41,251 bases of DNA from a virus. Below are positions 1 to 41,251 of the stretch, one piece after another. The position numbers and the translations under genes were made by a program. The stretch covers positions 1 to 41,251 of the IMG/VR virus record IMGVR_UViG_3300049001_000101. One strand, 5' to 3'. How positions within the stretch are numbered: position 1 is the first letter of the stretch; the number at the start of each line of letters is the position of its first letter. The notes beneath the pieces were generated by a model. That model searched no databases and had not been told where the DNA came from. It was given only the letters and a program-made list of their open reading frames with translations.

Positions 1-1578
1 ATGACCTCACGCACAGTACATCTCGGGTTTGAAATTGGAGGTGATCCCGGTCACTCCATCCCGGTTGTGATCCCTGTCCGGCACATGGCCGTCACTGGCC
101 AGACGCAGGAATCAGGCAAGACGACTGCGCTGGAAGCTCTGATCACCCGTTCCCGGCTGCCTGCGATTGCGTTCCTTACCAAGCGCGGTGAAGCCAGCTT
201 CACTAACGCGCATCAGATCAAGGCATTCTTTCAGGAGCGCGCGGACTGGCAATTTGTCGAATCGATTCTTGAATCCACCATGAAGCAACGCATGAAGTTT
301 GAGCGTGCGTGGATCGTCAAGTCTTGCCGTGGAGCAAAAACCCTTGCTGACGTTCAAGCCAATGTTGAACGGCTGCAGGCGCTATCAAAGCGCAGCATGG
401 ACCAGGACCTCTACATGCTCCTGGGCGAGTACCTGGCCAAAGTGGTTCCGCTCATCCGTTCCCTGCCCAAGTCGTCAAACGTGGTGATCGATGACGGGCT
501 GAACGTGATGGATCTCCGCAGTTACCCCGAGGAATTGCAGTCGCTTGTCATCAGCTCCACGCTGGACCACATCCACAAAACGGCGAATGGCGTGATCACC
601 GTAATCCCAGAGGCGTGGAAGTTTATTCCCCAGGGTCGCAACACGCCCGTGCACATGGTCGCGGAAAAGTTGATTCGCGAAGGCGCGGGACTCAGAAATT
701 ATGTTTGGATCGATTCCCAGGACATGGCCGGCGTGGACAAGGTGCTTCTCCGCGGTTGTCCCGTGTGGCTGATCGGTGTGCAGCGTGAAGCCAATGAGTT
801 GAAGCGCGCGCTGGCCAACATGCCGGCAGGCCTGAAAAAGCCGAAGGCTGATCAGGTGGCCACGCTTCAGCTCGGCCAGTTCTATGCCTGCTTTGGGAGC
901 GAGATCCGAAAGACGTACGTGCAGCCGGCCTGGATGGACGAAAAGGCTGGAAGCGCAATAGCAGCAGGCCGGCTGGACGTGCACAGTGTTCAAAAACCCG
1001 CGCAAGCGTTTGCGAAGGAGAAAGACATGGAGTGGAAAGAACGCTTTGAATCTGAAAAACGCCGTGCAGACAAACTGGAACTTGAAGTAGCGCGGCTCTC
1101 AGGCATCATCGAAAAGTTAGATCGCCAGGACAATGAAGCGTTCGGCGCAAGAATGCGTGCTTCCGAGCCCGCTGAATCCATAAGCAACGGGCGCTCCTTT
1201 ACTCCGGAGGAAAGTTTTGATAATGAGGCCCTCTATAAATCCTTCAAGGCGCGGCTCATTGAAGAAGCTCCGGGCATCGTTGTAGCTCTCACTAAATCTG
1301 TCCCTGAGATTGAAGTCCGCGAAGTGCGGGGAAAATTCACCATGGACACAACCACGCCAGAGGGCCGCATTGCCTATCTGATCGCTGATGGGTTCTTTGA
1401 TGCGAACCGTATCAATTCCGAAGTAGTCCAGGAATTGGCGGAGCGGGGCTGGCCCACGCTTGCGCCCAATGTCGGGCGCGCATTCGGTTCCTTAACAGAA
1501 AAAGGATTTCTTCTCTCCAAAGAGAAGGGCCGTTACAAAGCAGTTGCCGGCATGAAAGTCAACATCATCCGCGCGTAA
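1..1578 (+). CDS. HerA/FtsK-like P-loop ATPase with C-terminal winged-helix-like region
   Basis: A 525-residue protein whose ATG is the first base of the window. A Walker A loop (GQTQESGKT, residues 33-41) and a Walker B strand ending in acidic residues (VVIDD, 161-165) mark an additional-strand P-loop ATPase of the HerA/FtsK/VirB4 type. The segment GVQREANELKR near residue 260 sits where these families carry their sensor motif. A charged coiled-coil stretch spans about 338-378, and the last 70 residues look like a winged helix (ERGWPTLAPNVGRAFGSLTEKG). Such enzymes move DNA or proteins with ATP. In this early block a role in DNA replication or processing is more likely than packaging, because a separate large terminase exists at 32333-34162. 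The exact role is not known. Confidence 0.6.
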   Translation: MTSRTVHLGFEIGGDPGHSIPVVIPVRHMAVTGQTQESGKTTALEALITRSRLPAIAFLTKRGEASFTNAHQIKAFFQERADWQFVESILESTMKQRMKFERAWIVKSCRGAKTLADVQANVERLQALSKRSMDQDLYMLLGEYLAKVVPLIRSLPKSSNVVIDDGLNVMDLRSYPEELQSLVISSTLDHIHKTANGVITVIPEAWKFIPQGRNTPVHMVAEKLIREGAGLRNYVWIDSQDMAGVDKVLLRGCPVWLIGVQREANELKRALANMPAGLKKPKADQVATLQLGQFYACFGSEIRKTYVQPAWMDEKAGSAIAAGRLDVHSVQKPAQAFAKEKDMEWKERFESEKRRADKLELEVARLSGIIEKLDRQDNEAFGARMRASEPAESISNGRSFTPEESFDNEALYKSFKARLIEEAPGIVVALTKSVPEIEVREVRGKFTMDTTTPEGRIAYLIADGFFDANRINSEVVQELAERGWPTLAPNVGRAFGSLTEKGFLLSKEKGRYKAVAGMKVNIIRA

Positions 1579-1594
1579 GAAAGAAGCGAAGGAA

Positions 1595-1861
1595 ATGACG
1601 GATACACAGACCATCCACCAATTCGCGGAGCAAAACATGCTGGTGGCGAAGTATCTGCTCGGCGAGCTGAGCGGAGCCGACCTGGAAGATTTTGATATCC
1701 ACTTGTTCGAGTGCTCCATCTGCGCTGAACAGGTGAAAGCCGGACAGGAATTCACGGCAAATATTCCGGCTGTCCTTCCGTGCGATGAACCAGGCCCCAT
1801 GCAATGGTGGCGGCGCATAAAAAAAGTTTGGGGCCAACGCAAATTCTGGAGGAACGCTTAA
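1595..1861 (+). CDS. Anti-sigma-factor-like zinc-finger protein (zf-HC2 type), soluble
   Basis: An 88-residue protein with GGA before ATG. The segment YLLGELSGADLEDFDIHLFE followed by CSIC matches the N-terminal zinc-binding domain of ZAS anti-sigma factors: a helix, then H36 with C40 and C43. Bacterial anti-sigma factors with this domain usually have a membrane segment and an extracellular part. This one ends in a short basic tail (MQWWRRIKKVWGQRKFWRNA), so it would be cytoplasmic. Binding a host sigma factor to redirect transcription early in infection is a plausible job but is inferred from the domain alone. The stop codon abuts the next ATG (TAAATG). Confidence 0.5.
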   Translation: MTDTQTIHQFAEQNMLVAKYLLGELSGADLEDFDIHLFECSICAEQVKAGQEFTANIPAVLPCDEPGPMQWWRRIKKVWGQRKFWRNA

Positions 1862-2080
1862 ATGTACGAACTCAGCTTTCTCTCTATCGGCCTTCTCGCC
1901 GGCATGGCGATCGGCTGCATGATCATGGCTGTCCTGCATCGCCGCGCGGAAGCGCGCAAAGAGCAAAAGTGGCGCGCGGAATTGCAGGCTGCGGAAGCGG
2001 TCAAGCGTCCGCCGGCTAGAGTCGTTTCCCTGCCCCAGCGTAAGATGCGCCGCGGTGTGGAGCGGAGCGACATCAGATGA
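1862..2080 (+). CDS. Small membrane protein
   Basis: A 72-residue protein starting immediately after the preceding stop. Residues 5-25 form one hydrophobic helix, followed by a basic, charged cytoplasmic tail (RRAEARKEQKWRAELQAAEA). The stop overlaps the next ATG as ATGA. I do not recognise a family; the layout suggests a membrane-anchored accessory protein of the early operon. Confidence 0.5.
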   Translation: MYELSFLSIGLLAGMAIGCMIMAVLHRRAEARKEQKWRAELQAAEAVKRPPARVVSLPQRKMRRGVERSDIR

Positions 2081-2235
2081 TCCGGATCATGCAAGCCCTC
2101 ATCTCCGGGATCGCGCTCGGCCTGGGCATCGGCAGCGGCCTGGCCGAAATGTGGCTTACCTCCGCTGCCTGCTTCGCCGGCACTGCGCTCGGGCTGTTCC
2201 TTTTCGTCCGCTCCTGTCTCCGGAGGGCCTTCTAA
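2077..2235 (+). CDS. Tiny two-helix membrane protein
   Basis: A 52-residue ORF beginning in an ATGA overlap with the preceding gene and ending (TAA) directly before the next ATG. Two hydrophobic, glycine- and alanine-rich segments (about 4-22 and 26-45) would make a membrane hairpin, closed by a basic RSCLRRAF end. The precise tiling with both neighbours is the main argument that it is real. Confidence 0.45.
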   Translation: MIRIMQALISGIALGLGIGSGLAEMWLTSAACFAGTALGLFLFVRSCLRRAF

Positions 2236-2436
2236 ATGCAGCACTTCACCAAGAACACCGAATCTGCGCGCGCCTGGTGCGGCAAGTGCAAGACGTTCAC
2301 TGACCACAAAGTATCGTGCGGCCAGCTCGTCAAATCGCATTGCCTTCCCTGCGCCGATAAGCAGGAAGCCGAACATCAGCGCCGTCTCGCCAATCCTGAG
2401 CCGCCCATTCCAGTGCAGGAGGCTTTTTTCGCATGA
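2236..2436 (+). CDS. Small zinc-ribbon-like protein
   Basis: A 66-residue protein with paired cysteines CGKC (15-18) and HCLPC (35-39), a minimal zinc ribbon. It ends in an ATGA overlap with the next cysteine-rich gene. The function is unknown; short zinc-ribbon proteins recur throughout this phage. Confidence 0.5.
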   Translation: MQHFTKNTESARAWCGKCKTFTDHKVSCGQLVKSHCLPCADKQEAEHQRRLANPEPPIPVQEAFFA

Positions 2437-2690
2437 GCCCTTGCTTCAATGTAAATGTCGGCGGCAAGACCGCGATCCTCTGCACTGGCCGCGGGCCGCG
2501 CAAAAAGTGTGGCTGCGGTCGGCCGTCCACCAAGCTTTGTGATTTTCCGCTGAGCCCTGCAGCTCAGGTCACGCACAAGCGCACCTGCGACAAGCCGCTC
2601 TGCGATAACTGCGCGCATCACGTTCCCGGCAAGGACCTGGATTACTGCGGCGAACACGCTGACAAATTGGGAGTGTCTTTAATTCTATGA
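2433..2690 (+). CDS. Cysteine-rich phage zinc-binding protein
   Basis: An 85-residue protein with many cysteines in CxC and CxxC spacing (KKCGCGRPSTKLCDFP, CDKPLCDNCAHHV, DYCGEH). The pattern Cys-rich knuckle, then CDKPLC..C, then DYC..H is familiar from small hypothetical proteins in many phages and probably binds two zinc ions. It is translationally coupled to the preceding gene (ATGA at 2433). Confidence 0.55.
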   Translation: MSPCFNVNVGGKTAILCTGRGPRKKCGCGRPSTKLCDFPLSPAAQVTHKRTCDKPLCDNCAHHVPGKDLDYCGEHADKLGVSLIL

Positions 2691-2832
2691 CTTCCCCACC
2701 CCGCTCCATGCAATGGCTTCGTGTCCTCTGTGGTGAAAGATTTTCTTTTGTAACAAAAACCGGCCGCAAGGCCAGAAAGCGATAGGTGAACTTAGAAGAA
2801 ACAACAACCAATTATTTTTTCTGACTGTAAAT

Positions 2833-2872
2833 CTCCTCCAGCGATCAACGGAAGTGGCGGTCGCTGGGGGAG
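2833..2872 (+). promoter_or_regulatory. Stem-loop upstream of the 2910 gene
   Basis: CTCCTCCAGCGA (2833-2844) pairs over 12 positions, with one G-T wobble, with TCGCTGGGGGAG (2861-2872), leaving a 16-base loop. The right arm carries GGGGGAGG, so the hairpin could hide a ribosome-binding-like sequence or act as an attenuator. No strong U-tract follows, so a classical terminator is less likely. The rest of the 219-base gap 2691-2909 holds a GGCC-GCAA-GGCC mini-hairpin (about 2762-2773) and a degenerate copy of the CTCCGTGGTGAAA repeat near 2720. Confidence 0.35.
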
Positions 2873-2909
2873 GTTTCAAAAACCAAAATCCAAACGCGGA
2901 GGTGATGAC

Positions 2910-3101
2910 GTGAAGGGACAACAGCAGTTTGCCATTTTAACGCCCAAGGCCGTGCGGATGGAGCATCTGATGGCCGAAGGCATGAGCTTCGATGTAGCAT
3001 TCGCGATCGTCGATCTGGAATACACCAGAGACGGACTTTCCCTGAAAGGGGATGCTGTCACCCGATCCACCGATCTGCCGGTCATGGATGTTCCCGCATG
3101 A
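2910..3101 (+). CDS. Small protein, paralog of the next gene
   Basis: A 63-residue protein with a GTG start; a strong GGAGGTGAT ribosome site at about 2898-2906 decides this start. Residues 16-48 (MEHLMAEG.SFDVAFAIVDLEYTRDG) align with the next protein (FIQEAVSEG.SSDDALFLADLEFSEDG). The two are therefore tandem paralogs. It ends in an ATGA overlap. The role is unknown. Confidence 0.5.
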   Translation: MKGQQQFAILTPKAVRMEHLMAEGMSFDVAFAIVDLEYTRDGLSLKGDAVTRSTDLPVMDVPA

Positions 3102-3256
3102 GCTACGTCAGCACAAGGCAACGCTTTATTCAGGAAGCCGTGTCTGAGGGTTGCTCTTCTGATGACGCCCTGTTTCTGGCCGATCTTGAGTTCAGCGAGG
3201 ACGGCGAACCCAAGCCCGGATCGATCTATAAAACTTATAGGAGGTCTGAAGCATGA
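3098..3256 (+). CDS. Small acidic protein, paralog of the preceding gene
   Basis: A 52-residue ORF beginning in an ATGA overlap with the gene at 2910 and ending in another ATGA overlap with the methyltransferase at 3253. It shares the pattern (M/S)EG.S.D.A..(V/A)DLE(Y/F)..DG with its neighbour. The ribosome site for the next gene (AGGAGG, about 3239-3244) lies inside its 3' end. Confidence 0.45.
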   Translation: MSYVSTRQRFIQEAVSEGCSSDDALFLADLEFSEDGEPKPGSIYKTYRRSEA

Positions 3257-4482
3257 AGCTGATCAGCCTCGACCCGGACGATTTCCAAAAGCTTCTCCGC
3301 GGGGAGATTGTCACGCAGGGCGATCTGCAAGTCGCCCTGCACGGAATCGGCCATGCGCAGATGTTCAACGCGCTGGTGGACGCGCTCACGGAAACGCTTC
3401 GTCTCTCCGTCAGTGACGGCCAGGTGCCCATCGCGGCCTTCACGCTCGCCGACGATGAAGAAGAGGTCCGCCGCTGGATCAAAGGCATCAACCAAAGCGA
3501 GCCCTGCCATCCCGGCGACTTCCTTTACCAATTTGCCACCGCAGTGTGCCGCGCCGACGATTGCAATTATCCGTTGGTCCGTCCAACACTGCTCGCGCTC
3601 AAAGCCAAATTCTCCAAAGTTCCGCTTCACGGGGGTGCTATGACCATTGCATGGAGCAACTCCGCTCCCACGCGTCCGGTCCTGCGTTACCACGGGGGAA
3701 AGTTTCGTCTGGCGCCCAAGCTGGTCCGGCTCTTCCCTGCCCACCGCGTTTATACAGAAGTGTTTGGCGGCGGCGCGTCCGTGCTCATGCACAAGCCTCG
3801 CTCATACGCTGAAATTTATAACGATCTCGACGGCGAAGTCGTGAACGTCTTCCGCGTGCTGCAAAATCCCCGCCAGGCTGCGCGCCTGGAAAGGATGCTG
3901 CGGCTCACTCCGTTCGCGCGCAAAGAGTTTGAGCTGGGCTATAAGTCGACGCGAAGCGATATCGAGCGCGCGCGGCGGACCATCATCCGCAGTTTTATGG
4001 GCTTTGGCTCTGATTCAATCACACGGATGAAGGCCAGCCGTGTTGGCTTTAACACGCGAGTAAGCTCCGTGATGAAAACTGGCTTCCGCTGGGATGCAAA
4101 CCGAAGAGGTACTACGCCGGCATCTGATTGGGCCAATTTTCCGATGAGCCTTTCCTTCTTTTGCCAGCGCCTTCAGGGCGTTGTCATTGAGAACCGTGAT
4201 GCCTTCACCATTCTGGAAAAAATGGATTATCACGATGCGCTGCATTACGTCGACCCGCCGTACCCGATCGACACACGTTCGATCATCAATGGAAGAAAGC
4301 CAGAACACCAATATCGTCATGAAATGACCGATGACGATCACGTGCACCTGGCTGCGCTGCTGCACCGACTGCAAGGCATGGTCATAATTTCCAGCTATCC
4401 CGGAGCCTTGTATGCGGAGTTGTTCAAAGGCTGGCAGCGGATCGGGTGGCAGCAGAGTCTTTTCCTAACGGAGACTCAATGA
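3253..4482 (+). CDS. D12-class DNA adenine-N6 methyltransferase with extra N-terminal domain
   Basis: A 409-residue protein. Residues 129-409 are a Dam/D12-class adenine methyltransferase: LRYHGGKFRLAPKLV, then FGGG (171-174, AdoMet binding), NDLDGEVVNVFRVL, and the catalytic DPPY (334-337). It would methylate adenine in a short target and protect phage DNA from host restriction. The first 128 residues are unrelated, acidic, and look like a separate small phage protein fused in frame. An internal ATG at 3637 preceded by GGGGGTG could also yield the bare enzyme. The usual C-terminal EVLW-type end is missing; the gene stops in an ATGA overlap with the next gene, so the terminus may be slightly shortened. 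Confidence 0.8.
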   Translation: MKLISLDPDDFQKLLRGEIVTQGDLQVALHGIGHAQMFNALVDALTETLRLSVSDGQVPIAAFTLADDEEEVRRWIKGINQSEPCHPGDFLYQFATAVCRADDCNYPLVRPTLLALKAKFSKVPLHGGAMTIAWSNSAPTRPVLRYHGGKFRLAPKLVRLFPAHRVYTEVFGGGASVLMHKPRSYAEIYNDLDGEVVNVFRVLQNPRQAARLERMLRLTPFARKEFELGYKSTRSDIERARRTIIRSFMGFGSDSITRMKASRVGFNTRVSSVMKTGFRWDANRRGTTPASDWANFPMSLSFFCQRLQGVVIENRDAFTILEKMDYHDALHYVDPPYPIDTRSIINGRKPEHQYRHEMTDDDHVHLAALLHRLQGMVIISSYPGALYAELFKGWQRIGWQQSLFLTETQ

Positions 4483-5366
4483 CCGCTGCCGCCATCGACA
4501 CTCTCACGCTCGCCTGGTCCGCCATACGCGACGAGTTCCGCGCCAGGCTGCGCGGGATCCACGTCGCGCCATGGTGGGAGCATGCGCGTCTGCTGCGTGT
4601 GATGGGCTTTGGCCACGGCTTTGGCTGGAACATCCAGCAGACGTACAACCAGCGCCGCGGCTCCAATCTGCTGCTCTCTCCGCTGGACTGGCTGCAGGTG
4701 GAATGGTTTGCGACGTACGACTTCCCCCTGCGCGGCATCGAGCGCGGCATTCATGCCATGTTTGACCGTCGCGATCGCGCTCCCGTGCCATGGCAGATTA
4801 ACAGTCTGACGTATTGCGACCAGGCGATCATCGAGGAAAGCGAGTTGATGAAAGAAGCAAGCGTGGGAAGCGGAATCGACTTCCACTTCCCAAACTGGCC
4901 ACAGAAGCGACCGCGCCCGCACACTTTGCTGCTGGCTGTGCCTCCGGCCGGCCGTATGACTTTTGCCGCGATGCAGTCTGAGCGCCAGGTGGACCGCGTC
5001 GCGGAATTGTTTCAGGTGGGCATCGTCTTCACCGTTTATCCCGACGCCTGGCACAAAGAGCAGGCCCGGACGCGCTTCGGCATGGAGTTGGAGTTTTTGG
5101 ATCCGGAAATCAATCTTCACCACGGAGACACGGAGGCACGGAGTGAGCAGGTTAGTAAATTATCTGACCGTGAAAAGAACCGTGAGGATACTGGAAGCGG
5201 TGCTGCCGTATCTCAAACCAGAGGAAAAGCAGGAAGTCGAGGGCGAGTTGTTAAAGATGAAGGAATGGCTGAAGGATGCCGGGCCAGTGGATCGCTACCT
5301 CTACCGCAATTAGATTCCTCCGCGCCTCCGTGTCTCCGTGGTGAAAATTCGCAGGAGGCTTCATGA
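4479..5366 (+). CDS. Hypothetical protein with 3' end derived from an inserted repeat
   Basis: Translationally coupled to the methyltransferase (ATGA at 4479); 295 residues as read. The first ~210 residues look like a genuine protein rich in tryptophan (residue run WWEHARLLRVMGFGHGFGW), with no family I recognise. From about codon 213 onward the frame runs through the inverted-repeat element at 5116-5348 (HHGDTEAR is the translated repeat) and turns into low-quality sequence. The native stop was probably lost by insertion of that element, so the true functional end is likely near 5115. Confidence 0.5.
   Translation: MTAAAIDTLTLAWSAIRDEFRARLRGIHVAPWWEHARLLRVMGFGHGFGWNIQQTYNQRRGSNLLLSPLDWLQVEWFATYDFPLRGIERGIHAMFDRRDRAPVPWQINSLTYCDQAIIEESELMKEASVGSGIDFHFPNWPQKRPRPHTLLLAVPPAGRMTFAAMQSERQVDRVAELFQVGIVFTVYPDAWHKEQARTRFGMELEFLDPEINLHHGDTEARSEQVSKLSDREKNREDTGSGAAVSQTRGKAGSRGRVVKDEGMAEGCRASGSLPLPQLDSSAPPCLRGENSQEAS
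5116..5348. repeat. 233-bp inverted-repeat element (CACGGAG type)
   Basis: The left arm CACCACGGAGACACGGAGGC (from 5118) is mirrored by GCCTCCGTGTCTCCGTGGTG (to about 5343). The full 26-bp arms differ at one position. The element interrupts the end of the preceding gene and encloses a 56-codon ORF. A related single arm is at 18316-18343 and degenerate ones near 2720 and 29197-29225. I associate such arms with dispersed intergenic repeats of Acidobacteria. Confidence 0.65.
5143..5313 (+). CDS. Small helical protein inside the repeat element
   Basis: A 56-residue ORF with a GTG start lying exactly at the inner edge of the left repeat arm. The product is amphipathic and charged (ILEAVLPYLKPEEKQEVEGE, then KMKEWLKDAGPVDRYLYRN) and looks more protein-like than the frame of the 4479 gene over the same bases. 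It is bounded on both sides by the inverted repeat, so it may be the cargo of that element. Function unknown. Confidence 0.4.
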   Translation: MSRLVNYLTVKRTVRILEAVLPYLKPEEKQEVEGELLKMKEWLKDAGPVDRYLYRN

Positions 5367-5629
5367 CCTCAGAATATGTCTCCACCAACATCGATCTTCA
5401 GGTGCGCGAGATTGTTGTCGCGGCCGCAAGCCTGCCTAACGTTTCTCATGTGCTTGCCGGCTACAAGCTGGAAACCCTTCTGGACGATGACTCCAGCATT
5501 TGGTTCTGGCGCGAGCTGGAGCGCCAGTTCGATATCGCTGTGACCAGGTCGCAACGCGCAAGCTTGCTCACCGTCGGCGACGTGGTCCGCTACCTGAAGC
5601 TCCGCAAGAAGATGGAGGCCAATGGCTAA
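5363..5629 (+). CDS. Acyl-carrier-protein-like small protein
   Basis: An 88-residue protein with a good GGAGG site before ATG. The second half (WRELERQFDIAVTRSQRASL then LTVGDVVRYLKLRKK, residues 49-83) follows the ACP pattern: helix II ending in a Phe-Asp/Gly-Ile, then a TVGD-V-Y-L helix. The phosphopantetheine site is uncertain. DDDSS (41-45) lies near the DSL position but is not the canonical motif, so it may never carry a prosthetic group. It could be an ACP-fold binding protein. It ends with MEANG, the codons of which form the ribosome site and start of the next gene. Confidence 0.4.
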   Translation: MTSEYVSTNIDLQVREIVVAAASLPNVSHVLAGYKLETLLDDDSSIWFWRELERQFDIAVTRSQRASLLTVGDVVRYLKLRKKMEANG

Positions 5630-5879
5630 CGAGTCTTCCAAAAAGGTCAGTAACTTCGACGTGCTCAAAGTCATGTGCGAGCGGAACATGGATGTGCGAT
5701 TGTCTACGCTCGACAACGTGCGCGAGGCCCGCAAGATAAAAGGAGGCAGCCAGATCAAGATCGGGATCGCTGGCGACGTTGTCACGGGAATTGCTCTGGG
5801 CAAGTTCGTCGGCGGACTGCTGATCGCCGATAAAGAGCAGTCCAATCAGGTCAAGCTAGAGATGGAGGCCCATGGCTAA
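5622..5879 (+). CDS. Hypothetical small protein
   Basis: An 85-residue protein starting inside the end of the previous gene at GGAGGCCAATGGCTAA, where the same bases serve as ribosome site, start and upstream stop. A glycine-rich hydrophobic stretch (IKIGIAGDVVTGIALGKFVG, residues 46-65) may be membrane-associated. It ends MEAHG, again providing the next gene's start cassette. No family recognised. Confidence 0.5.
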   Translation: MANESSKKVSNFDVLKVMCERNMDVRLSTLDNVREARKIKGGSQIKIGIAGDVVTGIALGKFVGGLLIADKEQSNQVKLEMEAHG

Positions 5880-6189
5880 AAGGCCTTCACTCCTCAAACA
5901 GCGGCGCCGTGATCGGTGTTGTGTCTCCTTCCAGAACAGATTGGCGGATGGATTCCAGCGGCCGGTAGCGCCATTTTTCTCCGCACAGCGGACACTTCAG
6001 GGCAACCGTCGCGCGATAAAACTTTCCGTCCTTCGCTTGCAGCAGCGCAAACGGAAACATCTTGCGGCATCCTTTGCAGATCACGGCCCAATATTTTTCC
6101 TTTTCGTTGTAGCCAAAGTAGCCCATACATCCAGGCCCATTAGCATAGGCGAACCATGGGCGAAAGCGCAAATGGAGGCCCATGGCTAA
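5862..6189. repeat. 18-bp direct repeats flanking an inverted zinc-ribbon gene
   Basis: ATGGAGGCCCATGGCTAA occurs at 5862-5879 and again at 6172-6189. Close relatives, GGAGGCCAATGGCTAA, lie at 5612-5629 and 6892-6907. The two exact copies flank 292 bases containing an oppositely oriented gene. The repeat functions as the end of one gene (EAHG or EANG plus stop), the ribosome site and the ATG of the next, so it is a natural boundary for module exchange by homologous recombination. Confidence 0.6.
5887..6126 (-). CDS. Zinc-ribbon protein, inserted cargo gene
   Basis: A 79-residue protein read against the surrounding operon. C-K-G-C near the start and C-P-L-C-G-E-K-W after a 30-residue loop form a four-cysteine zinc ribbon. 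Start chosen at the ATG just before YFGYNEKEKYW; an upstream extension to 6216 has repeat-derived sequence and is unlikely. It sits between two 18-bp direct repeats and looks like a late arrival. The rightward ORF over the same bases (5872-6189) has an implausible composition and is probably a shadow. Confidence 0.55.
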   Translation of the reverse strand: MGYFGYNEKEKYWAVICKGCRKMFPFALLQAKDGKFYRATVALKCPLCGEKWRYRPLESIRQSVLEGDTTPITAPLFEE

Positions 6190-6907
6190 GCCACGCGCTC
6201 TTGATCTGTGCTGCAAAGCTGGAGGCGCATCTGTAGGCCTGTATCATGCGGGATTTGATGTAACCGGCGTGGATCTGGAATATCAGCCGCGATACCCTTT
6301 CAATGGTTTATTTTTCCCGTTCCGCTTCATCCAGGCTGATGCGCTGACATTTCCTCTTGCTGGCTATGATTTCATCTGGGCAAGCCCTCCCTGCCAACAC
6401 TACTCTCACGCTGCAGCTCCTTTCAGAAACAAAGGAAAAATATATCCGGATATCGTAGCTTCTGTCCGCGAGCGCCTGATCTCGTCCAGAAGTTTGTATG
6501 CGATCGAGAATGTGCTGCAAGCTCCTCTGATCGATCCCATCATTCTTGATGGAACCATGTTCCCTGATCTGAAAGTAATTCGCCGTCGTGCTTTTGAATG
6601 CAATTTTTATATTGAAGTTCCTGAGAGTCACATCAGTCCTGGGCTTGTTGCCCGGGAAGGTTATTCCACAGTAGTCGGCGGAGGCAGGCCGAGCGGAATA
6701 CCAAAGAGCGCAAACCCGTGGCACACGCAAGCGGCTAAAGAAAAGGCTATGGGTATTGATTGGATGAGTCGCCCTGAGCTGAGCAATGCCGTCCCGCCGC
6801 GCTATGCGCAATACATCGCGGGGTGGGCTTTGAGAGCGCTCTCTCTTCCCGATCACCTGATCACCCGATCACCCGATGTCCCGATCCTGCAGGAGGCCAA
6901 TGGCTAA
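6182..6907 (+). CDS. Phage C5-cytosine DNA methyltransferase
   Basis: A 241-residue protein. The AdoMet motif LDLCCKAGGASVGLYHAGF opens the protein (usual form LDLFCGAGG). The catalytic SPPCQ is at 68-72 and ENV at 109-111. The chain is shorter than typical Dcm enzymes but of the length seen in compact phage cytosine methyltransferases. With the adenine enzyme at 3253 it would mask phage DNA from restriction. The last residues are encoded by a GATCACCC micro-repeat (about 6851-6875) before the QEANG end cassette. Confidence 0.75.
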   Translation: MAKPRALDLCCKAGGASVGLYHAGFDVTGVDLEYQPRYPFNGLFFPFRFIQADALTFPLAGYDFIWASPPCQHYSHAAAPFRNKGKIYPDIVASVRERLISSRSLYAIENVLQAPLIDPIILDGTMFPDLKVIRRRAFECNFYIEVPESHISPGLVAREGYSTVVGGGRPSGIPKSANPWHTQAAKEKAMGIDWMSRPELSNAVPPRYAQYIAGWALRALSLPDHLITRSPDVPILQEANG

Positions 6908-8411
6908 CACGCCTCCGCAACTCTGGCAGCACGGCGTTGACAAGCATTCGCGCTCCAAGAAACTGGACCGCGTGGTGGATGCCTACATCGGGCCGCACAA
7001 AAAGAAGTACAAAGCCGTGCGCTGGATCATGCAGCACTACGGCGCCCTGGCGCAAAAGGGAGAGACGGTCGTCAACCGCAAGCTGCAAGACGATCTGGCG
7101 GCCGGTCTGGGCATTGCGCGCTCCACCTTCACTAAAATGTGGATGATGTTCCGTGCTCCAGGCGCGTGCCCCAAGTGCGGTGGACCCAAAGTCAAGATGC
7201 TGGAAGATTTCAGCATGGAGTGCGAGAACTACCAAGAAATCGACGGCAAGATGGTGAGCTGCGGTCCTCTGCCGGCGGATTGGAACGAGCAGCGCCGCGT
7301 GGAACAAAGCGAGCTGATGAAGGGCATCATCAAGTCTCACCCTCGGTGGAACCTGCGCAAGCGCCGTAATGAAGCGAAGCGCCAGATCGCCGTGATTCGC
7401 AGGGTGCGCAAGCACGTTGCATCGCTGATCACGCGCAATGCCGGCTGGAGCGAAGCCAACAGTTACGCCGACGCCATGCCGCCAGAGTTGCGGCCGAAGA
7501 TCGAGCGCCAGGAAGATCCAGCTTTTGAAGCGCGCGTGATGGCGCAGCAGTTCGGCTCGGACCTGTTCGATCCGGAAGCGCACAAGCGGCTCGGCGTCCC
7601 CACCAACGGCTTTGACTATTCGGTGGGATGGAACTTCGATCCCAAACTTCCCTTCCTGCAAAAATGCGCGTGCCGGCTGAAGAAGTCACAACGCAGGTTC
7701 ATCTTCCAGAAGGTCTGCCCAAAATGCGAAGGCCGCGGCTTTATCAATACCGGCAAGCCCATGCCGTACACCTATCGAATGGTGTACCAGCAGATGGAGA
7801 ACCTTGGGCTGCGCAAAAAGCTGAGCCGTTGCGATCCCTGCAATGAGGTCTGGGACGGCAGCCGGCAATGCTGCCCAAAATGCGGCGACACTGGCCGCGT
7901 ACACAAGCACGCGGGGATCCTCACCGGATGGACGCAATGGAAGATAGGCGCGTTGGTGGGTTGCAGCGTGGCCACGGTGCGAGCGGCCGAGAATGCTTAC
8001 GCCAGGCTAATGATCATCCGCACCGTGAAGGGCCGCGCGTGGCGTAAGTGCGTTAGCTGCAAGATTGAATATTCCGAACGGTGCAAGTGCGGAGCCAAGG
8101 GCGGGAAAGTGGTGCGTCGTGAGCCGCACAAGATCATTTACCTGCCCGATCGGACGATGGACAGAGAGCTGTGCCAGTCCGAACGCAACCGCCTGGACGC
8201 CGCGGTGAAGAAAGCCGAGCGCATGAAGCTGCAGGAGCAGCAACTGCAACACCTGGTTGGGGCCGTGGCGCTGTCCAAGCAGGTCCTGAACGAATGGGAA
8301 GGCCAGGAGCACTACCTGGAGTCATACTGGAAAGAAATGCACCGCCGCATGGCGGTCCATGATGATCACGCGCGGCTTGTCAACGTGCTTTTCCCTCTGC
8401 AACGCGAGTGA
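6900..8411 (+). CDS. Multi-zinc-ribbon DNA-binding protein, candidate replication initiator or regulator
   Basis: A 503-residue protein; the ATG within AGGAGGCCAATGGC at 6900 is preferred over an upstream one at 6876. It contains an N-terminal helix-turn-helix-like stretch (LGIARSTFTKMW) and four or five cysteine clusters (CPKCGG, CACRLK, CPKCEGRG, CDPC with CCPKCGDTG, CVSC with CKCGAKGG), some resembling DnaJ zinc centres. A second helix-turn-helix follows (WKIGALVGCSVATVRAAENA), and the C-terminus is helical and charged. No polymerase or primase motif is visible. Its place directly before the non-coding region with iterons and a DnaA-like box makes a replication initiator plausible; a transcription regulator is the alternative. 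Confidence 0.5.
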   Translation: MANTPPQLWQHGVDKHSRSKKLDRVVDAYIGPHKKKYKAVRWIMQHYGALAQKGETVVNRKLQDDLAAGLGIARSTFTKMWMMFRAPGACPKCGGPKVKMLEDFSMECENYQEIDGKMVSCGPLPADWNEQRRVEQSELMKGIIKSHPRWNLRKRRNEAKRQIAVIRRVRKHVASLITRNAGWSEANSYADAMPPELRPKIERQEDPAFEARVMAQQFGSDLFDPEAHKRLGVPTNGFDYSVGWNFDPKLPFLQKCACRLKKSQRRFIFQKVCPKCEGRGFINTGKPMPYTYRMVYQQMENLGLRKKLSRCDPCNEVWDGSRQCCPKCGDTGRVHKHAGILTGWTQWKIGALVGCSVATVRAAENAYARLMIIRTVKGRAWRKCVSCKIEYSERCKCGAKGGKVVRREPHKIIYLPDRTMDRELCQSERNRLDAAVKKAERMKLQEQQLQHLVGAVALSKQVLNEWEGQEHYLESYWKEMHRRMAVHDDHARLVNVLFPLQRE

Positions 8412-8548
8412 TTGAATCCACCTGGTAAACAGTTGGCCGGTTCGACGAAGCCAGCGCGACGGGAGAGTTGTGTCCCCGCCGCGCTGTTCGCGTTTACGGG
8501 TATAAAGTGCTCTCGCCGGCGAGTTCCGAGTTGCGTGTTATTCGCATT

Positions 8549-8575
8549 TTAGCACTCTCGCGCTTAGAGTGCTAA
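8549..8575. promoter_or_regulatory. CIRCE operator (HrcA binding site)
   Basis: TTAGCACTC (8549-8557), a nine-base spacer (8558-8566) and GAGTGCTAA (8567-8575). Both half-sites and the spacer length match the CIRCE consensus exactly. HrcA represses groESL and dnaK operons through this element, with GroEL as co-factor for HrcA folding. Here it lies 138 bases after the 6900-8411 gene and 510 bases before the next ORF, not next to the phage chaperonins at 37967-39957. It could control a transcript into 9085, a small RNA, or simply bind HrcA. Confidence 0.85.
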
Positions 8576-8664
8576 AAGAGAAGTGGCCACTTTTCGCTTC
8601 GCCTTCGATTCTGATCATGTGAGCCAAAAATTTCCACAGGCCAGGCCGCATGACCTCTAAGTGA

Positions 8665-8749
8665 GTGTCAATAATAAGCTACAGGAATGTGTCCACAATG
8701 AGCCTGCATGCCCGCAGTTAGGTGTCAATCTGAGCGGTAACTGGTGTCA
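8665..8749. repeat. Four GTGTC iterons or IS21-type terminal repeats
   Basis: GTGTCA (8665), GTGTCC (8689), GTGTCAA (8722) and GTGTCAA (8744). The last two extend to GTGTCAATCTGAGCGG and GTGTCAACCCTAGCGG. Spacing is 24, 33 and 22 bases. This could be a replication iteron array or the multi-repeat end of an IS21-family element whose transposase is gone; none is seen nearby. Confidence 0.4.
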
Positions 8750-8836
8750 ACCCTAGCGGATACAAGCTTTTAGCTCTTTGAGGGCCTACGGCCAGAGGTT
8801 GATATAAGCAACAACCTGGATTTCCGTCACCCTCGC

Positions 8837-8845
8837 TGTGGAAAA
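8837..8845 (-). promoter_or_regulatory. DnaA-box-like site
   Basis: TGTGGAAAA, which reads TTTTCCACA on the other strand and fits TTWTNCACA. A single good box plus a partial one near 8630 is weak evidence, strengthened only by the nearby iterons and the upstream candidate initiator gene. Confidence 0.3.
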
Positions 8846-9084
8846 GTTATGCGGTGGTGACCCGACGGGCTTCGCCTGCTTATGCGAAGGGGTGCCACGA
8901 TCTTTCCCTTCCCCAAAGAGCATGGTGACCCCTTCGCGCATCCCCCAAAAGCAGAAGAGCTTTCCTTTGAAGTGTGCAAAGCAAGCTGAGGGCCAGAGCG
9001 TCGAGAGCATATGGAGCGTGGAACTGCGGGCAAAGAGGAAATGCATACAGCCCTGAAAACCGTCGCTATTAAAATTGAGGTGGG

Positions 9085-9324
9085 ATGAAAAAGGATGCGC
9101 TACTGATCTATCGCGACGGCACCGAGCGACACGTGAAGCTGCCGTTATCCCTCAGCCCTATTCCAGATCCGTTGCCCACACATATTCTGTTGTCGGCCAA
9201 GGGAGAGATTTTGGCGTACCTATTTAAAGGTTCCGACTTCGGCCTGCCGATCGATCCATCCGATTCCATCATGGCGCGCGATCCCGAGACGCCTGATGAA
9301 TGCCCGGTGTACCGGGAGGCTTAA
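9085..9324 (+). CDS. Hypothetical small protein, last early gene
   Basis: A 79-residue protein with GAGGTGGG before ATG. Mixed beta composition (LLIYRDGTERHVKLPLSLSP) with no family I can name. It is the only gene directly downstream of the CIRCE-containing region and ends just before the bidirectional terminator. Confidence 0.55.
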   Translation: MKKDALLIYRDGTERHVKLPLSLSPIPDPLPTHILLSAKGEILAYLFKGSDFGLPIDPSDSIMARDPETPDECPVYREA

Positions 9325-9343
9325 GCATCTGCGCAAAACAAAA

Positions 9344-9371
9344 AAGCCCGGAGCGTGGAAACTCCGGGCTT
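9344..9371. terminator. Bidirectional intrinsic terminator
   Basis: AAGCCCGGAG (9344-9353), an 8-base loop, and CTCCGGGCTT (9362-9371) form a perfect 10-bp stem. A T-rich run follows on the + strand, and an A-run before it (9339-9345) gives a U-tract for - strand transcripts. It sits between the convergent genes 9085-9324 (+) and 9395-9718 (-), closing both the early and the late regions. Confidence 0.85.
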
Positions 9372-9394
9372 ATTCATTTTTCAGAAAAGGCGAG

Positions 9395-9718
9395 CTAGGC
9401 TTTTACTGGCGCGGCTGGCGCGGCCGTCTGGCTCACGGTGCGATGAAACAGGTGCTGCAGAAAATGCGCAATGGCATATCCTGCGTGATAAGCCACCGGC
9501 TCAAGGCTTTCGGCCAGCTTGATCTCTCCGGCATATTGCGGCGCCAGAGCGGTTGCGATCTGCGCGGCTGTATCCACCGCGGCTGCTGTGCCCTGGGCAG
9601 CGGCGCTGGTGTCGTCGGCGCCGGAAAGAGGTTTAAGCAGGCCATCGGCGATAGCGCCTGCGATGGCTACTTTTCCAAGAGTGCTGGAGGCTTGAACTCC
9701 AACGGGTGATGTGGACAT
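9395..9718 (-). CDS. Small alanine-rich protein at the end of the late operon
   Basis: A 107-residue protein with a good GGAG site. It is alanine- and glycine-rich with weakly hydrophobic helices (GKVAIAGAIADGLLKPL, AYHAGYAIAHFLQHLFH). It is the last late gene, next to lysis functions; a membrane-active or virion-associated role is possible but not shown. Confidence 0.5.
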   Translation of the reverse strand: MSTSPVGVQASSTLGKVAIAGAIADGLLKPLSGADDTSAAAQGTAAAVDTAAQIATALAPQYAGEIKLAESLEPVAYHAGYAIAHFLQHLFHRTVSQTAAPAAPVKA

Positions 9719-9761
9719 TTGTGTTTCTCCTTTTTTTTGGTTTTGAGCGAAGGGCTAAAAG

Positions 9762-9845
9762 CTAAAGAGCTGTCGTGAGCGCGATCAGCGCGAGAAACGC
9801 TGTTGCGGCGACGAACCCGAAAAGCGCGTGTGTGATGGTCCTCAT
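9762..9845 (-). CDS. Tiny single-helix membrane peptide
   Basis: A 27-residue ORF whose ATG overlaps the endolysin stop (ATGA at 9845-9842). After MRTITH it is one hydrophobic helix (ALFGFVAATAFLALIALTTAL). Its size and position directly after the endolysin suggest a lysis accessory peptide or a minimal holin. Confidence 0.35.
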   Translation of the reverse strand: MRTITHALFGFVAATAFLALIALTTAL

Positions 9846-10348
9846 GCGGCTTGCGCTGCCGCCGCCGCAACTGGCGCAGGCCGCCACCGCGCGTAGATAT
9901 CAATAACTTTCTGTGCGCGTTTGGGATCCGTGCTCCAACTCTTGCTCACTTCTCGGACGAACGTTATGCCATCGTGAGCGGCGAGCGCGGCGGCATAGTG
10001 TTCAAAGCCTTTCTCCGGAGCAAGACGGCGCAACGTGGCCATGCGATCGGCAAAGCAATCTGACCAGTCCGGATACTTCACCCACTCAGCCGAAACGCGG
10101 ACCCATTGCCCGTGCAGGAATTCTTCTGTCGGCAGCGTCACGGTCCCGAAAATCGGATGCTTGTGTTGCTTCATGCCGAACAGGTTGTTATCCGCGTGCG
10201 CCAGGGTTGATTTTCCGAAGCCGCTTTCCAGCGCCGCTTCGCACGCGGAGAAGTCCGGCCAGATGCATCCACCGATCCCCGCTGCCTTGGCCGCAGAAGA
10301 AAGAAACGCGATCTGGTCCGCCGACAATGCCGGCACGATCACAGTCAT
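9842..10348 (-). CDS. Endolysin, glucosaminidase (GH73/FlgJ-like)
   Basis: A 168-residue protein. The sequence SACEAALESGFGKSTLA then HADNNLFGMK is the FlgJ-type N-acetylglucosaminidase core, with E41 the likely catalytic acid. The later WVKYPDWSDCFADRMATLRR and WSTDPKRAQKVIDIYARW are also typical. It cuts peptidoglycan at the end of infection. No signal peptide, so a holin is needed. An alanine tail (PVAAAAAQAA) ends the protein. ATG is preceded by GGAGCACACCT. Confidence 0.8.
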   Translation of the reverse strand: MTVIVPALSADQIAFLSSAAKAAGIGGCIWPDFSACEAALESGFGKSTLAHADNNLFGMKQHKHPIFGTVTLPTEEFLHGQWVRVSAEWVKYPDWSDCFADRMATLRRLAPEKGFEHYAAALAAHDGITFVREVSKSWSTDPKRAQKVIDIYARWRPAPVAAAAAQAA

Positions 10349-10382
10349 AGGTGTGCTCCTGATTGAGTTTTGTGGGGATTTC

Positions 10383-10571
10383 TTACTTAGGAAACCGGTT
10401 GACAGGTCTCTGCTTTGTGCCGCGGCAACTCGGGCACGTTATCTGTTCGGCCTCAAACGCGCGATTCACCACCGTGATTTTTCCGGTGGGACCGCACGCT
10501 TCGCACGGGACCCGGACAACTTTAGTCCCTTTTCCCGCCGATCCGTTTCGCCATCGCGCCGCAGTCTTCAC
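10383..10571 (-). CDS. DnaJ-type zinc-knuckle small protein
   Basis: A 62-residue protein with a GTG start in a GTGA overlap with the upstream gene. CEACGPTGKI and CPSCRGTKQ repeat the CxxCxGxG-like pattern of the DnaJ zinc centre, each supplying two cysteines. Function unknown; it sits within the lysis cassette. Confidence 0.45.
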   Translation of the reverse strand: MKTAARWRNGSAGKGTKVVRVPCEACGPTGKITVVNRAFEAEQITCPSCRGTKQRPVNRFPK

Positions 10572-10780
10572 CGATGCGCTTTCCAGAATTCGAATTTCAT
10601 TTTCACTTCAGGCACGCGTTGCGAGACCTCTTCATACGCCAGTTCGGACTTGATCTGCGTTTCGCCCAGAGCTTTGATAAGCGCCCGGATCTCTTTGATC
10701 GCCTTGTGCAAGAGCCACGCCAGGCCCGAGCCAACAACAGAAAGCACGGCCTCGGGAATATGTGAGAAAAAATGTTGCAC
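10568..10780 (-). CDS. Membrane protein of the lysis cassette, holin candidate
   Basis: A 70-residue protein, GTG start after GGGGGACTTCC. One hydrophobic segment (AVLSVVGSGLAWLLHKAI, residues 11-28) is followed by a charged helical tail. One membrane span and closeness to the endolysin fit a holin-like or spanin-like protein, though no family motif is visible. Confidence 0.4.
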   Translation of the reverse strand: MQHFFSHIPEAVLSVVGSGLAWLLHKAIKEIRALIKALGETQIKSELAYEEVSQRVPEVKMKFEFWKAHR

Positions 10781-10793
10781 GGAAGTCCCCCCT

Positions 10794-11051
10794 TTATTGA
10801 GCTGGTGTCGGCTGGGGGATGCCGGTCTGATCTGGTGATTGTTCTTGCTTCGGCTGTAATCCAGCCTGGCTGCCGAGTTTTATTCCGCGCTGGACCGCAC
10901 CTTCGATGAAGGTCTGGAATTTCTCTGTCGGCATCTGCAGCGCCAGCACGTGTAGCGCCTGCATGCCAACCATGCCCATCAGGCGCGGATCGGCTTTCTC
11001 AATCAGCGCGTGCAGTATTTCTTCGTTCGTGCGTGGTGATTCGGTATCCAT
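10794..11051 (-). CDS. Hypothetical small late protein
   Basis: An 85-residue protein, helical at the start (EEILHALIEKADPRLMGM) with a Q- and P-rich tail. It is placed between the internal virion genes and the lysis cassette. No family recognised. Confidence 0.45.
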   Translation of the reverse strand: MDTESPRTNEEILHALIEKADPRLMGMVGMQALHVLALQMPTEKFQTFIEGAVQRGIKLGSQAGLQPKQEQSPDQTGIPQPTPAQ

Positions 11052-11057
11052 GATCTT

Positions 11058-11807
11058 TTAGTCCAGTTTGGTGAGCCATTTGTAAGCGGCATACGCGCCG
11101 CCCGCGCCGATCGCTGAAGCTGCTCCGGTTCCAACCTTCACCGCCGCCTTGAGCGCCGCCTCTTTGAGCGCCGGATGTTTCAAAACCCATTCCGCGTAAA
11201 GCCTCGGACTCGATTTGATCAGTTGCATGGTTTCGGTTTCGCCCAGGGCTTGCGCTCCGGCTTTCACACCCTGCGCCGTCGCCGATCCGCCGGCAAGTGT
11301 GGCCAGAGTCTCAGCGCCGGTCAGTCCGACGTTTACGGCGCCCGCGGCTTCATCTTTCAAACCTTCTTTGCTGGTCCACCAGTTCTTTTCCGCTTGCATC
11401 GATCGCTGCATCTGCTCTGGACCCAGCGCTCGTCCCACGTTCACCGCTCGCTGCATCGTCTGCGTGCTGTCTTCCCCAGGCAGAGGCTTCACTTCAAAAC
11501 GGCCGTCCGGCGCGATCTTCGTATGCCCCGACGATTCAAACTGCTGAACCTCGTTCGGCAGCGCGTAAGTGATCTTGCCGTCCGGCGTGACCATCTTCTG
11601 CGCGCCAGGATGGTCAGGCGCCACGGCAAAGTTCGACTGCCGCGCCGCGTCTACCTTATCTTGCGACACGTAACCGGGCGCTCCATCGGGACCAACCATC
11701 TTTACCGCGGGCTTGAACCCGCTGGCGGTTGCCGCCTGGACCTTGTCGGCGTCGACCATGCCGGGATTGCCCTGCTGATCGAGCATGGGAACTTGAGCGT
11801 TTGTCAT
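11058..11807 (-). CDS. Virion-associated protein with three N-terminal repeats
   Basis: A 249-residue protein, ATGA overlap with the upstream gene. Residues 1-100 hold three ~33-residue repeats of the form M(L/V)..(Q/D)G..GYV..D.V.AA..S.F (MLDQQGNPGMV, MVGPDGAPGYV, MVTPDGKITYA). The C-terminus is alanine- and glycine-rich and could cross a membrane (GTGAASAIGAGGAYAAYKWL). Location after the nozzle and before lysis genes suggests an internal or ejection protein. Confidence 0.45.
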   Translation of the reverse strand: MTNAQVPMLDQQGNPGMVDADKVQAATASGFKPAVKMVGPDGAPGYVSQDKVDAARQSNFAVAPDHPGAQKMVTPDGKITYALPNEVQQFESSGHTKIAPDGRFEVKPLPGEDSTQTMQRAVNVGRALGPEQMQRSMQAEKNWWTSKEGLKDEAAGAVNVGLTGAETLATLAGGSATAQGVKAGAQALGETETMQLIKSSPRLYAEWVLKHPALKEAALKAAVKVGTGAASAIGAGGAYAAYKWLTKLD

Positions 11808-13621
11808 TGTGTTGGTGTGATCGGCTTGAAGTCAGTTTTAGGATCGAACTTTGCCGCGGCCGGCTGATTCCCCTGCAGCGCGTATCCGTATCTGCGCATC
11901 AGGAACTTGTTTGTTCCGATCCGCTCCGTAACCTGCGAATTCACGGCATTCTTCATCGCGGCCACCACGGACGTGCGCTGCGTCTGGTTTTGCGACGCGT
12001 TCATGGCGTTGAGGATGTGCATCTGCATTCCCTCAGTGCCCGTGCCGCCGCCCAGGACCTTGGCGTAATCATCGGCCGCGCCCAGTGCGGTTTGCATGTA
12101 CGCCGCAACCTCTGGATGTCCAGTGGCATAGTTCTGAGCGTCGGCAAGTTTGTTGAAGATCGGAAGTGTGTGATTCGGCAGTTTGGATCCCGCGTCCACC
12201 ACCTGGTCAAGCGTCCCGCCTTTTGCGATCAGAGAATTTGCCGATCCAAAGAACTGCACCTGAGTAGGAGATTTAGCGACACTCTCGGCCGCCATCTCGT
12301 CCGCGGGGTTGTACTTGGGATCGAGCTTCTTCGTTTCCGCGATGACATCTGTAATGTACTTCGGCGTCATGCCGCGGGTTTTCAGGTCCGCCAGCGTGAG
12401 ATCTCCGGAAGCCAGCAGAGGCGCAGCTCCCTTGGGATCGCCTTGCTTCGCCTGCTGCGAAGCGTTCTCCTTCGCCGTTACATCTTGCAGATAACGCGCG
12501 TGCGCCGAGGTGGCCTGCGCCAGCAGCCGCGACGCACGGACCTTGTCGGCCGGCGCGGTGTTTGGATCGGATAATTTGTTTTGCAGCAGCGGGATCGCCG
12601 CGGAAGATTTCTCTCCGCTCATCTCGCCCGGCTCATTCTCCATCTTGAACAGTGGATCAGCGGCCTGCTGCGCTGATTTCGCTTTGGCCTGCTCTGCCTG
12701 AAATTCGGTGACCTTCTGCTGCTGGGCCACGCGCTGCAGGATCTGCGACTGCACCATGTTGTCGAATACAAAGAAATCGTAGCCGTTGAGCTGGCCGCCT
12801 TTCTTCAGCACGTCAAGCCTGCCCTGCGCCACCTGGATCGCTGGATCTTTGTCGCCCTTGGGCAGCACCTGGCGCGCATAGTCGATCTGGTTTTGCAAGT
12901 TAGTCAGGACCGGCGCGGCCTGGTCAACCGGCACGTTCACCTTGCGCAGCTGGTCAAAAGAAAATCCGTAGCTGTTGCCCGGTCCTCCGGGCTTGTCGTC
13001 ATGCACGGGGATCACCGTGTTGTTCACCAGATCGCCGTTGGTTTTGGCGTTGACGCCGGCCATGTGCGTGTCCGTGGTCTGCCCCTGGACGATCGGCACC
13101 GCGAACAGCGGATTGATGTGCAGCACGTTGGTGTAGAGATCGTAAAGGCTCTTTTGGTTATCGATGACCAGCTTCTGATGCTCTGCCGGCGCGTTCATCT
13201 TATTGATTTCAGTCTGCGCAATGGTCGCGTTGGTGAGCGCCTGCAGGTGCGTGATGTTGGCGGCTGCCGAGGTGTTCTCTCTTGCATTGGCTTGCTGCTT
13301 GAGCGCCATGTCCTGCCGTTGCGCTTTGAGCTGCTGGATTTCCTGGACTCCGCCTTTTTCTCCTCCGGTTGCAGCCGATGTGGCGAACGCGTCCATGCCT
13401 TCAAAAAGCGATTGCATGATGTTGCGCAGGCCCGCGTGCGGACCTGTGGGCATCGCCGGCGCAGATGTTTGCGGCGCAGGCTGTGCGGGCGGTGGAGCAG
13501 TATTCTGCGCAGGCGAGGGCGCCTGCGGTCCACTAGTCTGAACGGGTTGCGCCTGTGCGGAAGAATCCGGCTGCGCGTCCGCGAGTCCGCTGATCGCTGA
13601 TGTGATTTCGTTAGGATCCAT
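11804..13621 (-). CDS. Large internal virion or structural protein
   Basis: A 605-residue protein with a Pro/Ala/Gln-rich N-terminal linker (30-62), then long helical and coiled-coil regions (about 90-150, 290-330), and an alpha-helical C-terminal half. The N-terminus contains SAISGLADAQPD (8-19), nearly identical to SAISGLADAKPD in the small late protein at 34496-34693. A GCAGGCGAGGGCGCC-type palindrome (13509-13533) is embedded in frame as PQAPSPAQ. Position between nozzle and lysis genes matches the internal core proteins of podoviruses. No lysozyme motif seen. Confidence 0.5.
   Translation of the reverse strand: MDPNEITSAISGLADAQPDSSAQAQPVQTSGPQAPSPAQNTAPPPAQPAPQTSAPAMPTGPHAGLRNIMQSLFEGMDAFATSAATGGEKGGVQEIQQLKAQRQDMALKQQANARENTSAAANITHLQALTNATIAQTEINKMNAPAEHQKLVIDNQKSLYDLYTNVLHINPLFAVPIVQGQTTDTHMAGVNAKTNGDLVNNTVIPVHDDKPGGPGNSYGFSFDQLRKVNVPVDQAAPVLTNLQNQIDYARQVLPKGDKDPAIQVAQGRLDVLKKGGQLNGYDFFVFDNMVQSQILQRVAQQQKVTEFQAEQAKAKSAQQAADPLFKMENEPGEMSGEKSSAAIPLLQNKLSDPNTAPADKVRASRLLAQATSAHARYLQDVTAKENASQQAKQGDPKGAAPLLASGDLTLADLKTRGMTPKYITDVIAETKKLDPKYNPADEMAAESVAKSPTQVQFFGSANSLIAKGGTLDQVVDAGSKLPNHTLPIFNKLADAQNYATGHPEVAAYMQTALGAADDYAKVLGGGTGTEGMQMHILNAMNASQNQTQRTSVVAAMKNAVNSQVTERIGTNKFLMRRYGYALQGNQPAAAKFDPKTDFKPITPTQ
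13509..13533. repeat. Palindromic repeat (GCAGGCGAGGGCGCCTGC type), in frame in a gene
   Basis: GCAGGCGAGGGCGCCTGC followed by GGTCCAC. Other copies lie at 14322-14346 and, reversed, at 25883-25907. Here it is translated within the linker of the 605-residue protein. Confidence 0.65.
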
Positions 13622-14310
13622 TAGTCATACCATCCTGTGCTGTCACCGCCCACGCCAATGCCGGACGGTGAGTTAGGATTTGAACCGCCGCCGCCTCCGG
13701 CGCCCACCCCCGCGAACATCGGCACCGCGGCGCTGGCCAGCCCGGCCACGCCTTTGATGATCCCAAAAGTGTTTTGCCAGTCCGCCTGCTTGCTGGCCAG
13801 GTATGCCTTGGAAAGATTTGCCGTGGCATCGGCCGAGCCCACTTCCGCGTTGGCCAGGCCTTCAGGGTTTTCAGAGTTCGCCACGTTCGTCAGTCCGCTG
13901 ATCGCTTTCCAGTAATTGTCGTTTTGCAGCAGCCCGCTTTGTATATCGATATTGCTCGATTCACGCGAGCCCTCGGTTGCGCCCGCCGCGGCGATGCCGC
14001 CGTGAATCTGCGCCGCAACGCCCGATCCCAGCGTGGGACCGCCATGCGTGGCCAGATAGGTGCTGGCTGCGGTCTGCGCCGCATCGGTCTGCCGTGAAAC
14101 CGTGTCCGCCGCGCCGCTCTTCATCAGCGCCAGCGTCTTGGGATCGAAGCCGTGCGGATTGTTGAGCATGTCCGTAAGCTTCGCGTTCAGCCGGTTCAGC
14201 ATGTCCTGCTTGGCGCCGAAAGCCGTCTTAAAGGAAGCTGCCAGCGTGCTGGTCATGGCCGCCTGAATCTGCTCTGTCGCTTTAACTGTTGAATCGCCTG
14301 AGCTACACAT
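13621..14310 (-). CDS. Probable internal virion or tail-associated protein
   Basis: A 229-residue protein; the ATG at 14310 is preferred because upstream codons translate a palindromic repeat. A helical, Ala/Ser/Thr-rich body ends in a hydrophobic stretch (IIKGVAGLASAAVPMFAGVG) and a long glycine run (GAGGGGGSNPNSPSGIGVGG). The stop overlaps the next start (TAATG). A small helical protein before two larger ones resembles the gp14-gp15-gp16 order in T7-like phages; this is positional inference. Confidence 0.45.
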   Translation of the reverse strand: MCSSGDSTVKATEQIQAAMTSTLAASFKTAFGAKQDMLNRLNAKLTDMLNNPHGFDPKTLALMKSGAADTVSRQTDAAQTAASTYLATHGGPTLGSGVAAQIHGGIAAAGATEGSRESSNIDIQSGLLQNDNYWKAISGLTNVANSENPEGLANAEVGSADATANLSKAYLASKQADWQNTFGIIKGVAGLASAAVPMFAGVGAGGGGGSNPNSPSGIGVGGDSTGWYD

Positions 14311-14314
14311 TTGT

Positions 14315-14746
14315 TTAGTCCGCAGGCGAGGGCGCCTGCGCTCCACACTTCAAAATGAAAAGTTCGCGCGCGTCGGGATTGAAGCCGTGAGCCCGAGCCC
14401 ATTCAGCTACCGGGTACGCGCTTTTGGTGAGCACGTCGAGTGTGTTGATCTGATGCTCAGATGCAAAGGCTTTCAGGACCTGCAGCATCATTTCCATCGC
14501 CGCTTCGCGCGTCTCTTTGTCCGCGTCCGGATTAAAGCCGAGATACCCAATGCGCTGCACCAGGTAAGACGGCACAAAGAGCACCGGAATGCCGTCACTC
14601 TCGATCACGAAGTAAGTCGTCGTCGGGTTCTCTTCTTTGGTCGCGGCCTTGATGTCGCCGCCGTCGATCAGTCGGTTTGAGGCCGTCCAACGCGCAAAAC
14701 TTTCAGCATCGCTCTCTTCAGCGAATCGAAACTTCATCTCTGCCAT
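14315..14746 (-). CDS. GNAT-like acetyltransferase-fold phage protein
   Basis: A 143-residue protein starting at 14746; codons upstream come from repeat DNA. FRFAEESDAESFARWTASNR, the central YFVIESDGIPVLFVPSYL, and the final AYPVAEWARAHGFNPDARELFIL follow the GNAT layout (N-terminal helix, central strands, C-terminal helix with a GF turn). The AcCoA loop is not clearly recognisable, so activity is uncertain. Similar GNAT-like proteins occur among virion gene clusters of podoviruses. The last residues are repeat-encoded. Confidence 0.5.
   Translation of the reverse strand: MAEMKFRFAEESDAESFARWTASNRLIDGGDIKAATKEENPTTTYFVIESDGIPVLFVPSYLVQRIGYLGFNPDADKETREAAMEMMLQVLKAFASEHQINTLDVLTKSAYPVAEWARAHGFNPDARELFILKCGAQAPSPAD
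14322..14346. repeat. Palindromic repeat (GCAGGCGAGGGCGCCTGC type)
   Basis: The second copy, with CGCTCCAC following. It provides the last codons of the 14315-14746 gene (QAPSPAD). Confidence 0.65.
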
Positions 14747-14747
14747 C

Positions 14748-14815
14748 TTTACGTCCTCTGCGTCCTTTGCGGTAAATCCCCTGCTTCCATGCAATGGCCG
14801 CAAGCGCTTGCGGCC
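14748..14815. repeat. Solo CACCGCAAAGG-type arm plus a GGCCGCAAGCGCTTGCGGCC palindrome
   Basis: TCCTTTGCGGTAAAT (to about 14778) is a single arm of the inverted-repeat element described at 15273. GGCCGCAAGCGCTTGCGGCC (14796-14815) is a perfect 20-bp palindrome with shorter relatives at 25952-25965 and 29739-29752. Both lie in the 70-base gap between two late genes. Confidence 0.6.
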
Positions 14816-14816
14816 G

Positions 14817-15266
14817 TCACTGCTGAATAAGTGTCCGGCTGTTTCCCGTTCCCAGCCCGATAACGGAACTTCCATTCGCGTTCTGCTGCTGCAGCGCCAG
14901 CGAGCCCGGTTGCGTCGATTGCACGCCATTGAAGACGATTGGCCCGATGGCTGCGCTCGCGGCGAAGCGCTGCGTGCCTGTGGGCGTCTGCAGCACTACC
15001 GTGGTGGCCTGGTAAGTTGGGGACTGCGCCTTCGTGGGCGCGATGAACTGCACGCGGTATTGGGATGTCCCGTTGAGCAGGTTGCGGCGCACGATGGTAA
15101 GAGGCGCCAGCGGGCTTACGATCGGCGGATTGAGCTGAAACTGCAACTGCCGGATCTGCTTGCCCAGATATGCCGAGGCGCGGTCAAAGTTCACCGGCTG
15201 GCTCGGCAGATCGCTCATGCTGGCGATCTCCAGGACTTGGCCATCGAGATTGGGAGTTTTGTTCAT
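14817..15266 (-). CDS. Hypothetical structural protein
   Basis: A 149-residue protein; start at 15266 because upstream codons read through the repeat element. Beta-rich with a helical segment (FDRASAYLGKQIRQLQFQL). It lies between the nozzle and the internal virion genes. No family recognised. Confidence 0.5.
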   Translation of the reverse strand: MNKTPNLDGQVLEIASMSDLPSQPVNFDRASAYLGKQIRQLQFQLNPPIVSPLAPLTIVRRNLLNGTSQYRVQFIAPTKAQSPTYQATTVVLQTPTGTQRFAASAAIGPIVFNGVQSTQPGSLALQQQNANGSSVIGLGTGNSRTLIQQ

Positions 15267-15272
15267 AAGTTT

Positions 15273-15473
15273 TTCACCGCAAAGGACGCAAAGATCGCAA
15301 AGGAGTAAAATCTGGGAATGATTCACAATGGGCCGACGCCCGATGATTTCGTGACATGCCTGCATCCAGAGAGCTGGAGCGAGAGCGCTGAAAACCCCCC
15401 ATATGATGTATTGCCTGAGCTGTGGACTAGAGTTTCCTAATCCTTTGCGGCCTTCGCGACCTTTGCGGTAAAT
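15273..15473. repeat. 201-bp inverted-repeat element (CACCGCAAAGG type) with cargo ORF
   Basis: The left arm TTCACCGCAAAGGACGCAAA (from 15274) mirrors the right arm, whose inner part is TCCTTTGCGGCCTTCGCGAC (from 15441) and which ends in GGTAAA. It encloses a + strand mini zinc-finger ORF opposite to the late genes. Sister elements are at 17811-18080 and 25148-25233 (the last has no cargo). Confidence 0.65.
15318..15471 (+). pseudogene. Frameshifted miniature zinc-finger gene in a repeat element
   Basis: From ATG 15318 the frame gives MIHNGPTPDDFVTCLHPESW and stops at 15440. Removing one C from the C6 run at about 15399-15404 joins it to the frame ending HMMYCLSCGLEFPN plus the repeat-encoded RPSRPLR (stop 15469-15471). 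The corrected C-terminal 37 residues align without gaps to those of the ORF at 17870-18080, sharing CLH, W, PH, CL-CG and FPN. The C6 run may be a true mutation, a sequencing error or a slippage site. A TAAAAT -10-like box lies seven bases before the ATG. Confidence 0.5.
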
Positions 15474-17806
15474 CATTTGTCATGCTTCAGCGCGATCCCA
15501 AAGATCGTGCTGGGAAAGTTCTCCGCCGCAAAGCTGATCTTTACCTGCAAGTGATGCATCAGAAGGCTGGTCTTCAACTGCGGCGCGTCGTAGAGGTTCC
15601 ATTGCTTCGCCATCAGCGTCGTTGAGGCCGTTGCTCCCATATCCGGCTCGTCCTGCGGATTCATGATCGTCACAAAACCCGGGCCGGTGCTGGCTGAGAT
15701 CTCATTCGGCATGACCTGCACCGTCGGCACCTGTCCTCCCGCGGCGAAGTAGCCGGCCACGTAATACACCGTCACCAGCGGTTCCAGCGGTTCGCTCAGC
15801 ACAATGCTGCCAATGGTGGCAAAGCATGCCGAATAGTTTTGTCCGTCGTCTTGAAACGTGGTCAGGTCACGTCCCAGGATGAAGCCCGCCGCCGATGCGC
15901 GCGCGGCGCAGAGCGTGTAATTGCCCAGAGTTGTCTCAATCGAAGCCAGCGCGCCGATCCCACCCACCGGCTTATAGACCGGAGACCAGGCCTGCGAGGT
16001 CAAACCGTAACGCAGCACGCTGGAGCTGCCGTTGGAGATGAACAGGCCTTTATCGAGTCCGTTTTTGTGTACCGTGAGATAACTCAGATTTTCCGGGAAC
16101 TGCTGCACCAGGTCGCCGATGAAAACGCTCACTTCATCCATCGCGTTCTTGGTCATCCTGAAGACCTGGCCTGTGGTCGAGAGCGCATAAACCGTGTCGC
16201 CATCCCGCCACACGCAATTCGGTGAGCTGATGCCAAAGTTGTCAAGCAGATCATCGTTGTAATAACTGAGCGTTTGCGGACCGCCGGCAATGATCTTGAT
16301 GCAATCGTTCAACCACACCAGCATCAGTCCCGCCGACGTGGGCGTAAGCGCGATTCCCTGCCCTGGGAACGTAAAAACATTGGCCGGAGGCCAGCATGCG
16401 TACGGATCTCCGTTATTCACGTCTGGTCCGGCGGTAAAGTAAACCTTGCAGCCCTGGGCGCTGTTGCTGATTGCCCAACCGCGTCCCTGCCATTCCGCGG
16501 TATAGCTGATCGCGTCGCCGCTGGGCGAATGCGTTCCCGTTTGCCCCGGAGGCGGATCGTTCAACAGCGTTGTGCCCAGCGGAATATTCACCTGCTGCGG
16601 CAGCAAGGTCGCGTCGGTCACGGTGTCAGTAAAAGTCCAAGTGCCGCCGCCCGTGTTGTTGGCCACGCTGGCGGCATATTTAAACACTGATCCGCCGTCG
16701 GTGGGCCGATAGATATCGACCGAGCCCACATCGGTGTTCGTCGAGTACGCTCCGGAAATCACCGGCCCATACGTTCCAAAGACCGGCCCCGTGCTATATG
16801 TGACCGGCGATCCGTCACTGCGGTGGTAGTAACCGCTGGCCACCGTGGGCGCCTGCGTGGAATACACATACATATATTGATAGCCGCTAAAGACGCTCTG
16901 CGGCCCGCGGTTGCTCTTGCATACCCAGGTGATTGTGTTGTCTATGGTATTTGTGCCGGGCGTGATGGACCATGCCGGAGCGGTCGCGCCGCTGGTCCCG
17001 TTTGTAAGCCTCTGTTGCAGGTTGCCGTTGCCGTCAATGATCACGCCGCCGATCTGCGCGGTAAGTGAAGTGCCGGCCACGCTAGCGGCCCATGCTCCGG
17101 GCGGTCCCAGATTGAGCCATATTTGCGCGTTATCCGATGTGCTGGCGGCAAACTGCAATGCCCAATTCGGCGGCGCGGATCCGGAAGCTCCGGCGTTGAC
17201 GCGCGCTTCCTCAATGTTGCCGTTGGAATCCAGCAGCACCGCGCCGTGAGTTGCATTGAACAGGTAAGCCGTGTTCGGCTGCCAGAAAGTTGCGTTGACG
17301 GCCGTGGGCGCCGCCACCGTGGGCATCGCCGCGGGCGCGGGAATGCCGAGCCCGTGCAGCGACGAATTTCCCGTGTCGAAGCGCTTTTGTCCGTTGGCGA
17401 ATCCGGCTGTAACGTAAAGCTGCGTTCCCACCATCAGCGTAAAGGCCTGGTTTGCCGATCCCTTGCTCCACAGCGTGGTGATCGCCGAGATGGAGAACTG
17501 CGCCAGGCGCTGATTGCTGTCAAACAGCGGCAGGACCGCGCCCGTCGCCGAGCGATGCCCGTAAAATGCGTTGACGATCTCTCCGCCGGCAAGCTGCTGT
17601 GAACAGAATCGGCTGAACCCCGGACGGCGCTGGAGCTGGTATGTATCCAGCAACTCCATGTCCTGGCCGTCAATCAGGGCGTCATTCATCACGACAACCT
17701 GGACGCCGATCACCCGCAGCGGCGCAAACAACGCCGAACGGCGCGTGTACAGCCCCGCGCGGAAGTATTTGATGATCGTCGTTTTTTTAGGTGGAGTAGA
17801 AGCCAT
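15473..17806 (-). CDS. Tail nozzle protein (tail tubular protein B-like)
   Basis: A 777-residue protein. The N-terminus (VVVMNDALIDGQDMELLDTY followed by LQRRPGFSRF) resembles the start of podovirus nozzle proteins: a list of bound values, then an RPG motif. Two beta repeats around 185-300 (LLDSNGNIEEA..GSAPPNW..DNAQIW and IIDGNGNLQQR..GATAPAW..DNTITW) are carbohydrate-binding-like inserts; a related repeat is in the protein at 34809. Length and neighbourhood (adaptor at 18348) support this call, though no sequence search was done. Confidence 0.6.
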   Translation of the reverse strand: MASTPPKKTTIIKYFRAGLYTRRSALFAPLRVIGVQVVVMNDALIDGQDMELLDTYQLQRRPGFSRFCSQQLAGGEIVNAFYGHRSATGAVLPLFDSNQRLAQFSISAITTLWSKGSANQAFTLMVGTQLYVTAGFANGQKRFDTGNSSLHGLGIPAPAAMPTVAAPTAVNATFWQPNTAYLFNATHGAVLLDSNGNIEEARVNAGASGSAPPNWALQFAASTSDNAQIWLNLGPPGAWAASVAGTSLTAQIGGVIIDGNGNLQQRLTNGTSGATAPAWSITPGTNTIDNTITWVCKSNRGPQSVFSGYQYMYVYSTQAPTVASGYYHRSDGSPVTYSTGPVFGTYGPVISGAYSTNTDVGSVDIYRPTDGGSVFKYAASVANNTGGGTWTFTDTVTDATLLPQQVNIPLGTTLLNDPPPGQTGTHSPSGDAISYTAEWQGRGWAISNSAQGCKVYFTAGPDVNNGDPYACWPPANVFTFPGQGIALTPTSAGLMLVWLNDCIKIIAGGPQTLSYYNDDLLDNFGISSPNCVWRDGDTVYALSTTGQVFRMTKNAMDEVSVFIGDLVQQFPENLSYLTVHKNGLDKGLFISNGSSSVLRYGLTSQAWSPVYKPVGGIGALASIETTLGNYTLCAARASAAGFILGRDLTTFQDDGQNYSACFATIGSIVLSEPLEPLVTVYYVAGYFAAGGQVPTVQVMPNEISASTGPGFVTIMNPQDEPDMGATASTTLMAKQWNLYDAPQLKTSLLMHHLQVKISFAAENFPSTIFGIALKHDK

Positions 17807-17810
17807 GGTT

Positions 17811-18080
17811 TTTCACCGCAAAGGTCGCAAAGAGCCGCAAAGGGGAGGTAAAGTAAAATCTGAACTAAGATGAACGAACTGGAAAATATCTGCGTCAACT
17901 TCAAAGTTGCTAGCGCGCCCGGCACCGATTACTTCTCCAAGATCGAGGTACTTTTCTTTCTATTCATGCCTGCATCGCGGAAACTGGTATGTTAGCGACG
18001 AACGTCCGCACCTGAAGCGCTGCCTAGACTGCGGGAAAGATTTTCCTAACTCTTCGCGTCCTTCGCGGCCTTTGCGGTAA
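17811..18080. repeat. 270-bp inverted-repeat element (CACCGCAAAGG type) with cargo ORF
   Basis: Left arm TTTCACCGCAAAGGTCGCAA (from 17812); right arm CTTCGCGTCCTTCGCGGCCT then TTGCGGTAA (to 18080). The right arm also encodes the C-terminus of the - strand gene 18046-18309. It is organised like the element at 15273, including GTAAAATCTG just before the cargo ATG in both. Confidence 0.65.
17870..18080 (+). pseudogene. Frameshifted miniature zinc-finger gene, second copy
   Basis: ATG 17870 opens a 41-codon frame (MNELENICVNFKVASAPGTD) ending at 17995. The +1 frame from about 17955 reads SCLHRGNWYVSDERPHLKRC then LDCGKDFPN and ends in RPSRPLR at 18080, collinear with the 15318 copy. The switch falls in a T-rich run (CTTTTCTTTC, about 17951-17960). 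Conservation at protein level despite different codons suggests both descend from a real zinc-finger gene. Confidence 0.45.
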
Positions 18081-18309
18081 GAATCTTCTGCTGCTTTTTC
18101 GTCACGTAAAAGTTGTCCGGATCCACTGAGACGGCTTTCTTCAGGAAAAAGCAGGCTTCTTCCAGATGCATCTCCGCGATCGCCAGCTCGCGTCCGGGCT
18201 TGATCTTTTTGCGCAGCTTGGTCAGTAGCCGGTCGAAAGACTTGGCCACCGATCCAGCGATTGCGTGCCCGTTGTTGTTCAATCTTTGAAATTTAAAAAG
18301 AGGGTCCAT
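18046..18309 (-). CDS. Acb2/Tad1-hairpin-like small protein (candidate anti-CBASS)
   Basis: An 87-residue protein with GGAG eight bases before ATG. A helix (HAIAGSVAKSFDRLLTKLRK), a turn, and then PGRELAIAEMHLEEACFFLK (38-57) follow the Acb2/Tad1 hairpin pattern, in which a (S/G)RE..(L)A(I) helix with paired E/Q-A residues packs against the first helix. Acb2 proteins are phage-encoded sponges for cyclic nucleotides that block CBASS immunity. The similarity is by eye and only over ~45 residues. The last dozen residues (ILTAKAAKDAKS) are encoded by the adjacent repeat arm. Confidence 0.4.
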   Translation of the reverse strand: MDPLFKFQRLNNNGHAIAGSVAKSFDRLLTKLRKKIKPGRELAIAEMHLEEACFFLKKAVSVDPDNFYVTKKQQKILTAKAAKDAKS

Positions 18310-18347
18310 TTGTTGTTCTCCGTGCCTCCGTGTCTCCGTGGTGAGAA

Positions 18348-19697
18348 CTACCGCATCAGCCCGTGCTCCGGTACCAGGCCTTCAATCACCGATTCGCGCT
18401 CTTCGGCCGCCATGGCGTGCGCAATCGACTGCTGCGAGATCGTGATCTGCATCTTCGTCTCTTCCGCGCTCACGCCCTTGGCGAACCTGTACGCAAACGC
18501 CAGGCCAACTTCGTGCAGCACGTGGGCCTGATCGTCCGGCCAGGCAAAGACGCTTTGCGGCGTCGTAAGCTTGGGCGCTCTCTGCTGGTAAACAATGTTG
18601 AACTGGAATTGATAGCTCGACATCGGCTCGCTCAGCCGGAAGCGCAGCACGCCGTTGTTTTCGTCGGCGAACATGCAGATGGCCATCTTGTCACCGCTGC
18701 CCCATGCCGGCGGCAGGTTGCGCACAAACTCCACGTCCGGCGTTATTCCCTGCGGAAAGCTGGTGGAATTGATGTCCACCATTGAGGCGGATTCGCCCCA
18801 ACTCCACGCCGGCAGCCCGATCACGGCGCCCAGGCCCTGCGGGTCCTGGTTTGAAGGCGCGCTGGTGCCGAACCCCGGCGCTCCGGAGCAGACCGTCACC
18901 GTGCCCGTATCCACTCCAGAGGCGACGTCACCATGGGCAAAGCTCGCGGTAAACTGCGAAGCCGTGGCGCTGATGACAGTCGCCTGCTGGCTGTTCAAAA
19001 ATGTATTGGTTCCCACGCCGGCAAACAGCACCGCCTGGCCGGCTTTGAAACCGTTCACCGCCGTCACCGTAAGCACGTTGCTGGTGATCGCGATATTCGT
19101 GATCGTGGCGCTGGTGTTCGCGGGCGCGGCAAAAGTAAAGTGGTACACGTCCGGCACGCTTACGATCGTGAATCCACCGGACCATCCGCAGACGTGCGTC
19201 AGCGCATTGAAGCTGAACGTGGCGTTAAAGTTCCCGCCGACATCGAGCAGTCCGCTCAGGAAAACAGTTTGCCCGGGCTGGAACGGATGCGGATCGATGG
19301 TCTGCACCGTGGCCACGCCGCTTGCGATCGTGATCCCCGCCAGCTTGCCATTGGCCCGCGATGCGTTTACCGGAGAATAAATCATGTCGACGCACGCGCC
19401 GCCAAACGGATTGGATCCGGCGCCGCTCTGCAGCACAAAAGCCGATGCGCCGGCAAAGCGATAGTCCTGGACTCCGAACTGCGTTACCAGAAAGCTGCCG
19501 TTGGTTCCGTCCAGGAACTTGCGGTTGAACTTCCACGCCATCGGCCGCGCCAGCAGCGTGCGCATCATGTCATTGCAGATGGTCATGGCCGGTTCGTTGG
19601 TGCCGTTCCGCGTCAAAAAATAGTTCTGCAGGCTCGTATGGAGTGAACACCAATCCATGATTTCCTGCACAGTGGTGGTTTGGTTGAGAAGGGGCAT
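18348..19697 (-). CDS. Tail adaptor (tail tubular protein A-like) with inserted beta domains
   Basis: A 449-residue protein. The helical N-terminus (TVQEIMDWCSLHTSLQNYFL, then a second helix ending ARPMAWKFNR) and the C-terminal helices resemble head-tail adaptors that contact the portal. Between them are two Ig-like repeats (GVATVQTIDPHPFQPGQTVF and NVLTVTAVNGFKAGQAVLFA), each of the form V.TV....F..GQ.V...G. Positioned between the tail fibre/tailspike block and the nozzle. Confidence 0.5.
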   Translation of the reverse strand: MPLLNQTTTVQEIMDWCSLHTSLQNYFLTRNGTNEPAMTICNDMMRTLLARPMAWKFNRKFLDGTNGSFLVTQFGVQDYRFAGASAFVLQSGAGSNPFGGACVDMIYSPVNASRANGKLAGITIASGVATVQTIDPHPFQPGQTVFLSGLLDVGGNFNATFSFNALTHVCGWSGGFTIVSVPDVYHFTFAAPANTSATITNIAITSNVLTVTAVNGFKAGQAVLFAGVGTNTFLNSQQATVISATASQFTASFAHGDVASGVDTGTVTVCSGAPGFGTSAPSNQDPQGLGAVIGLPAWSWGESASMVDINSTSFPQGITPDVEFVRNLPPAWGSGDKMAICMFADENNGVLRFRLSEPMSSYQFQFNIVYQQRAPKLTTPQSVFAWPDDQAHVLHEVGLAFAYRFAKGVSAEETKMQITISQQSIAHAMAAEERESVIEGLVPEHGLMR

Positions 19698-20003
19698 TTA
19701 AGCCAGACCCGCCCGGCGCTTCATCTCTTCGAGCTTGCTGATCTCGGAACGCACCTTGCGGATATTGTCCGCGACCGTGCCGGCCTGCTTCACGTCAAGC
19801 AGGCTGTGGTCCTCGGGAATGCGCGGAGGCTTTACGTCGAATTCGCCGAGAGGTTCGCTGGCGTGTAAAACAAAATCGGCGACAGAACGGAAGGCGTTGG
19901 AGATGTCCGCGGCTTTGCGCTCCAGGCACACTAGTTCTGTCTTTTTCTCCGGAATCTCACTTACCAGTTTCCCGATCAGGGTATATTGCTCTTGTTGCGT
20001 CAT
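19698..20003 (-). CDS. Small coiled-coil protein
   Basis: A 101-residue protein, ATG after AGGAGAACCAAAA. Charged helices at both ends (EIPEKKTELVCLERKAADIS; NIRKVRSEISKLEEMKRRAG) and no recognised family. It is directly upstream of the adaptor; the intergenic DNA to its right holds the promoter of the opposite-strand cargo genes. Confidence 0.5.
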   Translation of the reverse strand: MTQQEQYTLIGKLVSEIPEKKTELVCLERKAADISNAFRSVADFVLHASEPLGEFDVKPPRIPEDHSLLDVKQAGTVADNIRKVRSEISKLEEMKRRAGLA

Positions 20004-20058
20004 TTTTGGTTCTCCTGCCTTGGCTGACTACTGAGTGCTGATTGCTGATTGCTGTTTA

Positions 20059-20087
20059 TTGCTAACTGCTAAAAGCTGGGATATGAT
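20059..20087 (+). promoter_or_regulatory. Sigma-70-like promoter for the cargo gene at 20097
   Basis: TTGCTA (20059-20064), a 17-base spacer, and TATGAT (20082-20087). Start of transcription would fall at about 20094, two to four bases before the ATG, giving a nearly leaderless mRNA. The region 20030-20075 consists of GCTGATT/GCTAA-type short repeats. Confidence 0.45.
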
Positions 20088-20096
20088 TTCCGGCCT

Positions 20097-20549
20097 ATGA
20101 AAGCCGCTAGTTTGATCGCTGTAGTTCTTTGCTTCCCTGCGTTGCTATCGCCTCAACAGATCACGCCGATGAACATTGCAGCTCCGGCAGGGCATCCGGG
20201 GCAAAAACTCATGATGCTCAGTCATCGCGATCTATTACTTGTCCAGATGCGCTCGTGGGAAGAAGGCATCGAGATGGCGCGCGACTCCGAGTGCCGTACC
20301 TGGCCTGCAATGGACGAAACATCCTGCAAAGCGATAAAGGTCCATATTGAGCCTGAAGCTGGATCTGACAGCGAAACTATCTTGCTTCATGCCTATTACC
20401 GCCTCGACCAAACACCGGCAGGAAGCACACGTTTTCTTCAGGCGAGTAACTACATCACTCTGCTAAAGACCGAGCTTGGCTCTATCGGCCCAAGGTGGCT
20501 CAAGTTCGAGCGCCGCGACAATGGCGAGCCTCCGGAGCCGATAAAATGA
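20097..20549 (+). CDS. Secreted protein of unknown function (cargo gene)
   Basis: A 150-residue protein read against the late operon. A Sec signal peptide is clear (MKAASLIAVVLCFPALLSPQ with cleavage near residue 20). The mature part is mixed alpha/beta, with two cysteines (ECRTWPAMDETSC) that could form a disulfide. No ribosome site precedes the ATG. As an independently promoted, exported protein in a phage late region it resembles a lysogenic-conversion or moron gene. No family recognised. Confidence 0.55.
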   Translation: MKAASLIAVVLCFPALLSPQQITPMNIAAPAGHPGQKLMMLSHRDLLLVQMRSWEEGIEMARDSECRTWPAMDETSCKAIKVHIEPEAGSDSETILLHAYYRLDQTPAGSTRFLQASNYITLLKTELGSIGPRWLKFERRDNGEPPEPIK

Positions 20550-20555
20550 AAAGCC

Positions 20556-20592
20556 TTGACGCTGCCCTAAAATGCACTACAATGTAGTGCAT
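20556..20592 (+). promoter_or_regulatory. Promoter with palindromic operator over the -10 box and start codon
   Basis: TTGACG (20556-20561), a 16-base spacer and TACAAT (20578-20583). A perfect 10-bp inverted repeat, ATGCACTACA (20572-20581) and TGTAGTGCAT (20583-20592) around one central base, covers the -10 box and reaches the ATG at 20591. Transcription would start at the ATG. A dimeric repressor on this site would block the promoter completely; the adjacent small gene is the obvious candidate. Confidence 0.6.
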
Positions 20593-20776
20593 GACGCCAA
20601 ACTTTACGGTCCGCAAAAACGCTGAGCGCGAAAGAATCATGGACCTGATACGCGAACATCAGACCGAGTTCAGTAGCGCACCCTCTGACAGCGACTGTTT
20701 CGACTTCGCTCTAAAAGCCGCGGAGCGTGAACTATCCGGCAAACCCAAACCGCGCTCGCCGCGCAAAAAGTGGTAA
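20591..20776 (+). CDS. Small basic protein, candidate autoregulatory repressor
   Basis: A 61-residue protein whose ATG lies inside the palindromic operator and which has no ribosome-binding site, so its mRNA is probably leaderless. The layout (FTVRKNAERERIMDLIREHQ, then SDSDCFDFALKAAERELSG) loosely recalls a ribbon-helix-helix protein with a following helix and basic tail (KPKPRSPRKKW). That would fit a repressor of its own operon including the glycosyltransferase; this is inferred. Confidence 0.45.
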   Translation: MTPNFTVRKNAERERIMDLIREHQTEFSSAPSDSDCFDFALKAAERELSGKPKPRSPRKKW

Positions 20777-20779
20777 GGA

Positions 20780-21922
20780 ATGAAACTGTTGTTCGTTGTC
20801 GCTGATGACTGGTACTTTCTCTCTCACCGCTTGCCGTTGGCCCTTGCCGCGCTCCGTGAAGGCTTCGATGTCGCCGTTGCCACCCGCGCCGGAACTCAGG
20901 GCCAAGAAATTATTGATGCTGGCTTTCGGATGATCCCACTTCAACATCTGAAACGTGAACGCCGCTCCCCGCTGAATGAAATCCGAGCCATCACGGAACT
21001 TAGAGCCATCTATCAGCGCGAGAAGCCAGATATCATTCACCATGTGGCCCTGAAGCCTGTTCTATACGGCTCCATTGCAGCGCTTGGCTTGCCGCTCAAG
21101 ATCGTTAACGCATTTGCTGGCTTGGGATACCTGGCATCTTCAAACTCCCCAAAGGCTATTGCTCTGAGAAGCGTGATTTGGAACGCGATGCGGTTCCTGC
21201 TTAACCGGCCCAATGCTTTTACCATCCTGCAAAACTTTGAGGACCGAGATTTCGCTGTTTCCAAACTCGGCATGTCGAACGAGAACACAGAAGTCATCAT
21301 GGGTTCCGGAGTCGATCTCGATCTTTTCCGGCCTTCCCTGCAACCCTCAGGCGTTCCCATCGTCATGCTGCCCTCACGCTTGCTCTGGAACAAAGGCGTT
21401 GCTGAATTTGTCGCCGCCGCCCAGCAACTCACAGCCTCAGGAGTCCGCGCGCGCTTCGTGCTTGTTGGCGATACCGACGAAGGCAGCCCGTCTGCTATTC
21501 CGCGTTCACAACTTGCCGAGTGGCAGGACTCAGGCTCAATCGAGTGGTGGGGCAAGATGTCCAACATGCAAGATGTTCTACCCCAAGCCGCCATCATCTG
21601 CTTACCGTCATACCGTGAGGGTATTCCCAAAGTTCTCATTGAAGCCGCTGCCTGTGGCCGCGCCATTGTTTCAACCGATGTTCCCGGCTGCCGTGATGTG
21701 GTCCAGCACTATGTGAACGGAATGCTCGTACCTGCTCAGGATGCGGAAGTGCTGCCGCTCACCATCAAAGTGCTTCTTGACAATCCTGATTTACGCAAGC
21801 GCATGGGCGAAGCCGGACGAAAGAAAGCCGCCCACTTTTCTCAGGATGTTGTGATCGAAAAGACGCTGAATCGCTACGCTACTTTGCTATCAACAAATCT
21901 TGTTACCGCGCCAGACAGCTGA
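20780..21922 (+). CDS. GT4-family glycosyltransferase
   Basis: A 380-residue protein three bases after the preceding stop. The N-terminal domain starts LLFVVADDWYFLSHRLPLAL, the pattern of PglA/WbpX-like GT4 enzymes. The C-terminal domain has the EX7E motif (E280 and E288 in YREGIPKVLIEAAACGRAIV), followed by STDVPGCRDVV. It would transfer a sugar from a nucleotide donor to a lipid-linked or surface glycan, for example altering the host receptor to exclude other phages. It converges on, and overlaps by 20 bases, the tailspike gene. Like 20097 and 20591 it belongs to a rightward cargo operon. Confidence 0.8.
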   Translation: MKLLFVVADDWYFLSHRLPLALAALREGFDVAVATRAGTQGQEIIDAGFRMIPLQHLKRERRSPLNEIRAITELRAIYQREKPDIIHHVALKPVLYGSIAALGLPLKIVNAFAGLGYLASSNSPKAIALRSVIWNAMRFLLNRPNAFTILQNFEDRDFAVSKLGMSNENTEVIMGSGVDLDLFRPSLQPSGVPIVMLPSRLLWNKGVAEFVAAAQQLTASGVRARFVLVGDTDEGSPSAIPRSQLAEWQDSGSIEWWGKMSNMQDVLPQAAIICLPSYREGIPKVLIEAAACGRAIVSTDVPGCRDVVQHYVNGMLVPAQDAEVLPLTIKVLLDNPDLRKRMGEAGRKKAAHFSQDVVIEKTLNRYATLLSTNLVTAPDS

Positions 21923-23843
21923 CCGTGAGTATGTCGCTTGCAACCCAGGCCGCTGCTGCTGGCGTAGTGTTGAAGTTTCCAATTGGCACTGTTGTGGTGG
22001 TTCCTGCTCCCGTCTGCTTACAGCGATTGACCGTCGCCGAAGTGGTAGTGATGTCCTCACAGCTGCAATTCCAGCCCGTAGTAGCCGAAGGCAAACCAAT
22101 CACACCGTTTGTCGCTGTGCCGCCAGTTCCTACATTGATCGTGAAGGATGCAGGGCCATTATTCGAAACAACTGACGGAGATGTGCCAAAGCCGGATGAA
22201 ATGGTGGGGGCTGGCGCGCCTATGAGCAGCTTGGTCAAATAAAGGCTTCCATCGCCGTCCAAACGGTATTTCTGGACTCCGTTTGTATATCCTTCTTGAA
22301 TCGTGGATGCAGTACCAGCGTCTATGACTTCAGCGTGGGTGCCTACCTCTTCCGAGGCTGATGAGAATCCGATTGACTTAAACCACCCTCCATACGCTTT
22401 TTCACCACCAGAGGCATTTACGGCCCTCGCAGTGCCGATGATTCCATATGCCTTACCTGTGCCACCTGCTCCACTAACATCAACAGCACCATCACCCAGT
22501 ATGGCCGCGCCAGTTATCGTTGGTAAAAACCCCGTGCTGTTCGCGGTTGATTGTTGGGCTTGAATAGATGCACTTGGCACCGTAGTAGTTGAAATATTGG
22601 ATGTGACATGGCCAAAAAATCTCTTATCGCCAGCTACTGTGGTTAGGGTGCCCGATGAAGGCGTGCCGCTTAAAAACGTTGTAATCGTCGCCGTTTGGTA
22701 ATCGTTAGATCCCACATCCACATCATTGTTGCTACCAAAAGTGTAGAAGGTAGCAAACGTTGAGGAACTGGGAAAAGTGTTTCCTGAAATCACGATGCCG
22801 CGCGAGTTGTTGCCGAAAGAAAAAACATTCACATTGTTGTGCGTAGCGGAGATCGTATTGCCTTGAAAGACGGCCCCAGTAGTGCTGGCTGGTAAAACGT
22901 ACTTTGTCATCGCGCTACTGCCAGCGTCGTCTCCATCCCAATTGCCAGAGAACTTCAGGCCTTTTGTATCAGTAAAGGAGCCGCTGTTGCCCAGCGTATT
23001 TACGACGGCGTTGTTGACCTCAAATGTATTTCCATCAATCGTCCACGCTTCGCCGGGGTTAACGATGAAACCCGTGACGCCAGTGCTGCCGTTGAAGTCA
23101 TTGTCGCGTATCTTAATTACGTTCGAGTAACTGCCGGTTCCCGATGCACCTTTTATCTGCGTAACGCAGCCAAAGAAGTGGTTATTGCTTGCCGCAGAGA
23201 TGATTGCCTTATCGAAGCTGATTCCAATCGAACAAGCACTGCCGCCAAAAATCGTGCTGTTCTGAAGGTTAAAATTTTCGGTGTCGCAGGGGCTTCCAGC
23301 GCAGCGCGTGTCACCTGGGAAATGTGATGTATCCACAATGTTTCCGGTGAAACCGTTATCGGCCAGCAGCGCGACTCCGTTGATTGCGACTCCAAAAGAC
23401 GCTCTAGCGCCTACGGCAATCGCGGGCGTTCCGGTGAAGTGAATGGTGCATGTCAGGTTAGTTCCTCCGCCTGGGCGACTCCGGCCTGCTCCTGTGCCAC
23501 ACAAAAGCGAGGTATCTATTGCTTCATCAAGATTGATTGCCGGTGATGAACTTGTCGTCATCACACATGTTTTGCCGTTGGGAAATCTAACATCAGCGCC
23601 TAAAAGTCTGGCCGCCGCGACCGCTGCCTGAATCGCCGTCGTGTCGTCCGTTGTACCATCGCACTTTGCATTGAAAACGCCTGAGGTCACATCGAACCAC
23701 GGATTACCGCCGCCAACTGAGACAGTGCCCGAAAAATTGCCATTGGTCGCGCGGATAGTAGTCTGGGCGTGCGCTTCAGGGCAAAGAAGCGCGGCAACGC
23801 CAAGGATCAAGAGCAAGAGAAGCTTTTTCATTGAAATGTTCAC
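21903..23843 (-). CDS. Beta-helix tailspike with an N-terminal signal peptide
   Basis: A 646-residue protein. After a Sec-type signal (MKKLLLLLILGVAALLCPEA, cleavage after HAQ) comes the pectate-lyase-3 entry motif (FNAKCDGTTDDTTAIQAAVA, residues ~56-75) and long beta-helix repeats (GNTF, NNVNVFSFGNN, DVDVGSND). The C-terminal part (about 450-646) resembles tail-fibre tips. Such spikes bind or cut surface polysaccharide. A signal peptide is not expected on a cytoplasmically assembled virion protein, which raises the alternative that it is exported. It lies inside the late operon, upstream of the adaptor. Confidence 0.65.
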   Translation of the reverse strand: MNISMKKLLLLLILGVAALLCPEAHAQTTIRATNGNFSGTVSVGGGNPWFDVTSGVFNAKCDGTTDDTTAIQAAVAAARLLGADVRFPNGKTCVMTTSSSPAINLDEAIDTSLLCGTGAGRSRPGGGTNLTCTIHFTGTPAIAVGARASFGVAINGVALLADNGFTGNIVDTSHFPGDTRCAGSPCDTENFNLQNSTIFGGSACSIGISFDKAIISAASNNHFFGCVTQIKGASGTGSYSNVIKIRDNDFNGSTGVTGFIVNPGEAWTIDGNTFEVNNAVVNTLGNSGSFTDTKGLKFSGNWDGDDAGSSAMTKYVLPASTTGAVFQGNTISATHNNVNVFSFGNNSRGIVISGNTFPSSSTFATFYTFGSNNDVDVGSNDYQTATITTFLSGTPSSGTLTTVAGDKRFFGHVTSNISTTTVPSASIQAQQSTANSTGFLPTITGAAILGDGAVDVSGAGGTGKAYGIIGTARAVNASGGEKAYGGWFKSIGFSSASEEVGTHAEVIDAGTASTIQEGYTNGVQKYRLDGDGSLYLTKLLIGAPAPTISSGFGTSPSVVSNNGPASFTINVGTGGTATNGVIGLPSATTGWNCSCEDITTTSATVNRCKQTGAGTTTTVPIGNFNTTPAAAAWVASDILTVSCLAR

Positions 23844-23866
23844 CTTGAAAGTGTGGTTGTGTTCAG

Positions 23867-24514
23867 TTACTCGGACTGTGGGCCGATGGGACGGAAATTG
23901 GTCCCGTCAAAACAAAAAGTCTGCTGGCAGACTGCATTGGGAGCTGTATCGATGGCCTGCGGATCAATCACGTTGGCCGGCCATGTGAATGTGTGCCCGC
24001 CCGTGCCGTCCTGGGCAAAGATGAATGTGTAGTAAGCCCCCGCGATCCCGCCCAACATGGAAGAACTGGAGACGTTGCTGGTCATGGTGTTCAGGAACTG
24101 GTTGAATGACGATGCGCTAAATGACATCGTCGCTGCGGAAGTCTGGGACTGTTGCCCGAATGGGAAAGACACGCTGGCTCCTCCTTGCGTGATTGAGGTC
24201 ATGGTGCCGATATCGACGGTGCTGCCGGCAGGCTGGTCAAACTGCCACAACGCCGAGCCGAGCCGGGAATTGTTCCTGTCGTAGAAAGTCACATTGTATT
24301 GCGTCTGCGGCTGCAGTTCGGCGTTCGACCAGATCCTGCAACTGCCCAGCAGGTTGCCGTTCGCATCGAAGCGAAAAGTTACCGGGATGGACGCCACCAC
24401 ATAGCCCGGCGCCGCGATGGTGCGCCCGTCCTGCGTGAGCTGGAAGACCATGGAACCATTCGCGTTGAGGACCGCTCCCGCGCTTTGTATATTGCCGTTG
24501 ATGAGTGTGATCAT
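23867..24514 (-). CDS. Virion or fibre-associated protein
   Basis: A 215-residue beta-rich protein starting MITLINGNIQSAGAVLNANG and ending with a short cysteine-containing stretch (VCQQTFCFDGTNFRPIGP) common at the tips of fibre proteins. It lies between the tailspike and the repeat-flanked gene at 24615. Function inferred only from composition and context. Confidence 0.45.
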   Translation of the reverse strand: MITLINGNIQSAGAVLNANGSMVFQLTQDGRTIAAPGYVVASIPVTFRFDANGNLLGSCRIWSNAELQPQTQYNVTFYDRNNSRLGSALWQFDQPAGSTVDIGTMTSITQGGASVSFPFGQQSQTSAATMSFSASSFNQFLNTMTSNVSSSSMLGGIAGAYYTFIFAQDGTGGHTFTWPANVIDPQAIDTAPNAVCQQTFCFDGTNFRPIGPQSE

Positions 24515-24531
24515 TTCGTCGCTTTGCTCCG

Positions 24532-24612
24532 AATAGCTCTTAGCCTTTAGCCATTAGCCCTTTAGCCCAAAACACAAGAGCTAATTGCTAAGGGCCAATG
24601 GCCAACGGCTGG
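24532..24612. repeat. Imperfect inverted repeat of TAGCC units between late genes
   Basis: AGCCTTTAGCCATTAGCCCT (from about 24542) pairs imperfectly with AAGGGCCAATGGCC further right (to 24609). Similar TAGC-rich strings occur at 9750-9770, 20035-20075 and 26350-26412. The hairpin may stabilise or process late mRNA. Confidence 0.4.
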
Positions 24613-24614
24613 TT

Positions 24615-25130
24615 TTAGTAATTCATCACGGGCAGGAAGGCGGAATAGAGTTTCTGCTCGCGCTCCAGCACGACGTGGTACAGCGGATGCCGCGCGACCT
24701 TGGTGGCTTTGCCGTAAGCGTCAAATTCCAGGTGCTCTTCTTCAATGGGCATGGTGCACTGCGTGCAATAGCCGCCCAGCACAAATCCCGGCCGGTTGCC
24801 GATGGGCCAGATGGTCCAGCCGCTGGTCTGGTCTTTGTGCGAGCAGCCGGCCCAGCGCTTCTCGTCGTTTTCACGCTTGCGCTGCAGCTCGTCGAGCGAT
24901 TGCTTGCGCGCGCGTTCCAGCTTGGCCAGCGCAACGGAGTCTTTTTTGTCCGCGGCTTCTTTTTTGGCCAGCTCGATCTCCATCAGCTTTTTGTTGATGG
25001 CCGTGGATTCAGCCTGCTGCTGAAACATCTGCGCAATCACGCCCATCAGGACCTTGGGATCGCTGAAGTCAAGAGTGACCACCTGCGGCGCGGCTGCTGC
25101 TTTCGCGTTGCCCTCGGTTTTATCTGCCAT
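24615..25130 (-). CDS. Coiled-coil structural protein
   Basis: A 171-residue protein. A long charged coiled coil (residues 45-95, with AKKEAADKKDSVALAKLERA) precedes a C-terminal domain with C97 and a CTQC pair (near 122-125) that may bind zinc. Located among tail and fibre genes; exact role unknown. Confidence 0.45.
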   Translation of the reverse strand: MADKTEGNAKAAAAPQVVTLDFSDPKVLMGVIAQMFQQQAESTAINKKLMEIELAKKEAADKKDSVALAKLERARKQSLDELQRKRENDEKRWAGCSHKDQTSGWTIWPIGNRPGFVLGGYCTQCTMPIEEEHLEFDAYGKATKVARHPLYHVVLEREQKLYSAFLPVMNY

Positions 25131-25147
25131 AAAATTCTCTCCAGTTG

Positions 25148-25233
25148 TTCACCGCAAAGGTCGCTAAGATCGCTAAGGAGGAAAGGGATTAAAACCCACA
25201 AGCCTTCGCGTCCTTTGCGAACTTTGCGGTAAA
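25148..25233. repeat. Inverted-repeat pair (CACCGCAAAGG type) without cargo
   Basis: TTCACCGCAAAGGTCGCTAA (from 25148) and the mirrored TTCGCGTCCTTTGCGAACTT then TGCGGTAA (25205-25232), separated by about 25-35 bases. It would form a strong hairpin in the leader of the 25130 gene. Confidence 0.6.
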
Positions 25234-25239
25234 AGTTTT

Positions 25240-25782
25240 TTATTCCAGGTTTCGATACACAACCCGCTCGCTTGCGTCTTCGCGGAAAATCCTGGTGTGC
25301 TGGCGCCAGCGATAGGCGTTCACACCCTCGGCGTCGCCAAATTCCTTGAACACCTGCTCCCAGCGGAGAATTCCCTTCTCCAGCAGCTTGAGCAGGACGG
25401 CGCGCCATCCCCGCAGCGGATCGCCCGCCATCAAGTTGCGTTCGTCCACCAGAATGGCGGTGTATTCCCGCAGCCATGATTTCTGGAAGCCGCTTACGTA
25501 TTGCAGGCGCGACCGCACTTCAACGTAAAAGCCCCATTCGTTGGGATAGTTGATCTGCTGATGCACATACACCCGCGGATTCAGCTTCTGCACCCGAAAA
25601 ATCAATTCGCTGGCGTGCATCCACTGGCCCGCGCGTTTGACCAGGTCTTTCAGGTCGTTGTGGTCGCTGAGCCGATAGGTATCGTGCATCGGGTCGATCT
25701 TTTCCTGCTGGTAGCGCAGCAGCGCTTCGTTCGACGGCAGAAAGTCATTGCCGAGCAGAACTGAATCGTTGAGAACTAGCAT
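25240..25782 (-). CDS. Hypothetical late protein
   Basis: A 180-residue protein; ATG at 25782 chosen because it sits in the stop region of the upstream gene (ATGCTAG). Many aromatic and charged residues (YVHQQINYPNEWGFYVEVRS). The neighbourhood suggests a virion or assembly protein. No family recognised. Confidence 0.5.
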   Translation of the reverse strand: MLVLNDSVLLGNDFLPSNEALLRYQQEKIDPMHDTYRLSDHNDLKDLVKRAGQWMHASELIFRVQKLNPRVYVHQQINYPNEWGFYVEVRSRLQYVSGFQKSWLREYTAILVDERNLMAGDPLRGWRAVLLKLLEKGILRWEQVFKEFGDAEGVNAYRWRQHTRIFREDASERVVYRNLE

Positions 25783-26342
25783 GGTTTCTCGATCGCTAGA
25801 TCCGCGTTGCCCCACGCGACGGACTTCACGAAATCGGTAAACTCGAAATCAAGGACCATCGTGCGCGCCCTTACTTGAATTTGTGGACCGCAGGCGCCCT
25901 CGCCTGCGATTCCATGAAGTGAAATGATCCCGCCTGGCGCCACAATCTCGCCGCAAGCGCTTGCGCCAGGGGCATCTCCGGGCTGGTTGGCCAGGGAGAC
26001 GCCCAGGCGTTGCAGCGCGGACTCGATCTCGCGTTGTGTCGCCACAAGTACGCAAGGAAGGCCGCGGTCTGGATCCAGTAGAAATTCGTAAAATGATTCC
26101 GCTCCGCCGGCGCAGAGGGCATCCGTGAAATCCCAGGAGCAACTCTGCCAGACGATTTCCGCCGCATCTCTCGCTGCTGGCTGATCGGCCGTAAAAATCT
26201 GCCCGATGCGCTCAAAGCGGAAAAACGCCGCCGCCTGCTCCGCACGGTCCCTGGCGGGCTCGTCCAGCGGAGAGTCGGCGGCATCGTCACCGCAGGGTAT
26301 TCGCACGAGATACCCGAGCGGAGGCTGAAGGTAATTGATCAT
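25776..26342 (-). CDS. Histidine-phosphatase-fold protein lacking both catalytic histidines
   Basis: A 188-residue protein. The order matches the phosphoglycerate-mutase/histidine phosphatase superfamily: YLVRIP (11-16, where enzymes have LVRHG), then SPLDEPARDRAEQAAAFFRF (as PLT..G..QA...A), IGQIFTADQPAARDAAEIVW (as D.I.SS.L.RA..TAE.V), and CVLVATQREIESALQRLG (as VL.V.HGG.I..L). Both catalytic histidines are replaced (by I and Q), so it should be a dead enzyme used for binding or structure. Residues ~118-150 are encoded by two palindromic repeats inserted in frame. Confidence 0.5.
   Translation of the reverse strand: MINYLQPPLGYLVRIPCGDDAADSPLDEPARDRAEQAAAFFRFERIGQIFTADQPAARDAAEIVWQSCSWDFTDALCAGGAESFYEFLLDPDRGLPCVLVATQREIESALQRLGVSLANQPGDAPGASACGEIVAPGGIISLHGIAGEGACGPQIQVRARTMVLDFEFTDFVKSVAWGNADLAIEKPC
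25883..25965. repeat. Two palindromic repeats embedded in a coding region
   Basis: GTGGACCGCAGGCGCCCTCG (from 25883; inverse of the copies at 13509 and 14322) and CGCAAGCGCTTGCG (25952-25965; relative of the 14796 palindrome). Both lie in the 25776-26342 gene without breaking its frame, translated as GIAGEGACGPQ and PGASACGE. Confidence 0.6.
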
Positions 26343-26344
26343 AA

Positions 26345-26414
26345 GAAGAAAAGCTTCTAGCTTCTAGCCGCTGGCTCCCTAAGTAACTAGAAGCCAGCAG
26401 CTAGTAGCTTGTTT
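26345..26414. repeat. Imperfect intergenic hairpin
   Basis: AAGCTTCTAGC and CTAGCCGCTGGCT on the left face AGAAGCCAGCAGCTAG and AGCTT on the right. It fills the 74-base gap between two late genes; possible mRNA-processing or partial termination signal. Confidence 0.4.
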
Positions 26415-26416
26415 AA

Positions 26417-27046
26417 CTACTGATTCATGAGCGCGAACTCCATCGGCTTCACGACGTTGGCAGCGTTGCCGCTGGACAAGGTCGCAGTAAGCAGGAAGTT
26501 CAGTTCGTTATCGGCCAGGGTGGCCGTGGTGGTTTCGGTGGTTGCCGCCCAGGCGTCGAGCAGCGCGCCGATCTGGTCGGAGAACTGGCCCTCAAGCAGT
26601 CCGGTCGTCGCGTTCCATTGCAGAAACGCTTCAAAGAAGAACGACTTGGTGGTGGAGTTCACCGCGCGCGCCGTGGAGGTGGCAAGCAAGTTGCATCCGG
26701 CAAACGTCCCGGCTGCCAGCCCTGAAGCCACAACCGAAGCCGGCACCTGGTAGAGCTTGAGCGTCATGTTGGTGCTGGCGCCCGTGGTGAGCTGTCCCCA
26801 GGCTTGCAGGAAGAACGGTTTGCCGAAGTCCCACTGGAACACGGACGCGATGGTCGTGCCCACCGCCAGAACGGGCGAGGTATCTTTGAGTTTGAGGATC
26901 GCCGAAGATGCGGCGGTCGCCGGGTTTGCCGCCGAGTTGCCGTTGACTGAGAATGCCGTCTCAGAGGTTGATGTGCCCAAGGCAAGCGCCTGCAGGTTGT
27001 TCTGCGAGCCGCCGAATACGAGAGAAGCTATTACGTCATTGGTCAT
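26417..27046 (-). CDS. Capsid-associated or decoration protein (candidate)
   Basis: A 209-residue Ala/Thr-rich beta protein immediately downstream of the major capsid gene (LVFGGSQNNLQALALGTSTS at the start, FALMNQ at the end). The place directly after the capsid gene is typical for decoration or head-completion proteins, but no motif confirms it. Confidence 0.4.
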   Translation of the reverse strand: MTNDVIASLVFGGSQNNLQALALGTSTSETAFSVNGNSAANPATAASSAILKLKDTSPVLAVGTTIASVFQWDFGKPFFLQAWGQLTTGASTNMTLKLYQVPASVVASGLAAGTFAGCNLLATSTARAVNSTTKSFFFEAFLQWNATTGLLEGQFSDQIGALLDAWAATTETTTATLADNELNFLLTATLSSGNAANVVKPMEFALMNQ

Positions 27047-27096
27047 GGGTTTTGTGCGGAACGGGGGAAAGGGAAAGTTCCGTTTCTCCTTTTCCG

Positions 27097-28089
27097 TTAA
27101 ACTCCTGAAACTTCCGACTTAATGCGGCGGAAGCCCTGGGTTGAGTTGGTGTTGGGACGGCCGGTCACGCCGAAGAAGAAGTCGTACGAGCAGATCGTAC
27201 GCATCTGGAGCAGCGGGTTGGCGACATCCGGCGTTGTCAGCGGAGTCACCATTACCGGGAATTTGGGGTTGCGCGGGACCTTGAAGCCGTTGATCTCGCT
27301 GGCCAGCACTGCCTCGCGTCCGACGGCAATCATTCCGTAGCCGGTCTTGCCGCTGGACGGATAGTTAGAGTACGTTTGCACGGTGCTGGTGCGGACAATG
27401 CGGCAGCCGCTCCATTCCAGGATCGTGTAGCTGGCCACCTGCCCGCCCTGCAGGACTTTCTGTCCGCTTTCACTTCTTTTCAAAGTGTCCGCGACTCCGC
27501 CAGCTGTGTTATCGCCGATTAAGTCATACCCTTGGAACGCGGAACAGAGAATCGTGTAGAGCCCGCCCTCGCGCGGCGGAACGTTGTTGGCCACAAACTG
27601 CGCTTCCACGCGCCGCACAGTTGAGGATTGGGTGAATTCGTTATCGCCCAGGTTGATTTGTGAGGTTGAATCGGCGTTGGCGATCGCGTCAAACTGCGAA
27701 CTGGCAACAAAGTTGGCTGTCAGAGCGCCGCGATATCCCAGGTTGCGGGTTGCGGCCAGCGCGACATCGTCCACCGCCGTGGCGTCAACCACGTTGGTGA
27801 TGCCGATCCAGTCGCCGAACTCGTCGGCAAACACCGCCGAGGTTTGCTGGGGGAGTGTCAGCCCGTTGGGCGGAATGCCTTCATTGACGCCCGAGGTGGC
27901 GCCGCCAAACGGTTGATATCCCAGGAATTGATTGGTGCGGCCACTGCGCCGAGACATGGCCCGGAAATCGCACGCCATTTCCACGAACGGCGTGTTGGCC
28001 TGCCATTCCAGGACCGGTGTGCGGTCATAGGCGATCTGAGGGAATCCCTTGAGACCGCCTGACTGTACTGAAGGAGGTATCTGACTCAT
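27097..28089 (-). CDS. Major capsid protein, N4-gp56-like
   Basis: A 330-residue protein preceded by GGGAGA. FADEFGDWIGITNVVDATAV (residues ~88-107) and YRGALTANFVASSQF resemble the N4-gp56 family, which adopts the HK97 fold. It lies after a scaffold gene and a terminator and before a decoration candidate, as expected for a capsid gene. The C-terminus (RTICSYDFFFGVTGRPNTNS) also fits that family. Confidence 0.7.
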   Translation of the reverse strand: MSQIPPSVQSGGLKGFPQIAYDRTPVLEWQANTPFVEMACDFRAMSRRSGRTNQFLGYQPFGGATSGVNEGIPPNGLTLPQQTSAVFADEFGDWIGITNVVDATAVDDVALAATRNLGYRGALTANFVASSQFDAIANADSTSQINLGDNEFTQSSTVRRVEAQFVANNVPPREGGLYTILCSAFQGYDLIGDNTAGGVADTLKRSESGQKVLQGGQVASYTILEWSGCRIVRTSTVQTYSNYPSSGKTGYGMIAVGREAVLASEINGFKVPRNPKFPVMVTPLTTPDVANPLLQMRTICSYDFFFGVTGRPNTNSTQGFRRIKSEVSGV

Positions 28090-28160
28090 TGAAAAATCTC
28101 CCGGTTACGTTTTTGGCGGCTAGGGGCGCACCGGGGGGATGGTTGGAGTCTTGGGGATTG

Positions 28161-28191
28161 AAAAACGGCGCGGCGTTATCGTTCACCGCGC
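28161..28191 (-). terminator. Intrinsic terminator between scaffold and capsid genes
   Basis: On the - strand GCGCGG, a 12-base loop and CCGCGC form a stem followed by CGTTTTTC. Partial termination here, or antitermination through it, would set the ratio of scaffold to capsid transcripts. Confidence 0.5.
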
Positions 28192-28197
28192 TTTGAT

Positions 28198-29187
28198 TTA
28201 TTGCTTTACTACAATCTGTTCCGGCTTCACGCCTTGCTGGAGAAGTTCTCTGTGAGCGCGCGCGGCCTCTTCCGGCGAAAGCACTGTCATATCGATCTCA
28301 AATTTTCTGTTGGGGTCGATGGCAGCGGCCTGCGGTGTCTCTTTGCCGCCGCCGGATGCGCCGATCGCCGTGGAGCTGGGCGCGGTCTTAGTTGTCGTGG
28401 TAGTGGTGACGGCCGCTGTCGTGGTCTTTTTCTCGACCGGAAAGACCAGGCCTTCTTTCTTCATCAGGGCGTACGCGCTTTCCATCGTCGCCACGGTGCG
28501 AGGCAGTTGCTTGCCCTCGGCTTTGGCTTCTGCTGTCAGCCTTCCCAGCATGATGCCCATCATCTTCATGTTCTGCTCGCCGCCGGGGAAATCAGACTCG
28601 CCCGCTTTGACTTTGGCGACCAGCCCATTGGTGGCCGTGGTCCATTCGTCGTGCGCCTCATCGCTGAGCGTCTTTTGCGTCACCGCTTTGATCTGCGCGA
28701 TGCTGATTCCCTCTTCCGCCAGCATCTCGCCCAGGATGTTCGATTTTTTCAGATAGTCCTTGAGCCCGGAGGCGTCGCCGGCAATCAACTTGGTGCCGAT
28801 ATCGAACATATCCACCGCGGCGACTTCCGGCTTCTTCTCGTCAACCTTCGCGGCTGCCGGCGCGGGCGCGAGTTGCGCCGCCTGCACTGCCGCGGTGTAT
28901 TGGCCCAATACCTTGGCCGGATCGGCATCTTCAAAAACCATGTCCGTGCCGTTCACGGTCAGCGTGGCGCGGAAAAGTTTATCTGCCGGTTCATCCTTCT
29001 TGGTGGTGTCGGTCGTTGCCGCCGCGGCCGTTGAAGTCACGCCGGGAATCTCCACTCCGGCTTTTTGTGCGCCGGACTGCATGGCCTCATTCCATCCCGC
29101 TGCGGTGTCCGCATTTGGAATGGGAATCTCGATTGAGACTGCCTCGCCGGCTGCGTTCTTTACGGATCCTGTGATTGTGTCGCTCAT
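28198..29187 (-). CDS. Scaffold protein
   Basis: A 329-residue acidic, Ala/Lys/Glu-rich, largely helical protein directly upstream of the capsid gene. It has a long low-complexity threonine run (AAVTTTTTTKTAPSST, ~residue 265) and a helical C-terminus (LSPEEAARAHRELLQQGVKP) such as scaffolds use to contact capsid subunits. A good GGAGGAAACTAGAAC site precedes ATG. The upstream 29197-29225 carries a degenerate CACGGAG-type arm. Confidence 0.55.
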   Translation of the reverse strand: MSDTITGSVKNAAGEAVSIEIPIPNADTAAGWNEAMQSGAQKAGVEIPGVTSTAAAATTDTTKKDEPADKLFRATLTVNGTDMVFEDADPAKVLGQYTAAVQAAQLAPAPAAAKVDEKKPEVAAVDMFDIGTKLIAGDASGLKDYLKKSNILGEMLAEEGISIAQIKAVTQKTLSDEAHDEWTTATNGLVAKVKAGESDFPGGEQNMKMMGIMLGRLTAEAKAEGKQLPRTVATMESAYALMKKEGLVFPVEKKTTTAAVTTTTTTKTAPSSTAIGASGGGKETPQAAAIDPNRKFEIDMTVLSPEEAARAHRELLQQGVKPEQIVVKQ

Positions 29188-29233
29188 GTTCTAGTTTCCT
29201 CCGCGTTTCCGCGTCTCCGCTGTGTAAAAGTGT

Positions 29234-29563
29234 TCAGTACGATCCTGAAATCTTGGTGGTGATCAGCGGCGGCCGTGGATCCTCACGCTGGAAGCCCGGC
29301 AACCCTTTCGATTGATCGATCGCCCAATCGATATAGCTAAAAAAACGGTCAATGAAGCCTTCGGCAATCTCGGCGCGCCTGAGCAGTTCAAGTTTGTCCT
29401 GCTCTGTGCCTTTACATGCCTTCACCGTCTCCCAGGCCTGGACCTTGAATGTTTCGCCAATCGCTTGCAGGTCATGCCAGCCGGGCGCGGCTTTCTGCGC
29501 CAGCAGCCGGTTGGATAACGCGAGCACTTCAGCCGCGGTCGGTTCTCCGTTAGGTAGTGGCAT
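29234..29563 (-). CDS. Small helical late protein
   Basis: A 109-residue helical protein (EVLALSNRLLAQ; LELLRRAEIAEGFIDRFFSY) between portal-proximal genes and the scaffold. Overlaps the 3' end of the upstream small gene by 14 bases. Family not recognised. Confidence 0.5.
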   Translation of the reverse strand: MPLPNGEPTAAEVLALSNRLLAQKAAPGWHDLQAIGETFKVQAWETVKACKGTEQDKLELLRRAEIAEGFIDRFFSYIDWAIDQSKGLPGFQREDPRPPLITTKISGSY

Positions 29564-29723
29564 TCGTTGCCTCCGCGCCTGGTAGGCCGTAGCTGTTACA
29601 CCACGCGATCAGTGCGCCAAAATTAACCTCTTGCCCGACGACGCGGCCCGCTGGATTGACGAGAATCCAGCCGCCCCAACAAGGGAATTCCACTGTTGGC
29701 CCTTTAAGGATGCGAAACTTCAT
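29550..29723 (-). CDS. Small late protein
   Basis: A 57-residue ORF with GGAGAATCCCCC before ATG, starting MKFRILKGPTVEFPCWGGWI and ending ATNATT. It overlaps the next gene by 14 bases, in the coupled style of this operon. Unknown function. Confidence 0.45.
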   Translation of the reverse strand: MKFRILKGPTVEFPCWGGWILVNPAGRVVGQEVNFGALIAWCNSYGLPGAEATNATT

Positions 29724-29738
29724 TGGGGGATTCTCCTC

Positions 29739-29752
29739 GCAAGCGTTTGCGG
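29739..29752. repeat. CGCAAGCGTTTGCG palindrome
   Basis: Third relative of the GCAAGCGCTTGC palindrome, between two small late genes. Confidence 0.45.
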
Positions 29753-29753
29753 C

Positions 29754-30047
29754 TTAGACTCCGCCGCAGATTCCGTGATACTCCATCTTCTTTTCGATTG
29801 CTGCGATCTTCCTGTCCAGCTCCTCGATGCGGATTTCCAATGCATCGATGCGCGCTGAAAGCCCGAGGGGTGGTGCATCGGGCGATGCGGCGAGGGCGCT
29901 TTCGATCGGGTGCACATCAGCCGCGATGCTCACTGGCGGCAGGTTGGTGCCGGTGCCCAAAACAGCGGTGGACGAAATAGTGGTGTTCTCTGTGATCGGA
30001 GCAGCGATGGTTCCCGTTGAATCAGTTTGTACTTGAATCTCGTTCAT
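29754..30047 (-). CDS. Small coiled-coil late protein
   Basis: A 97-residue protein with AAGGAGAAACAC before ATG. The N-terminal half is Thr/Ser-rich, the C-terminal half a coiled coil (RIDALEIRIEELDRKIAAIE). It sits immediately downstream of the portal gene. Confidence 0.5.
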   Translation of the reverse strand: MNEIQVQTDSTGTIAAPITENTTISSTAVLGTGTNLPPVSIAADVHPIESALAASPDAPPLGLSARIDALEIRIEELDRKIAAIEKKMEYHGICGGV

Positions 30048-30070
30048 GTGTTTCTCCTTTTGAAAAACGT

Positions 30071-32176
30071 TTATCGCGGCAGCGGCACGGTTGCGCCGGG
30101 GCCTTGCGCGATCATGTGTTCCAGCATCTTCGTGTGAACTTCCAGCAGCGCGCGGATCTCGCCCTGGTTTTCCTGCGCTTTGATTTTCTGCTCGCCCTGC
30201 GCGCCGATCTTCATCAGCTCCAGTTGCGCCTTGGCTGGACCATTCGATTGCTGCTGCTCCAGGCGCTGCTTGTCTTCGTCGGTCATCGGCTCGATGATCT
30301 CGTACTGGTACGGGAATCCGGTGGAGCTGAACAAAATCTCAAGCAGCGTGGCGTAATTGATCTTCACGCCCTGGATCGCGAGCTGGTCGCTCAGGCCCGG
30401 CTGATGCAGGATGCTCTGGATGTATCCCAGGCTGTTGTTGAGCGCGTTGCGTGCCTGTAAGCGCGCGCCGGCTGAAATCGTGATCTTGTAGGTTGCGTTG
30501 ATCACGTCCACAGGGCCGGAATTTTCCAGCGCCTTGGCCAGCACGTCATTCAGCATCTGGCGCATCTGGTTGGGAGAAAGCTTCTTTACGTTCTCAACGC
30601 AAAATTCCAAAAACGGCAACAACACCAGGTCGCAGAACTGGTCAATCAGGTCCTGCATCTTCATGCCTTCGCCCTGGCCCAGCATCTTTACGCCTTCGCC
30701 GGTCCGCATGTCGCCCGTGGCGCCCGGATTCATTCCTTGCGTGGCCGCGCCGGCGCCGGAGATCCCGCTGGCCCATGATTTCACCTGCGCGATCACTTCC
30801 AGCGGTTGCATCCCGATCGGCTTGCGCTCCATCGGCGTCAGCCCGTTCGGCCCGGTCTTTTTAAATACCTTGCCGGGCGAAATCCATGCGCTCTGGCCCA
30901 TGTTGTCCATGCCCTGCTCGGTCTGGAAAACGCCGGCCAGATTCAGGTTCAGGTCATCGAAGAAATAATTCACCACGCCCTGGCAGATGCGCTGGAAATC
31001 CGCGAGCCACATTCCCATCCCATAGCCCAGCCCGGATTCGGGCGCGTCGCGGAAGGTGCATGACAGCATGTCTTTGCCGTCATGCGGCAGGTTCATGATG
31101 CAGGCCTTGCCTTCCAGGATCCAGCACTTGCGGTTGTTGGTGAAATACTCAAAAACTTCAAACGGCTGCGCCAGCGGATCGATGGTTGAAGCCTCGCTCA
31201 TCCATTCCGGATAGGCCTGCTGCGGCGCCGTGGGAAAATTCCGATAGAGCACCTGCGTTGACGTTCCCGTCATCGTGTCTGTGATGTTCTGCCCGGCTGT
31301 TTCTTTTTGCGGCGTCGTCAGCGCGATAAGCTCTGCCCGCGTAGGGATTTTGAATCCTGGGCAGTCGCGAAACGCGTCAAGGTCATACGCGCTGGGATAA
31401 AACAGCCGCCCGCGCCACTTTGCCCGCTGCATGTTGCCGCTCCGCAAATCGGGCGAGAAACGCACGCGCCGCAATGGCACATGTTCCAGCACCGGCCAGT
31501 TACATTTGTATTCGTCAAAATATTCTTCGTAAGCATCGTCCGGCGGATGCACCGTCGCCGTGGCGCCATCGTTATTCAACGACACGCTCTGCGGCGTGAA
31601 GCCGGCTTTCAGTCGAAGCTTGCGTTTTTTGATGGTCCGGCATTCCCACGCGCGGAGCCATACGCCCGTGCCCAGCAGCAGGCACTCATACATTCCCGAT
31701 CGCACTTCCTGTTTAAACGTGGATCCAAAGGGCGCGGCGGTCTTGAGCTGCGCTTCCACGATCGCCTGCATGGCGTTGGCCACGTCCAGCGTGGTGGCAA
31801 CCGTTTCCTCGATCTTGAATGGCTCATATCCGCTGAAAAGCTGTTGCTGAAACACTGAAAGAGACGAATAAAAGTTTTCCGCCAGCAGCGGAATGCCCAG
31901 GCTGGAGCGGAACTGGTCAGATCCGCGCCACTTCACCGGCTCCACAAATGCGCGCAGGATCACGCCTGTGAGGTCCCACATCGCGGCCAGCCCGCGTCCG
32001 GCAATAAATCCCTCAGAAAGCATCCGATTGCCGACGGCTTCCTTGAGCATCGACGCGTCCGAGCGGTCCTGGTCGCCAAAGCCAACCTGGTCATCGCGAA
32101 ACGGCAGCGAGATCTCCGGCGTAATCTCGCGCACGCCGGGAATGTCGATCAATCGGATTTGTGGAGATGATGACAT
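30071..32176 (-). CDS. Portal protein
   Basis: A 701-residue protein between the large terminase and the scaffold/capsid genes. It has the size and mixed alpha/beta content of podovirus portals. Typical portal features are the WRAWECRTIKK-type stem region and the long helical C-terminal barrel (SPNQMRQMLNDVLAKALENS; LEQQQSNGPAKAQLELMKIG). Its ATG has no obvious ribosome site; the cargo gene at 32187 begins only 11 bases away on the other strand and may have displaced it. Confidence 0.65.
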   Translation of the reverse strand: MSSSPQIRLIDIPGVREITPEISLPFRDDQVGFGDQDRSDASMLKEAVGNRMLSEGFIAGRGLAAMWDLTGVILRAFVEPVKWRGSDQFRSSLGIPLLAENFYSSLSVFQQQLFSGYEPFKIEETVATTLDVANAMQAIVEAQLKTAAPFGSTFKQEVRSGMYECLLLGTGVWLRAWECRTIKKRKLRLKAGFTPQSVSLNNDGATATVHPPDDAYEEYFDEYKCNWPVLEHVPLRRVRFSPDLRSGNMQRAKWRGRLFYPSAYDLDAFRDCPGFKIPTRAELIALTTPQKETAGQNITDTMTGTSTQVLYRNFPTAPQQAYPEWMSEASTIDPLAQPFEVFEYFTNNRKCWILEGKACIMNLPHDGKDMLSCTFRDAPESGLGYGMGMWLADFQRICQGVVNYFFDDLNLNLAGVFQTEQGMDNMGQSAWISPGKVFKKTGPNGLTPMERKPIGMQPLEVIAQVKSWASGISGAGAATQGMNPGATGDMRTGEGVKMLGQGEGMKMQDLIDQFCDLVLLPFLEFCVENVKKLSPNQMRQMLNDVLAKALENSGPVDVINATYKITISAGARLQARNALNNSLGYIQSILHQPGLSDQLAIQGVKINYATLLEILFSSTGFPYQYEIIEPMTDEDKQRLEQQQSNGPAKAQLELMKIGAQGEQKIKAQENQGEIRALLEVHTKMLEHMIAQGPGATVPLPR

Positions 32177-32186
32177 AATGAACGCT

Positions 32187-32336
32187 ATGACGATCTACTG
32201 CACTTCCTGCGAAGTATCAGGGCGCCTGCGCAAAGCCCATCCTTCTCAGGTGGCTTGCGGAGTGAAATTGTGCCTTCCATGCGCCAGATTAGTTTTTGAG
32301 CTACTGTGTAAATTGCTACCCTTCGAGGCGATCTAA
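32187..32336 (+). CDS. Small zinc-binding cargo protein
   Basis: A 49-residue ORF on the strand opposite to the late genes, filling the gap between terminase and portal. CTSC (5-8) and CLPC (near 29-32) make a four-cysteine zinc ribbon. CATAAT (32174-32179) lies seven bases before the expected start point at the ATG, so a leaderless mRNA is likely, although the -35 is weak. An in-frame ATG at 32178 is an alternative start. It overlaps the terminase stop by four bases. Confidence 0.5.
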   Translation: MTIYCTSCEVSGRLRKAHPSQVACGVKLCLPCARLVFELLCKLLPFEAI

Positions 32337-34162
32337 CTCACCAACCCGCTTCCCGTTCCTCCGGGATTAAATCCAGGCGTGCCGGCGTTCTCCGCGGCCT
32401 GGCGATGCATCTGCCGCACTTTGTCTCCCATCGTGCCTTGCGGCAATGGCGCCGGAATGCCGGCCGCGCCGTGCGGGACTTCGCAGGCATGTCCCAGACA
32501 ATCGCCTTCATCGTCGTGATGCGGGATCTTCGGCCACTTCAAAAGCTGTTTAATGAGCTTGTCGTACCAGGGCATCCCGGCAAACAGCCAGAGCTTGCGG
32601 TCTTTCATCCAGCTCAGCGGCACGCCGATCCGGATGGTCTTTGCGTTCGTCTTTCGGTCCAGCTTGCGCCACTCCACCGGGAGTTGCTGAATGTTCAGCG
32701 CCGCGGCCTTGCTCATTAAAATGTTGTGGTAGGCTTCCCAGCCGTTGAATTTCTCAATCCACACTGCTTGCGGCCGGTGCCACAAGATCGCCTGCAGGAT
32801 GTTCGTGCACGCCTCGTCTGAATCCCAGTTGCCGGCGATGCAGTGATACACCCACAGCACGCCCATCCAGACTTTCACCAGGTACAGCACGCTGCGGTCG
32901 CGCTTGTCGTCGCCGATATAACTCAGGTCGCCGACCATAAACGTTCCCGCCGCGGGCGGAATCACGTTTAAGTGATAAAACGTCTGCCGCGCGATCAGCT
33001 CCGGCGTGTACCGCTGCTCTTCCTTGGCCAGGCGCTGGCACAGATACTGCAGAGCAAAGAAGTTCGCGTCTTCACGCTGGATCGCTTCCAGCATTTCGAC
33101 CGTATGGCCGATCTGCCGGCCGTCGCGCGTGACGGCCAGGGGAAACAGGACTTGCTTCTCGCCCGAATCGACAAAGCATTTACAATCGCAATCCTCCATC
33201 GTGCAGGGCGGTTGCGTATAACTTCGATCGCTATCGTGCCGCAGGTCAGGATGTCCGCAGGTTTTGCAGATCTTGTACCAGCAGCTCTTGATGGAAAATT
33301 CCCAGACTGATTTGCCGGTCTCCGCCTCTTCTTTTTTGGCGGCTTCCTCTATCCGCTCATACGTATCGCCGAACGCATACGGCGTTCCGGTGATGTACAA
33401 AAAGCCCGCGGGCTCAAGCAGCGGGATGATCGATAGATAATCCTGCCACGCGGCTTCCAGCATCTTTGCCGACTTGAAATTCTGATCATTGACCAGGTCG
33501 TCGACGAAGATCACGTCATAGTGCGTGCCCGCCTTAACGCTCTTGGCCGACGAAATACAGAACGTTGGTTCCGCGAACTGGCCCAGCGTCCGGCATGGGA
33601 CCGTGAAATCTTCCGCCGAGCTTTCCGGCAGCTTCTTTCCCGGCGCCGCGCAAAATTCCGGGTAGAGCTGGCGGAACTTCGCCGTCGGTTGCTCAAACAC
33701 TTTCTTTACGCGCGCCAGTTGGCGCCGCCCCAGCTTCAGGTTGCCCGTCAGAAACAGGATCCTGATGTTGGGATAGTTCAGGATCAGCTGGACGATCTCA
33801 ATAATGATCGCCGAAGTCTTGAACAGGCCGCGCGGCCACACCACCATCCGCTTTTTACGTCGGTTGGTTCCCGTGCCATCGCACTTTTTGCATTCCGCCC
33901 GATTTTTCGGGCTGCACTTGCACGGGCTGCCCAGCTCGAAGAGCTGTTTTTTCTGCTCGCGGTCTTTTTGCAGCAACTCGCGAAACAATGCCGCGTGAGG
34001 ATTGGGCTGAAAGTCATAGCCCATCAACTCATTCGCCAGAAAAAGATGATCTATCTGCCCGCGAAGCCGCTGCTCCATCCAGGCTTTCTTGCCCGCTTCC
34101 GGCAGCTCTTCAAACTCCCGCCGGACGCTAGCCGGCAGGACCTCCGGTGTGAACGGCGCCAT
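32333..34162 (-). CDS. Terminase large subunit with two zinc-binding inserts
   Basis: A 609-residue protein. Walker A-like WPRGLFKTS (109-117), Walker B VIFVDD (217-222) and the nuclease strand VGDLSYIGDD (D412) define the packaging ATPase-nuclease. Two cysteine-rich segments are unusual: CKCSPKNRAECKKCDGTG (81-98), of DnaJ-type, just before the Walker A, and a His/Cys cluster at 294-329 (ICKTCGHPDLRHD, DCDCKCF). They may bind zinc and contact DNA or the small subunit. Confidence 0.8.
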   Translation of the reverse strand: MAPFTPEVLPASVRREFEELPEAGKKAWMEQRLRGQIDHLFLANELMGYDFQPNPHAALFRELLQKDREQKKQLFELGSPCKCSPKNRAECKKCDGTGTNRRKKRMVVWPRGLFKTSAIIIEIVQLILNYPNIRILFLTGNLKLGRRQLARVKKVFEQPTAKFRQLYPEFCAAPGKKLPESSAEDFTVPCRTLGQFAEPTFCISSAKSVKAGTHYDVIFVDDLVNDQNFKSAKMLEAAWQDYLSIIPLLEPAGFLYITGTPYAFGDTYERIEEAAKKEEAETGKSVWEFSIKSCWYKICKTCGHPDLRHDSDRSYTQPPCTMEDCDCKCFVDSGEKQVLFPLAVTRDGRQIGHTVEMLEAIQREDANFFALQYLCQRLAKEEQRYTPELIARQTFYHLNVIPPAAGTFMVGDLSYIGDDKRDRSVLYLVKVWMGVLWVYHCIAGNWDSDEACTNILQAILWHRPQAVWIEKFNGWEAYHNILMSKAAALNIQQLPVEWRKLDRKTNAKTIRIGVPLSWMKDRKLWLFAGMPWYDKLIKQLLKWPKIPHHDDEGDCLGHACEVPHGAAGIPAPLPQGTMGDKVRQMHRQAAENAGTPGFNPGGTGSGLVS

Positions 34163-34165
34163 GCT

Positions 34166-34495
34166 CTACCGGTAGAGGTAAACTTTGCCGCCCGCGGTGA
34201 GCGTGGCCAGGACCCAAAGACCTTTTTTGAACGAATATTTCTTGCCGCCCTGGGCGGCCGCGTCCCAGAGAATTACATCCTGGTGCGCTGCCACAGCAAA
34301 TTCATCGAACAGAACGAACGGACCTGCGCTGGCAGCATCGGTGATCTTGCATTCGTCTCCGGCCGCGGTCGGGTTTACCCATTTGATCAGGCTGAAATCT
34401 TGCCAGCTCGTCAGTCCGCTCAATCCGGCCGGAATTGTGCCTGCGGTCCAGACCGTATCCAGGATTATCGGATTTTGCGTGAATAGATTGGCCAT
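34166..34495 (-). CDS. Small structural protein
   Basis: A 109-residue beta-rich protein (WTAGTIPAGLSGLTSWQDFS; YSFKKGLWVLATLTAGGKVY) whose ATG follows the previous stop directly (TAAATG). Probably a head or fibre component, by location next to the terminase. Confidence 0.45.
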   Translation of the reverse strand: MANLFTQNPIILDTVWTAGTIPAGLSGLTSWQDFSLIKWVNPTAAGDECKITDAASAGPFVLFDEFAVAAHQDVILWDAAAQGGKKYSFKKGLWVLATLTAGGKVYLYR

Positions 34496-34693
34496 TTACT
34501 TCCCCTTCTTGGGGTGCAGGTACTCGCCCAGATTGCGATGTGGATGCGCGCCTGCCTTCACGTTGAACGATCCGCCTTTGCCCAGGTTCACCACTTTGGG
34601 CTTCGGCTTCGATCCAGCAGCTTTCATCTTCTCCGGATCGGGCTTTGCATCGGCCAGGCCTGAGATCGCGCTCATAAGATTCTTGTTTGCCAT
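34496..34693 (-). CDS. Small basic late protein sharing an N-terminal signature with the 605-residue virion protein
   Basis: A 65-residue basic protein. Its N-terminus MANKNLMSAISGLADAKPD carries SAISGLADA.PD, also found at residues 8-19 of the 605-residue protein (11804-13621). The rest is lysine- and glycine-rich (GGSFNVKAGAHPHRNLGEYL). The shared leader could be a capsid-targeting or processing signal. Confidence 0.45.
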   Translation of the reverse strand: MANKNLMSAISGLADAKPDPEKMKAAGSKPKPKVVNLGKGGSFNVKAGAHPHRNLGEYLHPKKGK

Positions 34694-34706
34694 AAATTCT
34701 CTCGAC

Positions 34707-34732
34707 GTAGAGACGTGGCACTGCTACGTCTC
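34707..34732. repeat. Palindromic repeat (AGACGTAGCA type)
   Basis: GTAGAGACGTGGCA and CTGCTACGTCTC form an inverted repeat just upstream of the 34496 gene. Only one copy in the window. Confidence 0.4.
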
Positions 34733-34747
34733 AAAGATTGTTTAAAA

Positions 34748-34792
34748 GCGCGGGGACCTCTTATCCTCCCCCAGGACAGCCCTCCCCCGCGC
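34748..34792 (-). terminator. Intrinsic terminator
   Basis: On the - strand GCGCGGGG pairs with CCCCGCGC over 8 bp around a 29-base loop, followed by TTTT. It separates the fibre-like gene (34809) from the following small genes and terminase. Confidence 0.5.
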
Positions 34793-34808
34793 CTTTCCCG
34801 TCAGCCTT

Positions 34809-35777
34809 TTACGGCTGCCAGAAGTCGTATTCGTTCGCGGTGGGCTGCGCCGTGGATCCGGATAGATTGGCAAAGCGCAAGGTCAGCAGGTGCCATCTGC
34901 CCAGGTTCTGCCAGGTGGCTCCGTTGTCGCCCAGCGTGGCATAGAGCGTGTTGTTGCTGCCCGCAAAATTAGGGACGCTCGATCCCGTGGTTCCCGAGAT
35001 GATGCACTGCCACAACACGTTGTTAATCACGATGTAGCTGGTGCCCTGCGTTACCGCGGTCGATTGCGGCCAGAGCGGCGCCACGCAATCCATGCCTTCC
35101 ACGGAAATGCCTGAAGCATCGGCGGTGGCGTTCGGTCGCGCGTAAGTAGTCGGGCGTCCGATGTTGAACGGCACCGGCACGCGCACATTCACGTCGGCCG
35201 TTACGTTGGTGGTGATCGCCGGCAACGGGTCCTGCACGCCGCTGGTGTTTACCACCGGCAGCGCCGCGCCCGCGCCCAGCACTTTCACCGTCGCCGACGT
35301 GGTGGCAATCGGGATATAGAGCAGCGTTCCGCCGCCGCGCTTGATTTGTATGCTGAGCATCGCCACGCTCAGCGATGCCGCGGCTTCATTCGCCAGCTCC
35401 GTGTTGGTGGTGCTTCCGGTGTAGATGCGCCAGCCGATGATCGGCTGTGCGTTGAGTTGCGCCCCGGTGTTCAGTGAGCCCGTGGAGCCCAGCGCAATCG
35501 TCACCGATCCGCTCGGCCCGCCGGTCACTGTGACCGTGCCTTCGGCTGATGGCGTGGTTTCACCCAGCGCCGTCACCCATGTGATCTTGGTAAAAAAGCT
35601 TCCGTTGGCCAGCGATCCGCCTGAGCCCACGTTGGTAAGGTTGCCGTTGCCGAAAGCAGTTCCGGTGGCTCCGGGGGCAAGTACCCCCCAGTCCTGCCGC
35701 GCAACTGGATAATACGCTGAGCCGGGCTGTGCTTGCCGGCTAAACGGGTGGTCTTTCACTGACAGTGAGATTGTCAA
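34809..35777 (-). CDS. Fibre-like structural protein, intact copy
   Basis: A 322-residue protein with a TTG start; AAGGAGCAGTACC just upstream decides it. Beta-rich: a fibronectin-like region (LGETTPSAEGTVTVTG, ~75-90) and a C-terminal W-C-G-T-T-G repeat (NVLWQCIISGTTGSSVPNFA, then GDNGATWQNLG) related to inserts in the nozzle protein. It ends FDFWQP-like (NEYDFWQP). Its first 132 codons are duplicated in the 36058-36585 gene. A head fibre or decoration protein is likely. Confidence 0.5.
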   Translation of the reverse strand: MTISLSVKDHPFSRQAQPGSAYYPVARQDWGVLAPGATGTAFGNGNLTNVGSGGSLANGSFFTKITWVTALGETTPSAEGTVTVTGGPSGSVTIALGSTGSLNTGAQLNAQPIIGWRIYTGSTTNTELANEAAASLSVAMLSIQIKRGGGTLLYIPIATTSATVKVLGAGAALPVVNTSGVQDPLPAITTNVTADVNVRVPVPFNIGRPTTYARPNATADASGISVEGMDCVAPLWPQSTAVTQGTSYIVINNVLWQCIISGTTGSSVPNFAGSNNTLYATLGDNGATWQNLGRWHLLTLRFANLSGSTAQPTANEYDFWQP

Positions 35778-35822
35778 GGTACTGCTCCTTCTTTGGGGGA
35801 AGGAATTTTGGGGGAAAAGATC

Positions 35823-35898
35823 TGGAGCTGGCGGCTGCCTCGCTAGTTGCAGCCTCCTCCGGTCTAACTTGCCGGTGCTCGCTCTGAGCTACGCCAGC
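35823..35898 (-). tRNA. tRNA-like cloverleaf, copy A (possibly a degenerate tRNA)
   Basis: Read on the - strand, 76 nt fold as: acceptor GCTGGCG/CGCCAGC (7 bp, perfect), TA, D-stem GCTC/GAGC, anticodon stem CCGGC/ACCGG with one mismatch, 5-nt variable region AGGAG, T-stem GCTGC/GCAGC, then T and CCA. The segment GCGTAGCTCAGAG is the usual A-box motif. Odd features: a 5-nt D-loop, a 10-nt T-loop without TTC, and an anticodon loop AAGTTAG lacking U33 (GTT would be Asn). It may be a decayed tRNA or a tRNA mimic. Confidence 0.4.
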
Positions 35899-35926
35899 GT
35901 GTGTGACCACCACCCAGCACGAATCT

Positions 35927-36061
35927 ATGAAGGAGGATGGCCGTGACATCGATTTGTTTTGGGAAGGCGGGCGGCGAACTGCTGTGTTGCGATTGAGGCC
36001 GTCAACGCGTCAAGCAACTCTTGAACCGCCCGCCGCGCGGATACAATTTCGAATCCGCTAA
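35927..36061 (+). CDS. Possible small ORF in the duplicated spacer
   Basis: A 44-codon + strand ORF (MKEDGRDIDLFWEGGRRTAV at its start) between the tRNA-like sequence and the next gene; an identical copy lies at 36735-36869. No ribosome site or promoter is evident. It is listed because it fills the only gene-free part of the unit, but it may be chance. Confidence 0.2.
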   Translation: MKEDGRDIDLFWEGGRRTAVLRLRPSTRQATLEPPAARIQFRIR

Positions 36062-36585
36062 GGCTGTTGCGTTTGCGATCCCTGGCTCAATTCGTCGACG
36101 TCCTTCGTAATCACGTCAATCCTGCCATCGTGGATCTCGACTTTGTCTCCGAGATCTTCCAGACTCTTCACGATTGGCTCTTGCGCCGCGGCTTCATTCG
36201 CCAGCTCCGTGTTGGTGGTGCTTCCGGTGTAGATGCGCCAGCCGATGATCGGCTGTGCGTTGAGTTGCGCCCCGGTGTTCAGTGAGCCCGTGGAGCCCAG
36301 CGCAATCGTCACCGATCCGCTCGGCCCGCCGGTCACTGTGACCGTGCCTTCGGCTGATGGCGTGGTTTCACCCAGCGCCGTCACCCATGTGATCTTGGTA
36401 AAAAAGCTTCCGTTGGCCAGCGATCCGCCTGAGCCCACGTTGGTAAGGTTGCCGTTGCCGAAAGCAGTTCCGGTGGCTCCGGGGGCAAGTACCCCCCAGT
36501 CCTGCCGCGCAACTGGATAATACGCTGAGCCGGGCTGTGCTTGCCGGCTAAACGGGTGGTCTTTCACTGACAGTGAGATTGTCAA
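36058..36585 (-). CDS. Chimeric gene created by the tandem duplication
   Basis: A 175-residue ORF with the same TTG start and ribosome site as the 34809 gene. Its first ~133 residues equal that protein (to ELANEAAA). The rest (QEPIVKSLEDLGDKVEIHDG and on to QGSQTQQP) equals the C-terminal tail of the protein at 36866. The fusion falls exactly at the GCCGCGG junction and keeps the frame, so a hybrid of a beta-rich fibre domain and a charged helical tail could be made. Confidence 0.6.
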   Translation of the reverse strand: MTISLSVKDHPFSRQAQPGSAYYPVARQDWGVLAPGATGTAFGNGNLTNVGSGGSLANGSFFTKITWVTALGETTPSAEGTVTVTGGPSGSVTIALGSTGSLNTGAQLNAQPIIGWRIYTGSTTNTELANEAAAQEPIVKSLEDLGDKVEIHDGRIDVITKDVDELSQGSQTQQP

Positions 36586-36992
36586 GGTACTGCTCCTTCT
36601 TTGGGGGAAGGAATTTTGGGGGAAAAGATCTGGAGCTGGCGGCTGCCTCGCTAGTTGCAGCCTCCTCCGGTCTAACTTGCCGGTGCTCGCTCTGAGCTAC
36701 GCCAGCGTGTGTGACCACCACCCAGCACGAATCTATGAAGGAGGATGGCCGTGACATCGATTTGTTTTGGGAAGGCGGGCGGCGAACTGCTGTGTTGCGA
36801 TTGAGGCCGTCAACGCGTCAAGCAACTCTTGAACCGCCCGCCGCGCGGATACAATTTCGAATCCGCTAAGGCTGTTGCGTTTGCGATCCCTGGCTCAATT
36901 CGTCGACGTCCTTCGTAATCACGTCAATCCTGCCATCGTGGATCTCGACTTTGTCTCCGAGATCTTCCAGACTCTTCACGATTGGCTCTTGC
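36185..36992. repeat. 808-bp tandem duplication, unit B
   Basis: Second unit, offset +808 from unit A and apparently identical; joined to unit A through GCCGCGG at 36185-36191. Assembly error is possible, but the shared microhomology is what a real duplication would also leave. Confidence 0.85.
36631..36706 (-). tRNA. tRNA-like cloverleaf, copy B
   Basis: Identical second copy, 808 bases away in the duplicated unit, with the same unusual loops and encoded CCA. Confidence 0.4.
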
Positions 36993-37273
36993 GCCGCGGT
37001 TGGCGTTTCTGTTGCTGGCGCGACTTCGGGCCAATGCCATGTATGCGCCTGCGGATTCTCACTTGCATCGAGTGAAACGGAGGTCACCCATTTCACGGGA
37101 CGCATGTTTTGCTCGTCGGAGTTGGTGCCATCAGTGAATACCTGTAGGTTGATACAAGACCAACCCCACACCGCTACGATGATGGCTGGCAAATGAAGCA
37201 CTCCAGCGCCCGGACCGCACCAGGCGGGTTTCTTTTGTACGTAATGAACTATTCTGCCGATCGTTGGCTTCAT
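36866..37273 (-). CDS. Hypothetical phage protein with helical tail
   Basis: A 135-residue protein with AAGGAGAG before ATG. The first 90 residues (MKPTIGRIVHYVQ, then LPAIIVAVWGWSCINLQVFT and HTWHWPE) match a pattern I have seen in hypothetical proteins of many phages (a KPT-GRIVHY start, an HTWHWPE end). The last 45 residues are a charged helix that is also the tail of the chimera. Confidence 0.55.
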   Translation of the reverse strand: MKPTIGRIVHYVQKKPAWCGPGAGVLHLPAIIVAVWGWSCINLQVFTDGTNSDEQNMRPVKWVTSVSLDASENPQAHTWHWPEVAPATETPTAAQEPIVKSLEDLGDKVEIHDGRIDVITKDVDELSQGSQTQQP

Positions 37274-37291
37274 AAAAATTCTTCTCTCCTT

Positions 37292-37849
37292 TTAAAGCTT
37301 TGCAAAATCTCCCAGCAGGTTCTCTGCCGGCAATTCTTCCGCGGCTTTCTTTACCGCGGCTGTCTTGGCGGCGCGCTGCACGCGGCGCTTCACCGCCTGG
37401 CGATTGTTCGCCATGCCTTCCTTGATCTGCTTTTCGTAGCGCGGCGTCCAGGGCTGGCGGAATTCATGCACGTCGGCCAGCAGCTTCATCATCTCGGCCT
37501 GTTCTTTGCTGATGCGTCCGCGCAGGATCATCTTGGCCAGCATCTGGCAAAAGCTCAGCTTGGGATCGTCGCCGTAATGCAGGTGCAGCAGCATCACGAT
37601 TCCTGCCGAGTTCATCAGCCGCGAAGCCATCACGCGAATGCTCTCCGGCTTCCTGGCCAGCGGATACGCCGCCGCAATCGCGGCCTTCGCGTCATAATTG
37701 TTCGCGAGGTACGCTTCCAGGAATCTCTGCTGGTTTTCCGGCAGGAGTGCATACTCCGGTAGTTCCTTTAACTTGTCGATCGGCACGCGCGACATTCGGA
37801 ATATGGCCCTCGCGTAGTTCAGAGATTGGTATTTGTATTTGGCGTTCAC
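37292..37849 (-). CDS. Probable terminase small subunit
   Basis: A 185-residue protein as read from the GTG at 37849; an ATG at 37795 (MSRVPIDKLKELPEYALLPE) may be the true start. NQQRFLEAYLANNYDAKAAI, then PLARKPESIRVMASRLMNSA follows the helix-turn-helix layout of small terminases, and the C-terminus is basic and helical. It precedes the large terminase by a few genes in the late operon, as expected. Confidence 0.55.
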   Translation of the reverse strand: MNAKYKYQSLNYARAIFRMSRVPIDKLKELPEYALLPENQQRFLEAYLANNYDAKAAIAAAYPLARKPESIRVMASRLMNSAGIVMLLHLHYGDDPKLSFCQMLAKMILRGRISKEQAEMMKLLADVHEFRQPWTPRYEKQIKEGMANNRQAVKRRVQRAAKTAAVKKAAEELPAENLLGDFAKL

Positions 37850-37970
37850 GCCATGTCAACACTGCGATGACTTCCTCGACGTTGCCGGAATAGCTACAGG
37901 CAAGAATGCGGAGCAAATCACGTTTGCAATTCTGAAGATGTTCATATTTTTTATCGCGTAGCAGCTTCAT
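37692..37970 (-). CDS. Small ORF overlapping groES end and terminase start
   Basis: A 92-residue ORF whose ATG lies in an ATGA overlap with the groES stop. The first ~60 residues (MKLLRDKKYEHLQNCKRDLL) look protein-like; the remainder overlaps the small terminase in another frame and is less convincing. It may be a genuine short coupling gene. Confidence 0.35.
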   Translation of the reverse strand: MKLLRDKKYEHLQNCKRDLLRILACSYSGNVEEVIAVLTWRERQIQIPISELREGHIPNVARADRQVKGTTGVCTPAGKPAEIPGSVPREQL

Positions 37971-38320
37971 TCAAGGGTTCCCTTCGCGACATCAACGCAA
38001 TCCGGACACGCGCCGCACGGCTTGCCTTCAGCCTTGAAGCACAGCCAGCCCACAATCTCGCCTTCGCGCATCGAAAGATATTCCTGGCCGTTGACCTGCA
38101 CCTTTGTACCGGCGTGTGGCCCAAACAACACTGTCATGCCTGGCTTCACGCGCAACGGCCGTACCGTCCCATCTTCTTTGGCGTAGCCATCCCCCGCGCT
38201 TATCAGGATGCCCATCAAAAAGTCATCGCGCGCATTGTCCGGCAGCGCAAACCCGTCTACCGACTTCGCGCCTTCCATCGGCTGCACCAGCACGCGCTCA
38301 TACAGGGGGATGAACTTCAC
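37967..38320 (-). CDS. groES: Phage co-chaperonin GroES with cysteine-rich C-terminus
   Basis: A 117-residue protein. PLYERVLVQPMEGAKSVDGF, the mobile-loop region AKSVDGFALPDNA (18-30), GMTVLFGPHAGTKVQVNGQE and EIVGWL are the GroES fold in order. The hydrophobic tripeptide of the mobile loop is FAL where host GroES has IVL-type. Bacterial GroES proteins are about 95-100 residues; here 22 extra residues carry C94, C102, C105 and C108 (CGACPDC), which could bind zinc. ATGA overlap with groEL shows coupling; the order is groEL then groES, reversed from host operons. Confidence 0.85.
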   Translation of the reverse strand: MKFIPLYERVLVQPMEGAKSVDGFALPDNARDDFLMGILISAGDGYAKEDGTVRPLRVKPGMTVLFGPHAGTKVQVNGQEYLSMREGEIVGWLCFKAEGKPCGACPDCVDVAKGTLE

Positions 38321-39957
38321 TGCGCGGCCTCCTCTAACTCTTCCGCGATCACAGCGTCCGCGCGTAGGATTAGCATCGCCACGCTCAGCGCGTTCACGAT
38401 CTCTTCCTTCACCGCTTTCAACGGATCCAGAATCCCGGCTTTCACCATCACGATGTATCTATCGCCTGCCGCATCATAGCCAACCTCGATCGGTGGGACA
38501 GGCTCGGCTGTTATTGATGAACGGTTTATCTCGAGGACCTTCTCTACAACCGCATCGCCGCTCTTGCCGGCGTTCTGCGCGATCTGCTTCATTGGCTCGG
38601 CGCAAGCAGAGCACACCATATCAGCGCCCGCGCTTTTGGTGCGTGGAATTTGATATCCAACTATTTTGACCTGCTCTGCCGCCAGCAGCAGCGCCAGTCC
38701 GCCGCCCGGGACCACGCCGCTCTCGGCTGCACACTTGGTCGCGTACATCGCGTCTTCCACGCGGTCTTTCTTTTCGCGCATCTCCGCTTCCGTCGCGCCG
38801 CCTACTTTGATCACCGCAACGCCGCCGGTGAGTCCGGCCAATCGCTGCTCCAGCAACCGGACCTGGTCCGGATCGCCCTGCTCGGCCTTAAGCGCCTCAA
38901 TCTGTTTGCGGATATCTTCCGCCCTGGCGTTCATGGCATCGCGCCCGCCCGCGCTTCCCATCAAAATTGTTTTTGTCTCTGTGATCGCCGCGCGTTTTAC
39001 CTGGCCCAAATGCTCCCTGGTCAGGTTCTTCAGGTCCATCCCCATTGCGTCAGTGATCGCCCGGCCGCCTGCAAGCGCCGCCAGGTCTTCCAGGATCGCG
39101 CGTCGTCTATCGCCCCATCCAGCCGCGCGGATCGCGCAGCAGCGGAAGCCGTTCTCAAGTTTGTTCTTGACCATGAAGGCCAGCGCATCAAACTCGTAAT
39201 CGCCTGCGATCACCAGCAGCGATTTGTTCGCATCGCGCGCCAGCCTCATCGCCGGATACAACTGCTGGTATCCGCCTATCTTGCCTTCATGCATGAGAAC
39301 CAAAACATCCTCAAGCACGCACTCCACGCGCTCCGATTGATTACAAAAAAGCCCGGAGCGCATTCCTTCGGGCAACTGCATGCCGTCTACCACTTCGAGA
39401 GTCGTATCGAGTGAGCGTGAAGGCTCGCAGGCAATCACGCCCTCTTTGCCCACGCGGTTCACCGCTTCGACTACCAGCTTCGCGATTGTCGCGTCTCCGT
39501 TGGAAGAAATTGTTGCCACCTGCTCCAGCATCGGGCCGTCGCATGGCAGCGCCATCTTGTCCAGCGCGGTGAGGATTTGTTCCTGCGCGAGCTTGGCGCC
39601 TGCCTGCAATTCGTCGGGAGTGTGCCCTGCCGCCATCAGCTTCATGCCGGCATGAATCAGTGATTGCGCCAGCAACGTCGCCGTCGTGGTGCCGTCGCCC
39701 GCTGTCTGCACGGTCTTTTGCGCAGCCTCGCGAATCAGGTCGCATCCCATCTGCTCGATTGGGTCTGCGCAGTTCACGTGGTCCGCAACCGTGACGCCGT
39801 CCTTGGTCGCCCGCGGCGTTTGGTTAAACTGCCGACGGCCGATGATCACCAGCCTGCCCTTTGGTCCCAGCGTGACCTTCACCGTGTTGGCGATCAGGTC
39901 CACGCCCTTCATCAGCTTCTCGCGGCAGCCGTCTCCGTGCTTGATAATTTTGTTCAT
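38317..39957 (-). CDS. groEL: Phage chaperonin GroEL
   Basis: A 546-residue group I chaperonin. TLGPKG (29-34), DGVTVA (53-58) and GDGTTT (87-92) are the ATP-binding and hydrolysis motifs; RVEDAMYATK holds the conserved catalytic aspartate. VVPGGGLALL and the C-terminal region are also typical. The apical substrate/GroES-binding part is divergent (GMRSGLFCNQSERVE), and the C-terminal GGM repeats are absent (ends EELEEAAQ). It probably folds phage virion proteins with the phage GroES. Gene is coupled at both ends by ATGA overlaps. Confidence 0.9.
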   Translation of the reverse strand: MNKIIKHGDGCREKLMKGVDLIANTVKVTLGPKGRLVIIGRRQFNQTPRATKDGVTVADHVNCADPIEQMGCDLIREAAQKTVQTAGDGTTTATLLAQSLIHAGMKLMAAGHTPDELQAGAKLAQEQILTALDKMALPCDGPMLEQVATISSNGDATIAKLVVEAVNRVGKEGVIACEPSRSLDTTLEVVDGMQLPEGMRSGLFCNQSERVECVLEDVLVLMHEGKIGGYQQLYPAMRLARDANKSLLVIAGDYEFDALAFMVKNKLENGFRCCAIRAAGWGDRRRAILEDLAALAGGRAITDAMGMDLKNLTREHLGQVKRAAITETKTILMGSAGGRDAMNARAEDIRKQIEALKAEQGDPDQVRLLEQRLAGLTGGVAVIKVGGATEAEMREKKDRVEDAMYATKCAAESGVVPGGGLALLLAAEQVKIVGYQIPRTKSAGADMVCSACAEPMKQIAQNAGKSGDAVVEKVLEINRSSITAEPVPPIEVGYDAAGDRYIVMVKAGILDPLKAVKEEIVNALSVAMLILRADAVIAEELEEAAQ

Positions 39958-40277
39958 GCTTGTCCGACTTGTGCCGCGCCTTCCTTCTGCGCTGCAGCTT
40001 GCATCGCCAGGCGCTGGGATTCCAACTCCACCTGCTCTTTGATCTCCGCTGGCAAGTCAAGCATGCCCAGCTCAAGGATGTTCTTGGCGCACGAATCCTT
40101 GCAGGCGTGCTTCTGCACCACATACACCTGTCCAAGCGGGAAGAAAAGTTTTACGAGCGTGATCCAACTCTCCGCTGCGCGCATCTCAGCCGCGTCAAAG
40201 TTCTGAGCCTTCTCTTTAAACTCCTGCACAGTGTCACAGAAGTCGCACTCGCGCCTCATTAGCTTCGTCTCTGCCAT
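39954..40277 (-). CDS. Zinc-binding small protein upstream of groEL
   Basis: A 107-residue protein; the ATG at 40277 after GGAGGCAGGAAGAA is preferred over 40328. RRECDFCDTV and HACKDSC supply two cysteine pairs. The remainder is helical. ATGA overlap with groEL makes it the first member of a zinc-protein/groEL/groES cluster; whether it works with the chaperonin is unknown. Confidence 0.5.
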   Translation of the reverse strand: MAETKLMRRECDFCDTVQEFKEKAQNFDAAEMRAAESWITLVKLFFPLGQVYVVQKHACKDSCAKNILELGMLDLPAEIKEQVELESQRLAMQAAAQKEGAAQVGQA

Positions 40278-40321
40278 TTCTTCCTGCCTCCGTAACAGCC
40301 TGTAACTCAATCCGAAATCAC

Positions 40322-40340
40322 GCTGCACTCTTTATGCAGC
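40322..40340 (-). promoter_or_regulatory. Hairpin in the leader between the antiterminator gene and the chaperonin cluster
   Basis: GCTGCA, seven bases and TGCAGC form a 6-bp stem. It could be a pause or recruitment element for the upstream NusG-type factor; no U-tract follows. Confidence 0.3.
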
Positions 40341-40363
40341 TCTCACCGGGGTAACGCCCAGTT

Positions 40364-41251
40364 TCAATCCCCAGATAACGACCGTTTGGGAGTGCCGACC
40401 GACGATGCTGGTACCTTCGGGGGGCAAATGCCCGGCACCACATCTCCCAAACAAGGATCCCCGTCTCGCATGCGCTGCGGTTCTGGCGCGCTTGCTGCGC
40501 CCACTGCAACCTCGACGCCTCCGCCACCAGCGTGCGTCTCTGTGCGGGCAAATGTGTGGGGTTTTTCTGAAACCATTTCCGACGCTCCTACGCTCGCGCT
40601 GCGGCCTTCCAACCCTTCGCGCGACACTCGCTCTCCGCGCGTCGCTCCAGGCATCTTCTGCGCCTCCGGCATCGGCATCACCGCATCCATCTCGACTTCC
40701 ACACTCACTGCCTGCTGCGTCAATTCCTGCACCAGCACCACGCGCCCTTTCTTCGTGCGCGACAAATATCCGCAATAGCCCGTCAGCGGCCCGCGCACCA
40801 CTCTCACGCGATCGCCCGCGTTCAAGCCGTCAACAGTGTGCGGCAGCGGCTTCAGCGTGTGTTGGTTGGCGCATATATTTCTCATTCGCTCGATCTCCTC
40901 ATCTTCCAGCGGCTCCGGCCGTCCACTCGCGCCCACTAGTCGGATCACTCCAGGCGTTTCCAGCACGCGCAATCTGTCGTATAGCGATATACGCACAAAC
41001 AGGTAGCACGGAAACAATGGCGCATCGATCTCAACTGTCCGGTCCGTCCATCTGCGTTTTTCTTTGTACTGTGGAAGAAAGAATTCAACGTCGCGCGTGT
41101 TCAAGTGCTGCGCCACGCGTCCTTCGTGCCTCGATCGCACATACGCTGCGAACCAAAGAGCTGTCGCTGAATTCAATGTCGCATGCAATGCCATTTCAGC
41201 TCGTCGCGCTCCGGCGCGCAAACATCCGCGGCTCTGCGAAGTCCTTCGCAT
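40364..41251 (-). CDS. UpxY/RfaH-type NusG paralog (transcription antiterminator), possibly 5'-truncated
   Basis: Read from the window end; ATG at 41194 (MALHATLN) is the likely start, but the gene may begin outside. NGN domain residues 33-108 (WFAAYVRSRHEGRVAQHLNT, then FFLPQYKEKRRW, PLFPCYLFVRI, PGVIRLVG) and the KOW domain (GDRVRVVRGPLTGYCGYL, 146-163) match UpxY-family antiterminators. These normally load on RNA polymerase at the start of polysaccharide operons. The last ~95 residues (from about 197) are low-complexity and look like translated repeat DNA (a TETHAGGGGVEVAVGAASAP stretch). It heads the late operon. Confidence 0.75.
   Translation of the reverse strand: MRRTSQSRGCLRAGARRAEMALHATLNSATALWFAAYVRSRHEGRVAQHLNTRDVEFFLPQYKEKRRWTDRTVEIDAPLFPCYLFVRISLYDRLRVLETPGVIRLVGASGRPEPLEDEEIERMRNICANQHTLKPLPHTVDGLNAGDRVRVVRGPLTGYCGYLSRTKKGRVVLVQELTQQAVSVEVEMDAVMPMPEAQKMPGATRGERVSREGLEGRSASVGASEMVSEKPHTFARTETHAGGGGVEVAVGAASAPEPQRMRDGDPCLGDVVPGICPPKVPASSVGTPKRSLSGD

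Follow-up and report, generated by a model that had tools for sequence, protein, structure and literature searches.

How does a perfect match to the operator for a repressor of bacterial chaperone genes come to lie in a noncoding stretch of phage DNA with no chaperone gene beside it, and what might it do there? HrcA, which recognizes the CIRCE element, acts as a dimer to repress the chaperone operons of the host, and it depends on GroEL for its activity. In the window (the whole stretch of viral DNA analysed here, a 41,251-nt IMG/VR virus record), the sequence at 8549-8575 matches the CIRCE consensus perfectly and is the sole match at up to three mismatches. In agreement with the sequence-only reading, the 9-9-9 pattern is exact, and TTAGCACTC-N9-GAGTGCTAA was found in none of 100 dinucleotide-preserving shuffles of the window. 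The match at all 18 positions and its absence from the shuffles favour a genuine operator. The site is also noncoding, as had been stated, with the upstream ORF stopping at 8411 and the next likely plus-strand gene beginning at 9085. The features of the locus and the phage chaperonin genes are collected in Table 1.

Table 1. Features of the CIRCE locus and chaperonin genes in the window.
Feature	Position	Strand	Remarks
511-aa protein with Cys pairs	6876-8411	+	Gene just upstream of the stretch; conserved in both relatives, G002 and G004
Noncoding stretch, 673 nt	8412-9084		Probable replication origin or DnaA-bound control region
Conserved block	8412-8510		84/99 (85%) identical to G002; contains conserved inverted repeat 8452-8486
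Palindrome CTCGCCGGCGAG	8512-8523		Read from the sequence; G002 has a different palindrome, CTCCGCGCGGAG, in the same place
Weak promoter-like match in the dyad	8546-8575	-	TTAGCA, 18 nt, TAAAAT, with TG before it; consensus match alone
Perfect 12-nt inverted repeat extending the CIRCE	8547-8577		Dyad around the CIRCE
CIRCE (HrcA operator consensus)	8549-8575		TTAGCACTC-TCGCGCTTA-GAGTGCTAA; 18/18 match; G002 counterpart at 9363-9389
Iteron-like repeats beginning GTGTC	8665-8759	+	At 8665, 8689, 8722 and 8744; first two by eye
DnaA-box-like TTTTCCACA	8837-8845	-	Also in G002 and G004
Phage groES	37967-38320	-	Downstream of groEL
Phage groEL	38317-39957	-	CIRCE-free surroundings

The phage has chaperonin genes of its own, in the operon order groEL-groES (37967-39957) and on the strand opposite to the plus-strand genes at the CIRCE, and the scan of the window at up to three mismatches detected no CIRCE near them. 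The earlier statement that the element lies ~29 kb from these genes holds in that it is away from groEL-groES, while the figure itself is valid for a linear contig only. In a related, syntenic genome, G004, the ends of the contig lie within one gene, and its map is therefore circularly permuted; there the start of groEL is at 17949 and that of the corresponding noncoding stretch at 28167, ~10 kb apart. Upstream of groEL-groES, a NusG-domain protein with a PHROG assignment as transcription antiterminator is encoded at 40364-41251 on the minus strand.

Other repeats occur elsewhere in the window. An exact 815-nt tandem duplication (35377-36191 and 36185-36999) is either recent or an assembly artefact, since the gene part of both copies maps to one gene in G004 and in a second relative, G002. 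Dispersed, mostly intergenic repeats form three families, at 5117-5143, 5318-5349 and 18318-18344; at 13508-13533, 14321-14346 and 25883-25908; and at 15268-15309, 15429-15471, 17808-17843, 18038-18080 and 25143-25184. G002 shares the CTCCGTGCCTCCGTGTCTCCGTGGTGA family, and the intergenic repeats CTCCGTGCCTCCGTGTCTCCGTGGTGA and TTTTTCACCGCAAAGG may resemble repeats of soil bacterial genomes.

The early control region suggested before is not evident; the CIRCE sits in the middle of a rightward gene block, after the conserved 511-aa protein and within an origin-like stretch. It begins 138 nt past the stop of the 511-aa ORF and ~510 nt before the next likely plus-strand gene (9085-9324), which does not encode a chaperone. 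No chaperone gene follows it in the window, and the promoter or leader placement typical of a heat-shock gene is thus not seen here; nor was a remnant of a chaperone gene seen beside it. A consensus scan gave no convincing promoter on either strand, and for the leftward promoter-like match at 8546-8575 one was found against 0.4 expected from shuffles. The lack of a convincing promoter and the long distance to the next gene, compared with mostly 20-110 nt at viral chaperone genes, weaken the operator reading. Two other origins for the local sequence were considered and dropped. Recent arrival of the CIRCE on a host fragment is ruled out by the upstream block common to the window and G002, which indicates that the locus was inherited within the phage group. 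An IS21-like remnant after the CIRCE, suggested by GTGTCAA repeats, was discarded because no plasmid or phage DNA similarity was found and the relatives have repeats of a similar kind.

Portal searches yielded two long and syntenic relatives, G002 (42,863 bases) and G004 (40,403 bases), the others being shorter or more distant; searches with the 511-aa protein or a conserved 19-mer returned the same two genomes only. A noncoding stretch lies 3' of the 511-aa gene in all three genomes and keeps scattered blocks of identity, while the genes to its right differ, G002 having a short protein and a sigma factor and G004 a Gp49-like protein and an HTH protein. G002, which aligns with the window across most of its length, carries a CIRCE-like site with two mismatches, TTAGCACTC-TAGTATTGC-GACTGCTAG, 137 nt past the stop codon of the 511-aa ortholog. 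Between the two sites the left arm is identical at 9/9 and the right arm at 7/9 positions, together 16/18, compared with 3/9 in the loop, 18/38 in the left flank (8511-8548) and 32/85 in the right flank (8576-8660), the near flanks being ~40% identical. At a background of ~40%, the chance of 16/18 conserved arm positions is ~2 in 100,000 by a binomial estimate that depends on the alignment and includes a left arm adjoining the conserved block. The dyad may have been kept by descent, its arms in preference to its loop; the orthologous placement with conserved arms and diverged loop and flanks favours the operator reading.

The core TTAGCA-N15-TGCTA is present once in the window and once in G002; with any spacer of 10-20 nt it was not found in three further related records. 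According to a ChIP-seq study, the HrcA motif of Waddlia is TAGCA-N15-TGCTAA, and HrcA gave band shifts with its target promoters (PMC4989314); the core in the window and G002 matches this motif. Single-strand folding of the dyad is strong in the window (z -3.1) and the hairpin is lost in G002 (z +1.0). Hence, the conserved feature is the duplex motif rather than the hairpin, which fits an operator bound by protein as a duplex and, together with the match to the Waddlia motif, favours the operator reading. G004 contains no CIRCE at up to three mismatches; it keeps a right-half-like GAATGCTAG-TTATCC, and the left half is absent. The comparison with related phages suggested before thus shows the CIRCE partly retained at this locus in G002 and not in G004: being imperfect in the one and absent from the other, the element is common to part of the phage group only. 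That a single relative carries the site, and with two mismatches, speaks against the operator reading.

To characterize the surrounding stretch, the three homologous regions were searched for TTATCCACA with up to one mismatch. Six DnaA-box-like 9-mers were found, whereas 300 scrambled 9-mers averaged 0.33 and reached at most 5, and this enrichment also favours the operator reading. The sites qualify as a DnaA-box cluster across the three genomes, with one of the six lying in the window itself; this site at 8837, TGTGGAAAA, is shared with both G002 and G004. A perfect DnaA box in G002 begins 1 nt past the dyad. A repeat lag of 22 nt is present in the window, G002 and G004, weak in each genome alone. 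No GC-skew minimum was observed at the stretch, the cumulative skew peaking near 10 kb, and no initiator protein was identified: the adjacent 511-aa protein gives weak HTH matches in its homologs only, in an HTH-like region, and its structure model (mean pLDDT 44.7) was too poor for use. Judged by these sequence features, 8412-9084 is probably an origin or a DnaA-bound control region, while the missing skew support and initiator weaken the operator reading.

Perfect CIRCEs are not restricted to this phage. A scan of IMG/VR gave a perfect CIRCE in 103 stretches; the reversed pattern did not occur in 40 records. With profiles built from these loci, a chaperone gene was called just downstream in 35 of the 103 (Hsp20 in 21, GroES in 13, HtpG in 1), mostly 20-110 nt away; the remaining 68, about two thirds, lack a gene of these kinds there, and 55 ORFs neighbouring these 68 gave no chaperone or HrcA Pfam match. 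Pfam matches near the non-chaperone sites include a terminase, a capsid protein and DUF3846, whose gene closely follows the CIRCE in four contigs (L064, L065, L098 and L104). Several contigs carry 2-4 CIRCEs within ~30-800 nt; in L025 (5424-5548), L036 (7037-7100), L089 and L096, two or three perfect copies 30-70 nt apart precede non-chaperone phage genes. Eleven contigs share a CIRCE with the identical loop TGCTTCGGG 28 nt 5' of hsp20 (L011, L022, L028, L032, L043, L051, L055, L066, L075, L077 and L093). Among the matches listed, Pelagibacter phage HTVC115P (43%) is the named phage nearest to them; no CIRCE precedes its hsp20. Likeness between the IMG/VR loci and the window is limited to GroEL, GroES and one weak protein match, and some of the virus-classed contigs may hold host DNA. 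The data suggest that phage-borne CIRCEs recur at non-chaperone sites, and this recurrence, in part clustered, favours the operator reading. A weak similarity to the window CIRCE also led to a Rhizobium gallicum plasmid (L132), on which a CIRCE with one mismatch (2007-2033) precedes an Hsp20-like ORF.

Neither the window phage nor its relatives encode HrcA, so any HrcA acting on the site would come from the host. Among named phages, only one that infects the acidobacterium Tunturiibacter has a related portal (24.7% over 72%), and Tunturiibacter phage Tunturi_3 contains no CIRCE. A Ruminococcaceae MAG, the only match to the exact CIRCE with its loop, was uninformative as a host lead for a phage of 57% GC. 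In the open-access papers searched, judged by titles, abstracts and selected passages, there is no description of a phage-borne CIRCE.

Local control is the simplest reading of the dyad. We tentatively favour, as quite possible if short of probable, that it is a genuine CIRCE and an operator for host HrcA, present in part of the phage group and located in an origin-like region, where it would tie local transcription or replication to the chaperone status of the host. In the unstressed host, GroEL-activated HrcA, presumed to be present there, would bind the dyad and block a local promoter or the access to the adjoining DnaA- and iteron-like sequence; candidate targets are the weak promoter-like match that points leftward within the dyad and the adjoining origin-like sequence. 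Once unfolded protein occupies GroEL, or heat or the folding load of infection inactivates HrcA, repression would be relieved and local transcription or replication would presumably rise. The phage could in this way sense the folding state of the cell through the CIRCE, as we infer from its sequence and as had been raised as one option before. A more far-reaching version, in which unrelated phage groups took over the HrcA/CIRCE switch for non-chaperone functions and the element here gates the origin region, with the chaperone state licensing replication, appears rather unlikely. An HrcA operator kept in an origin-like region away from chaperone genes would in itself link host folding state directly to phage development.

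The main rival is a decaying passenger, the dyad being the operator of a chaperone gene since lost here and now without function. The imperfect copy in G002 and the missing one in G004 make it the first alternative to consider; viral CIRCEs also often precede hsp20 or groES, as in the 35 of 103 stretches with a chaperone gene, and the genes to the right vary among the relatives. However, the window copy is perfect and even extended, its arms were kept relative to G002 while loop and flanks were not, and no chaperone remnant is seen beside it, which leaves a relic somewhat unlikely. The origin-like setting would also suit a dimeric protein other than HrcA, for instance an initiator or repressor of the phage, with the likeness to CIRCE arising by coincidence or convergence, and the DnaA box directly past the G002 dyad and the right-half-like GAATGCTAG before TTATCC in G004 are in line with this. 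Since all 18 consensus positions and the spacing are exact and the dyad occurs once per genome, whereas initiator sites usually come in multiple copies, we regard such a protein as quite unlikely.

Titration had been put forward as well: many copies on replicating phage DNA would draw HrcA off the host groESL and dnaK operons and thereby raise host chaperones. A decoy, which requires neither a promoter nor a set distance to a gene, is compatible with a perfect site that has no chaperone gene next to it; it would, however, not require orthologous placement in an origin-like region. The site is single in each genome that has it, and the phage supplies GroEL-GroES itself; nothing specific favours titration over local control, and it seems distinctly improbable. 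That the inverted repeat is an RNA hairpin or a transcription terminator ending the rightward gene block is hardly credible: the 12-bp stem is strong in the window, but no T run follows it on either strand and no terminator was called; Rfam gave no match, and the hairpin is lost in G002.

The preferred reading, an HrcA operator in an origin-like region, can be compared with several known systems. Plasmid and phage origins with DnaA boxes and iterons resemble the stretch in being noncoding, with DnaA-box-like sites in three genomes and a weak repeat lag of ~22 nt, and differ from it by the weakness of its repeats and by the absence of an identified initiator and of skew support; to our knowledge, there is no case of a CIRCE inside a region of this type. 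With the bacterial CIRCE operons (groESL and hrcA-grpE-dnaK-dnaJ) the site shares the exact arms and 9-nt loop, and G002 the TAGCA-N15-TGCTA core, whereas the window has no chaperone gene downstream, a distance of ~510 nt to the next plus-strand gene and a phage noncoding region with DnaA-box-like sites as its context, and the HrcA reading it would be that of the host. The 35 viral CIRCEs at hsp20, groES or htpG are likewise perfect and on virus-classed contigs, yet mostly lie 20-110 nt before the chaperone gene, and not ~510 nt before a gene of another kind. The non-chaperone viral CIRCEs, at DUF3846 genes or in the arrays of L025, L036 and L089, belong to unrelated phages, are often grouped as 2-4 sites close together and stand nearer to a gene start; like the site in the window, they are perfect and have no chaperone neighbour.
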